Part shown: positions 1 through 64,000 of the stretch, piece by piece
Layout of the letters: each line of letters opens with the position of its first letter
How positions within the stretch are numbered: position 1 is the first letter of the stretch
Assembly: GCF_011044495.1 (NCBI RefSeq)
Contig: NZ_CP049143.1
Location: forward strand, 4,712,001 to 4,776,000
Source: Roseimicrobium sp. ORNL1
GTDB lineage: Bacteria > Verrucomicrobiota > Verrucomicrobiia > Verrucomicrobiales > Verrucomicrobiaceae
DNA length: 64,000 bases
Direction of reading: 5' to 3'
The notes under the pieces: model-generated
Database searches by the model: none
Told to the model about the DNA's origin: nothing
The model's input: only the letters and a program-made list of their open reading frames with translations
Made by a program: the position numbers and the translations under genes

Positions 1-1
1 G

Positions 2-445
2 CCCGGCCAGATCCAGCTCATGAGCGCCGGGAGCGGCGTGACGCACAGCGAGTTCAACCCCTCCAAGACGGATAAGACCCACATGCTCCAGGTGTGGCTC
101 TTCCCGGACAAGCGCAACCTGCAGCCCGGCTACACCGAGTGGCACCCGAAGCCCGAACATGCCAACGAAAGCAAGGTCCTCGTGATCTCGCCCGATGGCC
201 GTGAAGACTCCGCCGTGATCCACCAGGATGCGAACATCTACCGTCTCAAGCTCACCAAGGGCCAGGAGATCACGCATGACCTCACCACCGGTCGCGGTGC
301 CTGGCTGCAACTCGCTCGCGGCAGTGTCTCGCTGAATGGCAGCACCGCTCTCACCGCAGGCGACGCCGCCAGCACCAGTGACGCCGGCACGCTGACCGTC
401 ACCGCTACCGAGGACAGCGAAGCCCTCCTCTTCGACCTCGCGTGA
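2..445 (+). CDS. Pirin family protein, C-terminal part (5' end outside window)
   Basis: The reading frame is open from the window edge, so this is the C-terminal ~147 residues of a longer protein of about 230-290 aa. It begins PGQIQLMSAGSGVTHSEFN, the end of the N-terminal pirin cupin, where the metal-site His and Glu lie. It continues through LQVWLFPDKRNLQPGY, typical of the YhaK/pirin branch, into the second cupin. Pirins are small cytosolic bicupins with one metal; some are quercetin 2,3-dioxygenases, but most have no known substrate. No signal peptide can be judged because the start is missing. A DoxX membrane protein follows 180 bp downstream, a common redox-stress pairing. The family is secure and the substrate unknown. 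Confidence 0.85.
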   Translation, partial: PGQIQLMSAGSGVTHSEFNPSKTDKTHMLQVWLFPDKRNLQPGYTEWHPKPEHANESKVLVISPDGREDSAVIHQDANIYRLKLTKGQEITHDLTTGRGAWLQLARGSVSLNGSTALTAGDAASTSDAGTLTVTATEDSEALLFDLA

Positions 446-453
446 GCCACTTC

Positions 454-492
454 GGGGATTTGAGATTTTGAAATCTCAGATCTCAAATCCCC
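454..492. terminator. Perfect 13-bp inverted repeat after the pirin gene
   Basis: GGGGATTTGAGAT at 454-466 pairs with ATCTCAAATCCCC at 480-492, starting 9 bp after the pirin stop. It is AT-rich at the tip and has no long T run, so termination is inferred from position. Confidence 0.55.
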
Positions 493-585
493 AACCAAAA
501 CCCGGTCCCGCATACGACGCGGGCAACTTCTCCAACGATTCAGAAAACAAACCCACCCTCATCTACCCAAACCTCATCCCCTTCT

Positions 586-612
586 GAAATCTCAAATTTC
601 AAATCTCAAATC
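586..612. repeat. AAATCTCAAAT low-complexity repeat
   Basis: GAAATCTCAAATTTCAAATC and the following CTCAAATC repeat the core of the hairpin at 454-492, 17 bp before the DoxX start. The block is self-complementary (TGAAATCTCAAATTTCA). Its role is unknown; it may form a leader hairpin for the DoxX mRNA. Confidence 0.4.
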
Positions 613-628
613 TTAGTCTCACATCATC

Positions 629-1060
629 ATGAACAAACTCATCAAACTCGACTTCGTTCCCTTCTCCACTGACCTTGGACTTCTCGCTCTCCGCGCGTGG
701 TTCGGACTCTCCTTGTTCGGCATTCACGGCCTTGCCAAGCTGAAAGCCTTTGGCCCCACCATCACCTACTTCCAGGAGAAAATGGGCTTCCCCGCTCCTC
801 TGAGTTCCGCCGCCATTCTGGCGGAGTCGGTCTTCGCACTGCTTCTCGTGCTCGGCGTGGGCACTCGCTGGGCCGCGCTCTTCATCGCCGTGACCATGAG
901 TGTTGCCTTCTTCAAGGTGCATGGCGCCGTGCTCGAACAGGGCAACCCCGGCTCCGGTGAACTCGCCTTCCTGTATCTCGGCGGCGCCATCGCGCTCCTC
1001 ATCGCCGGTGCCGGCCGCTACTCGGTGGACGCGAAGCTGGGCTCCTCCAGTGCGAGCTAA
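629..1060 (+). CDS. DoxX family membrane protein
   Basis: A 143-aa protein with four hydrophobic segments at about residues 13-33, 59-80, 82-102 and 110-130, the length and topology of bacterial DoxX/YphA proteins. The sequence LALRAWFGLSLFGIHGLAKL in the first helix and a Gly-rich second helix fit DoxX (PF07681). Family members sit in the inner membrane, and several work with oxidoreductases in thiol or oxidative-stress defence; the reaction is not settled. It follows the pirin gene on the same strand, but a hairpin and about 180 bp separate them, so co-transcription is uncertain. There is no Shine-Dalgarno motif before the ATG. Confidence 0.85.
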   Translation: MNKLIKLDFVPFSTDLGLLALRAWFGLSLFGIHGLAKLKAFGPTITYFQEKMGFPAPLSSAAILAESVFALLLVLGVGTRWAALFIAVTMSVAFFKVHGAVLEQGNPGSGELAFLYLGGAIALLIAGAGRYSVDAKLGSSSAS

Positions 1061-1362
1061 GTAAGTCACACTCTCTGACCCCACCATCCCTCTTCCTGGC
1101 AGTCTGCCTGCGGAGAGGGAACGTGGATGAAGGTCCCTGAGGCGCCTCCGCCCTTGCAGGAAAAGACTCTCTTCAAATCCTTTTGTGTTCCAACAGCTTC
1201 TTGCTCGGGGGCATATCGCAAGAGGTTCTTCATGTTTCCGTTCCCCTTCCTGCTGCAAATCGTGACTTGGATCACTCTCCACTGCGCAGGCGTCACCCGA
1301 AGGAAGAAACACACACAAGCAAAGCAGCCCTGACGCAGCAACCCGCATCAAACACCCGCCCC
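1061..1362. other. Gene-free spacer
   Basis: About 300 bp between DoxX and the Tat-exported protein. I see no convincing gene, hairpin or promoter. The downstream frame stays open back to 1183, but that N-terminal extension lacks protein character and would bury the Tat signal. Confidence 0.5.
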
Positions 1363-2304
1363 ATGACATCGCCATCGTCAGGCTCAAAACTGCTCAGTCG
1401 CCGTAGTTTTCTTCAAGCTGCAGCTGCCACCACCGGCTCCTTCATGATGTCGGGCGAACCATCGTCATGGGGCAGCAACCTGCCTTATGAGCGCACGCTG
1501 CGCGATCGCCTGTGGATGTGGGGTCATGATTCCGGTTCGTTGGTCAAGGGCTACGGCATCGGTGACAAAGGCACTGACATCGAGCCGGCGGCAGCCCTCG
1601 AATACATGGGCATTCCGAACATCTGCATGGTGCGCTTCACCGGCACGCCGTTGCCTCCCTTCGATGAATATGTGAAACAGTTCGCCAAAACCAAGAGACT
1701 CACCTGGAGCTTTGTCGATGGAGGAAAAAACTTCACCACTGAGGAAAAGAAGAGCCAGGCGCTCGACCTCGCCACAAGGACACCCAACCTCGTCGGCCTG
1801 GACATGGATGACTTCTTCATCGGAGATGCGGTGCCTAAAACGGAGGGCGGAGAAGCGCAGGCCCACCTCAGCGTCGCTCAGGTAGAGGCGGTGACCAAGG
1901 AACTCGAAGTCGCAGGACGAAGGCTCGATCTATCCATGGTCATCTATTCGAACCAATTGCATCCCTCCATCAAGCGGCACATCGATCCCGTGGACGCAGT
2001 GTATTTCTGGACGTGGAAAGCACGCGATTTGGTGAATCTGGAAGATAACTTTGCAGCCTATCGCAGGATCGCACCTGCCAAGAAAACACTCCTCGGCATC
2101 TACATGTGGGACTTTGGCGAGAAAAAAACCATCCCTCTCGAATTGATGGAGCACCAATGCCGTCTGGCCTTGGACTGGCTGAAGAAAGGCGAAATCGAAG
2201 GTCTAATTTTTCATTGCACCCCACTTTGCGGCATGAAACTCGAAGCCGTCGAATGGTCGAAGAACTGGATCTCGCATCATGCCAACGACGTCGTTCGAGC
2301 GTGA
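1363..2304 (+). CDS. Tat-exported protein of unknown function, possible TIM barrel
   Basis: 313 aa from the ATG at 1363. This start was chosen because it puts a Tat signal, SRRSFLQAAAATTGS, at residues 8-22; upstream in-frame starts would push it inside the chain. The mature part begins with LWMWGHDSG and contains GLDMDDFF near residue 150, an Asp-rich strand end, and YFWTWKARDL near residue 210. Alternating strand and helix segments, with acidic and Trp residues at strand ends, suggest a barrel acting on a sugar or similar ligand, but I do not recognise the family. Likely periplasmic and folded before export. It is probably expressed alone; the VOC gene starts 27 bp later on the same strand. 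Confidence 0.7.
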   Translation: MTSPSSGSKLLSRRSFLQAAAATTGSFMMSGEPSSWGSNLPYERTLRDRLWMWGHDSGSLVKGYGIGDKGTDIEPAAALEYMGIPNICMVRFTGTPLPPFDEYVKQFAKTKRLTWSFVDGGKNFTTEEKKSQALDLATRTPNLVGLDMDDFFIGDAVPKTEGGEAQAHLSVAQVEAVTKELEVAGRRLDLSMVIYSNQLHPSIKRHIDPVDAVYFWTWKARDLVNLEDNFAAYRRIAPAKKTLLGIYMWDFGEKKTIPLELMEHQCRLALDWLKKGEIEGLIFHCTPLCGMKLEAVEWSKNWISHHANDVVRA

Positions 2305-2331
2305 CCCCAGAAGTAAAAGCACTTCTCCCTC

Positions 2332-2811
2332 ATGCCCACCCCCATCCATCCCCAAACCCGCATCGGCCACGTCCACCTGAAGGTAGCCGACCTTGAGCGG
2401 GCCATCGCGTTCTACCATGGGGTGCTGGGATTCGAAATCACCCAGCGCTATGGCAAACAAGCCGCCTTTCTCTCGGCGGGTGGCTATCACCATCACATCG
2501 GGTTGAACACGTGGGAATCCCTCGGCGGTTCACCTCCGCCTCCCGGCACGACCGGGTTGTATCATACCGCCATCCTGTATCCGGATCGCGCCGCCCTGGC
2601 AGATGCCCTGCGCCGCGTGCTGGAAGCGAAGATTCCCCTCGATGGCGCGTCCGACCACGGCGTGAGCGAAGCCATCTACCTCCGCGACCCCGATGAAAAC
2701 GGCGTGGAACTCTACCGCGACCGCCCCGAGCCCGAGTGGCCACGCAAAAGCGATGGCACACTCGACATGTATTCGCGCCCGCTGGACCTGCACGCTCTGC
2801 TGGCAGAGTGA
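2332..2811 (+). CDS. VOC family protein (CatE/glyoxalase-like)
   Basis: A 159-aa cytosolic protein with two beta-alpha-beta-beta-beta modules of the vicinal oxygen chelate fold. The first opens with RIGHVHLKVADLERAIAFYH, whose His can be a metal ligand. The second contains YHTAILYPDRAAL, and the last strand ends DPDENGVELYRDRPEPEWP, with the Glu expected at the metal site. The tail DGTLDMYSRPLDL is typical of the CatE-like catechol 2,3-dioxygenase subgroup of VOC proteins. The substrate cannot be told. It starts 27 bp after the preceding Tat protein and may be co-transcribed with it. A repeat (2825-2873) follows the stop. Confidence 0.85.
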   Translation: MPTPIHPQTRIGHVHLKVADLERAIAFYHGVLGFEITQRYGKQAAFLSAGGYHHHIGLNTWESLGGSPPPPGTTGLYHTAILYPDRAALADALRRVLEAKIPLDGASDHGVSEAIYLRDPDENGVELYRDRPEPEWPRKSDGTLDMYSRPLDLHALLAE

Positions 2812-2824
2812 CCAAGGACGGGAC

Positions 2825-2873
2825 GGAGGTTAGGCATCTTGCCTGACAGTGGTCGTTAGGCTTCCAGCCTGAC
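2825..2873 (+). repeat. 49-bp double-hairpin repeat, copy D1
   Basis: GGAGGTTAGGCATCTTGCCT is followed by a second hairpin, TTAGGCTTCCAGCCTGA. The two small hairpins (TTAGGC/GCCTGA) are in the same orientation. An inverted copy of the same length lies at 26098-26146. Both are intergenic, just after a gene end, as expected for a REP-like element. Confidence 0.8.
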
Positions 2874-2981
2874 CATGCACTTTCTTGCCTCTCATGTGCT
2901 TCCACGCGCGGCTGGACACAACCCTCTCTAAGAGACGGTGCTGTGTCATCGTTCCGTACACTCCTGTCCCTCCCCTTTCTC

Positions 2982-5198
2982 ATGCCGTACCCTCGCCTCG
3001 TATCCGCTGCGTTTGGATTCTTCCTGTGTCTGGCCTCACCACTCGTCGCGGCTGATGTGCTTCTCACCAATGGCGACTTCGAGACGGACTCCAACGCCGA
3101 TGCATGGCCGGATCACTGGGATCGCGCGAAGGAAGGCATCACCTGGGAGAAGGAGGAAAGCGGCAATCACTTCCTGCGCCTCACCTCACCAAAGCCAGGC
3201 GCGATGATTGTGACCTACCGGCCCATCCCCACTCCGAAAGATGCCACCGCCGTGGAACTGACGTGGAAACAGCGCGTGACCGGACTGGTGAAGGGCAGTT
3301 CGCCATGGTTCGACGCGCGCATCATGATCGAGTGCAAGGATGCTGACGGCAAGAAACTCACACCGACACCGCCGCCCGCGTACACGGGAAAGAACACCGA
3401 TGGCTGGGTGGAGCGCACAACCTCCTTCCTGCTCCCGGAAAGCACACACACCGTCGAACTCATGCCTGCCCTGTTTCAGGTGAAACAAGGCACATTTGAT
3501 CTGGATGACATCATCCTGAAGCCCACCGACCCCGCGCCACTGCTCGCCGCGAAAGCGGCAGCCGAGGAAAAGAAGGCCAAGGTCATCGCAGAACGCCGCG
3601 CCAAGGCTGCGAAACTTCTCGAAACCGAAGGCAGCCTGATAACAAACGGCAACTTTGAAAAGGCGGACAAATCAGGCAGCGCGCCCGCTGTGTGGGGGAA
3701 GCTGAAGAATGGACTCAGTTGGGAGACCAACGAGGACGGCACGCGATTCCTCCGCCTCACCAGCACGAAGCCCGGCGAAACGGTCATGCTCTTCCGCACG
3801 GTGGATATTCCCGAGGGCGTGAAGGCGCTCGAGTTCATCTGGAGGCAGCGCATCGCCGGACTGAAGCCGGGCAAGGAACCGTGGTTCGACGCGCGGTTCA
3901 TGATGGACTTCAAGGACGGCACCGGGAAGAAGATGAAGGGCGCGCCCGCTCCGTACTCGCGCAATGATACGAAAGGCGCATGGGTATCACGCACCGCGAA
4001 GTTCCTCGTGCCTGACGGCGCGCTCTCGCTGGATATCATGCCCGTACTCTTCCAAGTGAAGCAGGGCACGCTCGACCTCGATGATCTCGTGCTGAAGCCC
4101 ACCGAGCCCGAGCCTCTCCTCGCAGCCGCTGCCAAGGCCGCGGAGGAGGCACGCCTTGCACAAGTAGATTCCGAAGAAACCAAGAAGGACAAGTGGCCCC
4201 AGGAGCTTCACGTGAGTGGCAACCAAGTGCTCAACAAGGATGGCAAACCTGTCTGGCTGCAGGGTCTCAACGTCGTGAGCCTCGAATTCCTCGTGAAAGG
4301 CGACCACGTCCTGAAATCCACCCTTGTGGCCCTCGATGACTGGAAGGCCAACATCATCCGCCTGCCCGTGAAGGAAGATTACTGGTTCGGCGAAGCGGGC
4401 GGCCAGAAGGATGGCGGCAAGGAATATCGTGAACTGGTGGATCAAGTGATCACCCTCGCAGCGAATCGCGGCGCGTACGTGCTGCTGGATCTGCATCGCT
4501 TCCGCGCACCGGCGCAACAGCATGCTGTCTTCTGGAAGGATGCCGCGACACGCTACAAGGACCACCCTGCCGTGCTCTTCGATCTCTTCAATGAACCTCA
4601 CGGCACCACCTGGGAAGTGTGGAAGGACGGCGGCTTCGTCGCAGAGAAGAAGAAACCTGCTGATGAAGACTCGTTCCTCTCCCCTGAGGAAAAGGCGAAG
4701 TCAGCACAGGGGTTCCAGGCCATCGGCATGCAGGCCCTCGTGAATGCCGTGCGCGAGACCGGAGCGAAGAATATTGTCGTCGTCGGTGGCCTGGACTGGT
4801 CCTATGATCTCTCCGGCATCGCGAACGGCTTCACCATCGATGAGCGCGGCGGCAATGGCCTCATCTACGCCACTCACATCTATCCGTGGAAGCGCGGCTG
4901 GCAGGAGAAGGTGCTCGTCATCGCAGATAAGTATCCCATCCTCGTGGGTGAAGTGGGCGCGGATATCAATAAGATGGATTTCCTCCCGGACAGTGCGCAC
5001 GAAGACCCCTACACCTGGGTGCCTGACATGCTTGGTTTCATCCAGAAGCATCGCCTGCACTGGACAGCTTTCTCCTTCCATCCCTCAGCTTCACCCGTGA
5101 TGATCACCGGTTGGGACTACACGCCTACACCCTACTGGGGAGCCTTTGTGAAACGTGCGCTGGCAGGGGAACAGTTCGAGATGAAGAAGATGCGGTGA
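2982..5198 (+). CDS. Secreted GH5 glycoside hydrolase with duplicated N-terminal binding domains
   Basis: 738 aa from the ATG at 2982, which starts a clean Sec signal peptide (hydrophobic core FGFFLCLASPLVA, cleavage near residue 24). Two tandem jelly-roll-like domains follow, at about residues 26-185 and 215-375. They share the order NGDFE/NGNFE, FLRLTS, WFDAR, LFQVKQGT and LDD. Each is followed by an Ala/Lys/Glu-rich helical linker. The catalytic GH5 domain is at about 400-738: LDLHRFR, FDLFNEPHG with acid/base Glu538, and LVGEVGAD with nucleophile Glu657. GH5 enzymes are retaining beta-glycanases (cellulase, mannanase and others); the exact glycan is not deducible. Probably periplasmic or secreted. 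An alternative GTG start lies at 2943. Confidence 0.88.
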   Translation: MPYPRLVSAAFGFFLCLASPLVAADVLLTNGDFETDSNADAWPDHWDRAKEGITWEKEESGNHFLRLTSPKPGAMIVTYRPIPTPKDATAVELTWKQRVTGLVKGSSPWFDARIMIECKDADGKKLTPTPPPAYTGKNTDGWVERTTSFLLPESTHTVELMPALFQVKQGTFDLDDIILKPTDPAPLLAAKAAAEEKKAKVIAERRAKAAKLLETEGSLITNGNFEKADKSGSAPAVWGKLKNGLSWETNEDGTRFLRLTSTKPGETVMLFRTVDIPEGVKALEFIWRQRIAGLKPGKEPWFDARFMMDFKDGTGKKMKGAPAPYSRNDTKGAWVSRTAKFLVPDGALSLDIMPVLFQVKQGTLDLDDLVLKPTEPEPLLAAAAKAAEEARLAQVDSEETKKDKWPQELHVSGNQVLNKDGKPVWLQGLNVVSLEFLVKGDHVLKSTLVALDDWKANIIRLPVKEDYWFGEAGGQKDGGKEYRELVDQVITLAANRGAYVLLDLHRFRAPAQQHAVFWKDAATRYKDHPAVLFDLFNEPHGTTWEVWKDGGFVAEKKKPADEDSFLSPEEKAKSAQGFQAIGMQALVNAVRETGAKNIVVVGGLDWSYDLSGIANGFTIDERGGNGLIYATHIYPWKRGWQEKVLVIADKYPILVGEVGADINKMDFLPDSAHEDPYTWVPDMLGFIQKHRLHWTAFSFHPSASPVMITGWDYTPTPYWGAFVKRALAGEQFEMKKMR

Positions 5199-5400
5199 GG
5201 CATTCCCGGAAGAGCCTCAGATCACTTGTCTTGCACATCGCACGGCGCCTTGGGACAGTGCCATTTCAGAGTCCTTTAATCTGAACGTGGCATGGCATTT
5301 GCCTGTCACATTTGCACCGCGCTTTACATCCTTGGTGCTGTCTACCGGCTTGAAGGATGGCAGGCAACCCGTTGCCCTGAAAACCACCCGGTCTTTCCAC

Positions 5401-6405
5401 ATGCTTCGCCGTCACTTCCCCCTCGCCGCTGCATTGTTCTGCGGCCTTGCCCTCACCACCGTCGCCACCACTTCCGCTTCTGCAAAGGAGAACCTGCCGC
5501 AAAGCGTCACCTTCAAAGGAAAGGACACCTTCAATGCGATTGTCGCGAAGGCCGTGAAGGAAAACTGGCGTGCACTGCCCATGGGTGAGCGCGTGGCGAA
5601 GTTCGGCATGGCGATGCGCGGCATCCCCTATGTGGGCTACACGCTGGAGATCGACAATCACGTGGAGTCTGCCTCCGCGAATTTTAACGGCCTCGACTGC
5701 TGGACGTTCTTCGAGATTTCGCTGGGCCTCGCTCGCATGATCGAAGTGCCGAAGGAAACCTACACGCCCAGCGATCTGCTCGCGGAGATCGAGTGGACCC
5801 GCTATCGCGGCGGCGTTTGCAGCGGGCACTACCTGGACCGCATCCACTACCTCGCCGAATGGTGGTATGACAACGAAGCACGCGGCAATGTGGCCCGCGT
5901 CACGCGCGATGTAGGTCCCACCGTTTCCCTCACGGGTCGCAAATGCCAGGAGATGACGGTGCTCTGGAAGGGGTATCGCTACCTGAAGAACAATCCCTCC
6001 TATCTTCCCGAGATGGGCAAAATCGAGCAGCGCGAAAGCTCCCTGCCCTTCCGCTACATTCCGAAGGACCAGGTGAAAGCCATCGAGAAGAACATCCAGA
6101 GCGGCGACATCATCGGCATCGTGACGAAAGAAACCGGCGGCCACTGCTCACACGTGGGCCTCGCCTACCGCACCTCAGACGGTGTGCTGCACTTCCTGCA
6201 CGCGTCCAAGAACTACAAGAAGGTCACGCTGGATAAATCCCTCTCCGGCTACCTGAACGACTTCCGCAGCCACGCCGGCATCATCGTCGCCCGTCCCCTG
6301 CCCCGCTCCAACACCGTGCGGGACCGCGCGCCCTACCTCGCCGCATTCAAGGACATCACGGGATACACTCAATACGACCTCCGCGGCGAAGCCGGGGGTA
6401 GATAG
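5401..6405 (+). CDS. Exported DUF1460 (N-acetylmuramoyl-L-alanine amidase-like) protein
   Basis: 334 aa from the ATG at 5401, with an N-terminal Sec signal (AALFCGLALTTVATTSASA). It matches the DUF1460/YiiX-like papain-fold group: NGLDCWTFFE supplies the candidate catalytic Cys, and GGHCSHVGLAYR the His of an NlpC/P60-like site. SGDIIGIVT and LHFLHASKNYKKV are family hallmarks. Such enzymes cleave peptide bonds in murein fragments in the periplasm. The frame stays open upstream to 5287, but only the 5401 start gives a signal peptide. It is followed by an AT-rich inverted repeat (6454-6545) likely to end its transcript. Confidence 0.85.
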   Translation: MLRRHFPLAAALFCGLALTTVATTSASAKENLPQSVTFKGKDTFNAIVAKAVKENWRALPMGERVAKFGMAMRGIPYVGYTLEIDNHVESASANFNGLDCWTFFEISLGLARMIEVPKETYTPSDLLAEIEWTRYRGGVCSGHYLDRIHYLAEWWYDNEARGNVARVTRDVGPTVSLTGRKCQEMTVLWKGYRYLKNNPSYLPEMGKIEQRESSLPFRYIPKDQVKAIEKNIQSGDIIGIVTKETGGHCSHVGLAYRTSDGVLHFLHASKNYKKVTLDKSLSGYLNDFRSHAGIIVARPLPRSNTVRDRAPYLAAFKDITGYTQYDLRGEAGGR

Positions 6406-6453
6406 TGGAAAAACTCGGGAGGTGATTCCATGCGGAAGCCGCGAATTCCCACA

Positions 6454-6545
6454 AATGCAAAATGAGAAATGAAAGGTGAAAAATGCAAACTGGAGTGATT
6501 CTCTCTCCATTTTGCGCTTTTCATTTTTCACTTCTCACTTTGCAT
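6454..6545. repeat. AT-rich inverted repeat F1, likely bidirectional terminator
   Basis: ATGCAAAATGAGAAATGAAA starting at 6454 pairs imperfectly with TTTTCATTTTTCACTTCTCA and the adjoining ACTTTGCAT ending at 6545; the arms are about 38 nt. It lies between two converging genes. The right arm recurs almost unchanged at 7419-7458, so it is a dispersed repeat as well as a terminator-like structure. Confidence 0.65.
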
Positions 6546-6553
6546 GGTCATTC

Positions 6554-6775
6554 TCAAGCCGCCTTGTCAGTACCAACGAGCGCCGCGACCTTCTTCGTAT
6601 CTCCTGTGAAGTCCAGCGTTCCGCAGTCCATGCAGATTCTGGATTTCAGAGATACATCGCTGCTGAGCGCGCTCAGGAGTTTGGTGTTGTCCGGCACAAA
6701 ATAGATGCTCCCGGTGGATTGAATCGCTCCGGGCTGGAAATTGCTGCTGCCGCAGCGCAGGCACTTGTCGTCCAT
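6554..6775 (-). CDS. Small double zinc-ribbon-like protein
   Basis: 73 aa from the ATG at 6775 (MDDKCLRCGSSNF). Two CxxC knuckles, KCLRCG at residues 4-9 and ICMDCG about 45 residues later, would bind one zinc ion as in a zinc ribbon. The stretch between contains SIYFVPDN. No enzymatic motif is visible. The frame is open for another 42 codons upstream, but that part is low-complexity and the Cys-rich core begins exactly at the internal Met. Proteins of this kind are small cytosolic hypotheticals. The downstream F1 repeat separates it from the converging DUF1460 gene. Confidence 0.6.
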   Translation of the reverse strand: MDDKCLRCGSSNFQPGAIQSTGSIYFVPDNTKLLSALSSDVSLKSRICMDCGTLDFTGDTKKVAALVGTDKAA

Positions 6776-6927
6776 AGATTCAGAGGTTGTAAGAGGTGAA
6801 CAATAGATTGCCGTTGTGGCTGTTTCCTTCACGGTACGCAAACGTGCGCACGAGAAAATTTCTCCTGCCCATGCACGAATGGGAAGTAAATTCGTCCTCA
6901 AATCAAATCAGCAATGTCAGGCACAGT

Positions 6928-7320
6928 TCACATGCCCGGCCAGTACAGCACATTGAACTTGTGCCCGTCGGGATCAGCAAAACCAAAGTTATAGCCCTCG
7001 CCACACTTCCCCGGACCAAAGAAGGTCGTCCCACCCGCTTGCTTCACCTCCTCGGCACACTGGTCCACCTCTTCCTTGCTGGTGGCCGAAAGGCTGAATA
7101 TCACTTCGCTGCCGGGCTTGGAACCGGCAGCCATGCCATTCAGCTCGACATCGAAACGCTCCTTCAAGAAAAAGTGGAGGACAAAATCATTGTCACCCAC
7201 GCAGAAGCTGGTGAGCTCCGCGGACTCACCATTGGGCTTGAATCCCAGTTCCGTGTAGAACTGCGTGGTCCGTTGCAGATTCGCCACCGACAAGTTCGCC
7301 CAGATGCTTTTCGGTTTCAT
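6928..7320 (-). CDS. VOC family protein (glyoxalase/bleomycin-resistance-like)
   Basis: A 130-aa single VOC module pair, typical length for small glyoxalase-like proteins. KSIWANLSVANLQRTTQFYT is strand 1 plus helix 1, ELGFKPNG follows, and the C-terminal FADPDGHKFNVLYW is the second metal-site strand. The first position, normally His or Gln, is Asn in WANL, and a final-strand Glu is absent. Metal binding is therefore doubtful and the protein may be a ligand binder rather than an enzyme. This group resembles YdeN-like lactoylglutathione lyase homologues. A monocistronic minus-strand gene. Confidence 0.8.
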   Translation of the reverse strand: MKPKSIWANLSVANLQRTTQFYTELGFKPNGESAELTSFCVGDNDFVLHFFLKERFDVELNGMAAGSKPGSEVIFSLSATSKEEVDQCAEEVKQAGGTTFFGPGKCGEGYNFGFADPDGHKFNVLYWPGM

Positions 7321-7418
7321 ATGTGTTGGATTGGAGGCTCGGTTTGATCAGGACCAGAGATGGCATGCTTCTCAAGCTCGGAATCCGCCGAGAATGCAAA
7401 TTGGCGGAGCTGCCCTCC

Positions 7419-7458
7419 CATTTTGCACTTTTCATTTTTCACTTCTCATTTTGCATTT
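7419..7458. repeat. AT-rich repeat F2
   Basis: CATTTTGCACTTTTCATTTT and the following CACTTCTCATTTTGCATTT repeat the right arm of F1 (6508-6545) with few changes. It sits just after the ltaE stop on the minus strand and upstream of the VOC gene at 6928-7320. A short partner AATGCAAATTGG at about 7392 could form a degenerate hairpin. Confidence 0.6.
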
Positions 7459-7470
7459 CAGCTCGTGCGC

Positions 7471-8496
7471 TCACCCACGTGCCGCACTCAGCAACGCCTG
7501 CACTTCCTCCTCCGTCGTTTTCCAGGAGCACATGAATCGCGCACCGCCGCCGATAAAGCTGTAGTACTTCCATCCGACTGCCTTCAAGCGCTTGTCCACT
7601 TCCGGTGAGAGCTTCGCAAACACTGCATTCGCCTCCACGGCATGCAGGATCTCCGCGCCTTCGATTTCCCCCAGCCCTCTCGCAAGCGCCTGGGCGTGGG
7701 CGTTCGCCTGTGAGGCGTAGCGAAGCCACGCGCCATCCTGCAGCAAACGACGCCACTGCGCGGAGATGAAGCGCATCTTGCTCGCGAGTTGTCCCGCCTG
7801 TTTGCAACGCCAGGCAAACTCCCGACTCAGCTCCTTGTCGAAGAACACCACCGCCTCCGTCATGGCCATGCCATTCTTCGTCCCGCCGAAACACAACACA
7901 TCCACCCCGGAGCGCCACGTCGCCTCCGCCGGTGAGCATCCCAGCGTGGCCATCGCATTGGAAAATCGCGCGCCATCCATGTGAATGGACACCTTGTGGC
8001 TGCGGCACACGCCCCACAGCTCCTTCAGCTCCGCCGGGCGATACACCGTACCGAACTCCGTGCTCTGGCTCACGCTCAGCGCGCGCGGCTTCGGGAAGTG
8101 CAGATCATTTCGGCTGCGAATGAGCCGCGACACATCCGCCGGGTCACACTTGGCGTGCTCACCCTTGGCCAGCAGAAGCTTCGAGCCATTGGAAAAGAAC
8201 TCCGGCGCCCCGCATTCATCTGTCTCCACGTGAGACACCGTGTGGGCGATCACGCTGTGGTAGCTGTGGCACAGCGAGGCGAGCGCGAGGGAATTCGCCG
8301 CCGTGCCGGTGAAGACAAAGTACACATCACAATCCGTCTCGAAGACTTCGCGGAAGGAATCGCACGCCTCGCGGGTGTAGTGATCATCCCCATAGCTGGG
8401 CTGGTGGCCGAGATTCGCCTCCTGCAGCGCCTCCCACGCTTCGGGACAAATTCCTGCGGTGTTGTCACTGGCAAACTGGCAACCTGGAGCCATCAT
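7471..8496 (-). CDS. ltaE: Low-specificity L-threonine aldolase
   Basis: 341 aa from the ATG at 8496 (MMAPGCQFASDNTAG). This fold-type I PLP enzyme splits L-threonine or L-allo-threonine into glycine and acetaldehyde. Family landmarks in order: ASDNTAG at the start, FTGTAANSLAL (residues 62-72) for phosphate binding, HMDGARFSNA (172-181) holding the PLP-pyridine Asp, and FGGTKNGMA (203-211) with Schiff-base Lys207. The length is normal. The frame extends upstream, but the family N-terminus is at this Met. It starts divergently only 6 bp from the ADP-ribosylglycohydrolase gene, so at least one promoter must lie inside the other gene. It supplies glycine and one-carbon units in the cytosol. Confidence 0.9.
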   Translation of the reverse strand: MMAPGCQFASDNTAGICPEAWEALQEANLGHQPSYGDDHYTREACDSFREVFETDCDVYFVFTGTAANSLALASLCHSYHSVIAHTVSHVETDECGAPEFFSNGSKLLLAKGEHAKCDPADVSRLIRSRNDLHFPKPRALSVSQSTEFGTVYRPAELKELWGVCRSHKVSIHMDGARFSNAMATLGCSPAEATWRSGVDVLCFGGTKNGMAMTEAVVFFDKELSREFAWRCKQAGQLASKMRFISAQWRRLLQDGAWLRYASQANAHAQALARGLGEIEGAEILHAVEANAVFAKLSPEVDKRLKAVGWKYYSFIGGGARFMCSWKTTEEEVQALLSAARG

Positions 8497-8502
8497 AGTC
8501 GG

Positions 8503-9486
8503 ATGATGGGAAGGGAAGGCCGTTTGAAAAGCCAAATCATGGCCTCTTTGTGGGGCGCGGTCGTCGGAGATGCCCTGGGCGTACCCGTGGAATTCCGTGG
8601 CAGGGCGGAACTCACCGCCGCGCCCGTGACCGGCATGCAGGGATTTGGCACGCATGACCAGCCTCCCGGCACCTGGTCGGATGACACCTCACTCTCCCTC
8701 TGCACGGTGGAGTCCCTGCTGCACTGCAATGAAGTGGACACCCGCGACATGGCGGAGCGCTTCCACCGCTGGCTCGTGGAGGCGCACTGGACGGCGCGCG
8801 GGCAGGTCTTTGATATAGGCATCGCCACGCGGCAGGCGCTCGCGAGATTCTCAGAAGGTCGCAAACCCGAGCTCTGCGGTGGCCGGCAGGAATATGACAA
8901 TGGGAACGGCTCGCTCATGCGCATGCTTCCCGTATCCCTCTGGGTCCGTGATGCTGGCATCGAACAGGGGCTACCCTTCGTGCACCGAGTCTCCCGCATC
9001 ACCCATGGCCATCCGCGCACGCAGATGGTATGCGGCTTCTACAGCCTGCTGGTATGGGCACTCCTGGACGGCGCGAACCCGCTGGAAGCTCTTACTGAGG
9101 CGTGGCGACAGGCGGAAGAGGAATACAAATTCCACGAGGACTTTGAGATGAACTGGCCGCATCTGCATCGCCTCTCTCCCAAAGTGCTGCCCATGCTGGG
9201 CGTGCAGGAGATTCGCAGTGGCGGCTACAGCATCCATACCTTGGAGGCCTCAGCATGGTGCCTGCTGCGCGGGAAGGACTTCTCCAGCACGGTGCTCTCC
9301 GCGGTGAATCTGGGCGATGACACCGACACCACCGCGTGCGTGACCGGTGGTCTCGCGGGATTATGCTACGATTTGGAGCAAGTACCTGAGATCTGGATCA
9401 AGGCACTCGCACGCCGGGAGGATTTGGACACACTATTTTCCAAATTCATAAAACGCCTGACAGAAGCGCCACAGGAAGATTCCTAA
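8503..9486 (+). CDS. ADP-ribosylglycohydrolase family protein
   Basis: 327 aa from the ATG at 8503; later starts at 8506 and 8539 are possible. It has the all-helical DraG/ARH fold signature: GAVVGDALGVPVEF near the N-terminus, TWSDDTSLSL with the metal-binding Asp-Asp-Thr, NGNGSLMRMLP, THGHPRTQ, and the C-terminal NLGDDTDTTACV providing the second dinuclear metal site. Such enzymes remove ADP-ribose from protein side chains or nucleic acids; the target here is unknown. The open frame continues back to 7981, but that extension is antisense to ltaE and is rejected. No partner ADP-ribosyltransferase was seen in the window. Confidence 0.88.
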   Translation: MMGREGRLKSQIMASLWGAVVGDALGVPVEFRGRAELTAAPVTGMQGFGTHDQPPGTWSDDTSLSLCTVESLLHCNEVDTRDMAERFHRWLVEAHWTARGQVFDIGIATRQALARFSEGRKPELCGGRQEYDNGNGSLMRMLPVSLWVRDAGIEQGLPFVHRVSRITHGHPRTQMVCGFYSLLVWALLDGANPLEALTEAWRQAEEEYKFHEDFEMNWPHLHRLSPKVLPMLGVQEIRSGGYSIHTLEASAWCLLRGKDFSSTVLSAVNLGDDTDTTACVTGGLAGLCYDLEQVPEIWIKALARREDLDTLFSKFIKRLTEAPQEDS

Positions 9487-9564
9487 TAATGGATCTCACG
9501 AATTGATTTGCGCTATGTGTCAGACTGGACACACTTGAAGCCGCATTCATGCGTCTGTGCTTAT

Positions 9565-10065
9565 ATGCGCTGCCCGAAGTGTGGTACTCCTGAAGATAAG
9601 GTCATCGACTCCCGTGAGGCGAAGGATGGCGCGTCCATCCGTCGCCGTCGTGAATGCCTCACGTGCGGTCATCGTTTCACCACCTATGAACAGGTGGAAT
9701 ATGAAGACCTCACCGTGGTGAAGCGCGACCAGAAACGCGAGCCCTGGAGCCGCGAGAAACTCATCGAGAGCATGAAGAAGGCCTGCGGCAAGCGGCCAGT
9801 CAGCGTGGATACCCTGGAGCAGGCCGCGGATGCCATCCTCACGGAAATCGAAGGCGCCGGCCAGCGTGAGGTACCCTCCCGCACCATCGGCGCGAAGGTG
9901 ATGCAGCACCTGGAGAAGATCGACCACGTCGCTTATGTGCGCTACGCGAGCATCTATCGTGAGTTCCAGGATGTGACGGACTTCATCAGCGAAGTGAACT
10001 CACTGGAGACGCGAGTCCCGCGCGACGCCGCGAAGCAGCCCGAGCTATTCAAGAAGCTGAGCTAA
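9565..10065 (+). CDS. nrdR: Transcriptional repressor NrdR
   Basis: 166 aa from the ATG at 9565, normal for the family. The N-terminal zinc ribbon has C3-x2-C6 and C31-x2-C34 (MRCPKCG, CLTCGHRF), with the DNA-binding RRRR run at residues 26-29. The ATP-cone at about 46-136 starts TVVKRDQKREPWSREKLIES. NrdR senses ATP and dATP through the cone and represses ribonucleotide reductase genes by binding tandem NrdR boxes. Candidate boxes lie at 59854-59901, upstream of nrdB in this same window. The 19-codon upstream extension to 9508 is not conserved-looking. It ends 6 bp from the converging MGMT gene. Confidence 0.95.
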   Translation: MRCPKCGTPEDKVIDSREAKDGASIRRRRECLTCGHRFTTYEQVEYEDLTVVKRDQKREPWSREKLIESMKKACGKRPVSVDTLEQAADAILTEIEGAGQREVPSRTIGAKVMQHLEKIDHVAYVRYASIYREFQDVTDFISEVNSLETRVPRDAAKQPELFKKLS

Positions 10066-10071
10066 AGGGCG

Positions 10072-10428
10072 TCAGCGGATCCAGTCGCCGTCGTCTTGTG
10101 CTTCGAATGCATGGATGCACGCCGGGTGTACTCTGCCCTGCACGTCGAATCTCACGCCCTCTTCTTCCAGCATGCGGCGTTTGCGCGCGAGTTCATCGCC
10201 ATCGCGATGACCATTGAAGCCACCGAGCGTCAGCGCGGCGCTCACCACCCGGTGGCAGGGCACACGCGGAGCGAAGGGATTTCTCCTCAGCGCCTGTCCC
10301 ACCGCCTGATTGGAGCCGCAATTCAGGGCCTTCGCCACCAAAGCATACGTACTCACCTTTCCCTCCGGAATGGTGGAGATGAGATCGTACACGCGGGTTT
10401 CGAACTCGGTCGGCGGACGCTCTGACAT
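10072..10428 (-). CDS. MGMT family (alkylguanine alkyltransferase C-domain) protein
   Basis: 118 aa from the ATG at 10428 (MSERPPTEF). It is only the DNA-binding/alkyl-acceptor domain: IPEGKVSTYALVAKALN (helix-turn-helix), QAVGQALRRNPFAP, then VPCHRVV with active Cys58. Full Ogt/MGMT enzymes are about 160-180 aa and have an N-terminal RNase-H-like domain that is absent here. The size matches the alkyltransferase-like (Atl) proteins, but those replace the Cys with Trp, whereas this one keeps PCHR. It may therefore still accept alkyl groups from DNA, or act as a damage flag. A 20-codon upstream extension is possible but unlikely. Confidence 0.85.
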   Translation of the reverse strand: MSERPPTEFETRVYDLISTIPEGKVSTYALVAKALNCGSNQAVGQALRRNPFAPRVPCHRVVSAALTLGGFNGHRDGDELARKRRMLEEEGVRFDVQGRVHPACIHAFEAQDDGDWIR

Positions 10429-10503
10429 GGTAAGGAAATCAAGAACGCACAAAGCTAACACATCTCCATTTCGCATACCATCCTCCACAGTGACGCCCTA
10501 TGC

Positions 10504-10530
10504 CCAAGGAGGGGGAACGCCTCGTTCCCC
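10504..10530 (+). repeat. Solitary GGAG-headed REP-like hairpin
   Basis: CCAAGGAG is followed by GGGGAAC-GCCTC-GTTCCCC, a perfect 7-bp stem, between the MGMT and MFS genes. The CCAAGGAG foot matches that of the element at 13087-13243, but the hairpin sequence differs. I found no inverted partner nearby. Confidence 0.6.
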
Positions 10531-10663
10531 AACCCCTGATGCGCCATCCACACCGCCTATCGCAGGCATCGTCCGATGCCCTGCAGTCCACCCAGCACAT
10601 ATGCATCCCATCGCATATTTCCTTGTCCTGATTTCGCAAGTGGCGACGTAGTTGTCTGGATCC

Positions 10664-11971
10664 ATGTCCCTCTCCCAGTCGCCGTCCACTCCCGATACCG
10701 CCGCCTATGCCAGCAGCGCGGCCATCACCAACCGCATCCTCTGGGAAAATGTGGTGCTCGCCGCCCTGCTCATGCTGGCCACGTTGCCGGGGCGCACGCA
10801 GGGGCTGGGACTCATCACGGAACCGCTGCTGGCGGATTTGAAGATCGACCGCATCGCCTACGCAAATATCAATCTCTGGGCCACGCTCATCGGCGCAGCA
10901 GCCTGCCTGCCCATGGGCTGGGTGCTGGATCGCTTCGGATTGCGGTGGTCATCCGGCGTGCTGGTGCTCGCGCTCGCCCTGGTGGTGTGGCAGATGAGCG
11001 GACACACGGGCGGAGTGATGATGCTGTTCCTGTGGGTACTGTTGTCGCGTGCCGTGGGTCAGAGCGCGCTCTCCGTGGCGAGCATCACCGCCGCCGGGAA
11101 AGGCACCGGGAAGAACATGGGACTGGCCATGGGAGTATTCTCCGTGCTCATGATCGTCTTTTTCTGCGTGGCATTCCCCGCGGTGGGTTCGGTGGTGGTG
11201 AATCAAGGATGGCGCAGCGCCTGGCAATACATCGCACTCGGACTGGCGCTGGGCATTGCGCCGCTGGTGTTGCTGTTCCTGCGTGAACCCAAGGCCTCAG
11301 CCCACAAGGCCGCAGCCACATCCGGTGAGTCCCTCACCGGCTACACGCTTCCTGAAGCGCTGCGTTCTCGTGCCTTCTGGGTCTTCGGGGGCACCACGTC
11401 GATCTTTAATCTCGCCATCTCCGGACTGGGTCTCTTCAATGAAGCGGTGCTGGCCGAGGTGGGATTCACGGCGGAGGACTACCACCAGTTCCTCGTCGTC
11501 ATGACCATCTTCACCCTGGTGGGACAGGGGCTGTGCGCCTGGCTTACGCTGCGTCGTCCCATGCCAGTCTTGCTGGGCTGCGCCATGTTCATCTATGCCG
11601 TGGCATTGGGGGCGCTGCCGCACATCCAGACACACACGCATCTTTGGATTCTCGGAGGCATGCTTGGCATCACCACCGGGTTCATCACGGTGATCTTTTT
11701 CGCCGTATGGGGGCAGGCATACGGACGCGCACATCTTGGCCGCATCCAGGGCGCAGCGCAGATGCTCACCGTGCTGGCTTCGGCGGTTGGCCCGGAGCTT
11801 TTTGAGCGCACCCGTCATTCTCTGGGCACCTATGCACCGGTGCTGCATGTTATTGCAGTTCCCGTGGTGCTGCTTGGCATCGTGGCATGGCGCACAAAGC
11901 TGCCTTCACCGCCCTCAGCCACAGTGACGCCTGATAGCGTGGATGAGGGAACCCTTTCCAAAGCTGTTTAG
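10664..11971 (+). CDS. MFS transporter
   Basis: 435 aa from the ATG at 10664; a TTG 12 bp earlier is in frame but less likely. About 12 hydrophobic segments in two halves joined by a loop near residues 208-225 (REPKASAHKAAATSG). The motif A-like loop after helix 2 reads MGWVLDRFGLRWSS, giving the D-R-x-G signature of the major facilitator superfamily. The C-terminal half begins ALRSRAFWVFGGTTSIFNLA, as in the oxalate/formate antiporter-like and nitrate-type groups. The substrate is unknown. Inner membrane. Neighbours are unrelated, so context does not help. Confidence 0.85.
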   Translation: MSLSQSPSTPDTAAYASSAAITNRILWENVVLAALLMLATLPGRTQGLGLITEPLLADLKIDRIAYANINLWATLIGAAACLPMGWVLDRFGLRWSSGVLVLALALVVWQMSGHTGGVMMLFLWVLLSRAVGQSALSVASITAAGKGTGKNMGLAMGVFSVLMIVFFCVAFPAVGSVVVNQGWRSAWQYIALGLALGIAPLVLLFLREPKASAHKAAATSGESLTGYTLPEALRSRAFWVFGGTTSIFNLAISGLGLFNEAVLAEVGFTAEDYHQFLVVMTIFTLVGQGLCAWLTLRRPMPVLLGCAMFIYAVALGALPHIQTHTHLWILGGMLGITTGFITVIFFAVWGQAYGRAHLGRIQGAAQMLTVLASAVGPELFERTRHSLGTYAPVLHVIAVPVVLLGIVAWRTKLPSPPSATVTPDSVDEGTLSKAV

Positions 11972-12064
11972 CAAGCTATTCAGACCGTTTCCTCATTTGC
12001 TCCCACGACCTATCCTGCCTCCACATTCGTCCTCCTTCTCGTATACGTCCATTCCCGAGCTCCC

Positions 12065-12667
12065 ATGAAACACCGCGCTCCCCTTCCCTCATTCCTGCTG
12101 CTCCTGAGTTGCATCACGACCGTGCTCTGCTCTGCGCCTCATGCGCAGTCCCAAGCGCCCGCGGAACTGCAACTCCCCGGAGCGGATGGCAAGGAGCACG
12201 CGCCGCTGGTCGTTCCCGCGGAGAAGAAGGCTGCCGTGCTCTGCTTCGTCTCACCCTACTGCCCCACTTCCAACACCTTTGTGCCGGAGTTGAACCGCAT
12301 CGTGGCGGACTACGGTGAAAAGTTCGCCTTCTACTTCGTGCACGCGGATCCGGACGTGAAACTCACCGATGTGCTGCAGCACACCGAGATGAACGAAATC
12401 AAGGCCACCGTGATTCTCGATAAGGAACAGAAGCTGGCCAAGCTCACCCAGGCAAAGGTCACCCCCGAAGTCGCCGTCCTCGCTCCGGATGGCAAGACCA
12501 CGCTCTACCAGGGCCGCGTTAATGACCTCTACCTCGGCCCCACCAAACGCCAACGTCAGGCCACCACCAAGGACCTGCGCGATGCGCTCGATGCCATCCA
12601 GGAAGGCAAACCGGTGACGAATGCAAAGACCGAAGCCATGGGATGCAAGATCAGCGGGATGAAGTGA
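12065..12667 (+). CDS. Exported thioredoxin-fold (redoxin-like) protein
   Basis: 200 aa with a Sec signal peptide (LPSFLLLLSCITTVLCSAPHAQS, residues 7-29). The mature part has the thioredoxin fold: AAVLCFVSPYCPTSNTFVPE places one Cys where the CxxC of thioredoxins would be (YCPTSN, Cys then Thr-Ser), followed by PEVAVLAPDGKTTLYQGRVND with the cis-Pro-like TPEVAVL. This single-Cys arrangement is common in redoxin domains of planctomycetes and verrucomicrobia associated with exported cytochromes. A second Cys near the C-terminus (MGCKISG) could resolve it. Likely a periplasmic thiol or peroxide-handling protein; no electron partner is adjacent. Confidence 0.75.
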   Translation: MKHRAPLPSFLLLLSCITTVLCSAPHAQSQAPAELQLPGADGKEHAPLVVPAEKKAAVLCFVSPYCPTSNTFVPELNRIVADYGEKFAFYFVHADPDVKLTDVLQHTEMNEIKATVILDKEQKLAKLTQAKVTPEVAVLAPDGKTTLYQGRVNDLYLGPTKRQRQATTKDLRDALDAIQEGKPVTNAKTEAMGCKISGMK

Positions 12668-12723
12668 GTCGCGGTCTGTCGAATGAACACCGGGTCGCCC
12701 ACGTTTGTCATGTCATCGCAGTC

Positions 12724-13071
12724 ATGGATGAATCCTCTTCACCCCCGCCCCACCCCTCCCCAAATCATCTGGAGGAGGACATCGCCATTCACATCTTCTC
12801 CGTTTCCGCGGCCATGGTGGGGGTGTGCATCACCGTCATCAGCATCGTGCGGGTGGTGATCCGTGCCGAGGGGGTGAATACCCTCGCCGACGACCTGCTC
12901 GCGCTGGATGCGCTCGTCTTTCTCAGCTCTTGCCTCCTCTCCTACTGGGCGCTCCGTACCCGCAAGAAGAACCGCATGTTCCGTGTGGAGCGCGCCGCGG
13001 ACATCATCTTCCTCACCGGCCTTTCCGTGATGGCGATCGTCTGCGTGCTGATTGTGTGGGCGGTGATTTGA
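12724..13071 (+). CDS. Small three-helix membrane protein, unknown function
   Basis: 115 aa from the ATG at 12724 (MDESSSPPP). Three transmembrane segments: FSVSAAMVGVCITVISIVRV, LALDALVFLSSCLLSYWAL and LTGLSVMAIVCVLIVWAVI. The short loop between helices 2 and 3 is very basic (RTRKKNRMFR), which places it in the cytosol by the positive-inside rule. Proteins of this build are annotated as hypothetical inner-membrane proteins across Proteobacteria and PVC bacteria. It begins 56 bp after the redoxin stop and may share its transcript. An upstream in-frame start at 12643 overlaps the redoxin gene and is not favoured. Confidence 0.65.
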   Translation: MDESSSPPPHPSPNHLEEDIAIHIFSVSAAMVGVCITVISIVRVVIRAEGVNTLADDLLALDALVFLSSCLLSYWALRTRKKNRMFRVERAADIIFLTGLSVMAIVCVLIVWAVI

Positions 13072-13086
13072 TAGACATCGCACCGG

Positions 13087-13243
13087 CCAAGGAGTGGGGC
13101 CATTCCTGGCCCCATTGAAAACGTTGCGGCCCGTTCATGTTACGAATCGCCCTTCGGATACAAACGGAGGCAATGACGCAGCCTCCCAAGGCATCGGTGT
13201 GTGGCATACCCAAAATGGGAGCAAGAATGCTCCCACTCCTTGG
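13087..13243. mobile_element. Inverted REP pair, family G (REPIN/MITE-like)
   Basis: The left arm (13087-13116) starts CCAAGGAGTGGGGCCATTCC and the right arm (13214-13243) is its inverted relative ending CTCCCACTCCTTGG. Each arm folds on itself: GGGGCC/GGCCCC on the left, GGGAGC/GCTCCC on the right. The two stems differ by compensatory changes while the foot CCAAGGAGTGGG is unchanged, which shows that hairpin structure is under selection. It is 157 bp long and lies between converging genes. Confidence 0.75.
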
Positions 13244-13270
13244 TCCCGCCGCCACGCATCATCTCCTCAA

Positions 13271-14278
13271 TCACTCCGCCCGAGACTTCACACGCTCCTT
13301 CTCCGCAGCCACCGCCTTGTGCGCGGTCTCCTGCAGGAACTTCACGTACTCCGCATCCAGCCCTTTTGGTACATAGCTGTTCCCCACCACGCTCTCGCCG
13401 TAGAGCACTTCATAGAACACACAGGCGCCCAGGTATTCACCGACTGCGTTTGCGTGGTGACCGTCCATGCCGAGCGTGGTCTTGCCATCCTTCTTCTTCC
13501 AGCTCCAGCCGACGTGAAGTGAATGCGTCTGGTCTGGCAGTTCAGGACTCTTTGCCTTCTTCGGATCAAACTTCGCATCGGCTCCCGCGAAACCCCACTT
13601 CGGATCCGTGTCTGCGAGGTAGAGAGCATCGCCACTGGGGATGATGGCCACGCCAAGTTCCTTCGCGATAGTGTGATAGGCGTTCCTCAGCATCTCATAC
13701 ATCTCCTGCTGGGTCTTGGGTTCGCCCTCCTTGGGCTCCTTCACGGAGAAGCGCGGGTCATCTTTGCGATACGCCCAGGTTTCATGCACCATCAGGGTCG
13801 CCTGAGGTGCGTGCTTCTTCACATAGTCACGCAGCTGATTGGCATACGGCTGGTACGTGGAGAGGTCGTGGCTCTTGATGCTCGCCTGCTGGATGGTCAC
13901 GACATCCCACTTGTTGGAAGCAAGCGCCTCGGGGAGTCCCTGCTTGAAGGTGTAGAGCCCCTTCGCGTCCTTCGGGCTCTTCTCGTGCAGCATCGCCTTG
14001 TCCCAGTGCACCTGCATGGAAGCACCCCCGATGACCAGGGAACGGTGGATCAAGGTGTGACCGCCGGCCTTTACGATGTCGCCCAGGCACTTCGTGGCAT
14101 TGGCAGAAAAGCTGTTGCCGATGGTCAGCAGCTTCACCGTCTTGCCGGAGCCCGTCCCCGAAACTTTGGAGGCAGGGTCTGCTCCCGGAACAGTGGTCGC
14201 TTGGGAAAAGGCGGACTGCGGCAGCAAGCAGGCCAGGGCCAGCACGGCAAAGCAGGAGGAAAACAGGCGTCGATTCAT
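13271..14278 (-). CDS. Exported DUF4886 / SGNH-hydrolase-like protein
   Basis: 335 aa with a Sec signal peptide (SSCFAVLALACLLPQSAFSQ, residues 7-26). The mature part opens VKLLTIGNSFSANA, where Ser56 sits in the GNSFS block I of the SGNH/GDSL fold as modified in DUF4886. VVTIQQASIKSH is the block III-like strand, MVHETWAYRKDDPRF the central part, and GMDGHHANAVGEYLG near the C-terminus supplies the D-x-x-H catalytic pair. DUF4886 proteins are abundant in Bacteroidota and Verrucomicrobiota and are thought to be carbohydrate esterases or acetylhydrolases. Periplasmic. The substrate is unknown. Confidence 0.85.
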   Translation of the reverse strand: MNRRLFSSCFAVLALACLLPQSAFSQATTVPGADPASKVSGTGSGKTVKLLTIGNSFSANATKCLGDIVKAGGHTLIHRSLVIGGASMQVHWDKAMLHEKSPKDAKGLYTFKQGLPEALASNKWDVVTIQQASIKSHDLSTYQPYANQLRDYVKKHAPQATLMVHETWAYRKDDPRFSVKEPKEGEPKTQQEMYEMLRNAYHTIAKELGVAIIPSGDALYLADTDPKWGFAGADAKFDPKKAKSPELPDQTHSLHVGWSWKKKDGKTTLGMDGHHANAVGEYLGACVFYEVLYGESVVGNSYVPKGLDAEYVKFLQETAHKAVAAEKERVKSRAE

Positions 14279-14380
14279 GAGTTGGAAATAAGGAGAGTGT
14301 TAAACGCCGCTGCGTCGCGCGCATTTCGGCAAATTAAAACTCCCGCTAGGCAGGCATCTTCTGGCACGACATGCACACGC

Positions 14381-15301
14381 CTACGCACGCTTCAGTCCAC
14401 TCAACTCGCGAGTCTCCATCTTCCGGAAACCCTTGATGCGTAGCGCGCCGTCGTTCAGCACCTCCATCAGGCCGTAGCTGTTGTTTTCGTCGCCACTGCC
14501 TTCAATCAGGGCGGCAAGGGTGACGTAGTGGATGCCATTCATCTGCTGGTAGGCATTCTTGTGCGAGTGCCCCTGCAACACGGCACTCACACGGCCGGAA
14601 GCTTCCAGCACGGTACGCACCTCGGCAGCATTCTTCACGCTGTGCTTGTCCGCATCATCCAGGCGCTGGTGCGCGAAGACCACCACAGGGTGCGCGGTCG
14701 CTTTCAAGTCTTCGCGCAACCACGCGAGTTCGGCAGCGGGAATGCTCGCATCTGTCCAGTCCGCATTCGAACGCCCATACGGCTCGCCATCGGAACGATA
14801 GCAGGCATCGAGGATCACGAAGTGCACCCCACCATGATCAAAGGAATAATGGGACACTTTGGAGGCTCCAGTATGGGCAGTGAACTCCTCCTTCGTCAGC
14901 GTGGCCACGCAGTGATTCCCCAGGACGTAGTGGCGTGGTGAAGTGACCTTCGCGAACACCTTCTCAATCTCGTCCAGCCACGCAATCTCCTGCTCCACAG
15001 TTGTCGCCTGATCAATCAGGTCCCCCAACTCCACAATGAAGTCGGGCTTGTCTTCGTTGAACCGCTGCACGGCCTCTTCCAGCTTCTTGGGCGTCTCACG
15101 GTAGAACCTCGTCTTCGTGGGCTCCTTGTCCGCATAGTGAAGGTCTGTGACAATACCCACCCTCGCAGCCACCTTGACCCCAGTGTCACCTGATGCGTCC
15201 TTTCCGGCGACCACTCCCGTCAATCCAGCCAGACAGAGTGCTCCATGCTGGAGAAAAGCGCGGCGAGTAGGGACAGTCAGAAGGGATTCGTGTGCAGGCA
15301 T
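14381..15301 (-). CDS. Tat-exported metallophosphoesterase
   Basis: 306 aa starting MPAHESLLTVPTRRAFLQHG, a Tat signal with TRRAFLQ at residues 12-18. It has the full set of calcineurin-like dimetal motifs: GIVTDLHYAD (D-x-H), VELGDLIDQ (GD), YVLGNHCVA (GNH), VVFAHQRLD and LQGHSHKNA (GHxH). The arrangement is closest to the cyclic-nucleotide phosphodiesterase / ADP-ribose pyrophosphatase Mn type (CpdA/ADPRibase-Mn). As a folded, metal-loaded enzyme it goes by Tat to the periplasm and hydrolyses phosphoesters of unknown identity. It runs in tandem with the DUF4886 gene, about 100 bp upstream on the minus strand. Confidence 0.88.
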   Translation of the reverse strand: MPAHESLLTVPTRRAFLQHGALCLAGLTGVVAGKDASGDTGVKVAARVGIVTDLHYADKEPTKTRFYRETPKKLEEAVQRFNEDKPDFIVELGDLIDQATTVEQEIAWLDEIEKVFAKVTSPRHYVLGNHCVATLTKEEFTAHTGASKVSHYSFDHGGVHFVILDACYRSDGEPYGRSNADWTDASIPAAELAWLREDLKATAHPVVVFAHQRLDDADKHSVKNAAEVRTVLEASGRVSAVLQGHSHKNAYQQMNGIHYVTLAALIEGSGDENNSYGLMEVLNDGALRIKGFRKMETRELSGLKRA

Positions 15302-15380
15302 CCCTCAAGTAACGAACGTCACCTGAAGATATTGCCGCGGCCTGCCGTCTGGAGGCACCAATCCTCCGATGTGCTCACCC

Positions 15381-16271
15381 TCAAAGCCCTGCGTGGTCTC
15401 CCGCAATCGCGGCAAGAGGCACGAGGCTGTGAGTCCTGGTCACGTCCAGAATGAGCCGGGCCACCTCACGCGGCGCATCCCAGTGGGGATAGTGGCCGCA
15501 TTTGTCAAAGAAGTGCAGGCGGGCGTCCGGGAAATACAGATGGGCGAGTTCCGCCTGGTTGGTGGGACACAGGCGATCCTGACGTCCCCATGCCAGGACC
15601 AGCGCGTGCTTGATGCCACGGGGCGGCACGCCGTGCTGGATGTCATCTCGTGAAAGGTGTCGCAGGGCCTCGTTGAAGGAGGTGGCAGCCACCATGCTCT
15701 CCGCTTCATCAAGCGCCATCCGGGCAGGCAACCGCATGGGACGCGCGGACACATGCCTGAAAAGAAGAAAGCGCGTGAGGGCCCTGGAGGTCAGGAACGG
15801 CATCACTTTGCGAAGGGCACGCATGACACCCATGGTCATGCCCATCATGTGCTGATACACCATACGTTGCCGGTCCCTGCCAAATCCCGCCGGCGCCAGT
15901 GCCACCACGGCACCCACCAGTCCTTCACCGCGTCTTGCGAGTTCCAACGCGACATTCGCGCCGATGGAACTGCCCACCACATCCACGCCTTCAAGGTCCT
16001 GCGCTTCAATGAACGCCGCCACGGCATTCGCCAGCGTGGAAATCGTGACTTCATCATGCACTGCCGGAGACTTCCCAAAGCCGGGAAGATCGATCGCAAT
16101 CACCTCACGTTCCGCAGACAGCAACTTCAGAACCGGAGCCCAGGATCTCCAACTGCCACCCATCCCGTGGATGAGCAGCAAAGGTCTGCCCCTGCCTCTT
16201 CGGATATGATTGATGCGCATGAAGGCGATGGTGTAGTCGGACGGATGAAATGATGATGCGGTTGCACTCAT
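15381..16271 (-). CDS. Alpha/beta hydrolase
   Basis: 296 aa, the usual length of alpha/beta-fold esterases. RPLLLIHGMGGSWRSWAPVL carries the oxyanion HGMGG. VDVVGSSIGANVALELARRG is the nucleophile elbow (G-S-S-I-G). LAWGRQDRLCP supplies the acid Asp and FFDKCGHYPHWDAP the catalytic His. The lid region is rich in Met and Arg (MMGMTMGVMRALRKVMPF). There is no signal peptide, so it is cytosolic. The best-known relatives are carboxylesterases and C-C bond hydrolases (MhpC type); substrate unknown. It lies 79 bp upstream of the metallophosphoesterase on the same strand. Confidence 0.88.
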   Translation of the reverse strand: MSATASSFHPSDYTIAFMRINHIRRGRGRPLLLIHGMGGSWRSWAPVLKLLSAEREVIAIDLPGFGKSPAVHDEVTISTLANAVAAFIEAQDLEGVDVVGSSIGANVALELARRGEGLVGAVVALAPAGFGRDRQRMVYQHMMGMTMGVMRALRKVMPFLTSRALTRFLLFRHVSARPMRLPARMALDEAESMVAATSFNEALRHLSRDDIQHGVPPRGIKHALVLAWGRQDRLCPTNQAELAHLYFPDARLHFFDKCGHYPHWDAPREVARLILDVTRTHSLVPLAAIAGDHAGL

Positions 16272-16475
16272 ATATTCGCTTCTCGACGCAATCCGGAGTC
16301 AAAAAAACACCAGTGCCAAGGCAAAAATCCTGATGCTCCGCGTAGGCTGTGCACACCTATTTCACTCTGAGGACTTCACGCGATGCTTACATGGCATTTA
16401 TTATTCAAGCTTCAGCGAGATGGACACACACTTATTAATAACATTGCCTGCACATCACCCTTTTGCTTCAGCGCA
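16272..16475. other. AT-rich gene-free spacer
   Basis: About 200 bp between two minus-strand genes with an AT-rich part (CATTTATTATTCAAGC near 16393). It should hold the promoter of the alpha/beta hydrolase and the 3' end of the kinase transcript. I see no clear hairpin. Confidence 0.4.
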
Positions 16476-18788
16476 TCACGCCTGGTGCAGCACGCGTTGC
16501 ATCACTGCCTGAAGGTGTGCGCCATTCACCGGCTTCACCACATGCTCGCTGAAGCCGGCCTCAAAACTCCGGCGTATATCTTCGTCCATGCCATAGCCGC
16601 TCATGGCGATACCTTTCATCGGACCTTTCTCGCGAAGACGTTTCATCACTTCGTAGCCGGATCCATCCGGCAGTCCAAGATCGCTCACCAGAAGATCATA
16701 GCGATGCGCCGTGGCAAGCCGGATCGCGGCGGCCACGCTGTCAGCAGGATCCACCTCATAGCCCGCACGGCGCAGCAGCATGGCCAGCACCCGCGCCGTG
16801 TCGGCATGATCCTCCACCAGCAGCACCCGGATCTCCCCGTTGCCACTCTCCGCTTGGGGGGATGACGAGGAGAGTCCCTCGGACGGCTCTTCGTGATGCG
16901 CCGGCAGCTCAAGCGTGAAGATGCTTCCCCTGCCGTTTCCTTCACTCGCCACGGAGATGACACCGCCATGCAGCGCCGTGAGAGCTTTGGAAATGGAGAG
17001 CCCCAGACCCAGCCCGCCGAACTTCCGCGTGATCTGGCTGTCCCCCTGCTCAAACGCTTCAAAAATGTTTGGCAAAACTTCGGGAGAAATGCCGATGCCG
17101 CTGTCCGTGATCTGCACCACCACGCGCTCTGGCGAACTCCGTCGCGTGGCCACCATGATCTCTCCTCCGTCAGGTGTGAACTTCGCGGCGTTCCTGAGAA
17201 TGTTCCAGAGGATCTGCTGGAGACGCGCCGGGTCCGCCATCACGCGGCCCGCATCCGGGTCAAAGTCCATGTGAAGTTGCACCTCCTTCTCCTGCATCTG
17301 CGGACGACAGATGGAGCACACGTGACGAACGATGGTATTCAACTCCAGCGCCTCCATGCGGAGGGCGAGCTTCCCACTGGTGATGCGGCTGAGATCCAGC
17401 AGGTCGTCGATGAGCTTGGTCTCCAGCTCCACGTTTCTGCGAATCATGGCCATGTCCTCACGCAAGGCCGGTGAGATGTCCGGATCCAGCTCGCGTGCTG
17501 CCGCGGTCATGAGCACCGGCGTCAGTGGCGTGCGCAGTTCGTGGCTCAGCACGGCGAGGAATTTGTCCTTGGCCGCATTCGCCGCCTCCGCTGTTTCTTT
17601 GGCCGCCTTCAGCACCGTCTCGGCCTCCATGCGCGCGGTGATGTCGTTGAAGACAGGCACGAAAAACGGACTCCCATCTCCCCCGACGCGCGAGACAAAA
17701 ACATCCAGCCAGCGGCCGATCGGTTCCACGTAGTATTGATAGCGGAGTGGCTCGCCCGTGGCCAACACCTGCGCATACCGGGCGATGCGCTCCTCCGGCG
17801 CCAGCATGAGTTCCCGTGCCGTCTTCCCCACGACCGTCTCCGGTGTGAGTCCGGTGTTTTTCGCGAAGGCCGGGTTCACCTCCAGAATGCGGTAGTCAAA
17901 CGCCTTGCCGTGCTCATCATACAGCATCTCGCAGAGGCCCACGCCTTCATCGATGGAGGTGAAAAGATTTCGATAGCGTTCCTCACTATCACGCAGCGCT
18001 TTTTCAGTGAGGAAACGCTGGGTCACATCGGCAAAGATGGCCGCCACTTTCCGTGCCTCAGGCGGCCCCATGCGAAAGGCGCTCACTTCAAACCACCGGT
18101 TCATGCCAGCGCCCACATGGGTGAATTTCCGCGGCTCACCTGTCTCCGCGACATGGCCGTAAATCTCAAACCAGTGCTCCTCGTGGCACGGCACCATTTC
18201 CCGGATGGTTTTCCCCACCACATCCTTCAGGCCGGTGTGCCGTTCGAAGGCCTCATTCACCTCCGTGAAGCGGTAGTCCACCGGTCGCCCTGCCTCATCA
18301 TAGATCATCTCGAAGACGCAGAAGCCGTCATCGAGCGTGGTGAAAAGCGTGCGGTAGCGCTCCTCACTGTCACGCAGGGTCGCTTCTGCCTTCTTCCGCG
18401 CCGTGATGTCCTGCAGATAAAAAGCGACAGACTCCGGCGCGGGATGCACGCGCACTTCCAGCCATCTATCCAGAGGTTCGTAATAATCTTCCAGGTGATC
18501 CGGCTGCTGCAGCTCCATCGCCGTGTGGAAGCGACGAATCGCCTCCGGGTCGATGTCGGGAAATCTCTCCCAGATGACGTGCCCCACCAGATCCTCCACA
18601 TTGGAATACAAAGGGAACACCAGCTTCAAGTAGGCGGGGTTCACATACGTGATGCGCCAGTCCCGGTCCATGGCGATGAAGGCATCGCTCATGAGGTTGA
18701 GAATCTCCTCCATGCGCCCGCTCACCATCCTGCCGCTTCCGGCATTTCCGCCCACAAGTTCCGGTGCAACTGGAGGTGAAGTGTTCAT
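16476..18788 (-). CDS. PAS-containing hybrid sensor histidine kinase/response regulator
   Basis: 770 aa from the ATG at 18788; a TTG start at 18860 is the alternative. Three PAS/PAC modules lie at about residues 25-135, 145-265 and 275-390, the last two both entered by LRDSEERYR. The kinase core follows: FLAVLSHELRTPLTP with phosphoacceptor His416, the N box NILRNAAKFTPDGG, and G boxes DSGIGI and GLGLGLS. A C-terminal receiver (about 655-770) has VSDLGLPDGSG with phospho-acceptor Asp703 and a VKPVNGAH lysine loop. There are no transmembrane segments, so it senses a cytosolic signal. No output regulator gene is adjacent, making it an orphan hybrid kinase that may pass phosphate to a distant partner. 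Confidence 0.9.
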   Translation of the reverse strand: MNTSPPVAPELVGGNAGSGRMVSGRMEEILNLMSDAFIAMDRDWRITYVNPAYLKLVFPLYSNVEDLVGHVIWERFPDIDPEAIRRFHTAMELQQPDHLEDYYEPLDRWLEVRVHPAPESVAFYLQDITARKKAEATLRDSEERYRTLFTTLDDGFCVFEMIYDEAGRPVDYRFTEVNEAFERHTGLKDVVGKTIREMVPCHEEHWFEIYGHVAETGEPRKFTHVGAGMNRWFEVSAFRMGPPEARKVAAIFADVTQRFLTEKALRDSEERYRNLFTSIDEGVGLCEMLYDEHGKAFDYRILEVNPAFAKNTGLTPETVVGKTARELMLAPEERIARYAQVLATGEPLRYQYYVEPIGRWLDVFVSRVGGDGSPFFVPVFNDITARMEAETVLKAAKETAEAANAAKDKFLAVLSHELRTPLTPVLMTAAARELDPDISPALREDMAMIRRNVELETKLIDDLLDLSRITSGKLALRMEALELNTIVRHVCSICRPQMQEKEVQLHMDFDPDAGRVMADPARLQQILWNILRNAAKFTPDGGEIMVATRRSSPERVVVQITDSGIGISPEVLPNIFEAFEQGDSQITRKFGGLGLGLSISKALTALHGGVISVASEGNGRGSIFTLELPAHHEEPSEGLSSSSPQAESGNGEIRVLLVEDHADTARVLAMLLRRAGYEVDPADSVAAAIRLATAHRYDLLVSDLGLPDGSGYEVMKRLREKGPMKGIAMSGYGMDEDIRRSFEAGFSEHVVKPVNGAHLQAVMQRVLHQA

Positions 18789-19020
18789 GAACACGCGAAC
18801 GGCGTTGCTAAACCGACCGCGCCGAAAGGCGACACGAGTATCATGTAGCACCCTTTTCAACGCACGTCACCCCCCATTCCGCCGTACGGTCCGCATCTTT
18901 TTTCCGCTGGAAATCAACGGAAAACAGAGCACATTGCCGATTCGCCCATGATCCCTCGGACGTGCGGGTCCCAAACGGCGGCCTTTCCGACTCCTTCTTA
19001 TAGAAACTTTTCCGGAGTTG

Positions 19021-19048
19021 TTGACACTGGCTAAGGACTGAGTAGCTT
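19021..19048 (+). promoter_or_regulatory. Candidate promoter of rplI
   Basis: A perfect -35 TTGACA at 19021-19026 is followed after 16 bp by a weak -10 TAGCTT (19043-19048), 30 bp before the rplI start. The -35 is convincing; the -10 is only a partial match to TATAAT. Confidence 0.4.
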
Positions 19049-19078
19049 CGCCGCCCTTAAAAATTTCAGAACCTTGCT

Positions 19079-19585
19079 ATGGCTACCACCCAAGTCATCC
19101 TCAAAGAAAAGATCGCCAGCCTCGGAGCCGAGGGTGACATTGTGAAAGTGCGTACCGGCTACGCTCGCAACTTCCTCCTCCCCAAGGCCAAGGCCTACGA
19201 AGCCACCGCTGGCAACCTCCGTCACCAGGCCAACCTCCAGAAGGTCCGCGCCGAGCGCGAAGCCAAGGAAGTGGAAGAAGCCGAGAAGCTCGCCAGCAAG
19301 CTGAAGAAGCTCAAGCTGAAGCTCACCCTCGCCACCGGCCAGGGCGGCAAGGCCTTCGGTTCCATCACCACGAAGGACATCGTGGAAGCAGTGGCCGCCA
19401 GCACCGCCAAGGTCACGCTGGACCGCCACCAGATCGAGCTCGAGAAGCCCATCAAGAGCACCGGCACCTTCGAAGTTCCCGTCAAGCTTCAGGCTGGCGT
19501 GGAGTGCTTCCTGAAGATCACCGTCGCCGCTGCTGAAGCCGGCGCCGAAGCCGCTTCCGAAGAAGGCGAAGAATCTGCCGAGTAA
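19079..19585 (+). CDS. rplI: 50S ribosomal protein bL9
   Basis: 168 aa. The N-terminal globular domain holds the family signature VILKEKIASLGAEGDIVKV followed by GYARNFLLPKAKAYEAT. A long connecting helix (about residues 45-80, rich in Glu and Lys) follows, then the C-terminal domain with GKAFGSITTKDI and VPVKLQAGVECFLKITV. The extra acidic Ala/Glu tail (EAGAEAASEEGEESAE) is longer than in most bL9 proteins. bL9 binds 23S rRNA at the L1 stalk base. The usual rpsF-ssb-rpsR neighbours are absent. Only the rplI-dnaB pairing, widespread in bacteria, is kept. No Shine-Dalgarno motif precedes the ATG. Confidence 0.97.
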   Translation: MATTQVILKEKIASLGAEGDIVKVRTGYARNFLLPKAKAYEATAGNLRHQANLQKVRAEREAKEVEEAEKLASKLKKLKLKLTLATGQGGKAFGSITTKDIVEAVAASTAKVTLDRHQIELEKPIKSTGTFEVPVKLQAGVECFLKITVAAAEAGAEAASEEGEESAE

Positions 19586-19610
19586 GGCCGGTTTCAAAGC
19601 ACAACTTTCA

Positions 19611-19645
19611 ATCCCCTGCGTGAGCAATCGCGCAGGGGATTTTTA
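19611..19645 (+). terminator. Rho-independent terminator of rplI
   Basis: ATCCCCTGCG (19611-19620) pairs perfectly with CGCAGGGGAT (19631-19640) and is followed by TTTTTATT. This is a textbook intrinsic terminator, implying that dnaB has its own promoter. Confidence 0.92.
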
Positions 19646-19770
19646 TTCCCCGCGTTTCTTTTCACGCATCGTTTCACAGAGACGTCAGAACGGCATAGCA
19701 AAGGATGTCCGCTTTTTTAGCGTGAAATATTGCAGACGCCGTCGTTAGAGACACACTCATCCCTCGCCTC

Positions 19771-21303
19771 ATGCCTCCCGAAAAAGCTCCCAACGTCACG
19801 CCATTCGATCCGAATGTGGCGCCAGCTGGAGGGCAGGGATTTCAGAAGGGACAAGGACAACAGGGCGGCTTCCAGGGCAAGCCACGCCCTGCGGTGGACA
19901 TCAACGATCCTACTCGCTCCCTTCCCTGGGACTCCGATGCAGAGAAGGGCGTGCTCTCGTGCTTCCTCCACGATCCCACCAACCTGCTGAACGATGCGCA
20001 GGTGAGCATTCCCGACGAGGCCTTCTACCACCCGGCGAACCAGCTCCTGTACAAGGTGATGAAGGAGTTCAACAACGGCACGCGCCCTGTTGAATACATC
20101 GCGCTCACAAACTACCTGCGCGATGCAGGCATGCTGGAGAGGATTGGCGGCGCCGGCACGCTCTCCGAGCTGCTGAACTTCGTCCCCACGCCCGCGCACT
20201 ACGGCTACTACAAGGGCATCCTGCGCGACAAGCATCTCCTGCGCCGCATCATTCACGCCTGCACCGAGAGCGTGCAGAATGCGTACGAGTTCAACGAGGA
20301 TGTCCCCTCCCTGCTCGACCGCGTGGAAGAGCGCGTGATGAGCGTGCGCGATGACACCGAGAGTCGCGACACGATCAAGCCACTGAAGCATCACGTGATG
20401 GAGGCCTTTGACTCCATCGAGGAAATGCTCAAGGACCCGGGCAAGCTCCGCGGCATTCCCACGGGCTACCGCAAGCTCGATGCCCTGAGCAACGGCCTGC
20501 AGGGTGGTGAAATGTTCGTCCTGGCTGCTCGTCCCTCGATGGGCAAGACCTCACTCGTGATGAACATGGTGGAGCACGCCGCTCTCGGTTCAGAGATTCC
20601 TGTCGCGGTCTTCAGCCTTGAAATGAGCGCCGTCATGCTGGTGCGCCGTCTCATTGTAGCGCGCGCCGGTGTCTCCATGAGCCGCATCATGAATGGCATG
20701 CTCAGCCGCGAAGAGCTGCGCGCCGTGACCCGCGCCTGCTCAGACCTGCAAAAGGCCAACATCTTCATCGACGAAACCCCGGGCCTGAACATCCTGGACT
20801 TCCGCGCGAAGTGCCGCCGCCTGAAAAAGCAGCATAACATTGGCATGATTGCCATCGACTACCTCCAGTTGATGACCGCGCCGACGAAGAAGTCCGACAG
20901 CCGTCAGAACGAAATCGCCGCCATCTCCGCCGGTATCAAGGCAGTGGCCAAGGAATTGAATGTTCCGGTCGTTGTGCTCGCCCAGCTCAACCGCGCGGTG
21001 GAGTCCCGCAAAGGCCAGCGCCCCATGCTGAGTGACCTTCGTGAATCCGGCTCCATCGAGCAGGACGCGGACATGGTGGGCCTCCTCACCCGCGCCGACT
21101 ACGCCGGCAGTAAGCAGGAGGAAGATTCCAAGGATCGCAAGGACGCCGAAGCGGACGATGAGGCAAACAAGGGCAAGGGCCTCCTCATCATCGCCAAGAA
21201 TCGTAACGGCCCCACCGACGACGTGCCCCTGAAGTTCATCGCTGAACTCATGCGTTTCACTGAGCGCGAGTTCGACGAAAACGAAAAGGATGCCGGGGAT
21301 TGA
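19771..21303 (+). CDS. dnaB: Replicative DNA helicase DnaB
   Basis: 510 aa, close to the family norm of 450-480 plus a Gly/Gln-rich N-terminal tail (GGQGFQKGQGQQGGFQGK). The N-terminal primase-interacting domain begins LPWDSDAEKGVLSCFLHDP. The RecA-like motor holds Walker A ARPSMGKTSL, Walker B MIAIDYLQLM, the arginine-finger region QLNRAVESRKGQRP with SDLRESGSIEQDAD, and the C-terminal IIAKNRNGPTDDVPLKF. A DK/DE-rich insert (SKQEEDSKDRKDAEADDE) in the loop before the final strand is longer than usual. It unwinds DNA at the fork in the cytosol. It directly precedes a candidate replication-origin segment. Confidence 0.97.
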   Translation: MPPEKAPNVTPFDPNVAPAGGQGFQKGQGQQGGFQGKPRPAVDINDPTRSLPWDSDAEKGVLSCFLHDPTNLLNDAQVSIPDEAFYHPANQLLYKVMKEFNNGTRPVEYIALTNYLRDAGMLERIGGAGTLSELLNFVPTPAHYGYYKGILRDKHLLRRIIHACTESVQNAYEFNEDVPSLLDRVEERVMSVRDDTESRDTIKPLKHHVMEAFDSIEEMLKDPGKLRGIPTGYRKLDALSNGLQGGEMFVLAARPSMGKTSLVMNMVEHAALGSEIPVAVFSLEMSAVMLVRRLIVARAGVSMSRIMNGMLSREELRAVTRACSDLQKANIFIDETPGLNILDFRAKCRRLKKQHNIGMIAIDYLQLMTAPTKKSDSRQNEIAAISAGIKAVAKELNVPVVVLAQLNRAVESRKGQRPMLSDLRESGSIEQDADMVGLLTRADYAGSKQEEDSKDRKDAEADDEANKGKGLLIIAKNRNGPTDDVPLKFIAELMRFTEREFDENEKDAGD

Positions 21304-22073
21304 TCGAGGCTTGCCCAAGCCTGTGGCTCCGCCCACGTGGCCGGTTGCAGCCCATCGCCCAGCTCCTCATTTTCCCCCGCTCGGGTGCATCCACCGCCGG
21401 CGCGTAAAGCGTTAGGCCGATTCATTTTGGAGACCTTAAGAAATCGGCCCTCGCGGCAACGCAAAATCAAGGTTTCTCACAAGTTGCTCACAAGTTATTC
21501 ACAACTTATCCACAGTACTTCACAGGGGCGGAAGTCGGGTGCGAACAAGCGGCGTTTTTACGTCGTTGTTGCTAAAAAGGCCGTGTGACAAATGTGGAAC
21601 GCGCCAATTTATTGCGTGGAACAAAAATTACAGGTCTAGGTTTCGCTTTAGGGACGCCGAACCGCTTGGACGGAACTCATAAAATAGCGCTCCATTCATT
21701 CAGCCCTGCAAAGTAATCGCGTTAATTCGTTCATAATAAAACGATTAACCACAATACACCGCGACCGCTATTTTCACAGATTTCACACAAAAACCCCGTA
21801 TTAGTGGTTCTTGTTTCGCGCCTCCGTCGGCACGCGTCTACGCTCCATGTGACAGCATTGTCACCGGCGCTTCCTCAATGGGATGTGTGAATCACCAGGA
21901 TGAGGCAGGTTCCATGCCATCATGCACATCGCGATATCGCCTCTCGAAGAAGCAAAATTCGTTTATGGAAATTCCCATTTGGGCCGAGTTATTCACATCG
22001 TTCTGGCGCACTTGTGAAAAAGCTATTCACCCCTCGCAAGCCCTCCCTAATCAGCGAGTTCTATCTGACAGAA
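21304..22073. other. Gene-free AT-richer segment, candidate replication origin
   Basis: About 770 bp between dnaB and a hairpin contain no credible gene. It contrasts with its GC-rich surroundings (for example TAATAAAACGATTAACC near 21734). Besides the array at 21473-21524, further DnaA-box-like 9-mers occur: TTATTCACA at 21989, TTTTTCACA on the minus strand at 22013-22021, ATTTTCACA at 21770 and GATTTCACA at 21779. A direct repeat GTGGAAC is spaced 22 bp (21594 and 21616). The combination of clustered boxes, an adjacent AT-rich stretch and a replication gene next door suggests oriC or a strong DnaA-binding locus. GC-skew data would decide. Confidence 0.5.
21473..21524 (+). promoter_or_regulatory. 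Tandem DnaA-box array
   Basis: Five 9-mers lie head to tail: TTTCTCACA (21473), TTGCTCACA (21484), TTATTCACA (21495), TTATCCACA (21506) and TACTTCACA (21516). The first four are spaced exactly 11 bp apart, all in one orientation. TTATCCACA is the perfect DnaA consensus and TTATTCACA differs by one base; the outer ones are weaker. Regular spacing near one helical turn fits cooperative DnaA filament binding, as in the origin itself or a DnaA-titrating locus. Confidence 0.65.
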
Positions 22074-22124
22074 ATGCCAGAATCGGGCAAAACGCTTTCC
22101 CCGAATTGCCCCTGATTCTGGCAT
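22074..22124 (-). terminator. Long inverted repeat after the minus-strand VOC gene
   Basis: ATGCCAGAATCGGGCAA (22074-22090) pairs with TTGCCCCTGATTCTGGCAT (22106-22124), a 17-bp stem with a 2-nt bulge. It lies 10 bp beyond the VOC stop. The T run on the minus strand is short (TTT), so termination strength is uncertain. Confidence 0.6.
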
Positions 22125-22134
22125 CCGGATCCGG

Positions 22135-22566
22135 TCAGCCGATTTCGAGCAAACCACCCTCGCCAATCGCGAAGTCCGGATTCCACGCCACTTCCCAATA
22201 GTGGCCATCCAGATCGCGGAAGTATCCATAGTGCCCGCCCCAGAAGGCATCCTGCGCGGGTTTTACGATGGTGCCCCCAGCCCGCTCCGCCAGCGCCAGG
22301 ACTTCTGCCACCTGCGCCTTTTCGCGGACGTTGTGGGCAATCGTGATTCCCGGTGCTCCCGCCGCCGGCACAGGCGTGTCCGGCGAAATATCCTCCGCCA
22401 GCGCGTGGAAAGGGAAAAGCGCCAGTCGCACTCCACCCGTGCGGAAAAACGCCACTGGGCCGCCTTCTTCATAGGAGGTGGAGAATCCGAGACCGTCCCG
22501 GTAGAATCGAACGGCACGCGGCAGATCAGCAACACCGAGCGTGAGGAGGGAAATACGAGGTTCCAT
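22135..22566 (-). CDS. VOC family protein (lactoylglutathione lyase-like)
   Basis: A 143-aa VOC protein. PRISLLTLGVADLPRAVRFY is the first strand and helix, with LTLGV in place of the usual metal His. DGLGFSTSYEEGGPVAFFRT follows. The second half has GITIAHNVREKAQV (His in the metal position) and FRDLDGHYWEVAWNP, with the final Glu ligand. FWGGHYGYFRD is typical of the YaeR/PA2721-like glyoxalase group. The function is probably detoxification or isomerisation, with the substrate unknown. Cytosolic, monocistronic. It is followed by a large hairpin and then by the candidate origin segment, so its transcript may be stopped before entering that region. Confidence 0.83.
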   Translation of the reverse strand: MEPRISLLTLGVADLPRAVRFYRDGLGFSTSYEEGGPVAFFRTGGVRLALFPFHALAEDISPDTPVPAAGAPGITIAHNVREKAQVAEVLALAERAGGTIVKPAQDAFWGGHYGYFRDLDGHYWEVAWNPDFAIGEGGLLEIG

Positions 22567-22765
22567 GGTGGAATGAGGATGAGAGCGGGCGCGTGGGCGC
22601 GGGCGGGCGCCATCTCATTCGGTAATTGGGGGGCACGTGCGATTCAATCAGCAGCTATCTAAATATTACTGCAACTCTTTGGGGTTTGGTGGGTTGAACC
22701 CCCAAATCGTGTCGCCTGCCACGATCAGGTCCGCCGCCAGACTCCGCATTTCGCCACCTCCACCC

Positions 22766-23092
22766 ATGAAGAAGCCCCCGACCCAGCATACCAATACCTA
22801 CTGGCTCTGCCCCGACGGGCAACATGTCAACGGTCCCTACTCCATGACCCAAATCATGGCCATGCACCAAGTCATGCCGCTGGCGCCTGAAATGCCCATG
22901 CGACTTGAGGGCACCGACTCCTGGGCCACCGTAGGAGATTGGCTGCCAACCACCGCTCCGCAGTCTCCGCGGGCACAGGCACGCGCCACCGCTTCCGCTG
23001 GCTCCCAAGGCCAGACAATCCCGTCATGGGCTCTGCTTGGGGGGCTCGGTGTCGCGGTGGTGGCCCTCCTGTATTATTACTTCGTGCTTTGA
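22766..23092 (+). CDS. GYF_2 (DUF4339) domain protein with C-terminal membrane anchor
   Basis: 108 aa from the ATG at 22766 (MKKPPTQHTNTYWLCP). Residues about 12-60 form a DUF4339/GYF_2 domain: YWLCPDGQHVNGPYSMTQIM with the N-G-P-Y core, and TDSWATVGDW with the closing Trp. A Pro/Ala/Gln linker leads to one C-terminal transmembrane helix (WALLGGLGVAVVALLYYYFV) ending at the stop, so the domain faces the cytosol as a tail-anchored protein. GYF-like domains bind proline-rich peptides. In PVC bacteria they often accompany small membrane proteins of unknown role. It is followed by REPIN copy 1. Confidence 0.75.
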   Translation: MKKPPTQHTNTYWLCPDGQHVNGPYSMTQIMAMHQVMPLAPEMPMRLEGTDSWATVGDWLPTTAPQSPRAQARATASAGSQGQTIPSWALLGGLGVAVVALLYYYFVL

Positions 23093-23190
23093 TCGGTAAA
23101 TCTCGTCAAAGCCCCTGTGCCTCCAGTGAGCAACTGTGATTGGGATGAACAGGGAAATGGCGCACTGCACTCCCAATCGACGCACCAGGT

Positions 23191-23428
23191 CGCTTTGCGT
23201 CGTGGAGTGCGGTGGCAAAGGCCTCCCTTGAGGCCGCGACACCGCTTTGAACGAAGGAATCTCATGCGGATGTGCCGGAGTATTTCCGTGGAATCCAGCA
23301 TCCGAAGCTCCCAGTAGAGAGCATCTTGGGAAATGGACCGTCACTCCGCAACGTGATGCTCAGCCCCTCCGCTCAAAGCGGTGTCGCGCTAACGCTTGCC
23401 ACACGCACTCCACGACGCAAAGCGCTCC
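23191..23428 (-). mobile_element. REPIN copy 1 of the RAYT-linked family (238 bp)
   Basis: Two REP arms in inverted orientation (23191-23256 and 23367-23428) share GCTTTGCGTCGTGGAGTGCG and a GACACCGC partner, giving an imperfect stem-loop in each arm. The left arm has the tip AGGCCTCCCTTGAGGCC, the right arm a tip based on AAGCGTTAGCGCG. The interior is homologous to the copy at 25665-25904 when inverted (shared ATGCTGGA, CATCCG, ATTCC blocks), so this is a whole element of defined polarity. It has no coding capacity. It is probably mobilised by a RAYT such as the one at 53210-53779. Confidence 0.8.
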
Positions 23429-23558
23429 TTCCGCGTGCCAGAAGAACGGGAACCAGGGGCCGCCGTCCGATACGCCCCCCGCCTCACCACCACACCCTTC
23501 ATTTGCATTCCCGCGGACCGCCTCTTAATCTGCGACCCCTGGCACTCCACCCAATCAC

Positions 23559-25514
23559 ATGTCCCTCGAATCCACCCTCCAGCAGGCCGCCGCAGACGGC
23601 AAACTTCTCGAAACGTCCCTCAAGAACATCCAGTCCCTGCTGGCTGGCAGCACGAATCCCGTCTACCTCCTCAGCGTCCAGGAACTCGTGGACGCCGGTG
23701 CATGGACGGAGCTGAATGATCGCTTCTTCGCCTCGCTGAAGTTTGGCACTGGCGGTCTCCGCGGACGCACCATTGGCAAGATCGTCACCAAGGCCGAGCA
23801 GGGCACCGCAGCTCCTGGCGAGCGCCCCAGCTTCGCCTGTGTGGGCACGAACTCGATGAACGAGTACAACGTCTCGCGTGCCACCCAGGGTCTCGCGAAT
23901 TACTGCGTCAAGTATCGCAAGAACGCCGGCGTCAGTGGCAGGCCGCGCATCGTCTTCGCGCATGACACACGTCATTTCTCCACCGAGTTCGCCCGGAAGT
24001 GTGCGCAGATCGCCACTGACCTCGGCTGCGATGTCTCGCTTTTCGACGGCCCGCGCGCCACACCGGAAATGTCCTTCGCCGTGCGTGAACTGCGCGCCGA
24101 CGCCGGCGTGATGCTCACCGCCTCGCACAACCCCGCTCACGACAACGGTTATAAGGTGAACTTCGCCGATGGCGCCGGCATCATCGAGCCGCACGCCACC
24201 GGCATCATCACCGAGGTGAATGCGATCAAGTCCGAGAGCTACACTCCCCTCCCCGAAGCCGAACGCGGCGAACTCGCTCTGCTGGGCGAAGAGATGGATG
24301 AAATCTACCTCAAGCGCGTGGAGACCCTCATGCTGCAGCCGCAGCTTCTGGAGAAGGCGAAGAGCTTGAAGATCGTCTACACCGCCCTGCACGGCGCCGG
24401 TGGCGTGCTCGTGCCGCGCATCCTGCGCCAGCTCGGCTTCAATCTCCTCACGGTGCCCGAGCAGGACATTTTTGACGGACGCTTCCCCACCGTGGCCTCG
24501 CCGAATCCGGAGAACGCTCCCGCGCTCGCCATGGCCGTGGCGCTCGCGGACAAGGAGAATGCCGACATCGTCATCGGCACCGACCCGGACTGCGACCGCA
24601 TGGGCGTAGGTGTCCGTGCGCGCAACGGCAAGATGCAGCTCCTCACGGGCAACCAGATTGGTTCGCTCATGGGCTGGTACCGCATCAAGACCATGTTCGA
24701 CCTGGGCATCCTCAATGATGCCAACAAGGATCACGCGGTGCTCATCAAGACCTTCGTCACCACCGACCTCCAGGCCGCCGTGGCCAAGGCCTACGGTATC
24801 AATGTGGTGAACACGCTGACCGGCTTCAAGTACATCAGTGCGAAGCTGGAGAAGTACGAGCAGGCTCTCCCCGCCGAGGTGAAGAAAAACTACCGCGACC
24901 TCAGCGAAGCCGAGACACGCGAACTGCGTCTGAAGTACAGCAAGTTCTTCGTCTTCGGCGGTGAAGAAAGCTACGGCTACCTCGGCACCGACTTCACCCG
25001 TGACAAGGACGGCAATGGCGCCGTGGTCATGTTCGCCGAAGTCGCCGCCTACGCCGCCTCACAGGGCCGCCAACTCGTCGACCTGCTGGATGACATCTAT
25101 GCCGAGTTCGGTTACTTCCTGGAATCGAACCACAGCAAGACCTTCGAAGGCGCGGAAGGCGCCGCGAAGATCCAGAAGCTGGCCGACTCCTACGTGAACA
25201 ATCCGCCCACCACCTTCGACGGCAGCCCTGTCACCGCCGTGAAGGATTACAGCAAGGGCGGCCACAAGGACGAAGAAGGCGACGACATCCCCAAGGAAAA
25301 GATGCTCTGGGTTTTCCTCGAAGACGGCCGCGCCTTCGCCGTGCGCCCCAGCGGCACCGAGCCCAAGATCAAATACTACCTCTACGGCAAACAACAGCCC
25401 AAGAGCGGCAAGTTCATCGCCGAAGAACTGGTCGCCGCGAAGGAGAAAGTCAGCGCTGGTCTCAAGACCTTGTGGACGGCGATCGAGGAGGATGTGGAGA
25501 AGCGGCTGGTGTAA
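23559..25514 (+). CDS. Phospho-sugar mutase (phosphoglucomutase/phosphomannomutase)
   Basis: A 651-aa alpha-D-phosphohexomutase, at the long end for the family. FGTGGLRGR opens domain 1. MLTASHNPAHDNGYK is the active-site loop with the phosphoserine. GTDPDCDRMG is the Mg-binding loop. VFGGEESYGYLG is the sugar-specificity loop and RPSGTEPKIKYYLYG the C-terminal phosphate-binding loop. The GGEESYG and TEPKIKYY versions are typical of PgcA/YhxB-type phosphoglucomutases. It interconverts sugar 1- and 6-phosphates in the cytosol, feeding glycogen and nucleotide-sugar synthesis. The gene is bracketed by two inverted REPIN copies and ends at a strong terminator. Confidence 0.92.
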   Translation: MSLESTLQQAAADGKLLETSLKNIQSLLAGSTNPVYLLSVQELVDAGAWTELNDRFFASLKFGTGGLRGRTIGKIVTKAEQGTAAPGERPSFACVGTNSMNEYNVSRATQGLANYCVKYRKNAGVSGRPRIVFAHDTRHFSTEFARKCAQIATDLGCDVSLFDGPRATPEMSFAVRELRADAGVMLTASHNPAHDNGYKVNFADGAGIIEPHATGIITEVNAIKSESYTPLPEAERGELALLGEEMDEIYLKRVETLMLQPQLLEKAKSLKIVYTALHGAGGVLVPRILRQLGFNLLTVPEQDIFDGRFPTVASPNPENAPALAMAVALADKENADIVIGTDPDCDRMGVGVRARNGKMQLLTGNQIGSLMGWYRIKTMFDLGILNDANKDHAVLIKTFVTTDLQAAVAKAYGINVVNTLTGFKYISAKLEKYEQALPAEVKKNYRDLSEAETRELRLKYSKFFVFGGEESYGYLGTDFTRDKDGNGAVVMFAEVAAYAASQGRQLVDLLDDIYAEFGYFLESNHSKTFEGAEGAAKIQKLADSYVNNPPTTFDGSPVTAVKDYSKGGHKDEEGDDIPKEKMLWVFLEDGRAFAVRPSGTEPKIKYYLYGKQQPKSGKFIAEELVAAKEKVSAGLKTLWTAIEEDVEKRLV

Positions 25515-25537
25515 GCGCGCCGAGACGCACTCCTAAA

Positions 25538-25558
25538 GTAGCTGCGACTTCAGTCGCA
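25538..25558 (+). repeat. GTAG-headed small palindrome
   Basis: GTAG (25538-25541) precedes TGCGACT-TC-AGTCGCA, a perfect 7-bp stem. The layout matches the REP foot-plus-hairpin plan. A similar GTAG foot with the hairpin CTCGCGA/TCGCGAG is at 47580-47603. Confidence 0.5.
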
Positions 25559-25569
25559 TGATCAGAAGG

Positions 25570-25598
25570 GAAGCCACCTCATGGGTGGCTTCTTTTTT
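25570..25598 (+). terminator. Rho-independent terminator of the mutase gene
   Basis: GAAGCCACC (25570-25578) pairs with GGTGGCTTC (25584-25592), followed by TTTTTT. It is 56 bp after the stop codon. Confidence 0.92.
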
Positions 25599-25664
25599 GT
25601 GCTGGGTCCCAGCGACCCACTTCATGGCCGAGTTGGCAATTCACGACGATAGAACACTCCAAGG

Positions 25665-25904
25665 GCGCTTTGCGTCGTGGAGTGCGGTGGCAAGCGCTAA
25701 GGCGCGACACCGCTTGGAACGGAGCGGGTGATCACCATGGAGCGATATCACGGTCTAATCGCTAAAATGCTTTACCGCTGGGATTGTTCGAATGCTGGAC
25801 TCCAATCAATTCATCCAGAACATCCGTACGCATTCCTCCGCTCAAAGCGGTGTCGCGGCCTCAAGGGAGGCCTATGCCACCGCACTCCACGACGCAAAGC
25901 GCTC
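25665..25904 (+). mobile_element. REPIN copy 2 of the RAYT-linked family (240 bp)
   Basis: The left arm (25665-25728) has the GCGCTAAGGCGC tip and the right arm (25836-25904) the GGCCTCAAGGGAGGCC tip, so it is the inverse of copy 1. Both arms carry GCTTTGCGTCGTGGAGTGCG and CGACACCGC. The 107-bp interior is homologous to copy 1. It lies between the mutase terminator and the D2 repeat, in DNA without a gene. Confidence 0.8.
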
Positions 25905-26097
25905 TTGCATGCTGCTGTCGTTAAGAAGTGCGCAACCGGCCACAACGTCAGCTGTCCGCAGAGGGCTATGCTCACTCATGACCTCAGTCTCCGAAGTTCC
26001 TCTGCGTCTCCGTGTCTCTGCGTTGAACACCCTGCACCCAAACTCACCCATGTTGGGTCAACAGGTCATCGTGAATTTAATCGTGCTGCACACGCTC
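25905..26097. other. Gene-free spacer
   Basis: Between REPIN copy 2 and repeat D2. It contains CTCCGAAGTTCCTCTGCGTC and similar low-information sequence. I found no gene, clear hairpin or promoter. Confidence 0.4.
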
Positions 26098-26146
26098 GTC
26101 AGGCCAGAGGCCTAACGTCCACTGTCAGGCGGGACGCCTAACCTCC
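26098..26146 (-). repeat. 49-bp double-hairpin repeat, copy D2
   Basis: The inverse of 2825-2873, with the same two hairpins (GCCTAAC ... GTCAGGC units) and the GGAGGTTAGGC foot on the minus strand. Loop bases differ while the stems remain paired. Confidence 0.8.
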
Positions 26147-26181
26147 AACAATTTCTTTGCTGCTTCGCTGCTTTGCGTTGG

Positions 26182-27582
26182 TCACACCCCCACCCTGCCA
26201 TACCCGCTCCCACGCGCGCAGTGCTCGTACAAATGGCCGAACACCTCATGTGCGGAAACACTCATGGACCTCGGCAGATTCGGCAAATCTCCAATCAGCA
26301 CCGGCCAGTCCTGCGTGTCATCCGGCACGCGACCGTGTGAGCCTTTCACCAGCGTCGCATCGAGCGGAATCACATCGAAGAGCGTGCGGAAGCGCATCGT
26401 CTTCACTGCCAGTTTCCATCCCAGCTTCAGCTTCGGCCGCTTGATCTTAGGATCGAGGAAGAGCTCCACGGGGTCGTACCCGGGCTTGCGATGGATGTCC
26501 ACGCAACGCGCAAAATCGGGAGCCATCTTGTCATTGTCCCAATAGTAATAGGTGAACCAGCTTCGGAAGTCCGACACCGCCACGAGGTCACCGCTGCGGT
26601 AGTGGTCCAGCCCGGCGAAGAACTTCTCCTGCTTCCCGAGGACCTGCTGCACCCCCGGCGTGCTCTTCAGCACCTCGATCACCTCCGGCGCGATGGAGAA
26701 ATCATTGAAGTAGATGTGCGCCACCTGGTGGTCCGGGATCATCACCACCTTGCTCCCGCCGAGGTCCAGCGTCTCGCGGCCGAGTTCGTTCTTGATGCTC
26801 AACCAGCCCTTCTCCCGGAAGATGCGGTTCAGGTGCACGGGGCGATCCACCTCGGTGATGCCGTACTCGCTGAGCAGGATGACCTTGATGCTGCGCGCCT
26901 CGAAGAACGCAATCAGGTCCCCCACCACGTCATCGATCTCCTTGAGCGCCGGGGCGATTTTCTCCATGTCCGGACCATACCTCTGGAGGTCATAGTCCAG
27001 GTGCGGCAGGTACACGAGATTCAGGCTGGGCCAGCAGCGCTCCTCCACCCACTTCGCGGACTCCGCGATCCACGCCGTGCTCTTGATGCTGGAGGCCGGA
27101 CCCCAGAAATGAGGAAAGGGGAAGCTGCCCAGATCCTTCTTGATCCGCTCACGCATGCCCATCGGTTGCGTGTGGATGTCGAAGACCTTGCGTCCATCCG
27201 CCGGATACAGCGGTCTCGGGGTGATGGAGAAGTCCGCGCTGGAGTACATGTTGTACCACCAGAAAAGCTTCGCGCAGGTGAACTCCGGATCCACGCGCCG
27301 CAGCGCCTCCCAGAGCTTCTCCCCGGACACGAGGTTGTTGCTCTGCTTCCAGAAGCGGTGCTCAGAGTACTCGCGGTCGTACCAGCCATTCCCCACGATG
27401 CCGTGATCCCGCGGCAGCCTGCCCGTGAGGTAGGTGCTCTGCATCGTCGTCGTCACCGCTGGCAGTCCCGGCTGCACTCGCGCGATGCGATGCCGCTCCA
27501 TGAAGGCACGGATTTTCGGCGTGGCCTCAGAGATGAGGCGGGGCGTGAGACCCACGACGTTCAGAATGGCAGTGCGCTGCAT
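26182..27582 (-). CDS. Alkaline phosphatase superfamily phosphodiesterase/nucleotide pyrophosphatase
   Basis: 466 aa from the ATG at 27582 (MQRTAILNVVGLTPRLI). It belongs to the type I phosphodiesterase/NPP branch: AVTTTMQSTYLTGRLPRDHG holds the nucleophile Thr, DREYSEHRFW follows, YLPHLDYDLQRYGPD carries a metal-site D-x-x-Q/R-x-x-G pattern, LLSEYGITEVDRPVHLN the Ser-Glu-Tyr-Gly form of the usual SDHG metal loop, and GSHGRVPDD the last metal His. The first metal Asp seems replaced in NVVGLTPR. SEYG instead of SDHG marks a subgroup found near isoprenoid/UbiA genes in other bacteria. No signal peptide. The natural substrate is unknown. Confidence 0.82.
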   Translation of the reverse strand: MQRTAILNVVGLTPRLISEATPKIRAFMERHRIARVQPGLPAVTTTMQSTYLTGRLPRDHGIVGNGWYDREYSEHRFWKQSNNLVSGEKLWEALRRVDPEFTCAKLFWWYNMYSSADFSITPRPLYPADGRKVFDIHTQPMGMRERIKKDLGSFPFPHFWGPASSIKSTAWIAESAKWVEERCWPSLNLVYLPHLDYDLQRYGPDMEKIAPALKEIDDVVGDLIAFFEARSIKVILLSEYGITEVDRPVHLNRIFREKGWLSIKNELGRETLDLGGSKVVMIPDHQVAHIYFNDFSIAPEVIEVLKSTPGVQQVLGKQEKFFAGLDHYRSGDLVAVSDFRSWFTYYYWDNDKMAPDFARCVDIHRKPGYDPVELFLDPKIKRPKLKLGWKLAVKTMRFRTLFDVIPLDATLVKGSHGRVPDDTQDWPVLIGDLPNLPRSMSVSAHEVFGHLYEHCARGSGYGRVGV

Positions 27583-27806
27583 GACGTGACTTGACTCGGC
27601 TCGACTAAGGGGAACCGCAGTCAACGAGAGCGTGCGCGAGAGTCAAGCAGCATCACTGGAAGATGCGTGGATCCGCGGGAATAATTCGCGTGAGAAAAGT
27701 GACATGCCTCATCGAGCAACGCTGCGCAAAACGACGAGCAAGCGTGAAGAAGCGGGCTGGCCCGAAGACCTGCGAAGTCCTCCTACTAGCTGGACGCCGT
27801 CCGGCG

Positions 27807-28934
27807 TCACCGCAGCCCTTCAGACGCATCCGCGAGTGCCGTCGCTGCGGCGGCCATCGCGACGGAATCGCGACCGTTCTGTTCGGTGATTTTCCGGACG
27901 TGGGAGCGGTCGCGCAGCCAGGCAAGCTGGTCCTCGAAAAGGGAGCGCAGCAGTTCGCAATAGCGGCGCATCTTGTCCTCGTCGGGATGATGGTGGAGAT
28001 CAATCTGCTGGAAGAGATCGAGGTCCTGGAAGCGGCCACGGGCGGCTCGTTCGCTTCCACCCCAGGTCTTCAGCACATCCAACCGGGAGCCGGGAAACAT
28101 CTCCATGAGGGTGCGCGTCTGCTCCTCATTCACCTCCGCGCGGATGCGGGCACGGACCGGCACCCATTCTTCGAGTGTGACGTCTCCCCGCTCGAACAGC
28201 AGGCGGAATTCCTGCCGATCCAGGCGTGAGGGCTGGGTGAAGCTGTGGTGGAAATGTACCAGTGCACCCGTGGCATGGCGCACGGTGCATTGCACCATCT
28301 CTTCGATGCCCGCTCCCGGACGCAGGGAGCGCTGCGCTGCCACCACCTCCCCCTGGCCCAACCAGCCTGCGAAGAGATCAAAGAAGTGAACGCCGTGCTC
28401 GACGAAAATACCGCCGCTTTTTTTCCGATCCCAGAACCAATGATTGGGGGCGAGGCCTTCGTCGCTGGCGAAGTTCTCCAACCGTCCGTAGAGGCAGGCA
28501 CCGAGCACGCGAGACTCCACGAGGCGGGTGATGACATCGGACAGCGGATTGTAGCGCTGCATGAGATTCGCGATACAGAGGAGATCCCGAGATCGCGCCA
28601 GGGCGAGGAGTTCGTCCGCTTCGGCGGTGGTCATGGAGAGCGGCTTTTCGCAGATGACATGCTTGCCCGCTTCCAGAGCTGCACGCGCCTGGGAGAAGTG
28701 GAGAAACGGTGGCGTGGCAATGTACACGAGATCCACACTGGGGTCCGTGAGCAGCGCCTCCACACTCATGACGTCAGCAACGCCGAAGCGCCGCGCCATG
28801 GCCAGTGCAGCCTCGCGGTGAGTGCCGGCGATGCCCACGAGCTGCGTGTCGGGGATCTGGAGGAACTGCTGAAGCGCGAAGAGACCGAATCCCCCCGCGC
28901 CGATGGCGCCGATGCGCAGGGTTTCATATCTCAT
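27807..28934 (-). CDS. Gfo/Idh/MocA family oxidoreductase
   Basis: 375 aa from the ATG at 28934. The N-terminal Rossmann fold has RIGAIGAGGFGLFALQQF, with the GxGxxG dinucleotide motif. VYIATPPFLHFSQARAALEAG and HVICEKPLSMTTAEADEL hold the conserved EKP lysine. The C-terminal substrate domain has GGIFVEHGVHFFDLF with the catalytic His. Members oxidise or epimerise sugars and polyols with NAD(P). It is 67 bp downstream of the GH130 gene on the same strand and probably belongs to the glycosyltransferase-GH130 cluster, suggesting a shared sugar. A GACGCC/GGCGTC hairpin overlaps its stop codon (27793-27808). Confidence 0.88.
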   Translation of the reverse strand: MRYETLRIGAIGAGGFGLFALQQFLQIPDTQLVGIAGTHREAALAMARRFGVADVMSVEALLTDPSVDLVYIATPPFLHFSQARAALEAGKHVICEKPLSMTTAEADELLALARSRDLLCIANLMQRYNPLSDVITRLVESRVLGACLYGRLENFASDEGLAPNHWFWDRKKSGGIFVEHGVHFFDLFAGWLGQGEVVAAQRSLRPGAGIEEMVQCTVRHATGALVHFHHSFTQPSRLDRQEFRLLFERGDVTLEEWVPVRARIRAEVNEEQTRTLMEMFPGSRLDVLKTWGGSERAARGRFQDLDLFQQIDLHHHPDEDKMRRYCELLRSLFEDQLAWLRDRSHVRKITEQNGRDSVAMAAAATALADASEGLR

Positions 28935-29001
28935 GGCAGATGAAGGGTAGGATGGGACTCGAAAAGATAACGACACCAGGCCGGGTGACGGAGAGGAAGG
29001 A

Positions 29002-30468
29002 TCACACCGCCTCCGATTGCAGCGCAGCCAGCAGGGCATCCAGCGACATGCTCGCGATGGCGGAGGCTTTGTCGCTCATGGCATAGGGCAGGATGAGCTG
29101 GCGACCATGAAGCAGAGAACCGCAACTGTAGACGACGTTGGGCACATACCCTTCACGCTCGTTGCCTTCCGGGGCGAGGAGCGGCTGGCGCAGGCGTGCG
29201 ATGACCTTGGTGGGATTTTCGAGATCCAACAACACAGCGCCAATGCAGTATTTTCGCATGGGACCGACCCCGTGGGTAATGACCAGCCAGCCGGCCTCCG
29301 TCTCGATGGGTGAGCCACAGTTGCCCACCTTCACGGATTCCCACATCTCCGAGGGACGGAGGATAACCTCCGGGTCATTCCAGTGATGGGGATTGTCCGA
29401 AAACATGATGAAGAGGTTCTCATCGTCCTGCCGCGAGAGCATCACGTAGCGCCCCTGGATGCGCCGGGGGAAGAGCGCCATACCCTTGTTCTGCACGGCA
29501 CGGCCATTGAGGGTGAGGATGCGGAAGTGGAGGAAGTCCTCCGTCTCGATGAGCATGGGCAGGATGGCCCGCCCATTGTAAGCCGTGTAGGTCGCGTAAT
29601 ACATCACCGACCCATCGTCATCCACGAAGCGGACAAAGCGTGCGTCCTCAATGCCATTCGTTTCATTCGGAGATACGGGGAAGATGATGCGCTCGCTCAT
29701 GGCGAGCTTGTCAGAGAAGCTGAGCTCATAGTTGGAGTCGGCCAGCCACTGGATGCACTCCAGCGTGCGGGCGAGATCGCGTGTGGCGGGCTGGTGTTCA
29801 CGCCGCACGGTACCGATGCTTTTGTTCAGGTCGCTCAGCGTGAAATCCTCCGCGAGTGGGGCCATCACGGCATCGGCATGTCCGCCATCGAATCCCATCT
29901 CAGCCAGTTTGATGATGAAGCGTCGCTTTCTGTACCTGGGATTGGGGACAATCACGGGTGCGGTGACAAAGCGTGACACCGGGTCCAGTGTGATGTTTCC
30001 CTCTGGCGAGATGGTGCCGACGCGGAATTCGATGGAAGAGATATGCCCCTCGCCCGTGGCGCGGAGGCTCATGACGAAACGCAGGGCGCCAGCATCAAGA
30101 CCGCTCTGGTCTGGATGGGGCACAATGGAGGGATTGAAGATGGCAGCGGACTCCAGCGCATATTCACCGGAGAACAATGCGCCAATGAGCATTTTCCGTT
30201 CGTTGGAGAGCGGGCGCTGGGTGAACACATGCCTCTCAACCTTCTGGAAATGACCCATCAGCAGAGAGGCGATGTCGAAGTGGCGCCCCTCGAACTCCTG
30301 CTTCACGGCATCCAACTGAAGACAGGCCTCCTCCTCCGTGAGCGCAAGCGCCCGACCGATGATGGTGGTAACGCGATGGACTTCCGAAGGGATGAACGGA
30401 CGAATGATTACCCTCGAGCTCTCGGGAAGGAGCGTCACCTCGTGACGCCGGAGGTGGACAGGACTCAT
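29002..30468 (-). CDS. GH130 family glycosidase/phosphorylase
   Basis: A 488-aa five-bladed beta-propeller enzyme. The conserved GIEDARFVRFVDDDG holds the presumed catalytic Asp of GH130, and FNPSIVPHPDQSG, YTAYNGR, NKGMALFPRRIQGRY and GVGPMRKYCIGAVLLD are further family blades. GH130 enzymes phosphorolyse or hydrolyse beta-mannosidic bonds (Man-GlcNAc, mannobiose or mannogen-like polymers). The N-terminal ~120 residues are a helical extension found in the subgroup paired with glycosyltransferases. No signal peptide. Its ATG overlaps the stop of the upstream glycosyltransferase (ATGA), so the two are translationally coupled. Confidence 0.85.
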   Translation of the reverse strand: MSPVHLRRHEVTLLPESSRVIIRPFIPSEVHRVTTIIGRALALTEEEACLQLDAVKQEFEGRHFDIASLLMGHFQKVERHVFTQRPLSNERKMLIGALFSGEYALESAAIFNPSIVPHPDQSGLDAGALRFVMSLRATGEGHISSIEFRVGTISPEGNITLDPVSRFVTAPVIVPNPRYRKRRFIIKLAEMGFDGGHADAVMAPLAEDFTLSDLNKSIGTVRREHQPATRDLARTLECIQWLADSNYELSFSDKLAMSERIIFPVSPNETNGIEDARFVRFVDDDGSVMYYATYTAYNGRAILPMLIETEDFLHFRILTLNGRAVQNKGMALFPRRIQGRYVMLSRQDDENLFIMFSDNPHHWNDPEVILRPSEMWESVKVGNCGSPIETEAGWLVITHGVGPMRKYCIGAVLLDLENPTKVIARLRQPLLAPEGNEREGYVPNVVYSCGSLLHGRQLILPYAMSDKASAIASMSLDALLAALQSEAV

Positions 30469-32780
30469 GGAGGAGGAAGCGGCAGTGGTAGAGTGGGATG
30501 TTCCGCACAGGCCATCTCGGCAAGTGCCAGGTGAAAGGCCAGCGTGGACTCCGCGCCCTGATTTTCATTCACGCGATCATGATGCAGGCCATCGCTGCAA
30601 CCGCCTGTGGTGAAGTCATAGAGCGCCAGACCCAGATCGTTGCGACCGAGGAACCATTCGAAGGCTCGCTTCGCCTCACGCGACCATGTGGCATCTTGGG
30701 TGGCGCGGAAGGCTTCGTAGCACGCAGACACCATGGCCTGTGCTTCTACCGGCTGTTGGTCGAAGTCCGCGCGTGCACCATCCCGCAGGTAGAATCCGTT
30801 GCTGCCGATGGGGCGGTAGCAGCCTGCCTGCGTCTTCTGGATGGACACGAGCCAACCAAGCGATTTGAGCCCGATTTCCAGTGCCCCCTTGTCCGGCGAC
30901 CACTGGCCACTGAGGATGAGCGCCTGGCTAAGGCGTGCATTATCATAGGTGACATATGGCTCAAACCACGGCCAGTTCTCGGTCGCACAGGTGTTCCAGA
31001 GATCCACCAGCCGGTCCGTGAGCAATTCGCGCATGGCAGCGAGTTCCGCAGTGCATTTGAAATGGCGCAGATACTCGTGGATGCCCAGCAGGGTGAAGCT
31101 CCACGCGCGTGGTGAGGTGAAGGAGGAGACCGCCACCAGTCCTCGCTCAAAGAGCTGCGCCGAGAGCCTGCGGTGGCCTTCATTGCGAGAGCGCCCCGCG
31201 CCCACTCCAGCAGCCCACAATGCTCGGCCATGGCTGTCTTCACTCCCATAGTCCTCCAGCCACTGGCGCCCATGGCTCATGAAATTGCGGAAGCGTCCAC
31301 TGCCGTAGTCGAGAGCTGCGGCGAGAAATGCAAGATAGCTGGTGGCCAGGGTGCCGAGATTCTCCGCCGGCGGGTCACCCCCGATTTCCTCAAGCATGTT
31401 GCACAGGATAAAGGCGCGCGCGTTGTCATCCGTGCAGTAGCCTTCGTGGAAATTCGGCACATTGAAGATCGCGTGCTGAAAGATGCCTGTGCCATCGCTC
31501 ATGCGCACCACATGGTCCAAGCGCAGTGGTGGGAGGGCGTAGGGGCGGCTGTTGAGGGTCCACCCGGCGAAGGCGGTGCGGGGAGTGGCCCTCCGCGTCG
31601 CCCGGGCTTGTTGAAAGGATTCCAGGTAGCGCTCTGCCACAGCGGGCCAGATCATCTCGCGACCCATGGCATAAGCATCGGCACGGATCCTTTCCATGCG
31701 CAGAGGATCATCGAGCAACCCGCAGACGGCGTCCGCAATCGCCTGGGAATTGCAGAAAGGAACGAGCTCCCCACGCCCGCCCGCCAGAAGTTCCTGCGCG
31801 TGCCAGTAGGGTGTGGAGACCACCGCCTTCCCCGCACCAAACACGTAAGCCAGGGTGCCCGAGGTGATCTGCGCTTCATTCAGATACGGCGTGAGATAGA
31901 TGTCCGTCGCGCCGATGAATTCCTTCAAGTCGTCCTGCGAGACGAAGCGATTGTAGAAGATGATGTGATCTTTCACGCCCCTGTCTTCCGCGAGACGTTC
32001 AAGGCTGAGGCGGTAGCGCTCGCCCTCACGCTCCAGTAGATGGGGATGCGTGGCGCCCAGCACCAGGTACACCACGTCCGGATGGCGCCGAACGATCTCC
32101 GGCAGTGCCTCTATCACATGCTCGATGCCCTTGCCCGGACCGAGGAGACCAAAGGTGAGCAGTACCTGCCTTCCCTTGACGCCGAACTGATCCTTGTAAC
32201 AACTGGAATCCGCGAAGGGCATATTCAGGATGCCATGCGGGATGAGGTCCACCTTCGCGTCCGGAACCCGGTAGGTCTCACGGAGGATCTCAGCACCCTT
32301 TCGCGCCATCACCACGAGGCGATCGCTGCGTTCGGCCAATTCCTCCATCACCCTGCGTTGCACGGGATTGGGATCCTGGAGGATGGTGTGCAGCGTGGTC
32401 ACCACTGGCATCCGCAGTTCCTTGATGAGCGCGAGAACATGGCTCCCACAGGGGCCGCCGTAGATGCCGAACTCGTGCTGCACGCAGAGCACATCCACGT
32501 TGTTGAAGTTCAGAAAGTCCGCGGCACGCCTGTAGGAATCCAGGTCTTTCTCCAACAACTCAAACCGCACGCGCGGTGGATAGTCATACCCTTCCGTGCG
32601 ATCATTTACCGCACCCGCGAAGCACTCCGCGTGGGGAGCCGCGAGGGACACCGATTCACACAGATCATGGGTGAACGTAGCGATCCCACAAAGTCTTGGC
32701 AGGTAGTTACCAAGGAAAGCAATCCGCTGAAGGCCAGCGGCGCTCAGGATAATCCTCTCACATGAATAGACATGCCTCAC
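30465..32780 (-). CDS. GT4 glycosyltransferase with C-terminal helical domain
   Basis: About 771 aa from a GTG at 32780; the exact start is uncertain because no ATG precedes the first strand QRIAFLGNYLPRLCGIATFT. Residues about 20-390 form a GT-B fold: VQHEFGIYGG, TTLHTILQDPNPVQ, VDLIPHGI, FGLLGPGKGIEHVIEAL and the donor-site LNEAQITSGTLAYVFGAGK with the E(x7)E-like region. Residues about 400-771 are all-helical, with PNFHEGYCTDDNARAF and SRNEGHRRLSAQLF, resembling an alpha/alpha barrel seen in this GT4 subgroup. It probably builds a mannoside or glucoside that the coupled GH130 enzyme turns over. Cytosolic. The stop overlaps the GH130 start. Confidence 0.83.
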   Translation of the reverse strand: MRHVYSCERIILSAAGLQRIAFLGNYLPRLCGIATFTHDLCESVSLAAPHAECFAGAVNDRTEGYDYPPRVRFELLEKDLDSYRRAADFLNFNNVDVLCVQHEFGIYGGPCGSHVLALIKELRMPVVTTLHTILQDPNPVQRRVMEELAERSDRLVVMARKGAEILRETYRVPDAKVDLIPHGILNMPFADSSCYKDQFGVKGRQVLLTFGLLGPGKGIEHVIEALPEIVRRHPDVVYLVLGATHPHLLEREGERYRLSLERLAEDRGVKDHIIFYNRFVSQDDLKEFIGATDIYLTPYLNEAQITSGTLAYVFGAGKAVVSTPYWHAQELLAGGRGELVPFCNSQAIADAVCGLLDDPLRMERIRADAYAMGREMIWPAVAERYLESFQQARATRRATPRTAFAGWTLNSRPYALPPLRLDHVVRMSDGTGIFQHAIFNVPNFHEGYCTDDNARAFILCNMLEEIGGDPPAENLGTLATSYLAFLAAALDYGSGRFRNFMSHGRQWLEDYGSEDSHGRALWAAGVGAGRSRNEGHRRLSAQLFERGLVAVSSFTSPRAWSFTLLGIHEYLRHFKCTAELAAMRELLTDRLVDLWNTCATENWPWFEPYVTYDNARLSQALILSGQWSPDKGALEIGLKSLGWLVSIQKTQAGCYRPIGSNGFYLRDGARADFDQQPVEAQAMVSACYEAFRATQDATWSREAKRAFEWFLGRNDLGLALYDFTTGGCSDGLHHDRVNENQGAESTLAFHLALAEMACAEHPTLPLPLPPP

Positions 32781-32968
32781 AAGACAGCCTGCACAGCATA
32801 AAGCAACCCCGCATATCCAATCCTCCCTAAACGGCTGGTGATTTACGGCACCGGAAGCTTCCCGATACAAGAAGCTTGGAGGTTCGTGCGCAATTCCACG
32901 CTGCAACTCCCCGCCTCCTTGCCTCCCCGGCAGGCGTATGTAAAGTACCCCCAGAAACCCTGAACTTG

Positions 32969-33844
32969 ATGGAATCTCCCGAACCGGACCAGCGCTACTA
33001 CGACTCCCACATGCACACCACCCTGTGCAAGCATGCCCGGGGATTGCCGGAGGAGTATGCCGAGATTGGTCGCAAGCGCGGGCTCAGCGGCATCATCTTC
33101 ACCTGTCACAGCCCCATGCCCCGTGGCTTCTGGCCGCAGGTGCGCATGGATGAGGCTCAGTTCGACGAGTACGTGGCCATGGTGGAGCGCTGCCGTGAGC
33201 ACTACCAGGGCGTGCTGGACGTGCGCCTGGGCATGGAGACGGACTACTTCCCCGGGTTCGAGGACTGGGTGCAGGAGCTACACGGTCGTGCAGATTTCCA
33301 CTACATCCTCGGCTCCGTGCACTGGCAGGGGCCGGAGTACCACGACCGGTTTGGCCAGGGCACCGCGGACGACTTCCGCCGCAGCTACTGGGATAATCTC
33401 GCCGCTTCCGCGGAGACGGGCCTCTTCGACTGCCTCGCCCACCCGGACCTCATCAAGAACTACCTCTCCACCGAGTGGACCTTCGAGCCGTGGCAGGAGA
33501 CTATTGCCAATTCCCTGGACCGCATCGCAAAAACGGGCGTGGCCATGGAGCTGAATACTTCCGGCTACAACAAGAGCTACAAGCAGATGAACCCCAGCCT
33601 CGCCATGCTGCAGATGATGCGGGAGCGGAACATCCCCGTGGTCGTCGGCTCGGACTCGCACCGGCCCCTGCGTGTAGGCGAAAACTTTACCGGCGCCCTG
33701 GAAAAATTGCAGCGCGCGGGGTACGAGAGCGTGCGCATCTTCGAGCATCGCAAGCCAAAGGATCTGGCCATTGCGAGTCTCCTGCCCCGGCTGAAAGCAG
33801 CGGCGCTCCGCCTGGCGGACGAGCCCATGTTCTTCGCGGCATGA
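32969..33844 (+). CDS. PHP domain phosphatase (HisJ-like histidinol-phosphatase family)
   Basis: 291 aa from the ATG at 32969. The trinuclear-metal PHP fold shows YYDSHMHTTLCKHARG (H-x-H), FTCHSPMP, RLGMETDYFPG (the E ligand), HYILGSVHW, LAHPDLIKNY and VVGSDSHRPLRV (the last D-x-H). This order is that of HisK/HisJ-type L-histidinol phosphatases, which catalyse the penultimate step of histidine synthesis. No other his gene is nearby, so a different phosphomonoester is possible. It starts about 190 bp from the divergent glycosyltransferase. A strong stem-loop follows at 33885-33936. Confidence 0.88.
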   Translation: MESPEPDQRYYDSHMHTTLCKHARGLPEEYAEIGRKRGLSGIIFTCHSPMPRGFWPQVRMDEAQFDEYVAMVERCREHYQGVLDVRLGMETDYFPGFEDWVQELHGRADFHYILGSVHWQGPEYHDRFGQGTADDFRRSYWDNLAASAETGLFDCLAHPDLIKNYLSTEWTFEPWQETIANSLDRIAKTGVAMELNTSGYNKSYKQMNPSLAMLQMMRERNIPVVVGSDSHRPLRVGENFTGALEKLQRAGYESVRIFEHRKPKDLAIASLLPRLKAAALRLADEPMFFAA

Positions 33845-33884
33845 GTTGAGTCTGTACTCAGAAAGGAAAGATTGCGTCACAATC

Positions 33885-33936
33885 CCGTGCCGCAAAAAGG
33901 GAAATGTGCCTGCATTTCCCCCTTGTCGGCACGCGG
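33885..33936 (+). terminator. Nested stem-loop between PHP gene and liv operon
   Basis: The outer arms CGTGCCG (33886) and CGGCACG (33927) enclose AAGGGAAATG/CATTTCCC (33897-33920). There is no T run after it. It may terminate the PHP transcript or be a structured leader 20 bp before the liv binding-protein start. Confidence 0.55.
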
Positions 33937-33957
33937 CATGCTGCCTAATCTCGCCGC

Positions 33958-35106
33958 ATGGACTTCCCCAGACGTAGTTTTCTCCTCACAGGCCTGTGTG
34001 GCCTCACCCTGGCCGCCCTTACCAATTGCAAAAAAGAAGGCGGCGGTGACGCCAGCACCATCGTCGTGGGGGAAGTCGCCGCCCTGACCGGGGGCACGGC
34101 CACCTTTGGCCAGTCCGCCCACGCCGGCACGCAGATGGCGGTGGATGAAATCAATGCCGCCGGCGGTCTGCTGGGCAAGAAGGTGAAGCTCGTCACGGAG
34201 GACGACCAGTCCAAGCAGGGCGAAGCCGGTACCGTGGCCAAGAAGCTCATCTCCCGCGACAAGATCGTGGCCCTCCTCGGGGAAGTGGCCTCCGGTCGCT
34301 CCCTGGAAATGGCGCCCATTGCCCAAAAGGAAGGCGTGCCGATGATTTCCCCCGCCTCCACGAACCCCAAGGTCACCGAAGTGGGCGACCATATCTTCCG
34401 TGTGTGCTTCATCGACCCCTTCCAGGGCACGGTGATGGCCAAGTTCGCCCTCGCCCGCGGCTGGAAGAAGGTCGCCGTGATGACGGACGTGAAGCAGGAC
34501 TACAGCGTGGGTCTTACCCAGTATTTCAAGGAGTACTTCACCAAGAACGGCGGCACCATCGTGGGTGAACAGAGCTACAGCACCGGGGACAAGGACTTCA
34601 AGGCCCAGCTCACCAAGCTGAAGGAAGGCAATCCGGACGCCATCCTCGCCTCCGGCTACTACAACGAGACCGGCCTCATCGCCGTGCAGGCCCGCGAACT
34701 CGGGATCACTGCACCCCTTCTGGGTGGCGATGGCTGGGACTCCCCCTCCCTGGTGGACGTAGCTGGCAAGGCCATTGAAGGCAGCTTCTTCTCCAACCAC
34801 TTCTCCGCCGAGGACAAGGCGCCCATCATTCAGGACTTCATCACGAAGTACAAGGCCAAGCATGGTAATACGCCGGACGCCATGGCCGCTCTGGGTTATG
34901 ACTCCATGATGATCCTGGCCAATGCGATCAAGAAGGCGGGTACCACCGAGGGCAAGGCCCTGCGCGACGCCATCGCCGCGACCAAGGACCATGCCGGCAT
35001 CACGGGCGTCATCTCACTGGATGAAAAGCGCAATGCCAACAAGCCGGCGGTCATTCTGACGATCAAGGACGGCAAATTCGTATACGTCGAAACCGTCGCC
35101 CCCTAA
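33958..35106 (+). CDS. livJ: Branched-chain amino acid-type ABC transporter substrate-binding protein
   Basis: 382 aa beginning MDFPRRSFLLTGLCGLTLAA, a Tat-like signal with a possible lipobox LTNC (Cys24), so the protein may be a lipoprotein. The mature part is the Leu/Ile/Val-binding type I periplasmic fold: VGEVAALTGGTATFGQSAHAG at the start, EINAAGGLLGKKVKL, PMISPASTNPKVT, FRVCFIDPFQGTV, and AALGYDSMMILANAI near the end. It captures an amino acid or related ligand for the LivHMGF importer encoded downstream. The ligand cannot be told from sequence. It is the first gene of the operon: livH starts 6 bp after its stop. Confidence 0.9.
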   Translation: MDFPRRSFLLTGLCGLTLAALTNCKKEGGGDASTIVVGEVAALTGGTATFGQSAHAGTQMAVDEINAAGGLLGKKVKLVTEDDQSKQGEAGTVAKKLISRDKIVALLGEVASGRSLEMAPIAQKEGVPMISPASTNPKVTEVGDHIFRVCFIDPFQGTVMAKFALARGWKKVAVMTDVKQDYSVGLTQYFKEYFTKNGGTIVGEQSYSTGDKDFKAQLTKLKEGNPDAILASGYYNETGLIAVQARELGITAPLLGGDGWDSPSLVDVAGKAIEGSFFSNHFSAEDKAPIIQDFITKYKAKHGNTPDAMAALGYDSMMILANAIKKAGTTEGKALRDAIAATKDHAGITGVISLDEKRNANKPAVILTIKDGKFVYVETVAP

Positions 35107-35112
35107 AGACCC

Positions 35113-36036
35113 TTGGAGCAGTTCATCCAGCAGTTGCTCAACGGCCTTTTCCTGGGGGCCATCTATGCGCTGATCGCACTGGGGTACACGATGGTGTACG
35201 GGGTGCTGCGCTTCATCAACTTCGCGCATGGAGATGTCTTCATGCTGGGCGCCTTTGCAGGGTACTACCTGCACAAGGCGCTCATGCCGATGATGAGCGC
35301 CCTGCCCGCCCCTGTCAGCGCAGTCGTCATTCTCCTCCTGTCCATGCTCATCTGCGGGGTCTTGGGGATTGTCATTGAGCTGCTCGCCTATCGGCCACTG
35401 CGCAGTCGTCCGAGACTGAATGTGCTGATCACCGCCATCGGTGTGTCGCTCTTCCTGGAGTACACGGCCCAGTACATCTTCGGTGCCACGCAGCGCCCCT
35501 TCCCTGAACTCATCCCCAAGAAGACCGTCGAAGGCCTCGGTGGACTCTATGTGTCCAACACCCAGGTCATCGTGCTCGTCGCCACGTTGCTCCTGCTTCT
35601 GGCCCTGCGGTTCATCGTAATGAAAACGAAGATGGGTCTGGCAATGCGTGCGCTCTCACTCAACCCCACGGCGGCTACGCTCATGGGGGTGAACAACAGC
35701 GTGGTCATCTCCTTCACCTTCGGCCTCGGCTCCGCGCTGGCGGGGGCGGGTGGCATCTTCTACGCCTCGCTCTATCCTTCCATTGAGCCCTTCATGGGCA
35801 TCCTGCCGGGGTTGAAGGCCTTCGTCGCAGCCGTGCTCGGTGGTATTGGAAATATTCCCGGCGCGGCGCTTGGCGGCATGATCATCGGCATCACGGAGAC
35901 CCTGGTGGCCGGGTACAGTCAGGACATTGGCATTCCCTCCGGATACAAGGATGGTGTGGCCTTCGTCATCCTCATCCTCATCCTCCTCTTCAAGCCCTCC
36001 GGCCTTCTCGGGAAGGTCGAACGCGAGAAAGTATGA
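35113..36036 (+). CDS. livH: Branched-chain amino acid ABC transporter permease LivH
   Basis: 307 aa from a TTG at 35113, the only plausible start because the first transmembrane helix begins at once (EQFIQQLLNGLFLGAIYALI). It has about 8 membrane segments, GYTMVYGVLRFINFAHGDVF (family signature) near residue 30, and the conserved cytosolic loop MRALSLNPTAATLMGVNN that docks the ATPases. GGIGNIPGAALGGMIIGITE lies near the C-terminus. It forms the membrane pore with LivM. It starts 6 bp after the binding-protein gene and overlaps livM by 4 bp (ATGA). Confidence 0.93.
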   Translation: MEQFIQQLLNGLFLGAIYALIALGYTMVYGVLRFINFAHGDVFMLGAFAGYYLHKALMPMMSALPAPVSAVVILLLSMLICGVLGIVIELLAYRPLRSRPRLNVLITAIGVSLFLEYTAQYIFGATQRPFPELIPKKTVEGLGGLYVSNTQVIVLVATLLLLLALRFIVMKTKMGLAMRALSLNPTAATLMGVNNSVVISFTFGLGSALAGAGGIFYASLYPSIEPFMGILPGLKAFVAAVLGGIGNIPGAALGGMIIGITETLVAGYSQDIGIPSGYKDGVAFVILILILLFKPSGLLGKVEREKV

Positions 36037-37004
36037 TCTTCAAGAAGTACGGCACCCAGCTCTTGCTCCTGGCTGCGCTCATCGTGAGCCTGGTCGTCTC
36101 GCTGTTCACTGATCAGATCGACGACTACTACATGGACATCGCGCTCAATGCGGGGATCAACATCATCCTCGCCGTGAGCCTGAACCTCGTGAATGGCCAC
36201 ACGGGCCAGTTCTCACTCGGCCATGCCGCCTTTATGGCCGTGGGCGCGTACGGCTCCGCCGTGCTCACCCTTCAAGCGGGAGCTCCGATGGCCGCAGCGT
36301 TCGGCGGCGGTGTCTTTGGTCATGGCCTGGTCTTCGTCATCGCACTCCTGGTCGGCGGCATCTTCGCGGCCCTGCTGGGCTGGATGGTCGGTGTGCCCTC
36401 GCTGCGCTTGCGCGGGGACTACCTCGCCATCGTGACCTTGGGCTTCAATGAAATCATCCGCGTCGTGTTCACGAATACGAATGCTGATGGCCCCTTCGGC
36501 GGCGCGCTCGGCCTCAAGGGCATCGAGCCGTACACGAATTTTTTCTGGGTCTTCGCCATCGCGGCCGTCTCCGTGTACGTGGTGGGCTCCATGGTGAACT
36601 CCACCTACGGTCGTGGCTTCCTCGTGGTGCGTGACGATGAAGTGGCCGGTGAATCCATGGGCATCAACACCGTACGGTACAAGGTGACTGCCTTCGTCAT
36701 TGGCGCCTTCTTCGCCGGTCTCGCGGGCGGTCTCTACGCCCACCTGCGCACCACGATTTCCGCCGAAGGCTTCGGCTTCCTGAAATCCGTGGACGTCGTG
36801 GTCATGGTCATCCTGGGCGGCATGGGCAGCACGCTGGGCGTGGTCATCGCCGCCGTGGTGCTCACCGTGCTGAATGAGTACCTGCGCGACTTCGAGCAGT
36901 ACCGCATGATCGTATTCTCTCTGATCCTCATCATCATGATGATCGTGCGCCCCCAGGGCCTGCTGCCCAATGTGGTGCTCCAGCGCAAGAAGAAGACCAC
37001 CTGA
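36033..37004 (+). CDS. livM: Branched-chain amino acid ABC transporter permease LivM
   Basis: 323 aa with 8-10 hydrophobic segments. SLNLVNGHTGQFSLGHAAFM is the family signature near residues 48-67. GVPSLRLRGDYLAIVTLGFN and GRGFLVVRDDEVAGESMGIN (the EAA-like coupling loop) are typical of LivM, and GGMGSTLGVVIAAVVL lies toward the end. It pairs with LivH in the inner membrane. Its start codon overlaps the livH stop, indicating translational coupling. The AATCAATCAATCACTT tract after its stop has no hairpin, so transcription can continue into livG 55 bp later. Confidence 0.93.
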   Translation: MIFKKYGTQLLLLAALIVSLVVSLFTDQIDDYYMDIALNAGINIILAVSLNLVNGHTGQFSLGHAAFMAVGAYGSAVLTLQAGAPMAAAFGGGVFGHGLVFVIALLVGGIFAALLGWMVGVPSLRLRGDYLAIVTLGFNEIIRVVFTNTNADGPFGGALGLKGIEPYTNFFWVFAIAAVSVYVVGSMVNSTYGRGFLVVRDDEVAGESMGINTVRYKVTAFVIGAFFAGLAGGLYAHLRTTISAEGFGFLKSVDVVVMVILGGMGSTLGVVIAAVVLTVLNEYLRDFEQYRMIVFSLILIIMMIVRPQGLLPNVVLQRKKKTT

Positions 37005-37058
37005 TTTTTTCAGTCAATCAATCAATCACTTACCTGCTACTCAGCTAACACGACACGA

Positions 37059-37823
37059 ATGAGCGCGAACCTGGAGATGGAGAATGTCACGGTGCAGTTC
37101 GGTGGACTGCGCGCCGTGGGTGATCTCAGCTTCACGGTCAAGCCGGGCGAACTGCTCGGCCTCATCGGTCCGAACGGCGCGGGCAAGACCACCGTCTTCA
37201 ACCTCATCACCGGCGTGTACCAGCCCACCGCCGGCGGCATCCGCTTCAATGGCGTGCGCGTGCCCGGCCACAAGCCGCACCAGATCACGCGCATGGGCAT
37301 CGCCCGCACGTTCCAGAACATCCGCCTCTTCGGCTCGATGTCCGTCTTCGACAACGTGCGCTCCGCCATGCTGATGCACATCCGGCACGGCATCACCCAC
37401 TCCCTCATCCGCGCGCGTGCTTTCCGCGATGAAGAAAGGCTCCTCGCCACCGAGGTGCACGACCTGCTCGGCATCTTCAATCTCGAAGGCATGGCCGAGG
37501 AACCCTGCAAGTCCCTCTGCTACGGTGACCAGCGCCGCCTGGAAATCGTCCGCGCCCTCGCCACCAAGCCCAAGCTCCTCCTCCTCGACGAACCCGCCGC
37601 CGGGATGAATCCCACGGAAAAGGAAGAGCTCATGAAGCTCATCCAGTTCATCAAGGAGAAGTTCGACATCTCCGTGATGCTCGTGGAGCACGACATGACC
37701 GTCGTCATGGGCATCTGCCAGCGGATCGTCGTACTGGAGTACGGCATCAAGATTGCCGAAGGAACACCGGAGGAGATTCAGAAGGATCCGAAGGTGATTG
37801 CTGCCTACCTTGGAACCGAATAG
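37059..37823 (+). CDS. livG: Branched-chain amino acid ABC transporter ATP-binding protein LivG
   Basis: 254 aa. Walker A LIGPNGAGKTTVFNLITG, ARTFQNIRLFGSMSVFDNV (Q-loop), the signature CYGDQRRLEIVRAL (LivG proteins normally have YGQQRRLE rather than LSGGQ), Walker B LLLLDEPAAGMNP, and the switch VEHDMTVVMGICQRIVVLEYG. The C-terminal GTPEEIQKDPKVIAAYLG is the usual LivG tail. It drives import by the LivHM pore, as a heterodimer with LivF. In this genome livF does not follow directly: a repeat-framed four-helix-bundle gene of about 560 bp lies between them. Confidence 0.95.
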   Translation: MSANLEMENVTVQFGGLRAVGDLSFTVKPGELLGLIGPNGAGKTTVFNLITGVYQPTAGGIRFNGVRVPGHKPHQITRMGIARTFQNIRLFGSMSVFDNVRSAMLMHIRHGITHSLIRARAFRDEERLLATEVHDLLGIFNLEGMAEEPCKSLCYGDQRRLEIVRALATKPKLLLLDEPAAGMNPTEKEELMKLIQFIKEKFDISVMLVEHDMTVVMGICQRIVVLEYGIKIAEGTPEEIQKDPKVIAAYLGTE

Positions 37824-37828
37824 CGGGA

Positions 37829-38385
37829 GTTGATGGTCTATGGTTGATAGTTGATAGCCTGAACAAATGCCACCCACAATTCAATGGAACAGCTTGAAGA
37901 GTTCATCCGCATGAAAAGTGTTCCTACATTGAGAATTCCTCAAGCTATCAACTATCAACCATAAACTATCGACCCTTCACGATGTTTGGATTTGAAAAAC
38001 TCGACGTATGGCAACGAGCCATTGAGTTTGCGGACCTTGTCTATGGCGTGACTCGTTCGTTCCCCTCCGATGAGCGCTTTGGACTGACCAATCAGATGAG
38101 GCGCGCCGCCGTTTCCGTTTCATCCAACATTGCTGAAGGCAGCGGACGCATTTCGCCAAAAGATTTTGCCCGGTTCATCGAGATCGCAACAGGGTCAGTT
38201 TACGAAGTCGTGTCTCAAGCATTCATCGGACGGAGGCAGGGCTTTCTCTCTCAAGACCAATTCAACGAACTCTACAATAGCGCCGAGCACCAGGGCAAAA
38301 TGCTGAGTGGCCTCCGCCGTTCTCTTCTCGAAGCTTGAATTTGCAGTTCTCAGGCTATCAACTATCAACCATAGACTATCAACCC
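37829..38385. mobile_element. Repeat-framed insertion splitting livG and livF
   Basis: An inverted repeat frames this segment: GTCTATGGTTGATAGTTGAT within 37829-37861, and its inverse ATCAACTATCAACCATAGAC within 38351-38385. A third, direct copy (CTATCAACTATCAACCATAA) lies at 37945-37975, just before the four-helix-bundle gene. The segment holds one gene and replaces the expected short livG-livF junction, so it looks acquired. No transposase or target duplication is evident. Confidence 0.65.
37982..38338 (+). CDS. Four-helix-bundle protein (23S rRNA intervening-sequence protein family)
   Basis: 118 aa. It begins MFGFEKLDVWQRAIEFADLV and contains SDERFGLTNQMRRAAVSVSS followed by NIAEGSGR, the diagnostic core of the IVS-protein/S23 four-helix-bundle family (TIGR02436). 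Four amphipathic helices span nearly the whole chain. These small proteins form pentameric bundles and may bind nucleic acid; they were first seen inside 23S rRNA intervening sequences and are scattered in many genomes as accessory genes. Here the gene lies inside the liv operon, in the same direction, and its copies of the CTATCAACTATCAACC repeat suggest insertion as a unit. It is probably transcribed with the operon. Confidence 0.88.
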   Translation: MFGFEKLDVWQRAIEFADLVYGVTRSFPSDERFGLTNQMRRAAVSVSSNIAEGSGRISPKDFARFIEIATGSVYEVVSQAFIGRRQGFLSQDQFNELYNSAEHQGKMLSGLRRSLLEA

Positions 38386-38390
38386 AACCG

Positions 38391-39098
38391 ATGCTGGAAC
38401 TGCAAAACCTCGAAGTAGCCTATGGGTCGATAAAGGCGCTCCACGGCATCTCATTGAAGGTGCCCGAGAAATCGATCGTCACCTTGATTGGCGCAAACGG
38501 CGCGGGGAAGTCGACGACGTTGCGAGCCATCTCGGGACTGCTCAAGGCACGAGGCGGTAGCGTGAAGTACAACGGCGAGGACATCACCAATGCGGCGCCG
38601 CATAAGATTGTAGCGAAGGGACTGTGCCATGTGCCGGAGGGACGCATGGTATTTGCGAACCTCACGGTGGCGGAGAATCTCCGCATGGGGGCCTATCTGC
38701 GAAATGACTCGAAGGGCATCAAGGAGGACACGGATTACTGCTTTCACATCTTCCCCCGCTTGAAGGAGCGCGTTACCCAGGCAGCCGGCACCATGTCCGG
38801 TGGTGAGCAGCAGATGCTGGCCATCGCGCGTGCGTTGATGGGTCGCCCTCGCTGCCTCATGCTCGATGAGCCTTCCCTGGGCATCGCGCCGATTCTCGTG
38901 CGCTCCATCTTCGACCAGATTGTGGCCATCAACAAAGAGCGTGGCCTTACCATCCTGCTGGTGGAACAGAACGCGAATCTCGCGCTGAAAATCTCCAGCT
39001 ACGGCTACGTGCTCGAAACGGGCAGCGTGCTGCTGGAGGACACGGCGGAATCCCTGCAGAAGAATCCCGAAGTGCGCGCGGCGTATTTGGGGGACTAG
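38391..39098 (+). CDS. livF: Branched-chain amino acid ABC transporter ATP-binding protein LivF
   Basis: 235 aa from the ATG at 38391; the frame extends upstream into the repeat and the preceding gene and was not used. Walker A LIGANGAGKSTTLRAISG, VPEGRMVFANLTVAENL (LivF-specific Q-loop region), signature TMSGGEQQMLAIARALM, Walker B CLMLDEPSLGIAP and the switch LVEQNANLALKIS are all intact. The C-terminal NPEVRAAYLGD is typical of LivF. It should still assemble with LivG and LivHM despite the inserted gene. The start lies 6 bp after the CTATCAACTATCAACC repeat, so the repeat may now provide its leader. Confidence 0.95.
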   Translation: MLELQNLEVAYGSIKALHGISLKVPEKSIVTLIGANGAGKSTTLRAISGLLKARGGSVKYNGEDITNAAPHKIVAKGLCHVPEGRMVFANLTVAENLRMGAYLRNDSKGIKEDTDYCFHIFPRLKERVTQAAGTMSGGEQQMLAIARALMGRPRCLMLDEPSLGIAPILVRSIFDQIVAINKERGLTILLVEQNANLALKISSYGYVLETGSVLLEDTAESLQKNPEVRAAYLGD

Positions 39099-39312
39099 GG
39101 CGAGTTGAGTTTTGATGCATCTGCAGTTGCGCTGAAGGCGTTGGGCATTGTTCAGTCCCGCGAGCGCGAGCGACTGAAGACGAAGACACGCTGCAAGAAG
39201 GATGTCGGAGAAGCCTAAAGAGTTTGTCGAATCAGTTACCCAAGTCCACACTTCTGCATAAGCCCTATTTGTCCTACAGGACCTATCCCTCAGCATCCCC
39301 TCCGCCTTGCCA

Positions 39313-39903
39313 ATGCCCGCCGAGTCCAAGCCCGACCCCGGCAGCTTCCTCCCAAAAACAGGAAATTACCGGGAGCTCCTCTCCTACCGCAAGGCGGAGG
39401 TCATCTACGACTTCACCTTCCGCTTCTGCGAACGTTTCTTCAATCGAGGAGACCGCACCATCGACCAGATGGTCCAGGCCGCCCGCTCGGGAAAGCAGAA
39501 CATCGCCGAAGGCAGCAAGGCCTCTGTCACCTCCACGGAAACAGAGGTCAAGCTGACAAACGTCGCACGCTCCAGTTTGGAAGAACTCTTGCTCGATTAC
39601 CAGGACTTCCTCCGTGTCCGCGACTTGTCATTGTGGGAGAAAGATTCCGTCCAAGCCCTGTATGTCCGCAAGCTGGGCAAGGACAAATCCGAATCCTTTG
39701 AAACCTACCGCCCATTCTTCGAAGACCGCCCCGCTGAGACCCTTGCAAACATCGCCATCTGCCTCATCCATCAGGCAAACTATCTGCTCGACCAGCAGCT
39801 ACGCCGTTTGGAAAGAGACTTCGTGGCAAAAGGTGGTCTGCGTGAGCGCATGACCCGCGCTCGTTTGGAGCATCGCAAGACCCCGAAAACGCCAGGCCCC
39901 TGA
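39313..39903 (+). CDS. Four-helix-bundle suffix-domain protein
   Basis: 196 aa from the ATG at 39313 (MPAESKPDP); a TTG two codons earlier is possible. LLSYRKAEVIYDFTFRFCER and GDRTIDQMVQAARSGKQNIA, then EGSKAS, match the four-helix-bundle family in its longer form with an added suffix domain (TIGR04258). The C-terminal third, ANIAICLIHQANYLLDQQLR followed by basic residues, is the suffix. Function unknown. It is the second bundle-type gene within 1.5 kb and is preceded by CCTATTTGTCCTACAGGACC, a short palindromic stretch of the kind often seen before such genes. No reverse transcriptase is nearby, so a role in a diversity-generating retroelement is unlikely. Confidence 0.8.
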   Translation: MPAESKPDPGSFLPKTGNYRELLSYRKAEVIYDFTFRFCERFFNRGDRTIDQMVQAARSGKQNIAEGSKASVTSTETEVKLTNVARSSLEELLLDYQDFLRVRDLSLWEKDSVQALYVRKLGKDKSESFETYRPFFEDRPAETLANIAICLIHQANYLLDQQLRRLERDFVAKGGLRERMTRARLEHRKTPKTPGP

Positions 39904-40041
39904 CCTGTCACCTTCACCTATCCCTCTGTTCATATAATCGAAGCCCCCTAATTTGGTGCGCATGCACATGGAGGAATAATCCAAGCCTTGAGCACACCCC
40001 TCCGGCCGGACCTCGAAACTACTTCGAGCAAAAAACACATC

Positions 40042-40089
40042 ACCCGCTGGCAGTGGCATCGCCATCACGCGATGCCACTGCCAGCGGGT
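40042..40089. terminator. Perfect 20-bp inverted repeat, bidirectional terminator
   Basis: ACCCGCTGGCAGTGGCATCG (40042-40061) and its exact inverse (40070-40089) enclose an 8-nt loop. An A run on the left and AAAAA on the right give T runs on either strand. It separates the converging bundle-suffix gene and the RHH gene. Confidence 0.9.
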
Positions 40090-40114
40090 AAAAACAACTC
40101 TTTCCCCTGCCCGC

Positions 40115-40303
40115 TTACCCCAGGCGCTTGCGGATGAGCTGCTCCAGCCAGTTGCTCAGGCTGCGTCCATCTTGCTCGGCGACGACGCGGGCCTGATCCA
40201 GCAGATCCTCGGAGAGCGTGATGCTCGTCTGCGTTTTGCCGGGAGCGCGCATGCCATGGCGGGAGACGGACTTCTTCTTGGCGGATGTTTTCTTCGTGGC
40301 CAT
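40115..40303 (-). CDS. Small ribbon-helix-helix (CopG-like) protein
   Basis: 62 aa from the ATG at 40303. A Lys/Ser-rich head (MATKKTSAKKKSVSRHG) precedes a ribbon-helix-helix domain: TQTSITLSEDLLDQARVVAE is the DNA-contact strand and first helix, followed by GRSLSNWLEQLIRKRL, the second helix. Such proteins bind DNA as dimers and often act as antitoxins or copy-number repressors. No toxin-like gene is adjacent on this strand, so it may be a free-standing regulator. The longer frame back to 40546 is GC-driven and lacks protein character. Confidence 0.78.
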   Translation of the reverse strand: MATKKTSAKKKSVSRHGMRAPGKTQTSITLSEDLLDQARVVAEQDGRSLSNWLEQLIRKRLG

Positions 40304-40581
40304 ATCACACCATATCCCAGATCCATCATGGTGCGCAACCGTTTTTGCACAGGGCATCCCGGGCGCCTCACCCGTAGGTCCTCCTACACCATAACACTCT
40401 GTATGTATGGCACATCCACCTGCCGGCACCGGAGTTGTCTCCGTGCGTTTCCATAGCGTTTGACACCCGCAACACCAGCCCGACGGCCCGGGAGCGGTGG
40501 AAACCGTCCCTCGATGGATTCCAGCGCCTTGTGTCGCGCTTTCCACTTTTCTCTTTCGGATGCCCGTGTATCATCCGCGCC

Positions 40582-41226
40582 ATGCTCCGCCGCTTCACCA
40601 AGCTGCTGCTCACCCTGCTACTGCTGGCGGTCATCGCCGCAGTGGGACTGGTCGTCATCGCCCTCAACGTGGAGGATCCGCTGACATTCGAGATTCAGAG
40701 CCAGCAACCCACCACGCCGGGAGACATCACAGGCCCGAACGCTCGCGAGGTCCCCAGCGGTGCCGGCGCCACCACCCTGAAGTGTGAGGTGAAGAACACG
40801 TCCCTCTTCCCCATCGAGTTTCTCCCCACCACCTCCCTTCTACTCCCGGCCAAGGATGCCGCCACCGCCTTCCTCCCCGCGTCGGAGGTTGAATCTGTAA
40901 CCGTCCGCCTGACCCCGGGACAGACCTACCAGGGCAAGCTCTACGGCCCCCAGCCGCTCAACCCAGCGGACGTCCACACCTTCAGCTACGACTGGAACGT
41001 GCGCGGCCAGAACGAGGCCCGCGCCATGCTCCGCTGGCTGGATGAGAACGTCTCCTTCATCCCCGACTCCTGGCTCGCCAGCCTCTTCTGGCACACCGAG
41101 CCGCGCACAGGCCGCGTGAAGAACGTGGCCGTGCCCGGTGCCGGAAGCGGCAGTGAAAAGACTGCAGACGCTGCCCCAAGCACACCAGCAACGCCGGAGA
41201 CGACCGAGAACAAGCCGATTCCCTAG
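40582..41226 (+). CDS. Membrane-anchored protein of unknown function (paralogue A)
   Basis: 214 aa from the ATG at 40582. One N-terminal transmembrane helix (LLLTLLLLAVIAAVGLVVIA) anchors an extracytoplasmic beta-rich domain. KCEVKNTSLFPIEFLPTTSL in its middle resembles the VHLEVTNASWFDIEF stretch of the protein at 41899-42462, and both have the layout anchor, N-(T/A)-S-x-F-x-I-E-F, a conserved YDW or YEW, and a Pro-rich tail. I infer that they are diverged paralogues. GQTYQGKLYGPQPLNPADVH and HTFSYDWN are further strands. No catalytic motif is visible. It is preceded by the divergent RHH gene. Confidence 0.7.
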   Translation: MLRRFTKLLLTLLLLAVIAAVGLVVIALNVEDPLTFEIQSQQPTTPGDITGPNAREVPSGAGATTLKCEVKNTSLFPIEFLPTTSLLLPAKDAATAFLPASEVESVTVRLTPGQTYQGKLYGPQPLNPADVHTFSYDWNVRGQNEARAMLRWLDENVSFIPDSWLASLFWHTEPRTGRVKNVAVPGAGSGSEKTADAAPSTPATPETTENKPIP

Positions 41227-41453
41227 CACCACGCGGTGCGACGCCGGCAGTAGAACAGGAAGTCATGAACCTCGGACCCACCCCTCCTTAGGAGTTCCGT
41301 CGGTTACGACGCGAAGTTCGTAGGGGCCCGCAGAGCATGTTGCTTCAGGTTAGGGATACATTAGTGAGTCTCGTGTTACGCCTGACGCGAACGGCGAGTA
41401 TAACCGCTTTGGAAACAGTCCTTCGGTCTATCACCTCGCGCACCAAATCAGCC
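41227..41453. other. Gene-free spacer
   Basis: Between paralogue A and repeat C1. No gene is seen. The composition is ordinary, with no clear hairpin or promoter. Confidence 0.35.
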
Positions 41454-41593
41454 GGTAGGGAGCCGCTGCGCCGGCCTCCTAACCAGAGCGGGCGGAGGCG
41501 GGGCGGAGCTTCCGGATGAAGGCAGCTTGCCACACGTCAGTTCCTCACCGCCTCCGCCCACCTTATCAGGAAGCCGACGCAGCAGCTCCCACC
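41454..41593 (+). mobile_element. 140-bp inverted-repeat element, copy C1
   Basis: It begins GGTAGGGAGCCGCTGCGCCG and ends with the inverse-like GACGCAGCAGCTCCCACC. Internal GGGCGGAGGCGG pairs with CCGCCTCCGCCC. A second copy of exactly the same length lies at 45101-45240. Each end also folds on itself around CTGCG. It is non-coding and flanked by gene-free DNA. Confidence 0.75.
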
Positions 41594-41898
41594 GAATGTT
41601 TTTTGAAGCAGAGATCTCAGCGAGTTGCGCCCGCTTTCGGCTGACTTGCGCAGCTGCATGATTCTCCTGCGGCTGTGGGTCTCTGAAAATGCTTTGGCAA
41701 CTTCACGAGACGCCTCATCGCTCCACCGTCAGCCCAGCGGGCAGCCATGCAGGACGCGGATATTCGAAGGCCCTTCGGGCTACCCGCCTTCCCCCCTCTC
41801 TTTTATCCATCCCATGTACGCATAAACAAACAAACAAACTCACACCCAACAATACACCGGTTGCGAGCCTCCTCCATTTCCCTCATGATTTCTGCGCC

Positions 41899-42462
41899 AT
41901 GACACGCGAGACCAAAGCCCTCCTGACCTTCCTGTTGCTGCTGGCGGTCGCGGTGTGCGCATGGAGCACGTGGAACTACTGGGTCCTGCGAATGATCGCG
42001 AACCCGCTGCAACTGCGAGTCGTAAAGGTCGAACAGCAAGGAGGCTGGAAGGTGGTTCACCTTGAGGTGACCAATGCTTCATGGTTTGATATCGAATTCC
42101 GAGGCGTAGCCGCTGCCTGTCAGCAAAAACCGGACGGTTCCCTCTTCCACTCACTCGTGGAGGAGGACTTCCCCAACTCCGCAGGTGGGCTGTGCCGACT
42201 CTCTGCGGGGGAAACTGTGACCGGCACATTTCGCAAATGGGACCCCGTAGCGTGCTCGTACCACTACGAGTGGGAGCCTCAACCCGTGAACACAGCCCGG
42301 AGCGCAGGCCCGGGGCCGAAAGGAAAGCTGCCAGAGGGGCTGGCCAAGTTCATCCAAATGTCCACGCCCATATATGAACAACCGGGTGTCACCGAAGAAG
42401 TCCTCATTCCGGGAGGCCCCCCCGTACCCGCCACCACCGACCCCGAACCGCAGGCGCGATAA
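41899..42462 (+). CDS. Membrane-anchored protein of unknown function (paralogue B)
   Basis: 187 aa from the ATG at 41899 (MTRETKALL). One N-terminal transmembrane helix (LLTFLLLLAVAVCAWSTWNY) and an exported beta-rich domain with WKVVHLEVTNASWFDIEFRG, GGLCRLSAGETVTGTFRKW, the SYHYEWEPQP strand, and a Pro/Glu-rich C-terminal tail. The central motif and topology match the protein at 40582-41226. Function unknown; no catalytic residues are recognisable. An in-frame extension to 41689 is not protein-like. It lies upstream of pgsA on the same strand, about 130 bp away. Confidence 0.68.
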   Translation: MTRETKALLTFLLLLAVAVCAWSTWNYWVLRMIANPLQLRVVKVEQQGGWKVVHLEVTNASWFDIEFRGVAAACQQKPDGSLFHSLVEEDFPNSAGGLCRLSAGETVTGTFRKWDPVACSYHYEWEPQPVNTARSAGPGPKGKLPEGLAKFIQMSTPIYEQPGVTEEVLIPGGPPVPATTDPEPQAR

Positions 42463-42593
42463 CAAGGCACCCACCGGCCCAGCAGGCCCGTTAGCCTAAG
42501 CCCCACCAGACAGGGTCAGACCCCAGACCAGCAACCATTTGCATCCACCGTCTCTTGGAGTATGGACAACACCCCCCTGTTCCCGACGTTCCC

Positions 42594-43187
42594 GTGACCC
42601 TGGCCAATAAAATCACCCTGGGCAGAATCTGCCTGATTCCGGTCTTCGCCTGCTTCGCCCTGTACTATGCGCACAGCGTACGTGAGGGACGTCCGGACGA
42701 CCGGCTGTGGGTGACCACGCTCGTGATCTTCGCCGTGGCGGCACTGAGCGATGCGGTGGATGGCTGGATCGCCCGCCACTACAACCAGACCTCACGGCTC
42801 GGTGTCATCCTGGACCCCCTGGCGGACAAGCTACTGATGTTCGCCGCGGTCCTCATCCTGTCATTCAGCGACTGGCCGGTGAAGCTCCCCCTCTACTTTG
42901 TAGTCATCTTCTTCGGCCGCGAAGTGGTGGCCATCGCCGGGGCATTCATTGTCAATCACTTGGCTGGCAAAGTGCGCATCCAGCCGCACTGGACGGGGAA
43001 AGTGGCCATTTTCCTGCAAATCGTCACGGTGAGCGTGGGCATGCTGCAGATCCACGTCGTCATCCCTTGGGCGGCGGCGGCGGCCACCTTCTTCTCCGTC
43101 ATCTCCTTCGCCATCTACGTCGGGGACGCCATCGGCCAAGTGAAAGCTGCCGGCCACGGCAATCCCGACCCGCCGCCCGCACCCTGA
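42594..43187 (+). CDS. pgsA: CDP-diacylglycerol-glycerol-3-phosphate 3-phosphatidyltransferase
   Basis: About 197 aa from a GTG at 42594 (reading TLANKITLGRICLIP); a TTG at 42555 would add 13 residues. The CDP-alcohol phosphatidyltransferase motif is complete: SDAVDGWIARHYNQTSRLGV followed by ILDPLADK, giving D-G-x2-A-R-x8-G-x3-D-x3-D. About six transmembrane helices. PgsA joins CDP-diacylglycerol to glycerol 3-phosphate, the first committed step to phosphatidylglycerol and cardiolipin, in the inner membrane. It precedes der by about 85 bp on the same strand; the two may be co-transcribed. Confidence 0.88.
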   Translation: MTLANKITLGRICLIPVFACFALYYAHSVREGRPDDRLWVTTLVIFAVAALSDAVDGWIARHYNQTSRLGVILDPLADKLLMFAAVLILSFSDWPVKLPLYFVVIFFGREVVAIAGAFIVNHLAGKVRIQPHWTGKVAIFLQIVTVSVGMLQIHVVIPWAAAAATFFSVISFAIYVGDAIGQVKAAGHGNPDPPPAP

Positions 43188-43273
43188 CCCTGATCGCTCT
43201 GATCCCGCCAGTTCCTGAGGCCACAGGAGCATTTCCGGCGTACACTACTCCCCTCCCCACCGCCTTCATTCTC

Positions 43274-44866
43274 ATGGACGACTACGATATCGACAATCCC
43301 CCTCCCCTTCCGACCGCGACCCCCATGGTCGCGATCGTGGGTCGTCCCAATGTGGGCAAATCCGCCCTCTTCAACCGCCTCGCGGGACGAAACATCGCCA
43401 TCGTGCATGACCGCCCCGGCGTCACGCGCGACCGCCTCATCGCCACCTGTACGAAGGCCATCGCGCCCTTCGACATCATGGACACGGGAGGTATCGGCGA
43501 GAAGATTGAGGACGATTTCTACCAGCAGGTGCAGGCGGAAGCCCACCTGGCCATGGACGTGGCGGACCTGATTCTCTTCGTGGTGGACGGCGTGGCCGGG
43601 CTGACCCCTGTGGACTTGGAACTGGCGAGAATCCTGCGCAAGACCACCAAGCCACTCGTGCTTGCCATCAACAAGATGGACAGCGAAAAGCGCCGCATGC
43701 ATGGCGTGGACTTCGTGAAGCTCGGCTTCGAGGACAGCATCGAGGTGAGCGCTGCCCACGGCGTGCGCATTGACCAGCTCGTGGGCCTCCTCGGAAAGCG
43801 ACTGGAGCTCAAGCCCGCCGTTCGCACCCGGGAAGCGGATCGCGAGACCTTCATCAAGAAGCAGCCGCTGAAGCTCGCCATCGTAGGCCGTCCGAACGCG
43901 GGCAAGTCCTCCCTGGTGAATGCCCTCGCCGGAAAGAGCCGCACCATCGTGAGCGATGTGGCCGGCACCACGCGGGATGCCATCGATATTCCTGTCGAGC
44001 ACCGCGGCCGGAAGTACCAGCTCATCGACACCGCCGGCATGCGCCGTAAGGCTAAGATCCACGACGAGGTGGAGACCTTCAGCTCAATGCAGGCGACCAA
44101 GAGCATCAAGCGCGCAGACATCTGCCTGCTCATGGTGGACTGCAGCAACATCACCATGCAGGACCGCAAGATCGCCAGCATCATTGTGGAGCAGCAAAAG
44201 CCCTGCATCCTGCTGCTGAACAAGTATGACCTCTTCCACCCTGGCATGGGGCAGAAGGACCGCCTGGAGGAACTCATGGAGCAGGCGGGCCGCGAGTTCT
44301 TCTTCATGCGCCACGCCCCCTTCGTGGCCCTCTCCGCGAAGGAAGGCCAGCACCTGGACAAGGTCTTCAAGGCCGTGGTGCAGGTGGAGGAAGGCGCCGC
44401 CAACCCGCCCGGCACCGGCGTGCTGAACCGCCTGCTGCAGCGTGCCATTGAGAACGCCCCCGGCACCACCGGCCGCAGTGGCAAGTCCTTCAAACTGCTC
44501 TACGCCACCATCAAGAAGGAAGACAAGCCGCCGCGCATCCCCGTGCCGCAGATTGTCCTTTTTGCGAATCGGGCGGACAAACTCCAGGAAAGCTACCTGC
44601 GCCACCTGGAGGATGTCATCCGCACCGGATGGCCCGCCCCCGGACTCCCCTTTACATGGGAAGTGCGTGGAAAGACGAGGGGTGACAAGCCCAAGCCCGG
44701 CGGCAGACCGAAGGCCAAGGCTCCCAAAGGCGATGCGGAAGAGGTCACCGACAATCGTCCCAAGCACAACCGCCCGACCAAAGGCACCGCCGCCAACGTG
44801 TGGGAGAAGCGGCCCAAGAACCGCGTCACGAGAAAGCGCAGCGTCGGAAAACGCAAGGGCGGCTGA
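43274..44866 (+). CDS. der: Ribosome-assembly GTPase Der (EngA)
   Basis: 530 aa from the ATG at 43274. It has the tandem GTPase domains that define Der: the first with GRPNVGKSALFNRLAG, MDTGGIGE and NKMDSEKR, the second with GRPNAGKSSLVNALAG, IDTAGMRRKAKI and NKYDLFHP. The KH-like C-terminal domain follows (about residues 365-465, KSFKLLYATIKKEDKPPRIP). A basic, Lys/Arg/Pro-rich tail of about 50 residues (GRPKAKAPKGD ... KRSVGKRKGG) makes it longer than the usual 440-490 aa. Der assists 50S subunit assembly in the cytosol. An upstream in-frame extension overlaps pgsA and is rejected. Confidence 0.95.
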   Translation: MDDYDIDNPPPLPTATPMVAIVGRPNVGKSALFNRLAGRNIAIVHDRPGVTRDRLIATCTKAIAPFDIMDTGGIGEKIEDDFYQQVQAEAHLAMDVADLILFVVDGVAGLTPVDLELARILRKTTKPLVLAINKMDSEKRRMHGVDFVKLGFEDSIEVSAAHGVRIDQLVGLLGKRLELKPAVRTREADRETFIKKQPLKLAIVGRPNAGKSSLVNALAGKSRTIVSDVAGTTRDAIDIPVEHRGRKYQLIDTAGMRRKAKIHDEVETFSSMQATKSIKRADICLLMVDCSNITMQDRKIASIIVEQQKPCILLLNKYDLFHPGMGQKDRLEELMEQAGREFFFMRHAPFVALSAKEGQHLDKVFKAVVQVEEGAANPPGTGVLNRLLQRAIENAPGTTGRSGKSFKLLYATIKKEDKPPRIPVPQIVLFANRADKLQESYLRHLEDVIRTGWPAPGLPFTWEVRGKTRGDKPKPGGRPKAKAPKGDAEEVTDNRPKHNRPTKGTAANVWEKRPKNRVTRKRSVGKRKGG

Positions 44867-44903
44867 GCCAATCAGGCGACGCTGAATCGCTCACAGTTCT
44901 AGC

Positions 44904-44940
44904 GCGATCGTTTTTACGTCGAGAACGTCAGAACGATCGC
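44904..44940 (+). terminator. Stem-loop after der
   Basis: GCGATCGTT (44904-44912) pairs with AACGATCGC (44932-44940), with an inner ACGT/ACGT pair. It is 37 bp after the der stop. There is no T run on the plus strand, so it may be a weak terminator or a 3' mRNA stabiliser. Confidence 0.5.
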
Positions 44941-45100
44941 GCAATCCCAATTTCCAAAACTCTTGGCGTCTTCTATCGCCATGCATTGAACCACGCCTCT
45001 TCGGAAGAAACGTGGCTTTGCCAATGTGCCTCAGGCTGTCCTCAGCGTGAAATGTGGTAGGATCCCTAAGGCACCATCCCCCTATAACTGAAGAACATTT

Positions 45101-45240
45101 GGTAGGGGGCCGCTGCGCCGGTCTCCTAATCAAGTGGGCGGAGGCGGTGTGGAACTGGTATGTGACAAGCCGCTCGCACCCGGCTCCGCCCCACCTCCGC
45201 CCGCTCTAGTTAGGAGGCCGACACAGCAGCCCCCCCCACC
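45101..45240 (+). mobile_element. 140-bp inverted-repeat element, copy C2
   Basis: It starts GGTAGGGGGCCGCTGCGCCG and ends AGGCCGACACAGCAGC plus CCCCCCCCACC. It has the same length and internal layout as C1 (41454-41593), with GGGCGGAGGCGG on one side and CCACCTCCGCCCG on the other. Differences from C1 are spread over the element, so the copies are old. Confidence 0.75.
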
Positions 45241-45903
45241 GATGTAACGGCGTGCAAAGCAATAGACCAATGGAACGTCCGCACTCCCTAAACGCGCCTC
45301 GATTCCTGAAGGCTCGCCCAGCAGAAGTCTTCGAAAGCGCGACTTTCCACGCGGCAACCATGTGAAGTCAAACACGTAAAAGCCGTCAAAACATTGCTTT
45401 CGCAGGAGACAGTTTCAATCGTGAAAAACACATGTATTAATCTTATTTTTAATAACTTTATCATGTTTTTCATTGAAATTTATGAAGTTATAAATCGAAG
45501 TTCGCAGAGCCAGCTATTCAACCATCGTTACGTTTCGTAATTCACTGACACAAAGCCCGTTATTGATTCCATTGACACGCTTCACCGCGTTTCCCGCACC
45601 GATAACACCAAAGACACCTCCAACTACGATGTGCAGGTCGTATGAGGCCGACTACTCACCACAGAACCGTAAAATGAGCCACCCGTTCACACGGTAGGTA
45701 GCTGGGTAAAAAGTTCCCCTGGAAGCTCGGCATGCTCATCATTTTCATCCTCGGCAGCTTGCCAGGACCGAAACGCAAACGATAAACCGAACCGCTGGCG
45801 CTCCCCTGTTCCCAGCGCACGCCCGCATTACGTTGCGTTGATTCTCCTCTGTCGGCACCCTTTGGCTTTGCAAAGCCCCCGCCCTTCGGCATCATCACTT
45901 CCC
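45241..45903. other. Gene-free region with an AT-rich island
   Basis: About 660 bp upstream of the ThuA gene. Around 45410-45560 the DNA turns strikingly AT-rich (TCTTATTTTTAATAACTTTA). No convincing gene, tRNA or hairpin was found. It may be a promoter/upstream region, a nucleoid-protein site, or the residue of transferred DNA. Confidence 0.45.
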
Positions 45904-46950
45904 ATGACCCGCGCTTCCTTTTTCCGCATCACCCTGCTCCCGCTTTTCACGGCGGCTGCGGCGATCGTGCTGCCACTTTCCGCCACCCCCTCGTTTGCCC
46001 AGGCTCCCGGCAAGACCAAGATTGTTCTCATCGCGGGCGTGAAAAGTCACCCCAGCGGCCAGCATGAATTCCGCGCCGGCGGCACCCTCCTGGCGCGTGC
46101 CCTCAATGAACAGAGCAGCCTGCCCCTCGATGTGGTGCTGGTCACCGAAGGCTGGCCCAAGGACGAGTCCGTCTTCGACGGCGCCAAGGCCGTGATCTGC
46201 TACGCGGACGGCGGCGGGAAGCACCCCTTCGTGGGCCACTTGGAAAAGGTGGACTCGCTGGCCAAGGCGGGCGTGGGCATCATGTGCATGCACTACGGCG
46301 TGGAAGTGGTGCCCGACCAGGCAGGCAAAGAATTCACCCGCTGGATTGGCGGCTTCTATGAAGGCGGCTTCTCCGTGAACCCCCACTGGGATGCCGCGAC
46401 CGAGGCTGCTCTGGACCACCCCGTGGGCCGTGGCGTGAAGCCGGTGACCGTGAATGACGAGTGGTACTTCCGCATGCGCTTCCCCGAGCCTCCCGTGCAC
46501 AGCACCCTGCTGAAGGCCACCCCCACCCGCGCCCTCATCAAGCGCTACATCCACTGGAACGAAGGCGCGGACGCCGAGCTTGGCAAACCCCAGACCCTCA
46601 TGTGGGGCGTGCAGCGCCCGGACGGAGGACGCGGTGTGGGCTTCACCGGCGGCCACTGGCACCGGAACTGGGCCATCGATGACTTCCGCAAGGTCGTGCT
46701 CAATGCCATCGTCTGGACCGCCGGACTGGATGTGCCCGAGGGCGGCGTGAAATCCCAGCCCATCACCGAGGCCCAGCTCAACGAGAACCTCGATGAGAAG
46801 ACCCCCATGGAGCACGTGAACCTTCCCTCGCCCAAGGACCTCACCCTGCCCACCGCCGAGCCTGTCGGCAATCGCGGCCCCGGCGTGAAGCCCGCCGCCC
46901 CTGCCAAGCCCACATCCGCGCCCGCTCCTGCTCCCGCAAAGCAGCCATGA
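45904..46950 (+). CDS. Exported ThuA-like (trehalose-utilisation domain) protein
   Basis: 348 aa from the ATG at 45904 with a Sec signal (FTAAAAIVLPLSATPSFA, residues 15-32). The ThuA/GATase1-like fold follows: IVLIAGVKSHPSGQHEFRAG, VICYADGGGKHPFVG, GVGIMCMHYGVEV with the Cys in the nucleophile-like position, and GFTGGHWHRNWAIDDFRKVV with conserved His residues. ThuA proteins are thought to act on sugars such as 3-keto-glycosides. The C-terminal tail is Pro/Ala-rich (PAAPAKPTSAPAPAPAK). Periplasmic. Its stop overlaps the start of the Fur-family gene (ATGA at 46947-46950), so the two are co-translated. Confidence 0.85.
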   Translation: MTRASFFRITLLPLFTAAAAIVLPLSATPSFAQAPGKTKIVLIAGVKSHPSGQHEFRAGGTLLARALNEQSSLPLDVVLVTEGWPKDESVFDGAKAVICYADGGGKHPFVGHLEKVDSLAKAGVGIMCMHYGVEVVPDQAGKEFTRWIGGFYEGGFSVNPHWDAATEAALDHPVGRGVKPVTVNDEWYFRMRFPEPPVHSTLLKATPTRALIKRYIHWNEGADAELGKPQTLMWGVQRPDGGRGVGFTGGHWHRNWAIDDFRKVVLNAIVWTAGLDVPEGGVKSQPITEAQLNENLDEKTPMEHVNLPSPKDLTLPTAEPVGNRGPGVKPAAPAKPTSAPAPAPAKQP

Positions 46951-47513
46951 CCCCCCCTCACGGCACTGACGTATCCCAAGGCATGGAGCATTCCCATACC
47001 GGCAGCCACGGTGATGATCACGATCACGGGCATTCGCACAGTCACACGACGGCGACCCGTGAGCGTGAGCCCATGACCGCTCAGGTGTCTGCCAAGCTCG
47101 TGCAGGAGACCATCTCCCGCTGCCGGGCCCTCGGTCTGCGTCGAACCACCGCGCTGGAGGACCTGCTGAAGGCGCTCCTCGAATCCCCGCGTCCCATGAC
47201 CCTCGGCGAACTCGCCGAGTCCAAGCTGCTGAAGAACCGCTGCGACCGCGCCACCGTCTTCCGTCTCCTCGTCCGCCTGGAAAAGCAGGGCATCCTGCGC
47301 CGCCTCGGCCTGCACGACCGCTCCGCGTATTACACGGTGAACCTGCCGGACGGGCACCACGATTACCTCATCTGCACCGAATGCGGCGCGATTGAGCAGC
47401 TCGACATCGCCTGCCCCGTGGAACAACTCGAAGCCCAAATCGCCCGCGACTCCGGCTTCCGGAAACTCTACCACGAGCTCGAGTTCTTCGGCGTGTGCCC
47501 GAAGTGCAGTTGA
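46947..47513 (+). CDS. Fur-family metalloregulator with His-rich N-terminus
   Basis: 188 aa, longer than the usual 130-150 because of a His-rich head (SHTGSHGDDHDHGHSHSHT, about residues 16-34) resembling metal-chelating tails of zinc and nickel proteins. The winged-helix part has GLRRTTALEDLLKALLESPR and RATVFRLLVRLEKQGILRRL. The dimerisation domain holds HHDYLICTECGAIEQLD and ends FFGVCPKCS, giving C-x2-C pairs for the structural zinc. Those features and the His head favour a zinc or nickel sensor (Zur/Nur-like) over Fur or PerR. It follows the ThuA gene with a 4-bp overlap; no metal transporter is adjacent. Confidence 0.85.
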   Translation: MTPPHGTDVSQGMEHSHTGSHGDDHDHGHSHSHTTATREREPMTAQVSAKLVQETISRCRALGLRRTTALEDLLKALLESPRPMTLGELAESKLLKNRCDRATVFRLLVRLEKQGILRRLGLHDRSAYYTVNLPDGHHDYLICTECGAIEQLDIACPVEQLEAQIARDSGFRKLYHELEFFGVCPKCS

Positions 47514-47539
47514 ACGGCTAAGGAAGTCGGGTCTCCTGA

Positions 47540-47572
47540 CCGGACAACGTCCGGCGGGTTTTCCTACCCGCC
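47540..47572 (+). terminator. Two back-to-back hairpins after the Fur-family gene
   Basis: CCGGAC-AAC-GTCCGG (47540-47554) is followed at once by GGCGGGT-TTTCCT-ACCCGCC (47553-47572). They lie 27 bp after the stop. With no T run they may act as a weak terminator or as REP-like units. Confidence 0.5.
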
Positions 47573-47579
47573 ATCCAAC

Positions 47580-47603
47580 GTAGCTCGCGAGTCCCTTCGC
47601 GAG
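47580..47603 (+). repeat. GTAG-headed small palindrome
   Basis: GTAG (47580) precedes CTCGCGA-GTCCCT-TCGCGAG, a perfect 7-bp stem. The layout is the same as at 25538-25558, with a different stem. Confidence 0.5.
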
Positions 47604-47625
47604 TTCACGCTGCGTGACCGACTCT

Positions 47626-48178
47626 GGTTAACCGCAAAGGGGCAGAGAGGCAAAGGACGCAGAGGATGGGAGGGGGCTGGCGTAAAGGCACATCATAGCT
47701 ATGCGCGCTAGCCACACCTCGACGCGAGAGGAGGCAGAGACGCGCAGTCATCGTCAAATCCGATGCCAAGGTTCATGGCATCACTGCAGCCCTGGGAGCG
47801 CTGGCCTCCGGCCGGCTGCTTCTATCGCGTCACTCCGCCCCATCACGCCTGAGCGTCCTGTCGTTCAAGGAGCGGCACTAGCCTTAGTGCCGGTGGTGGG
47901 CAATGGTGGGTGCGGAGCCTTGAGAACCGCTAGGAAGGCGGAAGAACACGCCTCACATTCGTCACCCTTCACGCTGCTACTCCCACCACAAGACGGCACT
48001 AGGCTAGTGCCGCTCCTTGAACAGTCGGCCATTCACACACAAACGTAAAGACTCCCTCCGCATCTCTGCCACCTCCTGCGTCGAGGTGCACCATCCTCCA
48101 GGCACATTCACGACCCCAACACCAAACCCCTCTCCAATCCTCTGCGTCCTTTGCCATTCTGCCCCTTTGCGGTTAACC
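47626..48178. repeat. 50-bp inverted repeat H enclosing REP pair B1
   Basis: GGTTAACCGCAAAGGGGCAG onward (47626-47675) is repeated in inverse at 48129-48178, ending CCCCTTTGCGGTTAACC. Only a few bases differ over about 50 bp. The 553-bp unit encloses the B1 pair at 47866-48019, so it may be a composite element. No gene is inside. A weaker relative (TAGCCGCAAA) lies at 50958-51079. Confidence 0.7.
47866..48019. mobile_element. Inverted REP pair, family B copy 1
   Basis: The left arm CAAGGAGCGGCACTAGCCTT (47866-47892 in full) and the right arm CGGCACTAGGCTAGTGCCGC plus TCCTTG (47994-48019) form 26-bp terminal inverted repeats. Each arm is itself a GGCACTA/TAGTGCC hairpin with a GGAGCG foot. 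Copy 2 is at 51174-51325, with matching internal GGGTGCGGAGCCT and some shared sequence upstream of the left arm. Confidence 0.8.
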
Positions 48179-48319
48179 GGAAACGTCCCTGTAGTTCTCC
48201 CCCACCCCTGACCTGACTCCGATTCCCCAACTTGCACGGAGAATCTGTTGCAGCAGTTTCGTAGAAATGGTGTTGTGTTAATGATCTAAGTTCCCGTTCC
48301 CGTCCCTCTCCGCAGCTTC

Positions 48320-50956
48320 ATGGACTGGCAGTACCCTTACCTCCTCCTGCTCATCATCCCGGCGCTGGCGTTTCTCGTGTGGGCGGAGCGGAAGTCGGCG
48401 CATCCCATGCCGGCCTCGCGGAAGCGGGTGCTGCTCATCGTGCGGGCGCTGGGGGTCATCCTCGCGCTGGCGGCGCTGGCCGGACCGGCGAAGGTCATCA
48501 CCAGCAACCGCCGCGCGGTGGTCGTGGCGGTGGACGTCTCCCAGAGCCTCGGCCCCGAGGGCGTGAAGTCCGCCCTCGACCGCGCCGCCACCCTGCGGTC
48601 CTCGCTGCCGAGCGACACAGAAGTTTTCAACGTGGCCTTCGGCGACGAGACCCGCCTGCTCAGCGACGCGGACCTCAAGGACGCCAATGCCAACGCCACC
48701 ACCGGCGCCATCGCGGACATGCAGAAGAATCACGGCGCGCAGAGCCGCTACGCCGCTGCCGTGGAGTATGCGCGCGCGCTGTTCCCCGCCGGCACCTCAC
48801 GCCATGTGGTGCTCATCGGCGATGGCCATGAGACCCGCGGCAGCCTGGTGGAGTCCGCCCGCGGCGCCGCGTTGGCGGAGGTGCAGGTTCATGCGATTCC
48901 CGTGGCCGGCCCTCGCAAGCCGGATGTGCGCGTGCGCCAGCTGGTGCCCAGCCAGTCCCGCCTGCATGAGGGCGCCGCGCTCAAGCTCACGGTGGATGTG
49001 GAGAGCACCATGGATGGCAGCGGCGTGCTGAAGCTCTTCGAGAACGGCATGGAGGTCGAGCGGCGCAACGTCACCGTGAAGGCCGGCCAGCCCCTGCAGG
49101 AAATCCTCACCCGCCACCCCGCCACGCGGAACATCTACAAATACCGCGCCGTGCTGGAGGGATTCAACGGCGATGCCATCCCCGCGAACAACGAAGCGCT
49201 TACCCTGGTGGATGTGCGCGGCCGCCTGCGGCTGCTCTATGTAGAAGGCGATGCCAATGAAGCGCAGTACCTCATGCAGGCCATGGAGAAGGAGGGCATC
49301 CAGCTGGAGCTGCGCGCTCCCGGCACCATTCCCGCCAGCCCGCAGGAACTCAGCGGCTATGATGGTGTGATACTTTCGGATGTACCCGCGCACAAGCTCG
49401 GGGAGAATGTCATGGTCGCCATCCGCGATTACGTGGACAAGCTGGGCGGCGGCTTCATCATGCTCGGCGGGCCGAATTCCTTCGGCGTCGGCGGCTACTT
49501 CCGCACCCCCATTGAAGAAGTCCTGCCCGTGCGCCTGAAGGCCCCGGATGAGGAGGAGAAACAAAGCAGCGCCCTCGCCCTGGTCATCGACCGCTCCGGC
49601 TCCATGTCCGGCGAGAAACTGGAGATGGCCAAGAGCGCCGCCATCGCCACCGCCGAGGTGCTCACGCGCAATGACAGCATCGGTGTGTACGCCTTCGACT
49701 CCGAACTGCACGTTGTCACTCCCATGACACGCCTCAGCTCCAGTGCGGCGGTCGCAGGCCAGATTGCCGGACTCACCAGCGGTGGCGGCACGAATGCCTA
49801 CCCTGCCATGTCCGAGGCACGCAACGCCCTGCAGCGTGTGAAGGCGAAGATCAAGCACATGATCGTGATGACCGACGGCCAGACCAGCGGCACCGGTTAT
49901 GAGTCACTCGCCTCGCAATGCCGTGCCGAGGGCATGACCATTTCCACCGTGGCGATTGGCGATGGTGCACATGTGGGCCTGCTTCAGGCCATCGCCAGTC
50001 TCGGCGGTGGTCAGAGCTACACCACGCTCGATGCGTCCAACATCACCCGCATCTTCACGCAGGACACGCTCATCCACACCGGCCGCATGATTCGTGAGGA
50101 TGCCTTCACGCCCACCATGTCCGAGCGGCATCCCATTCTCGCCGGCTGGGACAAGTTCGAACCACCGCCGCTGCTGGGTTACGTGAAGACCCTGCGCAAG
50201 AGCACCGCGCAAGTCCCGCTGGTCACCGACCTCGGTGATCCCCTCCTCGCCCACTGGCGCTACGGCCTCGGCAAGGCAACGGCCTTCACCAGCGACGCCA
50301 AGAGCCGCTGGGCCTCACTGTGGATCAGCCGGTGGAACGGCTTCGGTCAATTCTGGTCCCAAGTGCTGCGCGAGACCGCCCGCCCTCCGCAGGGACAGAA
50401 CATGGACCTGCGTTGTGAAATGGAGGGCGATGAAGCCAAGGTCAGCGTGGACGTACTGACCGATGCCGGCACGCGCGGCAATGAAGCGCGTGTCACTGCG
50501 GAGGTCTTCTTCGTCTCCGCCGAGTCCCTCGGTGCCCCGCTCAAACCCGTGCAGTCCCTCACCTTACGCCAGAGCGGTCCAGGATTGTATGCCGGCAACT
50601 TCAAGCCGGACCAGGCTGGCGTCTATCTCGTGCGAGCGCAGAGCGGCGCCCAGATGGTGACCGCCGGCATGGTGCACAATCCCAGCGGCGAGCAGAGCCT
50701 CGGCACCGTGAATGACACGCTGCTCCGCGAAGCCGCGCAGATGACCGGTGGAACCTATCTCGACAAGGATACCAAGCTCGACCTCGGCAGCGCCAAGGCC
50801 CGGAAATACCTGGAGCTCTGGCCCCACCTCGTGATTGCCCTGCTCGCTCTCTTCCTCATCGATGCCATCGTCCGCCGCTGGGAACACGTCACCGGCATCT
50901 GGGACATGGCGTTTGGGGGAATGAAGTCTGCGGGGAAGACGAAGACGGCGCTGTGA
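48320..50956 (+). CDS. Large membrane protein with VWA domains and a GATase-like middle
   Basis: 878 aa. The N-terminal helices (YLLLLIIPALAFLVWAE and VLLIVRALGVILALAALAG) resemble BatA-type proteins, and a C-terminal helix (LELWPHLVIALLALFLIDAIV) closes the chain. A degenerate first VWA domain (VAVDVSQSLGPEG, about residues 68-205) is followed by Ig-like strands, then a class-I glutamine amidotransferase-like segment (RLLYVEGDANEAQYLMQAME, IMLGGPNSFG; about 305-400). A second, intact VWA domain has LVIDRSGSMSGEK (MIDAS) and MIVMTDGQTSG. Such proteins appear in planctomycetes and verrucomicrobia with MoxR-like operons, but none is adjacent here. Function unknown; likely cell-envelope protein interaction. 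Confidence 0.82.
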   Translation: MDWQYPYLLLLIIPALAFLVWAERKSAHPMPASRKRVLLIVRALGVILALAALAGPAKVITSNRRAVVVAVDVSQSLGPEGVKSALDRAATLRSSLPSDTEVFNVAFGDETRLLSDADLKDANANATTGAIADMQKNHGAQSRYAAAVEYARALFPAGTSRHVVLIGDGHETRGSLVESARGAALAEVQVHAIPVAGPRKPDVRVRQLVPSQSRLHEGAALKLTVDVESTMDGSGVLKLFENGMEVERRNVTVKAGQPLQEILTRHPATRNIYKYRAVLEGFNGDAIPANNEALTLVDVRGRLRLLYVEGDANEAQYLMQAMEKEGIQLELRAPGTIPASPQELSGYDGVILSDVPAHKLGENVMVAIRDYVDKLGGGFIMLGGPNSFGVGGYFRTPIEEVLPVRLKAPDEEEKQSSALALVIDRSGSMSGEKLEMAKSAAIATAEVLTRNDSIGVYAFDSELHVVTPMTRLSSSAAVAGQIAGLTSGGGTNAYPAMSEARNALQRVKAKIKHMIVMTDGQTSGTGYESLASQCRAEGMTISTVAIGDGAHVGLLQAIASLGGGQSYTTLDASNITRIFTQDTLIHTGRMIREDAFTPTMSERHPILAGWDKFEPPPLLGYVKTLRKSTAQVPLVTDLGDPLLAHWRYGLGKATAFTSDAKSRWASLWISRWNGFGQFWSQVLRETARPPQGQNMDLRCEMEGDEAKVSVDVLTDAGTRGNEARVTAEVFFVSAESLGAPLKPVQSLTLRQSGPGLYAGNFKPDQAGVYLVRAQSGAQMVTAGMVHNPSGEQSLGTVNDTLLREAAQMTGGTYLDKDTKLDLGSAKARKYLELWPHLVIALLALFLIDAIVRRWEHVTGIWDMAFGGMKSAGKTKTAL

Positions 50957-50957
50957 G

Positions 50958-51079
50958 TAGCCGCAAAAAAACGCAAAAGGGCGCAAGAAGTTGAGGTTCT
51001 TGGGCACAGCTACCTCATCTGAGGTAGCATCATCCTGCGAGTAATCCCTTTTTGAGTTTTTTGCGTCTCTTTGCGGCTA
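50958..51079. repeat. Inverted repeat with central hairpin after the VWA gene
   Basis: TAGCCGCAAA (50958) and TTTGCGGCTA (51070-51079) enclose a smaller hairpin TACCTCA-TC-TGAGGTA (about 51011-51026). It starts 1 bp after the stop codon and includes T runs (CCTTTTTGAGTTTTTTGCG). Likely the terminator of the VWA gene and a repeat related to H. Confidence 0.6.
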
Positions 51080-51173
51080 AATTAATTGAGGTCTGCATCC
51101 CCACAGACACGGAGTCACTAGGAGTCGGTGAGAATCGTCACCCTGCCTCATCACGCATGAGTGGCCTGTTGTC

Positions 51174-51325
51174 CAAGGAGCGGCACTAGCCTTAGTGCCG
51201 GTGGTTGGCCATCTGGGTGCGGAGCCTCATTCTCAGTGAACGAAACACGCGCACGCGATGCGGCGATTCAAACACCACATCGCGTGCCACGCTGCATGAC
51301 GGCACTAGGCTAGTGCCGCTCCTTG
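51174..51325. mobile_element. Inverted REP pair, family B copy 2
   Basis: The arms CAAGGAGCGGCACTAGCCTT (51174-51200) and CGGCACTAGGCTAGTGCCGC plus TCCTTG (51300-51325) are identical to those of copy 1, while the interior is only partly similar. It is 152 bp long and lies between the converging VWA and sulfatase genes. Confidence 0.8.
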
Positions 51326-51366
51326 GACTGTCGGCCTTGTATGTGAAACGGCGAAGCGACACTCAC

Positions 51367-52902
51367 TCATTCATCAGCCGCACCAGCTGCCGCAGCCTTC
51401 GCCTTCTTGCCCTTGCCTTTCCCTTTGCCACCCTTCTTCTCCGGCGTGGGCTGTCCCTGCTCGGTGTTCGGCGTGGGCATCGGGGCTTTGATTTCCTGCT
51501 GCCAGGTATGCAGCTTTTCAAGCAGCGCCTTTGCCTTCTCCGGCTCCGTCGTGGCGAGGTTCTTCGTTTCGCCGATGTCCTCCTTCAGGTTGTACAGCTC
51601 CACGCGTTTGTCTTCCATGAACTCCATCAGCTTCCAATCACCGCTGATGACCGCGGCCACGGGCGTGGTGCGCCAGGAGTTCTCCCCAGCACCGAGATAG
51701 CCGGGGAAGTGCTGATAAATCGCCTCACGCTTCAGCTTCGCGGTGCCGCTGCCGCTGACATCACCGCCTCGGAAGAGCGGCACGAGGCTTTCACCATCCA
51801 GCACCTGACCCTCGGGAGCCGTTCCCTTCGCAAGCTCCAGCAGCGTGGGGAAGATATCCACGTGAATCGCCGGCACATCGCTGGTGCTGCCGGGCTTCAC
51901 CACCCCGGGCCAGCGCACGACGAAGGGCACGCGCGTGCCGCCTTCATACAGGCTTCCCTTGCCACTGCGCAGCGGGGCATTGTCGGTGACGTCGCCCGCT
52001 TTCTTGATGCCCTCCCGCGCATAGCCACCCACACCACCGTTATCACTGGTGAAGATGAGCACGGTATTCTCCGCGAGCCCCAGCTTCTCCAGCGTCTCCA
52101 TCACACGGCCCACGCTCTCATCCACACTGGCGATCATCGCGGCGTACGTGGGATTGTCGTGCCCACCGGCAGGCGCCTTCGGTTTGAAATGCTCGATGAG
52201 GTCCTTCTTCGCCTCATGAGGTGAATGCACGCCGAAGTGCGGCAGATACAGGAAGAAGGGCTTGTCCTTGTGGCGCGTGATGAAGTCCACTGCCTTGTCC
52301 GTGAGGAAGTCCGCGAGGTACGCACCTTCAGGCACCTCCACCTCGGGATTCGTGTTGAAGTTGAAATGCTTCCCCATGCTCACGATGGCTTCATCAAACC
52401 CACGCTCGCCGGGATGATGCGCGCCATCGTTGCCGAGATGCCATTTGCCGAACATGCCCGTGGCATACCCCGCCGCCTTCATCGACTCAGCCACGGTTTT
52501 CTTCTCCAGCGGCAGTTCATCGACGTTGTCCACCGGACGCAGCGGGCGCGAGCGCCAGTCGAAGCGCTCAATCCCACCCACCGTGTACACGCCGGTGCGC
52601 GGGCCATACTGCCCCGTCATGAGCGCCGCGCGGGTGGGCTGGCAGTTCTGGCACTGATGATAACTGGTGAGCTTCATCCCCTGCTCCGCAAGCCGGTCGA
52701 TGTTCGGCGTCTCGTAGTACTGGCTGCCGAAGCAATGGACATCCGTGTACCCCAGGTCATCCGCCATGATGAAGACGATGTTGGGTGTTGAGGTGGTTGC
52801 AGCAGTGGTGGTGGCTGATGTCGCGAGAGCAGCAGCGCCGGCGAGAAACGCAATGGCGCGGGAGATGGTGGATGCTGCGGTGATGACGAGTCGCTTGAAC
52901 AT
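51367..52902 (-). CDS. Exported sulfatase (arylsulfatase A-like)
   Basis: 511 aa with a Sec signal (AIAFLAGAAALATSATTTA, residues 16-34). The alkaline-phosphatase-fold sulfatase signature is complete: NIVFIMADDLGYTDVH with Asp48 and Asp49 binding Ca, and CQPTRAALMTG with Cys87 in C-x-P-x-R, which is converted to formylglycine. GKWHLG carries the substrate-binding Lys and His. VLIFTSDNGGVG is the second metal site. The C-terminal tail is Lys/Gly/Ala-rich (KKGGKGKGKGKKAKAAAAG). It removes sulfate esters from a polysaccharide or glycoside in the periplasm; the activating enzyme is not in this window. The RAYT element follows its promoter side. Confidence 0.92.
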   Translation of the reverse strand: MFKRLVITAASTISRAIAFLAGAAALATSATTTAATTSTPNIVFIMADDLGYTDVHCFGSQYYETPNIDRLAEQGMKLTSYHQCQNCQPTRAALMTGQYGPRTGVYTVGGIERFDWRSRPLRPVDNVDELPLEKKTVAESMKAAGYATGMFGKWHLGNDGAHHPGERGFDEAIVSMGKHFNFNTNPEVEVPEGAYLADFLTDKAVDFITRHKDKPFFLYLPHFGVHSPHEAKKDLIEHFKPKAPAGGHDNPTYAAMIASVDESVGRVMETLEKLGLAENTVLIFTSDNGGVGGYAREGIKKAGDVTDNAPLRSGKGSLYEGGTRVPFVVRWPGVVKPGSTSDVPAIHVDIFPTLLELAKGTAPEGQVLDGESLVPLFRGGDVSGSGTAKLKREAIYQHFPGYLGAGENSWRTTPVAAVISGDWKLMEFMEDKRVELYNLKEDIGETKNLATTEPEKAKALLEKLHTWQQEIKAPMPTPNTEQGQPTPEKKGGKGKGKGKKAKAAAAGAADE

Positions 52903-53025
52903 CGCGGGTGAACGGAGGTGGGGGTGGGATCTTGCGGGGGAAACATGCGAGGTGGGTCAAATGATGGAGAACGAGAAGTATCCAACAACGACAGTGGTTC
53001 GTTCTCATCAGGCACCTGGAGGAAG

Positions 53026-53898
53026 GGCTTTGCGTCGTGGAGTGCGGGGGCAAGCGCTAAGGCGCGACACCGCTTTGAACGAAGCGACTGGTGTTCCAAC
53101 CGTGTTTGTGTATCCAATACCTTCGATAGCCCTGCGCCTTCACCCTGACCGACATCCCTGATTCCAGAAGCCAGGTTGCTTTTGCGCATCCATGCAATAA
53201 CCTTCACCAATGAGCGCAGGTGAAAAAGTCTCATGGCCACATGCTCCAACGCATCGGCTGTTGGAAGGTGGGGCGTACTTCGTGACTGCGTCCACCTACG
53301 AAAAGCAACATCACTTCCGCGGCAAAGGACGACTTTCACGGCTGCATGACAACCTGCTGCAATGCTGCCTCAACTACGGTTGGAGGCTTCAAGCGTGGGC
53401 AGTCTTCTCCAACCACTACCACTTCGTTGCCCATTGTGAAGACCGTGAATCCGCTTCGAAACTCCCATGGATGCTGGGCCTGCTTCACGAACAAACCACC
53501 AAGCAGGTCAACCATGAGGACGGTGTAGAAGAACGCAAAGTCTGGTACAACTATTGGGACACGTTCCTTAGCAATCAGCGTTCCTACTTTGCGAGGTTAA
53601 ACTACGTCCATCAGAATCCGGTCAAACATGGATTGGTGAAGGTAGCCTCCCAGTATCCTTGGTGCTCGGCATCATGGTTCGAGCGGACATCTTCACCTGC
53701 ACAGGTCAAAGCAATCTACCGATTCCAGACAGGCCGGGTGCAGGTGAAAGACGACTTTGAGCCATCCGTGGACTGGTAGTGCTTTACGGAGCCATTGGGA
53801 TTTGGAACGCGCGGCCAGAGTTGGCACATCAGTCGCTTCGTTCAAAGCGGTGTCGCGCCTTAGCGCTTGCCACCGCACTCCACGACGCAAAGCGTTCC
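53026..53898 (+). mobile_element. RAYT element: transposase gene framed by inverted REP arms
   Basis: The left arm (53026-53090) and right arm (53831-53898) are near-perfect inverted repeats of about 65 bp sharing GCTTTGCGTCGTGGAGTGCG, GCAAGCGCTAAGGCGCGACA and CGCTTTGAACGAAGCGACT. Both have the GCGCTAAGGCGC tip. They enclose one intact RAYT gene. The arms match those of the 238-240 bp elements at 23191-23428 and 25665-25904. The one sequence difference within the core stem is GGGGG against GGTGG. This is the presumed source locus of the family. Confidence 0.88.
53210..53779 (+). CDS. REP-associated tyrosine transposase (RAYT, TnpA-REP)
   Basis: 189 aa. It belongs to the Y1 (HUH) nuclease family: YFVTASTYEKQHHF is strand 1, AWAVFSNHYHFVAHCED contains the H69-x-H71 metal motif, and SYFARLNYVHQNPVKHGLV holds the family-defining tail with the likely nucleophile Tyr132. 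SQYPWCSASW is the conserved RAYT C-terminal block. RAYTs nick single-stranded REP DNA next to the foot tetranucleotide and are thought to spread and maintain REPs and REPINs. The frame is intact, so it is probably functional. It lies in its own pair of REP arms between the sulfatase and cytochrome genes. Confidence 0.92.
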   Translation: MSAGEKVSWPHAPTHRLLEGGAYFVTASTYEKQHHFRGKGRLSRLHDNLLQCCLNYGWRLQAWAVFSNHYHFVAHCEDRESASKLPWMLGLLHEQTTKQVNHEDGVEERKVWYNYWDTFLSNQRSYFARLNYVHQNPVKHGLVKVASQYPWCSASWFERTSSPAQVKAIYRFQTGRVQVKDDFEPSVDW

Positions 53899-54021
53899 GA
53901 TTCAAATTTACAGCGGCTGCATCATCAACACAGCCGCAAAGTATTTCCGCACGGCAAAGATACATCTGGTCGTCACATGTCCACATCCCGCTCAATCACG
54001 ATTTAACACCTGCACGAACCC

Positions 54022-57000
54022 TCACCCCTTCTTCTTCCCACTCGCACTCCCACTCTCCGCCGCTGGCTTCTTGGCGCTCACCTCTTCCACCTTTTCACCG
54101 GGTTTCTTCCCGTCCCCATCATCCGCCACTTCATGCTCGCCGGTTTCCGTTTCCTTCACGGCAACCTTCTTCGAGCCTGAGCCGCTGCTGCTACCACCAC
54201 TCTTCAACCCGGACAGATAGGCCACCAGATCACGCAGCTGCCGCTTCGTCAGCATCGCACTCATCGGCGGCATCACGGAAATCGGCGGGGTCTTAACGGT
54301 GATCTCGGCCACATCCACCTTCTTCACGGAACCATCCGCGAGTTTGAGTTCCACGGTCTCGGCGTCTTCCTTTACCACCACGCCGGCGTAGGACTTGCCG
54401 TCGTTCAGTGTGAGGGAGACCATGCCGTAACCCGGCGCGATCTGCGCCACGGGATTCACCAGGGACTCCAGCAGGTAGGTGCGATCCTTCTGCGCGCCGA
54501 TGCCGCTGAGCAGCGGGCCCACGGTGCTGCCTTCCTTCGAGTCGAAGCGATGGCACGCGGTGCAGTTCGCGGCGAGGTGCTCCAGTGCGATGTCCTTGCC
54601 CTCAACAGAGCTGCCGCCTTCCAGGCACTCCAGATAGGCACCCACCGTACCCACGGCTCCGGCGCGGGCGGCTTCAAAGGCATCCAGCTTTTCCTTCAGC
54701 GCTGCCACATCCGCAGCGCGGGCCTGCACGGCTTCCAGCACATCGAGCTGGCGGCTCGGCGGGCACTTGCCAGCGACGAGCTGTTCCATCTCCTTCGTCA
54801 GCACGGCATCTGCCGCGTCCATCTTCAGCTCAGCCAGCAGGGCAAGGCACTTCTGCTTTTCCAGGGTGGAGCCGGAGCCGAGCAGTTTCCCAGCCAGCTC
54901 GATGGCCACGTCCGGCTTCTCACGCGCCAGGATTTCCAACGCCGCGATGCGCAGGGTCTCGGGCGTCTGCGCCAGTGCCGGGGACGGAGCCTGCGTCTGG
55001 GTCTTGGGTTGAGTCTTTGATTTCCCTTTTCCTTTTTCTTTCTCTTTGGACTGAGCCTCGGCCTTATCTTTATCCGGCGTCGGCGCCTTGCCTTCCACCA
55101 GCGCGGTCAAAGTCTTGCGCAGTTCCTCGGAGCCACCATGCTGGGTGGCGAGCAGTTGCAGCGCGCCGATGCGGGTCTCCGCAGGCGCACTAGCTTCCAT
55201 TACCGCAGCAGCCGCAATGGGGGCATCGACCGGCAGGTTGTAGGTGATGAGAATCTGGATGGCCAGCGTCCTCAGCTCCGGCTCCTTGAGAGCGAGCAGC
55301 TGGTCCAGATGCGGACGCAGCACCTCGGCGATGGCATGTTCATCGCGCGCTTCGAGCTTGTAGGCGCGACCATCCGCACGGTCGAGCGGAGGTGGCGTGA
55401 CCCAGAGAGTGAGCAACGTCAGCGCCTCATTTCGTAGCGCGGGCGACGCATCTTCACGAAGGGCATAACCCACCACGCGCTCGGCTCCGGCGGCATCACC
55501 GATGCGGAAATTCGCATTCAGCGCACGACGGGTAAATGCATCAGGGAACACTCGCTTTGAATCCAAAGTAGCCGCCAGCTCCGGCAGTTTCGCCATGATG
55601 GACTCGTCATCGTGAATCGCCCGAGCAGCCTCCGTGGCCACCGCATCATCTTTATCCGCAAGAAACGTGGCAACAGTCTCATGCGCCCGGCGACGCAACG
55701 CCAGCACTGCGGCAAGACGCACCGAGCGCGACTCATGCGTCGCGAGCGCTTCCAGATCGGTTGAGCAGCCGTAGAGGGCGGTCACCAGCGCATGGCGCAG
55801 GTAGACGTCCTTATCCGCATTGAGAGTGAGCTGCGTCAGCACTTCCGGCAATGCCTGTCTGATCTGCAGCTTGCCCAGTGCCATGGCCGCATGGAAGCGC
55901 ACCCGAGGACTGCGATCTTTGAGCAGCGGCAGCAGCAGATGACCGATGTCACGATTCGCATAGATATCTCCCACCACCTTCGCGAGCTGGGCACGGACTT
56001 CGAGGTCCTTGTCTTCCACCAGCGCCGTGATAAGCGGCGCTACCGTTTGCTCCTGCGACACATTGCCATTGCGCATGCCCTGACCCAGTCCCCACAGCGC
56101 GTGGATGCGGGCGAGGCGCGGCTGATTCGGATTCTTCGCAACTTCCACCAAACGAGAGAACTCAAGCCGCTTTACAATCTCAAACTGTGCCGCCAGACGC
56201 ACGCGCTGGTCCGCATGTCCGAGGTAGGCCAGCGGCTCCACAGCATCGGGATTGCTGAAGCCCTCACGCAGGCGGGTCAGCGTCTCCTGCCGCTCCGTGC
56301 TGTCCGTACCCGTCGGGTCATCCACGGTCCAGATGGCACCCAGTTCATCCAGCGGGTAGCCACCCATCCAGTCGGCCAGGTAGAGCTTGCCCTCAGGACC
56401 CCAGCTCATGCCGATGCCCATGACGCCGCTGTTCACCGTCGCATCCTGCGTCACGGTGAAGGACGCCCCAGCCGAAGCCACGCGGAAGACATTCATCTTG
56501 CCGCTGGGGAACTGGTTTCCGAAGAACGCCCCCTGCCACGGAGCCGCGAGTGCCGTTCCGGGATTAAAGACAAAACCTGCAGGACCATCGTGACCCTGAG
56601 CCAGTGGCGGGGTGATGTACTCTGGCTGTCCCGCGTGGCGAGGCTTCCACAGGCCCTCGTCCATCCAGGGAATCCAGCCCTTCATGTACTGGTAGGTGCA
56701 GCGCCATCCGGAGTCGCTGCCCTCCGTGATGTACACGAAGCGCTCTTTCTCGCCCGTCTTGTCCGCGTCATTGTCCACGCCGAAGAGGTTGCCGTACTGG
56801 TCAAAGGCGATCTCCTGCACATTCCGCAGGCCGTGGGCGAAGATTTCGAAGTTCCTCCCATCCGGCTCGCACCGCAGCACGCAGCCCTCATGCGGCTTCG
56901 CGACGTGCCGGCCATCCTTCGTGGTGACGTTCACGCCCTTGTCACCGATGGTCCAGTAAATGCGACCGTCCGGTCCCAGGGTCAGGCCGTGCATGTCATG

Positions 57001-57861
57001 CCCGGCGTAGGCAATGTGGTGGCCGAAGCCATGCGCCACGACCTCGCGCTCGTCCGCCACGCCGTCGTCATTCGTGTCGCGCAAGCGCCACAGGTCCGGC
57101 GCGATGGTGCAGTACACCCAGCCGTCATGGTACAGGATGCCGGCGGCGATGCCCGTGACCTCCGTGTTGAAGCCGTCGGCGAAGAGCGTGATCTTGTCCG
57201 CCGTGCCGTCCTTGTCCGTGTCCACCAGGCGGTAGATGCGCTCGGTGTGCACGGTCAGGTCCTTCCAGTCGATCGAGCCATCCTTGTTGTGGTCCTTCAG
57301 GCTGCCACGTGGGCGGAGCGTCTTGCCCGGCGCGAGCACGTCATGGTAGAAGGCCTGCTTCTGCTCGATGCTCTCCAGCGCCACGTCATTGGGAATCCAG
57401 TCCGTATGCTCGCGGATATCGAGGTCCCCCACCTTGCGGCGCGTCGTCTGCGTCACGTACACGCGGCCCTGCGGGTCCACCGTGACCGCCACCGGGTCAG
57501 GAACGTTGAGCGCGCCGGACCACTTGTGCAGCTGCAGCTTCTGGTTCGGCAGCGGCGGCACCGGTACGGGCTTGTCCTCCTCATCCGGCAGCACCGGAGG
57601 CGCGACGGGTACGGCTGCGGGTGCAGGCGTAGGTGCGGGAGTCGTCTCGGCCTTCTTTTTCGCGTCGGTCGCGTCAGAAGTTTTCCCCTTCCCCTTGGCC
57701 TTCGCACTGGTTTCAGCCTTCGACTTCGATGAGGCCGCTGCAGTCGATTTCTTCTTCGACGAGGCAGACGTCTGCGCCCCCTGGACCGGGGCCGTGAGAG
57801 TCACGAAAGCAAGCGGGAGCGAGACCGTGATGAGCAGGAAAAGAACGCCGGGGCGGAGCAT
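54022..57861 (-). CDS. PVC-type giant CxxCH cytochrome with propeller and HEAT-like repeats
   Basis: 1279 aa from the ATG at 57861 (MLRPGVLFLL); an ATG at 57885 is the alternative. Sec signal, then a Lys/Ala/Pro-rich spacer (about residues 28-95). A six-bladed-propeller dehydrogenase-like domain (about 100-480) has Ca-loop repeats DHNKDGSID, DTDKDGTAD and DTNDDGVAD. HEAT-like helical repeats (about 510-1000), interrupted by a Lys/Glu/Pro-rich stretch, lead to the cytochrome c domain, where NCTACHRF supplies C1100-x2-C1103-H1104 and LLSGIG follows. The family (TIGR02604 plus TIGR02603) is almost confined to planctomycetes and verrucomicrobia; its substrate is unknown. Exported to the periplasm. 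Confidence 0.92.
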   Translation of the reverse strand: MLRPGVLFLLITVSLPLAFVTLTAPVQGAQTSASSKKKSTAAASSKSKAETSAKAKGKGKTSDATDAKKKAETTPAPTPAPAAVPVAPPVLPDEEDKPVPVPPLPNQKLQLHKWSGALNVPDPVAVTVDPQGRVYVTQTTRRKVGDLDIREHTDWIPNDVALESIEQKQAFYHDVLAPGKTLRPRGSLKDHNKDGSIDWKDLTVHTERIYRLVDTDKDGTADKITLFADGFNTEVTGIAAGILYHDGWVYCTIAPDLWRLRDTNDDGVADEREVVAHGFGHHIAYAGHDMHGLTLGPDGRIYWTIGDKGVNVTTKDGRHVAKPHEGCVLRCEPDGRNFEIFAHGLRNVQEIAFDQYGNLFGVDNDADKTGEKERFVYITEGSDSGWRCTYQYMKGWIPWMDEGLWKPRHAGQPEYITPPLAQGHDGPAGFVFNPGTALAAPWQGAFFGNQFPSGKMNVFRVASAGASFTVTQDATVNSGVMGIGMSWGPEGKLYLADWMGGYPLDELGAIWTVDDPTGTDSTERQETLTRLREGFSNPDAVEPLAYLGHADQRVRLAAQFEIVKRLEFSRLVEVAKNPNQPRLARIHALWGLGQGMRNGNVSQEQTVAPLITALVEDKDLEVRAQLAKVVGDIYANRDIGHLLLPLLKDRSPRVRFHAAMALGKLQIRQALPEVLTQLTLNADKDVYLRHALVTALYGCSTDLEALATHESRSVRLAAVLALRRRAHETVATFLADKDDAVATEAARAIHDDESIMAKLPELAATLDSKRVFPDAFTRRALNANFRIGDAAGAERVVGYALREDASPALRNEALTLLTLWVTPPPLDRADGRAYKLEARDEHAIAEVLRPHLDQLLALKEPELRTLAIQILITYNLPVDAPIAAAAVMEASAPAETRIGALQLLATQHGGSEELRKTLTALVEGKAPTPDKDKAEAQSKEKEKGKGKSKTQPKTQTQAPSPALAQTPETLRIAALEILAREKPDVAIELAGKLLGSGSTLEKQKCLALLAELKMDAADAVLTKEMEQLVAGKCPPSRQLDVLEAVQARAADVAALKEKLDAFEAARAGAVGTVGAYLECLEGGSSVEGKDIALEHLAANCTACHRFDSKEGSTVGPLLSGIGAQKDRTYLLESLVNPVAQIAPGYGMVSLTLNDGKSYAGVVVKEDAETVELKLADGSVKKVDVAEITVKTPPISVMPPMSAMLTKRQLRDLVAYLSGLKSGGSSSGSGSKKVAVKETETGEHEVADDGDGKKPGEKVEEVSAKKPAAESGSASGKKKG

Positions 57862-58157
57862 AGGAAAAATGAGGGCGCCAAGCATCCGCCAAATCGGCTG
57901 GGAGGCAAGGCGGGAGGTGAATCCCAGAGTGAGCTGAACTGAGCCAAGACACCGCCCTCCCCGGAAAGTTTGGACAATGCCCTTTAGGGTGACTAAACAC
58001 CATAACCCACCTCGAAAACGCGGCAAGCTGCTTTTGCACTGGACCCAGCATTTGCGCAGTTCGCCCCCCGTTCACAAGCGACTCGCTTCGTACGCCGTCC
58101 TGTGCTGCAGTGGTCCTGTGGCAAAACAGCCATCCATCGATTTCTCGACCCCGTCCC

Positions 58158-58853
58158 ATGACCCAGGAACCCTGCACGCGCCTCAATGTCCCCATGCTCA
58201 TCGTGGTGCTCGCCGTGGTCATCATCACGCCTCTCGGCCTGTACATCCTCATGCAGCGTGCCGGTGAGCAGGGCAATCTCGTCGAGTGCCTCTCCAACTG
58301 CCGTCAGATAACCATGGCGCTGAAAGCCTATGCCGACGATCACAACGGGGAGATGCCCGACTCCGCCCTGGATCAGCCGCGCTCTTCCAACGAAGCCTTC
58401 CGGTTGCTCTTCACGGAGCACTACCTCGATAACGAAATGTGGTTCGGATGCCCCTTCAGTCCCTTCCACCCCGACGGCCAAGTGGGCTCCGAGCCACAGT
58501 TTACGAAAGCCCTGGAGGCTGGCGAGAATCACTGGGCCATGACCGCCGGAGTTGGCAAGGACACGCCCGACTCCGTCCCCCTGGTCTACGAAAATCCGGC
58601 AATCGCCTCCTGGCCACCGCAGTGGAACTACGCCGCCAGAGGTACCGCCACCAAAGGCCGCACCTGGTCCAAGGGCATCGTCCGCTCTTCCCTCGACGGC
58701 ACCGCCTTCCTCCAAAAGGTCGATGCTTTCTGGTGGAGCAGCACCGTGGGTCTGGCCAAAAATCCGACTGGGAAAGACCCCTTCGAGCGTGCCCTCGATC
58801 CGGTGAAATTCCCCAAGGGGGTGGTGCTGGATGTCTTGCAGAAGGCGGAGTGA
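58158..58853 (+). CDS. Pilin-like / DUF1559-type membrane-anchored protein
   Basis: 231 aa from the ATG at 58158. One N-terminal hydrophobic helix (MLIVVLAVVIITPLGLYILM) leads into NCRQITMALKAYADDHNGEM, the amphipathic continuation typical of type II pseudopilin-like and DUF1559 proteins of PVC bacteria. The usual G-F-T-L-x-E prepilin cleavage site is missing (PMLIVV), so it probably stays membrane-anchored rather than being processed. The globular part is polar with YAARGTATKGRTWSKG. The function is unknown and no assembly gene is nearby. It starts about 300 bp upstream of and divergent to the giant cytochrome. Confidence 0.7.
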   Translation: MTQEPCTRLNVPMLIVVLAVVIITPLGLYILMQRAGEQGNLVECLSNCRQITMALKAYADDHNGEMPDSALDQPRSSNEAFRLLFTEHYLDNEMWFGCPFSPFHPDGQVGSEPQFTKALEAGENHWAMTAGVGKDTPDSVPLVYENPAIASWPPQWNYAARGTATKGRTWSKGIVRSSLDGTAFLQKVDAFWWSSTVGLAKNPTGKDPFERALDPVKFPKGVVLDVLQKAE

Positions 58854-59143
58854 GTGGGCGTGCAAGCGGATGGCGCAAGGCCCCCAAAAAAACAGCTTCG
58901 GCTTCAGCCGAATTCAGGCGACGTGGCAAGCTCTGGAGGCAGTTTCACCCCCATTCCATTCGGCTGAAGCGGACGCTACCTTCGTCGCGGCACCCGAAGT
59001 CTGGTGCCTGAAGACCAGGTCACCCAGCGACCTGGAAAGGCCACGCTCCTTTCCCTTCTTCGAAGCCACGCCTCCAGCCGGATATCACACACCACATCAC
59101 ACTTCACCCCCCCTGCGGGGTATAAGGGGGAGAGACAGCAAGC
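58854..59143. other. Gene-free spacer with a short inverted motif
   Basis: No gene is seen. TTCGGCTTCAGCCGAATTC near 58897-58915 is a small hairpin, and ATTCGGCTGAAGCGG near 58959-58973 repeats its core in inverse with a GTAG foot on the minus strand. It is a possible degenerate REP pair; confidence is low. Confidence 0.35.
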
Positions 59144-59265
59144 TATATATATATATATATCGGGGTGGGTGGTGGGTGGTGGCGTAACGCTATCGTCGCG
59201 CTCAGCGATACGCTCAGCGTCACGCTCAGCGACTCGTTATCGACACGCTCAGCGTTCGCTAAGCG
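59144..59265. repeat. TA tract, G-rich stretch and 12-bp tandem repeats
   Basis: A 17-nt alternating TA tract (59144-59160) abuts GGGGTGGGTGGTGGGTGGTGG-type sequence. A tandem array of CGCTCAGCG units follows at 59199, 59211, 59223, 59246 and a variant CGCTAAGCG at 59257, with a decayed unit near 59235. Spacing is 11-12 bp. It resembles a simple microsatellite-like array rather than a gene. Confidence 0.7.
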
Positions 59266-59314
59266 ACCCAAGGCAATCCCGGGTTCCCACACAAAAGCCA
59301 GGTGGCAGCCACCA

Positions 59315-59484
59315 AAAGGAGCGTGGACACTCTTGTCCGCCGTTCTGTGGCACCGCGAGCTCGGTACGCATAGAACCTTCAAGGTCGCATCTCAGAAGCT
59401 GCTGCTGGAAACCCGGCCTCGCCTGCGAGACCGAAGATAGCTGGTTTCATCCCCAGTAGCGGACAGGAGTGTCCGCGCTCCTTT
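59315..59484. mobile_element. Inverted REP pair, family E
   Basis: The left arm AAAGGAGCGTGGACACTCTT plus GTCCGC (59315-59340) and the right arm GCGGACAGGAGTGTCCGCGC plus TCCTTT (59459-59484) are inverted repeats with a GGAGCG foot. The arms fold as GCGGACA/TGTCCGC or GTGGACA/TGTCCGC. It is 170 bp long. A single copy lies in this window. Confidence 0.7.
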
Positions 59485-59853
59485 CAGACACAAGCCGCTT
59501 CACATTTGCCCGGCCTTGTCGACTCGTGCCCTCACTCCTCATTTTCCGCCCCATTTTGTGCCGAAAATGCAGCCTCACCCCCCTTTCCACCCGTATCCAG
59601 TCGCCAGACTACTGTTTTTTTGAACAATTTTGTTAAATCGCAAACCTTAACCTTTCTTAGCTATCTGGCAGGTAAGACTATTCATCCTGAACACCTTAAG
59701 ATGGCATTTATGACACACGCACGTGTCTGGAGAAATTGCCCGTTTTTGCTCCATCTCTTTTCACGCGCCGAAAATATTTTCGCGCTCCAGCCCTACTGAT
59801 TGCGTGAAACCAATCCTCCATGCCGCAACCGGTGGTAGTTTTTGCTGGATCGC
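59485..59853. other. Gene-free leader region of nrdB
   Basis: No gene is seen. An AT-rich stretch (TTTTTTTGAACAATTTTGTT near 59614) could carry an UP-type element or promoter. The NrdR boxes follow. Confidence 0.4.
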
Positions 59854-59901
59854 CCCCCACATATTGTGCATGATGCGAACCGCGCGACCAAGATATGGTG
59901 G
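59854..59901 (+). promoter_or_regulatory. Tandem NrdR-box-like sites upstream of nrdB
   Basis: Box 1 CCCCCACATATTGTGC (59854-59869) and box 2 GACCAAGATATGGTGG (59886-59901) each match 10 of the 12 inner positions of the NrdR consensus (C-w-A-t-A-T-a-T-w-G-t-G), both with an ATAT core and GTG end. Their centres are 32 bp apart, about three helical turns, the spacing known for NrdR operators. They lie 122-169 bp upstream of the nrdB start. Confidence 0.65.
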
Positions 59902-60022
59902 TCTTAAAACACCCCCCGCCGCTTGTTGAGGTCCTCCGCGGTTCAGTTGGCTTGTAACGCTCACGTCACTTCCATCACTTACCCGCCCCCTTCAACCACA
60001 ATTTCCACCTCCCGTCGCAGCC

Positions 60023-61108
60023 ATGGAAAAGACCTACCAGATTGGTGACCGCAAATTCGTCCTCGACCACGATAAAGCCGAGGCCGCCTACAACGCCAAG
60101 CGCATCATCAACGGTCGCAAGACCGAGGCCTTCAACCTTCTTCCCCTCAAGTACAAGTGGACCTACGACCTGTACAAGAAGATGAAGGCCAACCATTGGG
60201 AGCCGGAGGACATCAGCATGCAGAAGGACGCCGAACAGTGGCGCTCCCCGAATGCGCTGACCGAGACCGAGCGCTGGATCATCATGATGGGCATCGGCTA
60301 CTTCTCCGCTGCCGAGGGCATCGTGGGGGACAATGTCATGCACGTGGTGCGTGAGCTCGTCACCGCCCCTGAGCTGAAGCTCGTGCTGGGTCGCCACGCC
60401 CATGAGGAGAACATCCACGCGGACAGCCTCCTCTACATGATCTCCAGCCTGGGCATCAACCCGCACGAGTGCGAGGCCATGTTCGAGCAGGTGGAGTCCA
60501 TCAAGAAGAAGAACGAATTTGTCACCCGTGTGTCGCACGCCCTGCGCCGCGACCTCGACCTCACGGTGACCGAGAATAAGCGCCTCCTCGCGCAGAATAT
60601 CTTCGTCTTCGGCCAGTGCATGGAGGGCACCCAGTTCTACGGACTCTTCGGGATGATCCTGTCCCTCTACCGGCAGAACAAGTTCCCCGGCATCGGCCAG
60701 ATGTTCCGCTACACGCTGCGGGATGAGAGCAACCACATCGAGCTCTTCCGCAACCTGTTCATGGACCTCGTGGATGAGAACCCCGATATCTGGAGCCCGG
60801 AATTCCGGAGCCAGCTCGTGGACATCATGCGCGAAGCCGTGGCGCTGGAGAAGGAGTTCATCCGCGACTGCCTCCCCGTGGGCGCCGTGGGCCTGAGCGC
60901 CGAGGAATTTGAGCAATACATCGACTACATCGCTGACCGCCGCCTCACCGGCGTGGGCCTGCCCCTGCTCAACCCGGGTATCAAGAACCCGCTCCCATGG
61001 CTCATCGAAGTCATGGACGTGAAGAAGGAGACCAACTTCTTCGAACAGAAGGTCACCGAGTACCAGACTCGTGGCTCCCTTGTCGTCGGCAGCGACGACG
61101 AGTTTTAA
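60023..61108 (+). CDS. nrdB: Class Ic-like ribonucleotide reductase small subunit
   Basis: 361 aa. The metal-carboxylate ligands are all present: Glu98 (SAAEGIVGDN), Glu129 and His132 (HEENIH), Glu201 (MEGTQFYG), Glu235 and His238 (RDESNHIELF). Their spacing (31, 72 and 34 residues) nearly equals that of the Chlamydia trachomatis R2 (31, 73, 34). The first ligand is Glu rather than the Asp of class Ia, and the radical-tyrosine position, four residues after His132, is Leu136 (codon at 60428). Lack of the Tyr plus a Glu first ligand marks class Ic enzymes with a Mn(IV)/Fe(III) cofactor. It generates the radical used by NrdA. NrdR boxes precede it; nrdA follows 108 bp later. Confidence 0.95.
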   Translation: MEKTYQIGDRKFVLDHDKAEAAYNAKRIINGRKTEAFNLLPLKYKWTYDLYKKMKANHWEPEDISMQKDAEQWRSPNALTETERWIIMMGIGYFSAAEGIVGDNVMHVVRELVTAPELKLVLGRHAHEENIHADSLLYMISSLGINPHECEAMFEQVESIKKKNEFVTRVSHALRRDLDLTVTENKRLLAQNIFVFGQCMEGTQFYGLFGMILSLYRQNKFPGIGQMFRYTLRDESNHIELFRNLFMDLVDENPDIWSPEFRSQLVDIMREAVALEKEFIRDCLPVGAVGLSAEEFEQYIDYIADRRLTGVGLPLLNPGIKNPLPWLIEVMDVKKETNFFEQKVTEYQTRGSLVVGSDDEF

Positions 61109-61126
61109 CCAACCACCTTCATCCGG

Positions 61127-61191
61127 CCTGCCGGCCATGGCCCTGGAGAGGGGCGCGCCGGCAGGGATCACCGTTCCCTGCGCCTCTCTCC
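61127..61191 (+). promoter_or_regulatory. Mutually exclusive stem-loops in the nrdB-nrdA spacer
   Basis: Stem 1: CCTGCCGGC (61127-61135) with GCCGGCAGG (61157-61165). Stem 2: GGAGAGGGGCGC (61145-61156) with GCGCCTCTCTCC (61180-61191, one G-T). Stem 3: GCAGGGA (61161-61167) with TCCCTGC (61175-61181). The order could form an H-type pseudoknot or two alternative folds. It ends 25 nt before the nrdA start, so it may regulate nrdA expression. The structure is predicted by eye only. Confidence 0.45.
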
Positions 61192-61216
61192 GCCAACCGA
61201 CACTCCCTCTACAGCC

Positions 61217-64000
61217 ATGATTTCCCGCCACCTGATCGATGAAGACAGGGCGCTCAAGCGCCTTGCCAACCTGTCCAAGGAACAACGCCCGCACTTCGAC
61301 TGGCGCGGCCTTGCCAGCGGCTGCTCCGAGCTCCTGGAGCCCGGCATGGAGGTGGAGGTGGACGGCATGCGCCGCCCCTTCGACATGGGGGAAATCGCGG
61401 ACACGGTGGGCAACGCCCTCGCCGACCTCCAGCTCTCTCGCAAAAAGCAGGATGAAATCTACACCGAGCGGAACCGCGACCTCGTCCGTACCATCGCCCT
61501 CACCGTGGCGGATGAACTCGCCCGCCGCACCAGCGAGACCGAACTGCGGGACCAGCAGGGTGCTCCCGTGCTCCGCTCGGAGGAAATCTACCGCATCATC
61601 GAGCGCACCCTCGTTCGTTATAATCAGCATGACCTTGCACGCAGTGTCGTGACCCGCATGCAGAGCCACATCCCCGTCCATAACACGGCCAATCCCCAGC
61701 CCGTGATGGTTCCGACCAAAGTCATCCGGCGCAACGGTGAAGCCGTGCCGTGGAACCAGAGCAAGATTGAGTCCGCCGTCCGCAAGGCCTTCCTCTCCCT
61801 GGAAGTGAATTCCGAACCCGCCGTGGCCATCGCCGATGCCGTGAGCCGCCGCATGTCCGATGAAGCGCGCCAGTTCGTGCACATCGAGGACCTGCAGGAC
61901 GTGGTGCAGGAGGAGCTCATGCGCCAGGGCCACTACAAGGTGGCCGCCGCCTACATCGCCTACCGCACGCACCGCAAGGAAATGCGCCGCTCCGAGGATG
62001 AGACCTCCCAGCAGCAGCAGCTCGACCTCGGTGGCGATACCCAGCAGGACAGCTTCATCCTCGTGCGCTCCACGGATGGCACCAGCGTCCTCTGGGATGG
62101 CCTGGACCTCCGCAAGCGCATGGAGTATGCGCTGCTCGGCCTCGATGTCTGCCTCACCCGCGAAGAGATCGAAGTGGAACTCCGCCGCTCCTTCGCCGCG
62201 GAAATGTCCAAGGAGGACCTGAAGAAGACCATCATCCTGAATGCGCGCACGCTCATCAGCCATGATGCGGACTTCGCCAAGTTCGCCGCGCGCATCCTGC
62301 TCACCTATATATATGAAGAGGTGCTCGGCTGGGACATCGTGAAGGACGGCATCGAAGCGCTGCCCCTCTTCCATCGCCGCGCCCTGCGCCGCAACCTGCA
62401 GCGTGGTGTGGAGATCGAGCGTCTCGACCCCCGCCTGCTGAACTATGATCTCGACCGCCTCGCCGAAGCCCTCGACCCTGCTGCGGACCTCGACTTCGAC
62501 TTCCTCGGCATCAGCTCCCTCTATGATCGCTACCTGATCGTCGACAAAAAGACCAAGCCCTCCCGCCGCCTCGAAACGCCCCAGCTCTTCTGGATGCGCG
62601 TGGCCATGGGCCTCTTCCTCCAGGAGAAGACCGATGGCGTGACGAAGGTCATCAACCTCTACTCCCTCTACAAGAGCCGCCGCTTCTGCTCCAGCACGCC
62701 GACCCTTTTCAATGCCGGCACGCTGCACTCGCAGCTCTCCTCCTGCTACCTGTACAAGGTGGATGACAACATCGAGTCCATCATGATCCGCGGCATCGCG
62801 GAGAATGCCTTCCTCAGCAAGTGGGCAGGCGGTCTCGGTGGCTCCTGGACTTCCGTGCGCGGCACCGGTGGCTACATCAAGGGCACCAATGGTGAATCCC
62901 AGGGTGTCATCCCCTTCCTCAAGCTGCACAATGACCAGCTCGTGGCCGTGAACCAGGGTGGCAAGCGCAAGGGCTCCGGCTGCGCCTACCTCGAAACGTG
63001 GCACAACGACGTGGAGGACTTCCTTCACCTGCATGACCAGACCGGTGACCTCCGCCGCCGCACGTTCGACATGAACACGGCGAACTGGATTCCCGACCTC
63101 TTCATGAAGCGCATGGAGGCCCGCCAGGAGTGGACGCTCTTCCGCAGCAATGACGTGCCCGAACTGCACGAGCTCTACGGCCGCGCCTTCGAAAGCAAGT
63201 ACGTGGAGTATGAAGAGAAGGTCTCCAAGGGTGAGATCTACGGGAAGAAGATTCCCGCGCTCGACCTGTGGAAGAGCATGCTGAAGCTCCTCTTCCAGAC
63301 CGGCCATCCCTGGATCACCTTCAAGGACCCGTGCAACGTCCGCAGCCCGCAGGATCACGTGGGTGTCATCCACAGCTCAAACCTGTGCACCGAGATCACG
63401 CTGAACACCAGTGCGGATGAAACCGCCGTGTGCAACCTGGGCTCCGTGGTGCTGGAAAATCACCTCACCGACACCGGCGACATCGACCACACCAAGCTGC
63501 GCGAGACCATCCGCATGGCCGTGCGTGCGCTGGACAACGTGATCGACATCAACTTCTACCCGACGGAAGCCGCCCGCCGTGCGAATACCCGCCACCGCCC
63601 GATTGGTCTCGGCGTGATGGGCCTGCAGTACGCGCTCTATCGCAAGGGCATCCCCTTCGGTTCGGAAGAAGGCGTGTCCTTCAACGACGAGATCATGGAA
63701 GCCGTGTGCTGCTACGCCTACGAAGCCTCCAGCGACCTCGCCGCCGAGCGTGGCACCTACTCCAGCTACGAAGGCAGCAAGTGGTCCCGCGGCCTGCTCC
63801 CGCAGGACACCGTGGATCTCCTGGAAGAAGAGCGCGGCGTGCCCATCGAAGTGGCCCGTGGCGGCAAGCTCGACTGGAAGCCGGTGCGCGAGAAGATTGC
63901 CAAGCAGGGCATGCGCAACAGCAACGTCATCGCCATCGCTCCGACCGCGACGATCTCGAACATCATGGGCAGCAGCCCGTGCATCGAGCCGCTGTACAAG
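61217..64000 (+). CDS. nrdA: Ribonucleotide reductase large subunit (partial, runs off window)
   Basis: 928 residues are visible and the frame is open at the window end. The N-terminus appears to hold three ATP-cone domains: one divergent (about residues 45-145, ending EEIYRIIERTLVRYN), one canonical (about 165-255, TKVIRRNGEAVPWNQSKIES) and one at about 275-370 (VRSTDGTSVLWDG ... FAKFAARILL). The catalytic barrel has Cys510 (LSSCYLYKVDD), NLCTEITLN with Asn722, thiyl Cys724 and Glu726, and Cys739 (AVCNLGS). The 724-739 spacing of 15 matches the eukaryotic and chlamydial type, not E. coli (23). It reduces nucleoside diphosphates using the NrdB radical. Confidence 0.96.
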   Translation, partial: MISRHLIDEDRALKRLANLSKEQRPHFDWRGLASGCSELLEPGMEVEVDGMRRPFDMGEIADTVGNALADLQLSRKKQDEIYTERNRDLVRTIALTVADELARRTSETELRDQQGAPVLRSEEIYRIIERTLVRYNQHDLARSVVTRMQSHIPVHNTANPQPVMVPTKVIRRNGEAVPWNQSKIESAVRKAFLSLEVNSEPAVAIADAVSRRMSDEARQFVHIEDLQDVVQEELMRQGHYKVAAAYIAYRTHRKEMRRSEDETSQQQQLDLGGDTQQDSFILVRSTDGTSVLWDGLDLRKRMEYALLGLDVCLTREEIEVELRRSFAAEMSKEDLKKTIILNARTLISHDADFAKFAARILLTYIYEEVLGWDIVKDGIEALPLFHRRALRRNLQRGVEIERLDPRLLNYDLDRLAEALDPAADLDFDFLGISSLYDRYLIVDKKTKPSRRLETPQLFWMRVAMGLFLQEKTDGVTKVINLYSLYKSRRFCSSTPTLFNAGTLHSQLSSCYLYKVDDNIESIMIRGIAENAFLSKWAGGLGGSWTSVRGTGGYIKGTNGESQGVIPFLKLHNDQLVAVNQGGKRKGSGCAYLETWHNDVEDFLHLHDQTGDLRRRTFDMNTANWIPDLFMKRMEARQEWTLFRSNDVPELHELYGRAFESKYVEYEEKVSKGEIYGKKIPALDLWKSMLKLLFQTGHPWITFKDPCNVRSPQDHVGVIHSSNLCTEITLNTSADETAVCNLGSVVLENHLTDTGDIDHTKLRETIRMAVRALDNVIDINFYPTEAARRANTRHRPIGLGVMGLQYALYRKGIPFGSEEGVSFNDEIMEAVCCYAYEASSDLAAERGTYSSYEGSKWSRGLLPQDTVDLLEEERGVPIEVARGGKLDWKPVREKIAKQGMRNSNVIAIAPTATISNIMGSSPCIEPLYK

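Follow-up and report, generated by a model that had tools for sequence, protein, structure and literature searches.

The stretch of DNA that follows dnaB in Roseimicrobium sp. ORNL1 raises the question of whether its cluster of DnaA boxes is the chromosomal origin or a site at which DnaA is regulated. The genome of this strain (G000) is a single contig of 7,957,748 bp, and the window, the whole stretch of 64,000 nucleotides that was analysed, covers positions 4,712,001-4,776,000. The DnaA-box element is about 550 bp long and is located at 4.733 Mb of the genome. A sequence-only reading of the window had proposed a chromosomal origin, with a datA-like titration locus or another DnaA-regulated site as the alternative.

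The DnaA-box element and its neighbours

The features of the locus, in window coordinates, are as follows.

19079-19585, rplI, upstream of dnaB
19771-21303, + strand, dnaB, replicative helicase, left neighbour, outside the element (NCBIfam TIGR00665, E 3.5e-133)
21473-21524, + strand, left DnaA-box array read from the sequence, five 9-mers on one strand with spacings of 11, 11, 11 and 10 bp
21473, + strand, DnaA-like box TTTCTCACA, 1 mismatch to TTWTNCACA
21484, + strand, DnaA-like box TTGCTCACA, 2 mismatches to TTWTNCACA
21495, + strand, DnaA box TTATTCACA, 0 mismatches to TTWTNCACA
21506, + strand, DnaA box TTATCCACA, 0 mismatches to TTWTNCACA
21516, + strand, DnaA-like box TACTTCACA, 2 mismatches to TTWTNCACA
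21594-21600, + strand, first GTGGAAC motif, part of a 22-bp pair kept in the family
21616-21622, + strand, second GTGGAAC motif of that pair, at 22-bp spacing
21720-21779, no strand, AT-rich block, 38% GC, where GC also dips across the 34 aligned loci
21735-21747, IHF-consensus-like site AATAAAACGATTA, inside the AT-rich block, 1 mismatch to WATCAANNNNTTR
21745, 21770 and 21781, weak DnaA-like boxes read from the sequence, the first two inside the AT-rich block
21989-21997, + strand, right DnaA box, exact TTATTCACA
22013-22021, - strand (opposite to the array), extra DnaA box TTTTTCACA
22135-22566, - strand, glyoxalase-superfamily gene, right neighbour (Pfam PF00903, E 6.8e-18)

The approximately 830 bp between the dnaB stop (21303) and the glyoxalase gene contain no convincing gene, and the boxes lie within this interval, in agreement with the sequence-only reading, which had described gene-free DNA beside dnaB. 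The phased array with a fifth box at 10 bp was recovered as that reading had given it (21473-21524), together with the further boxes, namely weak ones at 21770 and 21781, the exact TTATTCACA at 21989 and TTTTTCACA at 22013. For the last of these, no exact box was seen at the corresponding position of the sister species G001. The DNA between the boxes had been called AT-rich, which is true only in a mild sense, with a GC content of 38-55% per 60-bp bin versus about 60% around it.

The sequence TTATNCACA occurs 48 times in the 7,957,748 bp (39 times for the reversed control), and three of these copies are found in the element. Under random placement, the probability of three TTATNCACA inside 503 bp was estimated at about 1e-4, and that of any TTATNCACA pair inside 12 bp at 0.003. 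The search for TTNTNCACANNTTNTNCACA with up to one mismatch returned the element only (two overlapping matches; none for the reversed control), which is the sole 11-bp DnaA-box tandem in the G000 genome at this tolerance. The DnaA protein of G000 has an intact box-binding domain (PF08299).

Conservation across Verrucomicrobiaceae

The same layout recurs in the family. About 90 bp separate the 11-bp-phased DnaA boxes from a GTGGAAC pair with 22-bp spacing; an AT-rich block carrying an IHF-like site comes next, and a final DnaA box closes the series 440-515 bp from the first box. Genomes were searched with a strict pattern (TTCACA, 75-105 bp, TGGAAC, 15-17 bp, GTGGAAC), in which TTCACA and the GTGGAAC pair are search conditions. 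The pattern was found in 34 of the 68 family genomes, representing 7 of 11 genera, and in 1 of the 318 other genomes of the order (Fisher P 1e-28, a value that ignores the relatedness of the genomes); its reversed form matched 2 of 386 genomes. A loose pattern, the GTGGAAC pair alone, occurred in 45 of the 68 genomes and was set aside; because its reversed control also matched many, the stricter pattern alone was used as evidence. G000 contains a second strict-pattern match at 1.132 Mb, which was taken for chance. The strict pattern is absent from half of the family genomes and from 4 of the 11 genera, and this counts against reading the element as a datA/DARS-like locus. A scan of 84,980 species genomes yielded 39 stretches, comprising 24 of the Verrucomicrobiaceae type (Prosthecobacter, Verrucomicrobium, Brevifollis, Phragmitibacter, and further Verrucomicrobia) and 15 that were scattered, most of them in Bacteroidales and one in Akkermansia.

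In total, 34 distinct loci (62 before duplicate removal) were taken for comparison. Their left box reads TTRTTCACA, and the TT and T positions, which were not search conditions, are kept in 34/34. Two more features outside the search conditions are kept: an ACA lies exactly 11 bp before the left box in 34/34 loci, and a right TTNTTCACA box is found 438-516 bp from the left one in 32/34 loci (versus 0.4% expected by chance). As for the two loci lacking the right TTNTTCACA, L251 has no sequence on the right-hand side beyond the element, and L099 carries TTTTCCACA and TTATCCACA instead. When the 34 loci were aligned, the GC content fell to 32.5% at +120 to +160 from the first GTGGAAC, compared with 60% in the flank. 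The IHF consensus scored here was that of E. coli. With up to one mismatch, it was present at +100 to +200 in 24/34 loci versus 6.8 in shuffled sequences (sd 2.3, max 12), and a perfect match was present there in 6/34 loci versus 0.3 in shuffles; four other zones of the 34 loci showed no excess of the site. Since the motif had been spotted by eye before the test and the loci are related, this enrichment is suggestive rather than proof.

The genes around the element vary. In genera g1, g3, g4, g5, and g6, it follows dnaB, an arrangement seen in 8 of the 30 dnaB loci examined. By eye, the gene past the element in g6 resembles carB, and in g8 the element is flanked by a LOG-like gene and an oxidoreductase gene. 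In strain G012, it lies 0.69 Mb from dnaB. Since the element is kept while both neighbours change, it is unlikely to serve a neighbouring gene. In a genome of another family of the order (G039, locus L031), TTATTCACA was observed 64 bp after dnaB, on a contig that stops short of the remaining parts of the element; the link with dnaB may be older than the family. The GC skew around dnaB and the element was very strong (about 0.25-0.3) in L215 (G006) and in L028 and L029 (g3), and weak in other genera.

Position of the element relative to the apparent origin

The GC skew of G000 was calculated from sampled 20-kb stretches, a few of which overlap, such as the pair beginning at 4,774,649 and 4,776,001. 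It was negative in 10/10 stretches to the left of the element (3.8-4.73 Mb, about 0.95 Mb) and in 31/33 to the right (4.73-7.54 Mb, about 2.8 Mb), the latter divided into 14/16 from the element to 5.3 Mb and 17/17 from 5.3 to 7.54 Mb. Positive skew was found in 9/10 stretches at 7.54-7.96 Mb, 10/10 from 0.2 to 2.56 Mb, and 9/11 from 2.9 to 3.78 Mb. Within this positive arm, opposite skew was observed at 0-0.2 Mb (negative in 3/3) and 2.56-2.9 Mb (negative in 6/6), the strongest value being -0.277 at 2.58 Mb; inversions or acquired islands are a possible explanation. The minus-to-plus switch, i.e., the skew minimum, is located at about 7.545 Mb, 2.8 Mb from the element.

ParB-binding parS sites lie near the origin of replication. 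Two parS-like palindromes GTTCCACGTGGAAC of G000 were detected at 7,572,451 and 7,573,277, 826 bp apart; a gene resembling mnmG/gidA by eye contains one of them, and the other is immediately next to it. The closed genome of G012 (8,220,857 bp), another member of the family, agrees: its element, at 4.508 Mb, lies inside a negative skew arm, 3.7 Mb from exact parS sites at 486 and 1343 (857 bp apart). The element is thus separated from parS by 36% of the genome length in G000 and by 45% in G012. In addition, the flanking skew in 25 loci showed no change from minus to plus. The orientation of the element relative to skew appeared constant in several loci, but not across the 25, and was dropped from consideration.

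These data bear directly on the proposal of a primary chromosomal origin. The element shares with bacterial oriC regions a cluster of DnaA boxes, an adjacent AT-rich block, and an IHF-like site, and it adjoins dnaB. The dnaA gene (4.928 Mb), which dnaN adjoins by eye, is 194 kb away, and an origin beside dnaA is reported from skew mapping of Methylacidiphilum infernorum, which is a remote relative within the phylum (PMC2474590); given that report, gene context alone cannot decide. Unlike an oriC, however, the element is off the minus-to-plus skew switch and not near parS, both in G000 and in G012. On the basis of the skew and parS placement, the primary origin was rejected and is considered highly improbable. 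The origin claim of the sequence-only reading is therefore not upheld, the element being part of a long arm of constant skew, and the skew check that accompanied the claim placed the minimum, with the two parS-like sites, elsewhere at about 7.55 Mb.

A candidate for the true oriC was noticed at G000:C1:7549640-7550420 (L146, 9640-10420), in a region that by eye is intergenic between aroC and rnc. It consists of a duplicated module of about 476 bp with TTACCCACA, TTATTCACA/TTGTTCACA boxes, several GATC, and one GTTCCAC per module; the sister species G001 has a single copy of this module. A BLAST search with the candidate gave G000 itself, G001, and a 30-bp match in G019. These 3 of the 68 genomes, one of them that of the query, do not establish the true origin for the family as a whole. 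In G012, a second DnaA-box cluster (5.1127-5.1133 Mb) was rejected, as it looks largely coding and is devoid of GTGGAAC. The same genome has 22 copies of TTATTCACA (18 forward and 4 reverse) versus 4 for the reversed control.

A probable DnaA-regulating locus and its alternatives

Since the layout is kept in the family though far from the apparent origin, the element looks like a site of replication control and not a start of replication. We consider it probable, at roughly 55%, that it is a conserved single-copy non-coding locus that regulates DnaA from outside the origin and works like datA or DARS2 of E. coli. The alternative offered by the sequence-only reading, a datA-like or otherwise DnaA-regulatory site, gains support here from the family-wide box layout, the IHF-like site, and the retention of the element with changing neighbours. 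According to published descriptions, datA combines five DnaA boxes with an IHF site, and DARS2 has IHF and Fis sites in addition to its boxes (PMC4585315), and the chromosomal positions of both are reported to matter (PMC5010248). Like datA, the element is non-coding, lies outside oriC, and has several DnaA boxes. Its putative IHF site, a consensus-level candidate with 1 mismatch, falls between boxes, the place where datA is described as having its IHF site (PMC4585315). The element differs from datA in its 11-bp tandem array, a last box about 500 bp off, the GTGGAAC pair, and its great distance from the origin. DARS1 and DARS2 are likewise non-coding loci with DnaA boxes away from the origin, with IHF sites in DARS2. 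The DnaA-box clusters of B. subtilis also lie outside the origin, and loss of all six is reported to cause early initiation (PMC5295017); there are six per genome there, compared with one recognisable structured element here.

We infer that DnaA would bind the boxes and IHF or HU the AT-rich block. The phased array should favour cooperative DnaA loading along a single helical face, and a bend at the IHF-like site could loop the far-off right box back to the array, closing the complex. Such a complex would either lower the DnaA available to the origin, by titration or ATP hydrolysis, or restore it by nucleotide exchange, and duplication of the locus at fork passage would couple this control to the cell cycle. 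To our knowledge, the GTGGAAC pair has no counterpart in datA or DARS, which speaks against a datA/DARS-like function. The distance of 36% or 45% from parS does so as well, as moving datA near the terminus is reported to perturb control in E. coli (PMC5295017).

A dormant or secondary origin, or a checkpoint signalling fork passage in the manner of Vibrio crtS, would account for the origin-like parts in fixed order, the iteron-like 22-bp pair, and the remoteness from the origin in the two closed genomes. We regard it as unlikely, as no skew footprint is visible around the element and no DNA-level plasmid or phage relative was found; for the same lack of a match, a plasmid or phage origin was ruled out. 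The crtS locus is described as a site on a chromosome arm that, once replicated, sets off replication at another place (PMC5991422, PMC11711613), but its binding protein is RctB and its target a second chromosome, of which none is known here. A new kind of replication checkpoint, in which an origin-like assembly in the distal half of the arm would report late fork passage to the origin, is quite improbable; its parS half-sites might link DnaA to the ParB segregation system, or the assembly might be a reserve origin.

DnaA doubles as a transcription factor, and the element is intergenic and AT-rich, as would suit a DnaA-controlled promoter or other transcription control region. This explanation is decidedly unlikely, considering that the neighbouring genes differ between genera and that the one promoter-like site, no more than expected by chance, lies outside the element. 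Neither an Rfam match nor a strong RNA fold (z -1.45) was detected, and a structured RNA was ruled out on the same grounds. The GTGGAAC motif is an exact half-site of the parS-like palindrome GTTCCACGTGGAAC, which was found (exact or with one mismatch) in 6/6 relatives searched and at two places near the G000 skew switch. This identity would suggest that ParB or a related protein recognises the element as a site of chromosome organisation. Whereas parS is a palindromic site of 14-16 bp, the element has half-sites as direct repeats 22 bp apart, with the full palindromes elsewhere, and a 7-base coincidence is possible, so that such a site is very unlikely. With GTTCCAC also present once in each module of the candidate true origin, the pair itself may be recognised by ParB or by a second initiator-like protein, or may be a variant DnaA site or a coincidence.

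No locus of this kind in Verrucomicrobiaceae was found in the titles and abstracts of the open-access literature (subscription papers and preprints excluded), and such a locus is apparently undescribed in Verrucomicrobia. If the element is a DnaA-regulating locus, programs that locate origins by DnaA boxes close to dnaA or dnaB could pick a false site in Verrucomicrobiaceae. With a length of about 550 bp, a single copy, and cultivable hosts such as Prosthecobacter, the element offers a precise target. What is known of loci that regulate DnaA outside the origin comes mainly from E. coli and B. subtilis, and the conservation of such a locus in Verrucomicrobiaceae would mean that this type of control arose or was kept far more widely.

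Follow-up and report, generated by a model that had tools for sequence, protein, structure and literature searches.

A Leu-type radical-generating subunit of class I ribonucleotide reductase in Roseimicrobium, probably with a metal-based oxidant and in a lineage separate from the chlamydial enzymes

The nrdB gene of Roseimicrobium sp. ORNL1 probably encodes the functional and sole radical-generating subunit of a class I ribonucleotide reductase (RNR) in which the usual site bears no tyrosyl radical and metals serve as the oxidant, with Mn(IV)/Fe(III) as the likeliest pair, in a Leu/Glu/Thr lineage separate from the chlamydial one. The subunit carries all six metal ligands and a conserved relay, has no Tyr at the radical site, is encoded beside nrdA in a genome with no other RNR, and belongs to a clade of its own. 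The metal pair itself would store the oxidising equivalent. The features below are numbered within the window, that is, the whole stretch of 64,000 nucleotides that was analysed; the residues were assigned by alignment, and counts refer to the 133 Leu-type sequences collected.

60023..61108 (+): nrdB, a 361-aa ORF, radical-generating subunit of a class I RNR, Leu/Glu type
60197..60199 (+): Trp59, radical-transfer Trp, 133/133; C. trachomatis Trp51, E. coli Trp48
60314..60316 (+): Glu98, metal ligand 1, Glu in 133/133 clade members
60395..60397 (+): His125, clade-specific second-sphere residue, 132/133; C. trachomatis Gln116, E. coli Trp111
60407..60409 (+): Glu129, metal ligand
60416..60418 (+): His132, metal ligand
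60428..60430 (+): Leu136, radical-Tyr site, 133/133; E. coli Tyr122, C. trachomatis Phe127
60623..60625 (+): Glu201, metal ligand
60644..60646 (+): Leu208, clade-specific, 131/133; C. trachomatis Gly200, E. coli Ser211
60710..60712 (+): Tyr230, electron-relay Tyr, 131/133; C. trachomatis Tyr222
60713..60715 (+): Thr231, four residues N-terminal to ligand Glu235, 133/133; class Id shares the Thr, E. coli Ia and Ic have Ile
60722..60727 (+): Asp234, radical-transfer Asp, and Glu235, metal ligand
60734..60736 (+): His238, metal ligand
61061..61063 (+): Tyr347, C-terminal radical-transfer Tyr, 133/133; C. trachomatis Tyr338, E. coli Tyr356
61217..64000 (+): nrdA, 1115 aa, extending beyond the window end to genome position 4776564, with the full length read from the genome

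The NrdB protein matches Pfam PF00268 (Ribonuc_red_sm, E=5e-70) and NCBIfam NF005550 (340.7 bits, cut-off 309), and its best solved matches are the C. trachomatis R2c structures 1syy/4d8f (269 bits), followed by 6y2n, which is also of the Phe/Glu type (241 bits). In a pairwise alignment with 1syy, the counterparts of E98/E129/H132/L136/E201/E235/H238 are E89/E120/H123/F127/E193/E227/H230. The six-ligand map of the initial annotation, with Leu136 at the radical-Tyr site and Glu as first ligand, is thus borne out by alignment to C. trachomatis R2c and E. coli NrdB and by the presence of Glu98 in every homologue, and its remark that the ligand spacing is close to that of the chlamydial R2 also holds, the gaps being 31/3/69/34/3 against 31/3/70/34/3, with a single difference (69 vs 70). 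The first ligand is Asp in classes Ia and Ib and Glu in classes Ic and Id, and the textbook residue of class Ic at the radical-Tyr site is Phe. The known cofactors behind a Glu first ligand are Mn(IV)/Fe(III) in class Ic and Mn2(IV,III) in class Id (PMC8463856).

The Leu form is strictly maintained. Eighty homologues at 76-82% identity, together with further ones found by scanning 289 genomes from the phylum, make up the 133 Leu-type sequences, almost all from Verrucomicrobiota, and the six ligands, Leu136, Trp59, Asp234, Thr231 and Tyr347 are invariant among them. All six Leu codons are used at position 136 (CTG 51, CTC 46, CTT 13, TTG 13, CTA 6 and TTA 4), and this variety of codons for an invariant residue indicates that the Leu is held by selection, excluding chance or sequencing error. 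The first ligand and the radical site are paired without exception in the sample: Glu occurs with Leu, Phe or, in the class Id type, Tyr, and Asp occurs only with Tyr. One Leu-type NrdAB, 77% identical to the Roseimicrobium sequence, lies on a contig labelled Armatimonadetes (L068), reflecting either transfer or mis-binning. Two related genomes (G116 and G207) have the order nrdB-nrdB'-nrdA (L113:5947-7026 on the plus strand, L114:4399-5493 on the minus strand), and their second protein, NrdB', is 50-53% identical to the Roseimicrobium NrdB and keeps all ligands and Leu136, but its relay Tyr230 (Tyr222 in C. trachomatis) is replaced by Asn; the two NrdBs of these genomes are possibly a beta/beta' pair.

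The adjoining nrdA encodes a large subunit with a single recognised ATP cone (residues 168-255), a barrel domain, the active-site Cys motifs, the YYLR pathway motif and the C-terminal Cys pair. The Roseimicrobium genome (7.96 Mb, 99.8% complete) contains one PF00268 match and one PF02867 match, the latter being the large-subunit search in which a class II RNR would surface, and zero NRDD matches for a class III RNR. A single large-subunit match was likewise found in 31 of the 45 Leu-type genomes searched, 28 of which also have no class III enzyme; leaving Roseimicrobium aside, 27 of the other 44 show no further RNR. Since the Leu-type enzyme is the only RNR in 28/45 genomes, it must supply all reductively made dNTPs there, and it must manage this with no tyrosyl radical in the usual position, so that the sole-RNR status is the strongest evidence that such a radical is dispensable. 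A missing Tyr is at times the mark of an unusual second subunit, apicomplexan R2_e2 being an example (PMC3824934), and NrdB might by analogy be an accessory or degenerate R2 that has lost radical formation; against this, it is the sole NrdB of a genome with a sole RNR, and its ligands and relay residues are under selection, leaving this explanation a negligible probability.

In two one-contig genomes of 0.9 Mb (G036 and G057) the Leu-type RNR is alone and the NrdA frame has about 860 aa, compared with the usual 1100. No close viral homologue of NrdB was found in IMG/VR, and Rfam gave no match around nrdB. An ORF of 1132 aa at 59975-63373 (-), which runs antisense across nrdB and nrdA, was discounted, since it is likely to be an artefact of base composition caused by GC-rich codons. 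Elsewhere in the window, translations read by eye resemble REP-associated tyrosine transposases at 53210-53779 (+) and a sulfatase at 51367-52902 (-).

The trees separate the Leu form from the chlamydial one. They were built with the diagnostic columns taken out, from genome samples covering the phylum Verrucomicrobiota and named plasmid and phage records, with a small reference set from other phyla, and they contain long branches. The Leu/Glu NrdBs form a single clade in all three NrdB trees (support 99/98, 100/100 and 100/99), and the NrdA tree has the same split, with an SH-aLRT of 99 for the Leu-type clade. C. trachomatis R2c groups with the Phe/Glu NrdBs of other Verrucomicrobiota (L116-L125), rhizobia and haloarchaea (99/98, 99/91 and 100/98). 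Constraining the Leu form to join the chlamydial-type Phe form was rejected (AU p = 0.003), as were a single clade of all Glu-ligand sequences in the set (AU p = 0.007) and a clade of the Leu type with class Id (AU p = 0.026); support is weak at the deep node where the Leu and Phe clades meet (bootstrap 81-95, SH-aLRT 15-40). Gene order follows the same division, being nrdB-nrdA in 80/80 Leu-type loci that show nrdA and nrdA-nrdB in every Phe-type locus that shows it, and likewise nrdA-nrdB in C. trachomatis (PMC3019208). By the trees of both subunits and the gene order, the Leu form is a separate clade outside the chlamydial Phe/Glu clade.

The initial annotation had regarded the Leu form as an extension of the chlamydial Mn/Fe subclass to a free-living relative of chlamydiae. 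The trees place the Leu clade apart from chlamydial Ic. Membership of the chlamydial R2c lineage, through descent common to chlamydiae and verrucomicrobia, would agree with C. trachomatis R2c being the best solved match and with both subunits matching NCBIfam models of the wider group, but it is contradicted by the rejected constraints, the NrdA tree and the reversed gene order, and also by the separate occurrence of the chlamydial-type form in other Verrucomicrobiota; it is accordingly considered very improbable. The latter Phe/Glu NrdBs, found at eleven loci (L116-L126, in genomes G072, G008, G152, G042, G266, G078, G281, G120, G046, G258 and G253), have about 40% identity and cluster with C. 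trachomatis R2c, and among free-living bacteria it is these that are the chlamydial enzyme's true relatives. Nested within the Phe/Glu clade are Tyr/Asp NrdBs (L153, L155-L157, L159 and L164) from phages, pseudomonads and other proteobacteria, which may point to a radical Tyr regained there or to several origins of the Phe/Glu form. The polyphyly of R2c is an earlier finding of Lundin et al. 2010, by the account given in PMC3824934.

The surroundings of the metal site also distinguish the Leu clade. Compared with the Phe/Glu R2c proteins and their nested Tyr/Asp relatives, its fixed residues are Thr231 (Ile there; 133/133), His125 (Gln; 132/133) and, each in 131/133, Leu208 (Gly), Gln204 (Phe or Trp), Gly197 (mostly Tyr) and Gly99 (Ser). 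Thr231, Leu208 and His125 correspond to Ile234, Ser211 and Trp111 of E. coli R2, which are situated around Tyr122 and the ligands. The PDB sequences 6sf4 and 8dq4 align with a Thr at ligand 5 minus 4, the same place as Thr231, and in class Id L. blandensis NrdB this residue, Thr294, four before ligand Glu298, holds an unused Tyr (PMC6754362). A Ser occupies the position in the Tyr/Asp group adjoining Id, and a small polar residue at this site is therefore not unique to metal-only enzymes. The proton donor upon cofactor reduction in C. trachomatis R2c is a matter of speculation (PMC11883743), and because such a donor is missing there, our guess is that Thr231 and His125 might take part in a proton path or water pocket near metal 1 and ligand Glu201. 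AlphaFold2 models were too poor for geometry (pLDDT 41 from the single sequence; pLDDT 56 and pTM 0.58 with 33 close relatives).

Thr231 also keeps alive a second choice of metals, a dimanganese Mn2(IV,III) cofactor as in class Id, with an Id-like site reached independently and activated by superoxide or H2O2. The Glu first ligand and the Thr shared with Thr294 of L. blandensis NrdB and with 8dq4 agree with it, as does the fact that class Id needs no NrdI-type partner (PMC8463856); on the other hand, class Id retains a Tyr that is essential in F. johnsoniae (PMC8463856), and the Leu type has neither the Lys at +4 nor the Trp at +7 of class Id (Gly102 and Val105 instead) and was separated from the Id clade by the constraint test, which makes the dimanganese site unlikely, though a live rival. 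Mn/Fe takes first place on two grounds: C. trachomatis R2c is the closest relative that has been characterised, and the counterpart of its Tyr222 is kept. Given that the second sphere differs from that of C. trachomatis at many fixed positions and that Thr231 is as in the Mn2 class Id, the Mn/Fe pair cannot be read from sequence.

With Mn/Fe as the preferred cofactor, the enzyme would work in a class Ic-like manner, in a lineage distinct from the chlamydial branch. The oxidising equivalent would reside on the oxidised metals, most likely Mn(IV)/Fe(III), bound as a pair by the six ligands, and would pass through Trp59/Asp234 and Tyr347 to the pathway tyrosines of NrdA and finally to the active-site Cys. 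Tyr230 and Trp59 would serve the one-electron reduction in cofactor assembly, as Tyr222 of C. trachomatis is used in reducing Mn(IV)/Fe(IV) (PMC4118035). A diiron enzyme with a protein radical elsewhere, for instance at Tyr138, Tyr206 or Tyr93, could draw on several conserved aromatics, among them Tyr93, which is Tyr in 133/133 and Phe in the Phe-type R2c; it is nevertheless judged improbable, given that Tyr138 (129/133) and Tyr206 (130/133) are not invariant, that no new Tyr stands at or beside position 136, and that the Glu first ligand is as in the metal-only subclasses.

The enzyme type is already known in outline, and PMC3824934 cites Hogbom 2010 for R2c variants that have Leu, Ile or Val instead of the Phe. 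In the literature searched, which did not extend to the Hogbom 2010 survey itself, no paper was found to discuss a verrucomicrobial RNR of the Leu type. The present analysis adds the extent of the Leu clade, its sole-RNR status, its separate ancestry, its reversed operon and its second-sphere set. These data suggest more than one loss, or regain, of the Tyr close to where the group originated, although the weak deep node leaves the number of losses uncertain. To our knowledge, only two metal-only initiating cofactors have been characterised in RNR, the Mn/Fe of class Ic and the Mn2 of class Id. A large clade whose Leu-type enzyme is often the sole RNR thus offers a natural third case in which to compare what determines the choice of metals and the transfer of protons, and its fixed Thr and His make the question of the R2c proton donor (PMC11883743) testable. 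More tentatively, the Leu/Glu/Thr lineage could be a third metal-only type of class I RNR, independent of Ic and Id, having a distinct proton path through Thr231 and His125, possibly another metal pair, and a role as sole RNR of many free-living Verrucomicrobiota.

Among the known systems, some can be set aside by their residues. Class Ia requires an Asp first ligand and a radical Tyr, and is ruled out by Glu98 and Leu136. Class Ie, in which the metal carboxylates are lost and a modified Tyr radical is used, is ruled out by the four Glu and two His ligands and by the absence of the Tyr. The R2lox proteins share the Glu first ligand and have an Mn/Fe site, but they lack a C-terminal Tyr and have Ala, a small residue, where NrdB has Phe205, their structures match NrdB at only about 27-32 bits, and Tyr347 and the adjacent nrdA also exclude this assignment. 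The Tyr/Asp NrdBs of pseudomonads and relatives, at about 36-41% identity, have the six ligands and relay residues in common with NrdB, but carry the Asp ligand and the radical Tyr, and their place in the trees is inside the Phe/Glu clade, apart from the Leu clade.

Class Ic and class Id are the closest comparisons. With C. trachomatis R2c (1syy, 4d8f, 4m1i), NrdB shares the six ligands, the Glu first ligand, the absence of a Tyr at the radical site, Phe205 at the F197 position and the equivalents of Tyr222, Trp51, Asp226 and Tyr338; it differs in having Leu136 for Phe127 and Thr231/His125/Leu208/Gln204/Gly197/Val121/Gly99 for Ile223/Gln116/Gly200/Phe196/Tyr189/Tyr112/Ser90, in the separate clade and in the order nrdB-nrdA instead of nrdA-nrdB. 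The class Ic assignment of the initial annotation stands as regards the replaced radical Tyr, the Glu/Leu pairing, the Tyr230/Trp59/Tyr347 relay and the R2c proteins as nearest solved relatives, but fails as regards descent (AU p = 0.003 and 0.007) and a second sphere that is unlike that of C. trachomatis and includes a class Id-typical Thr. With the class Id NrdBi proteins (L. blandensis 6sf4/5olk; 8dq4 and 6cwo), the common features are the Glu first ligand, the Thr four residues before ligand 5 and, if the reasoning above is right, a metal-only oxidant. In contrast to their conserved Tyr, with its Tyr/Glu pairing, NrdB has Leu136, and after the first ligand it has Val105 and Gly102, where the class Id signature has Trp at +7 and, for the subgroup that has been studied, Lys at +4 (PMC6754362); it also keeps the radical-transfer Asp, its NrdA has an ATP cone, and the two do not form one clade (AU p = 0.026). 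Judged by its residues and its place in the trees, NrdB mixes features of classes Ic and Id and belongs to neither clade.
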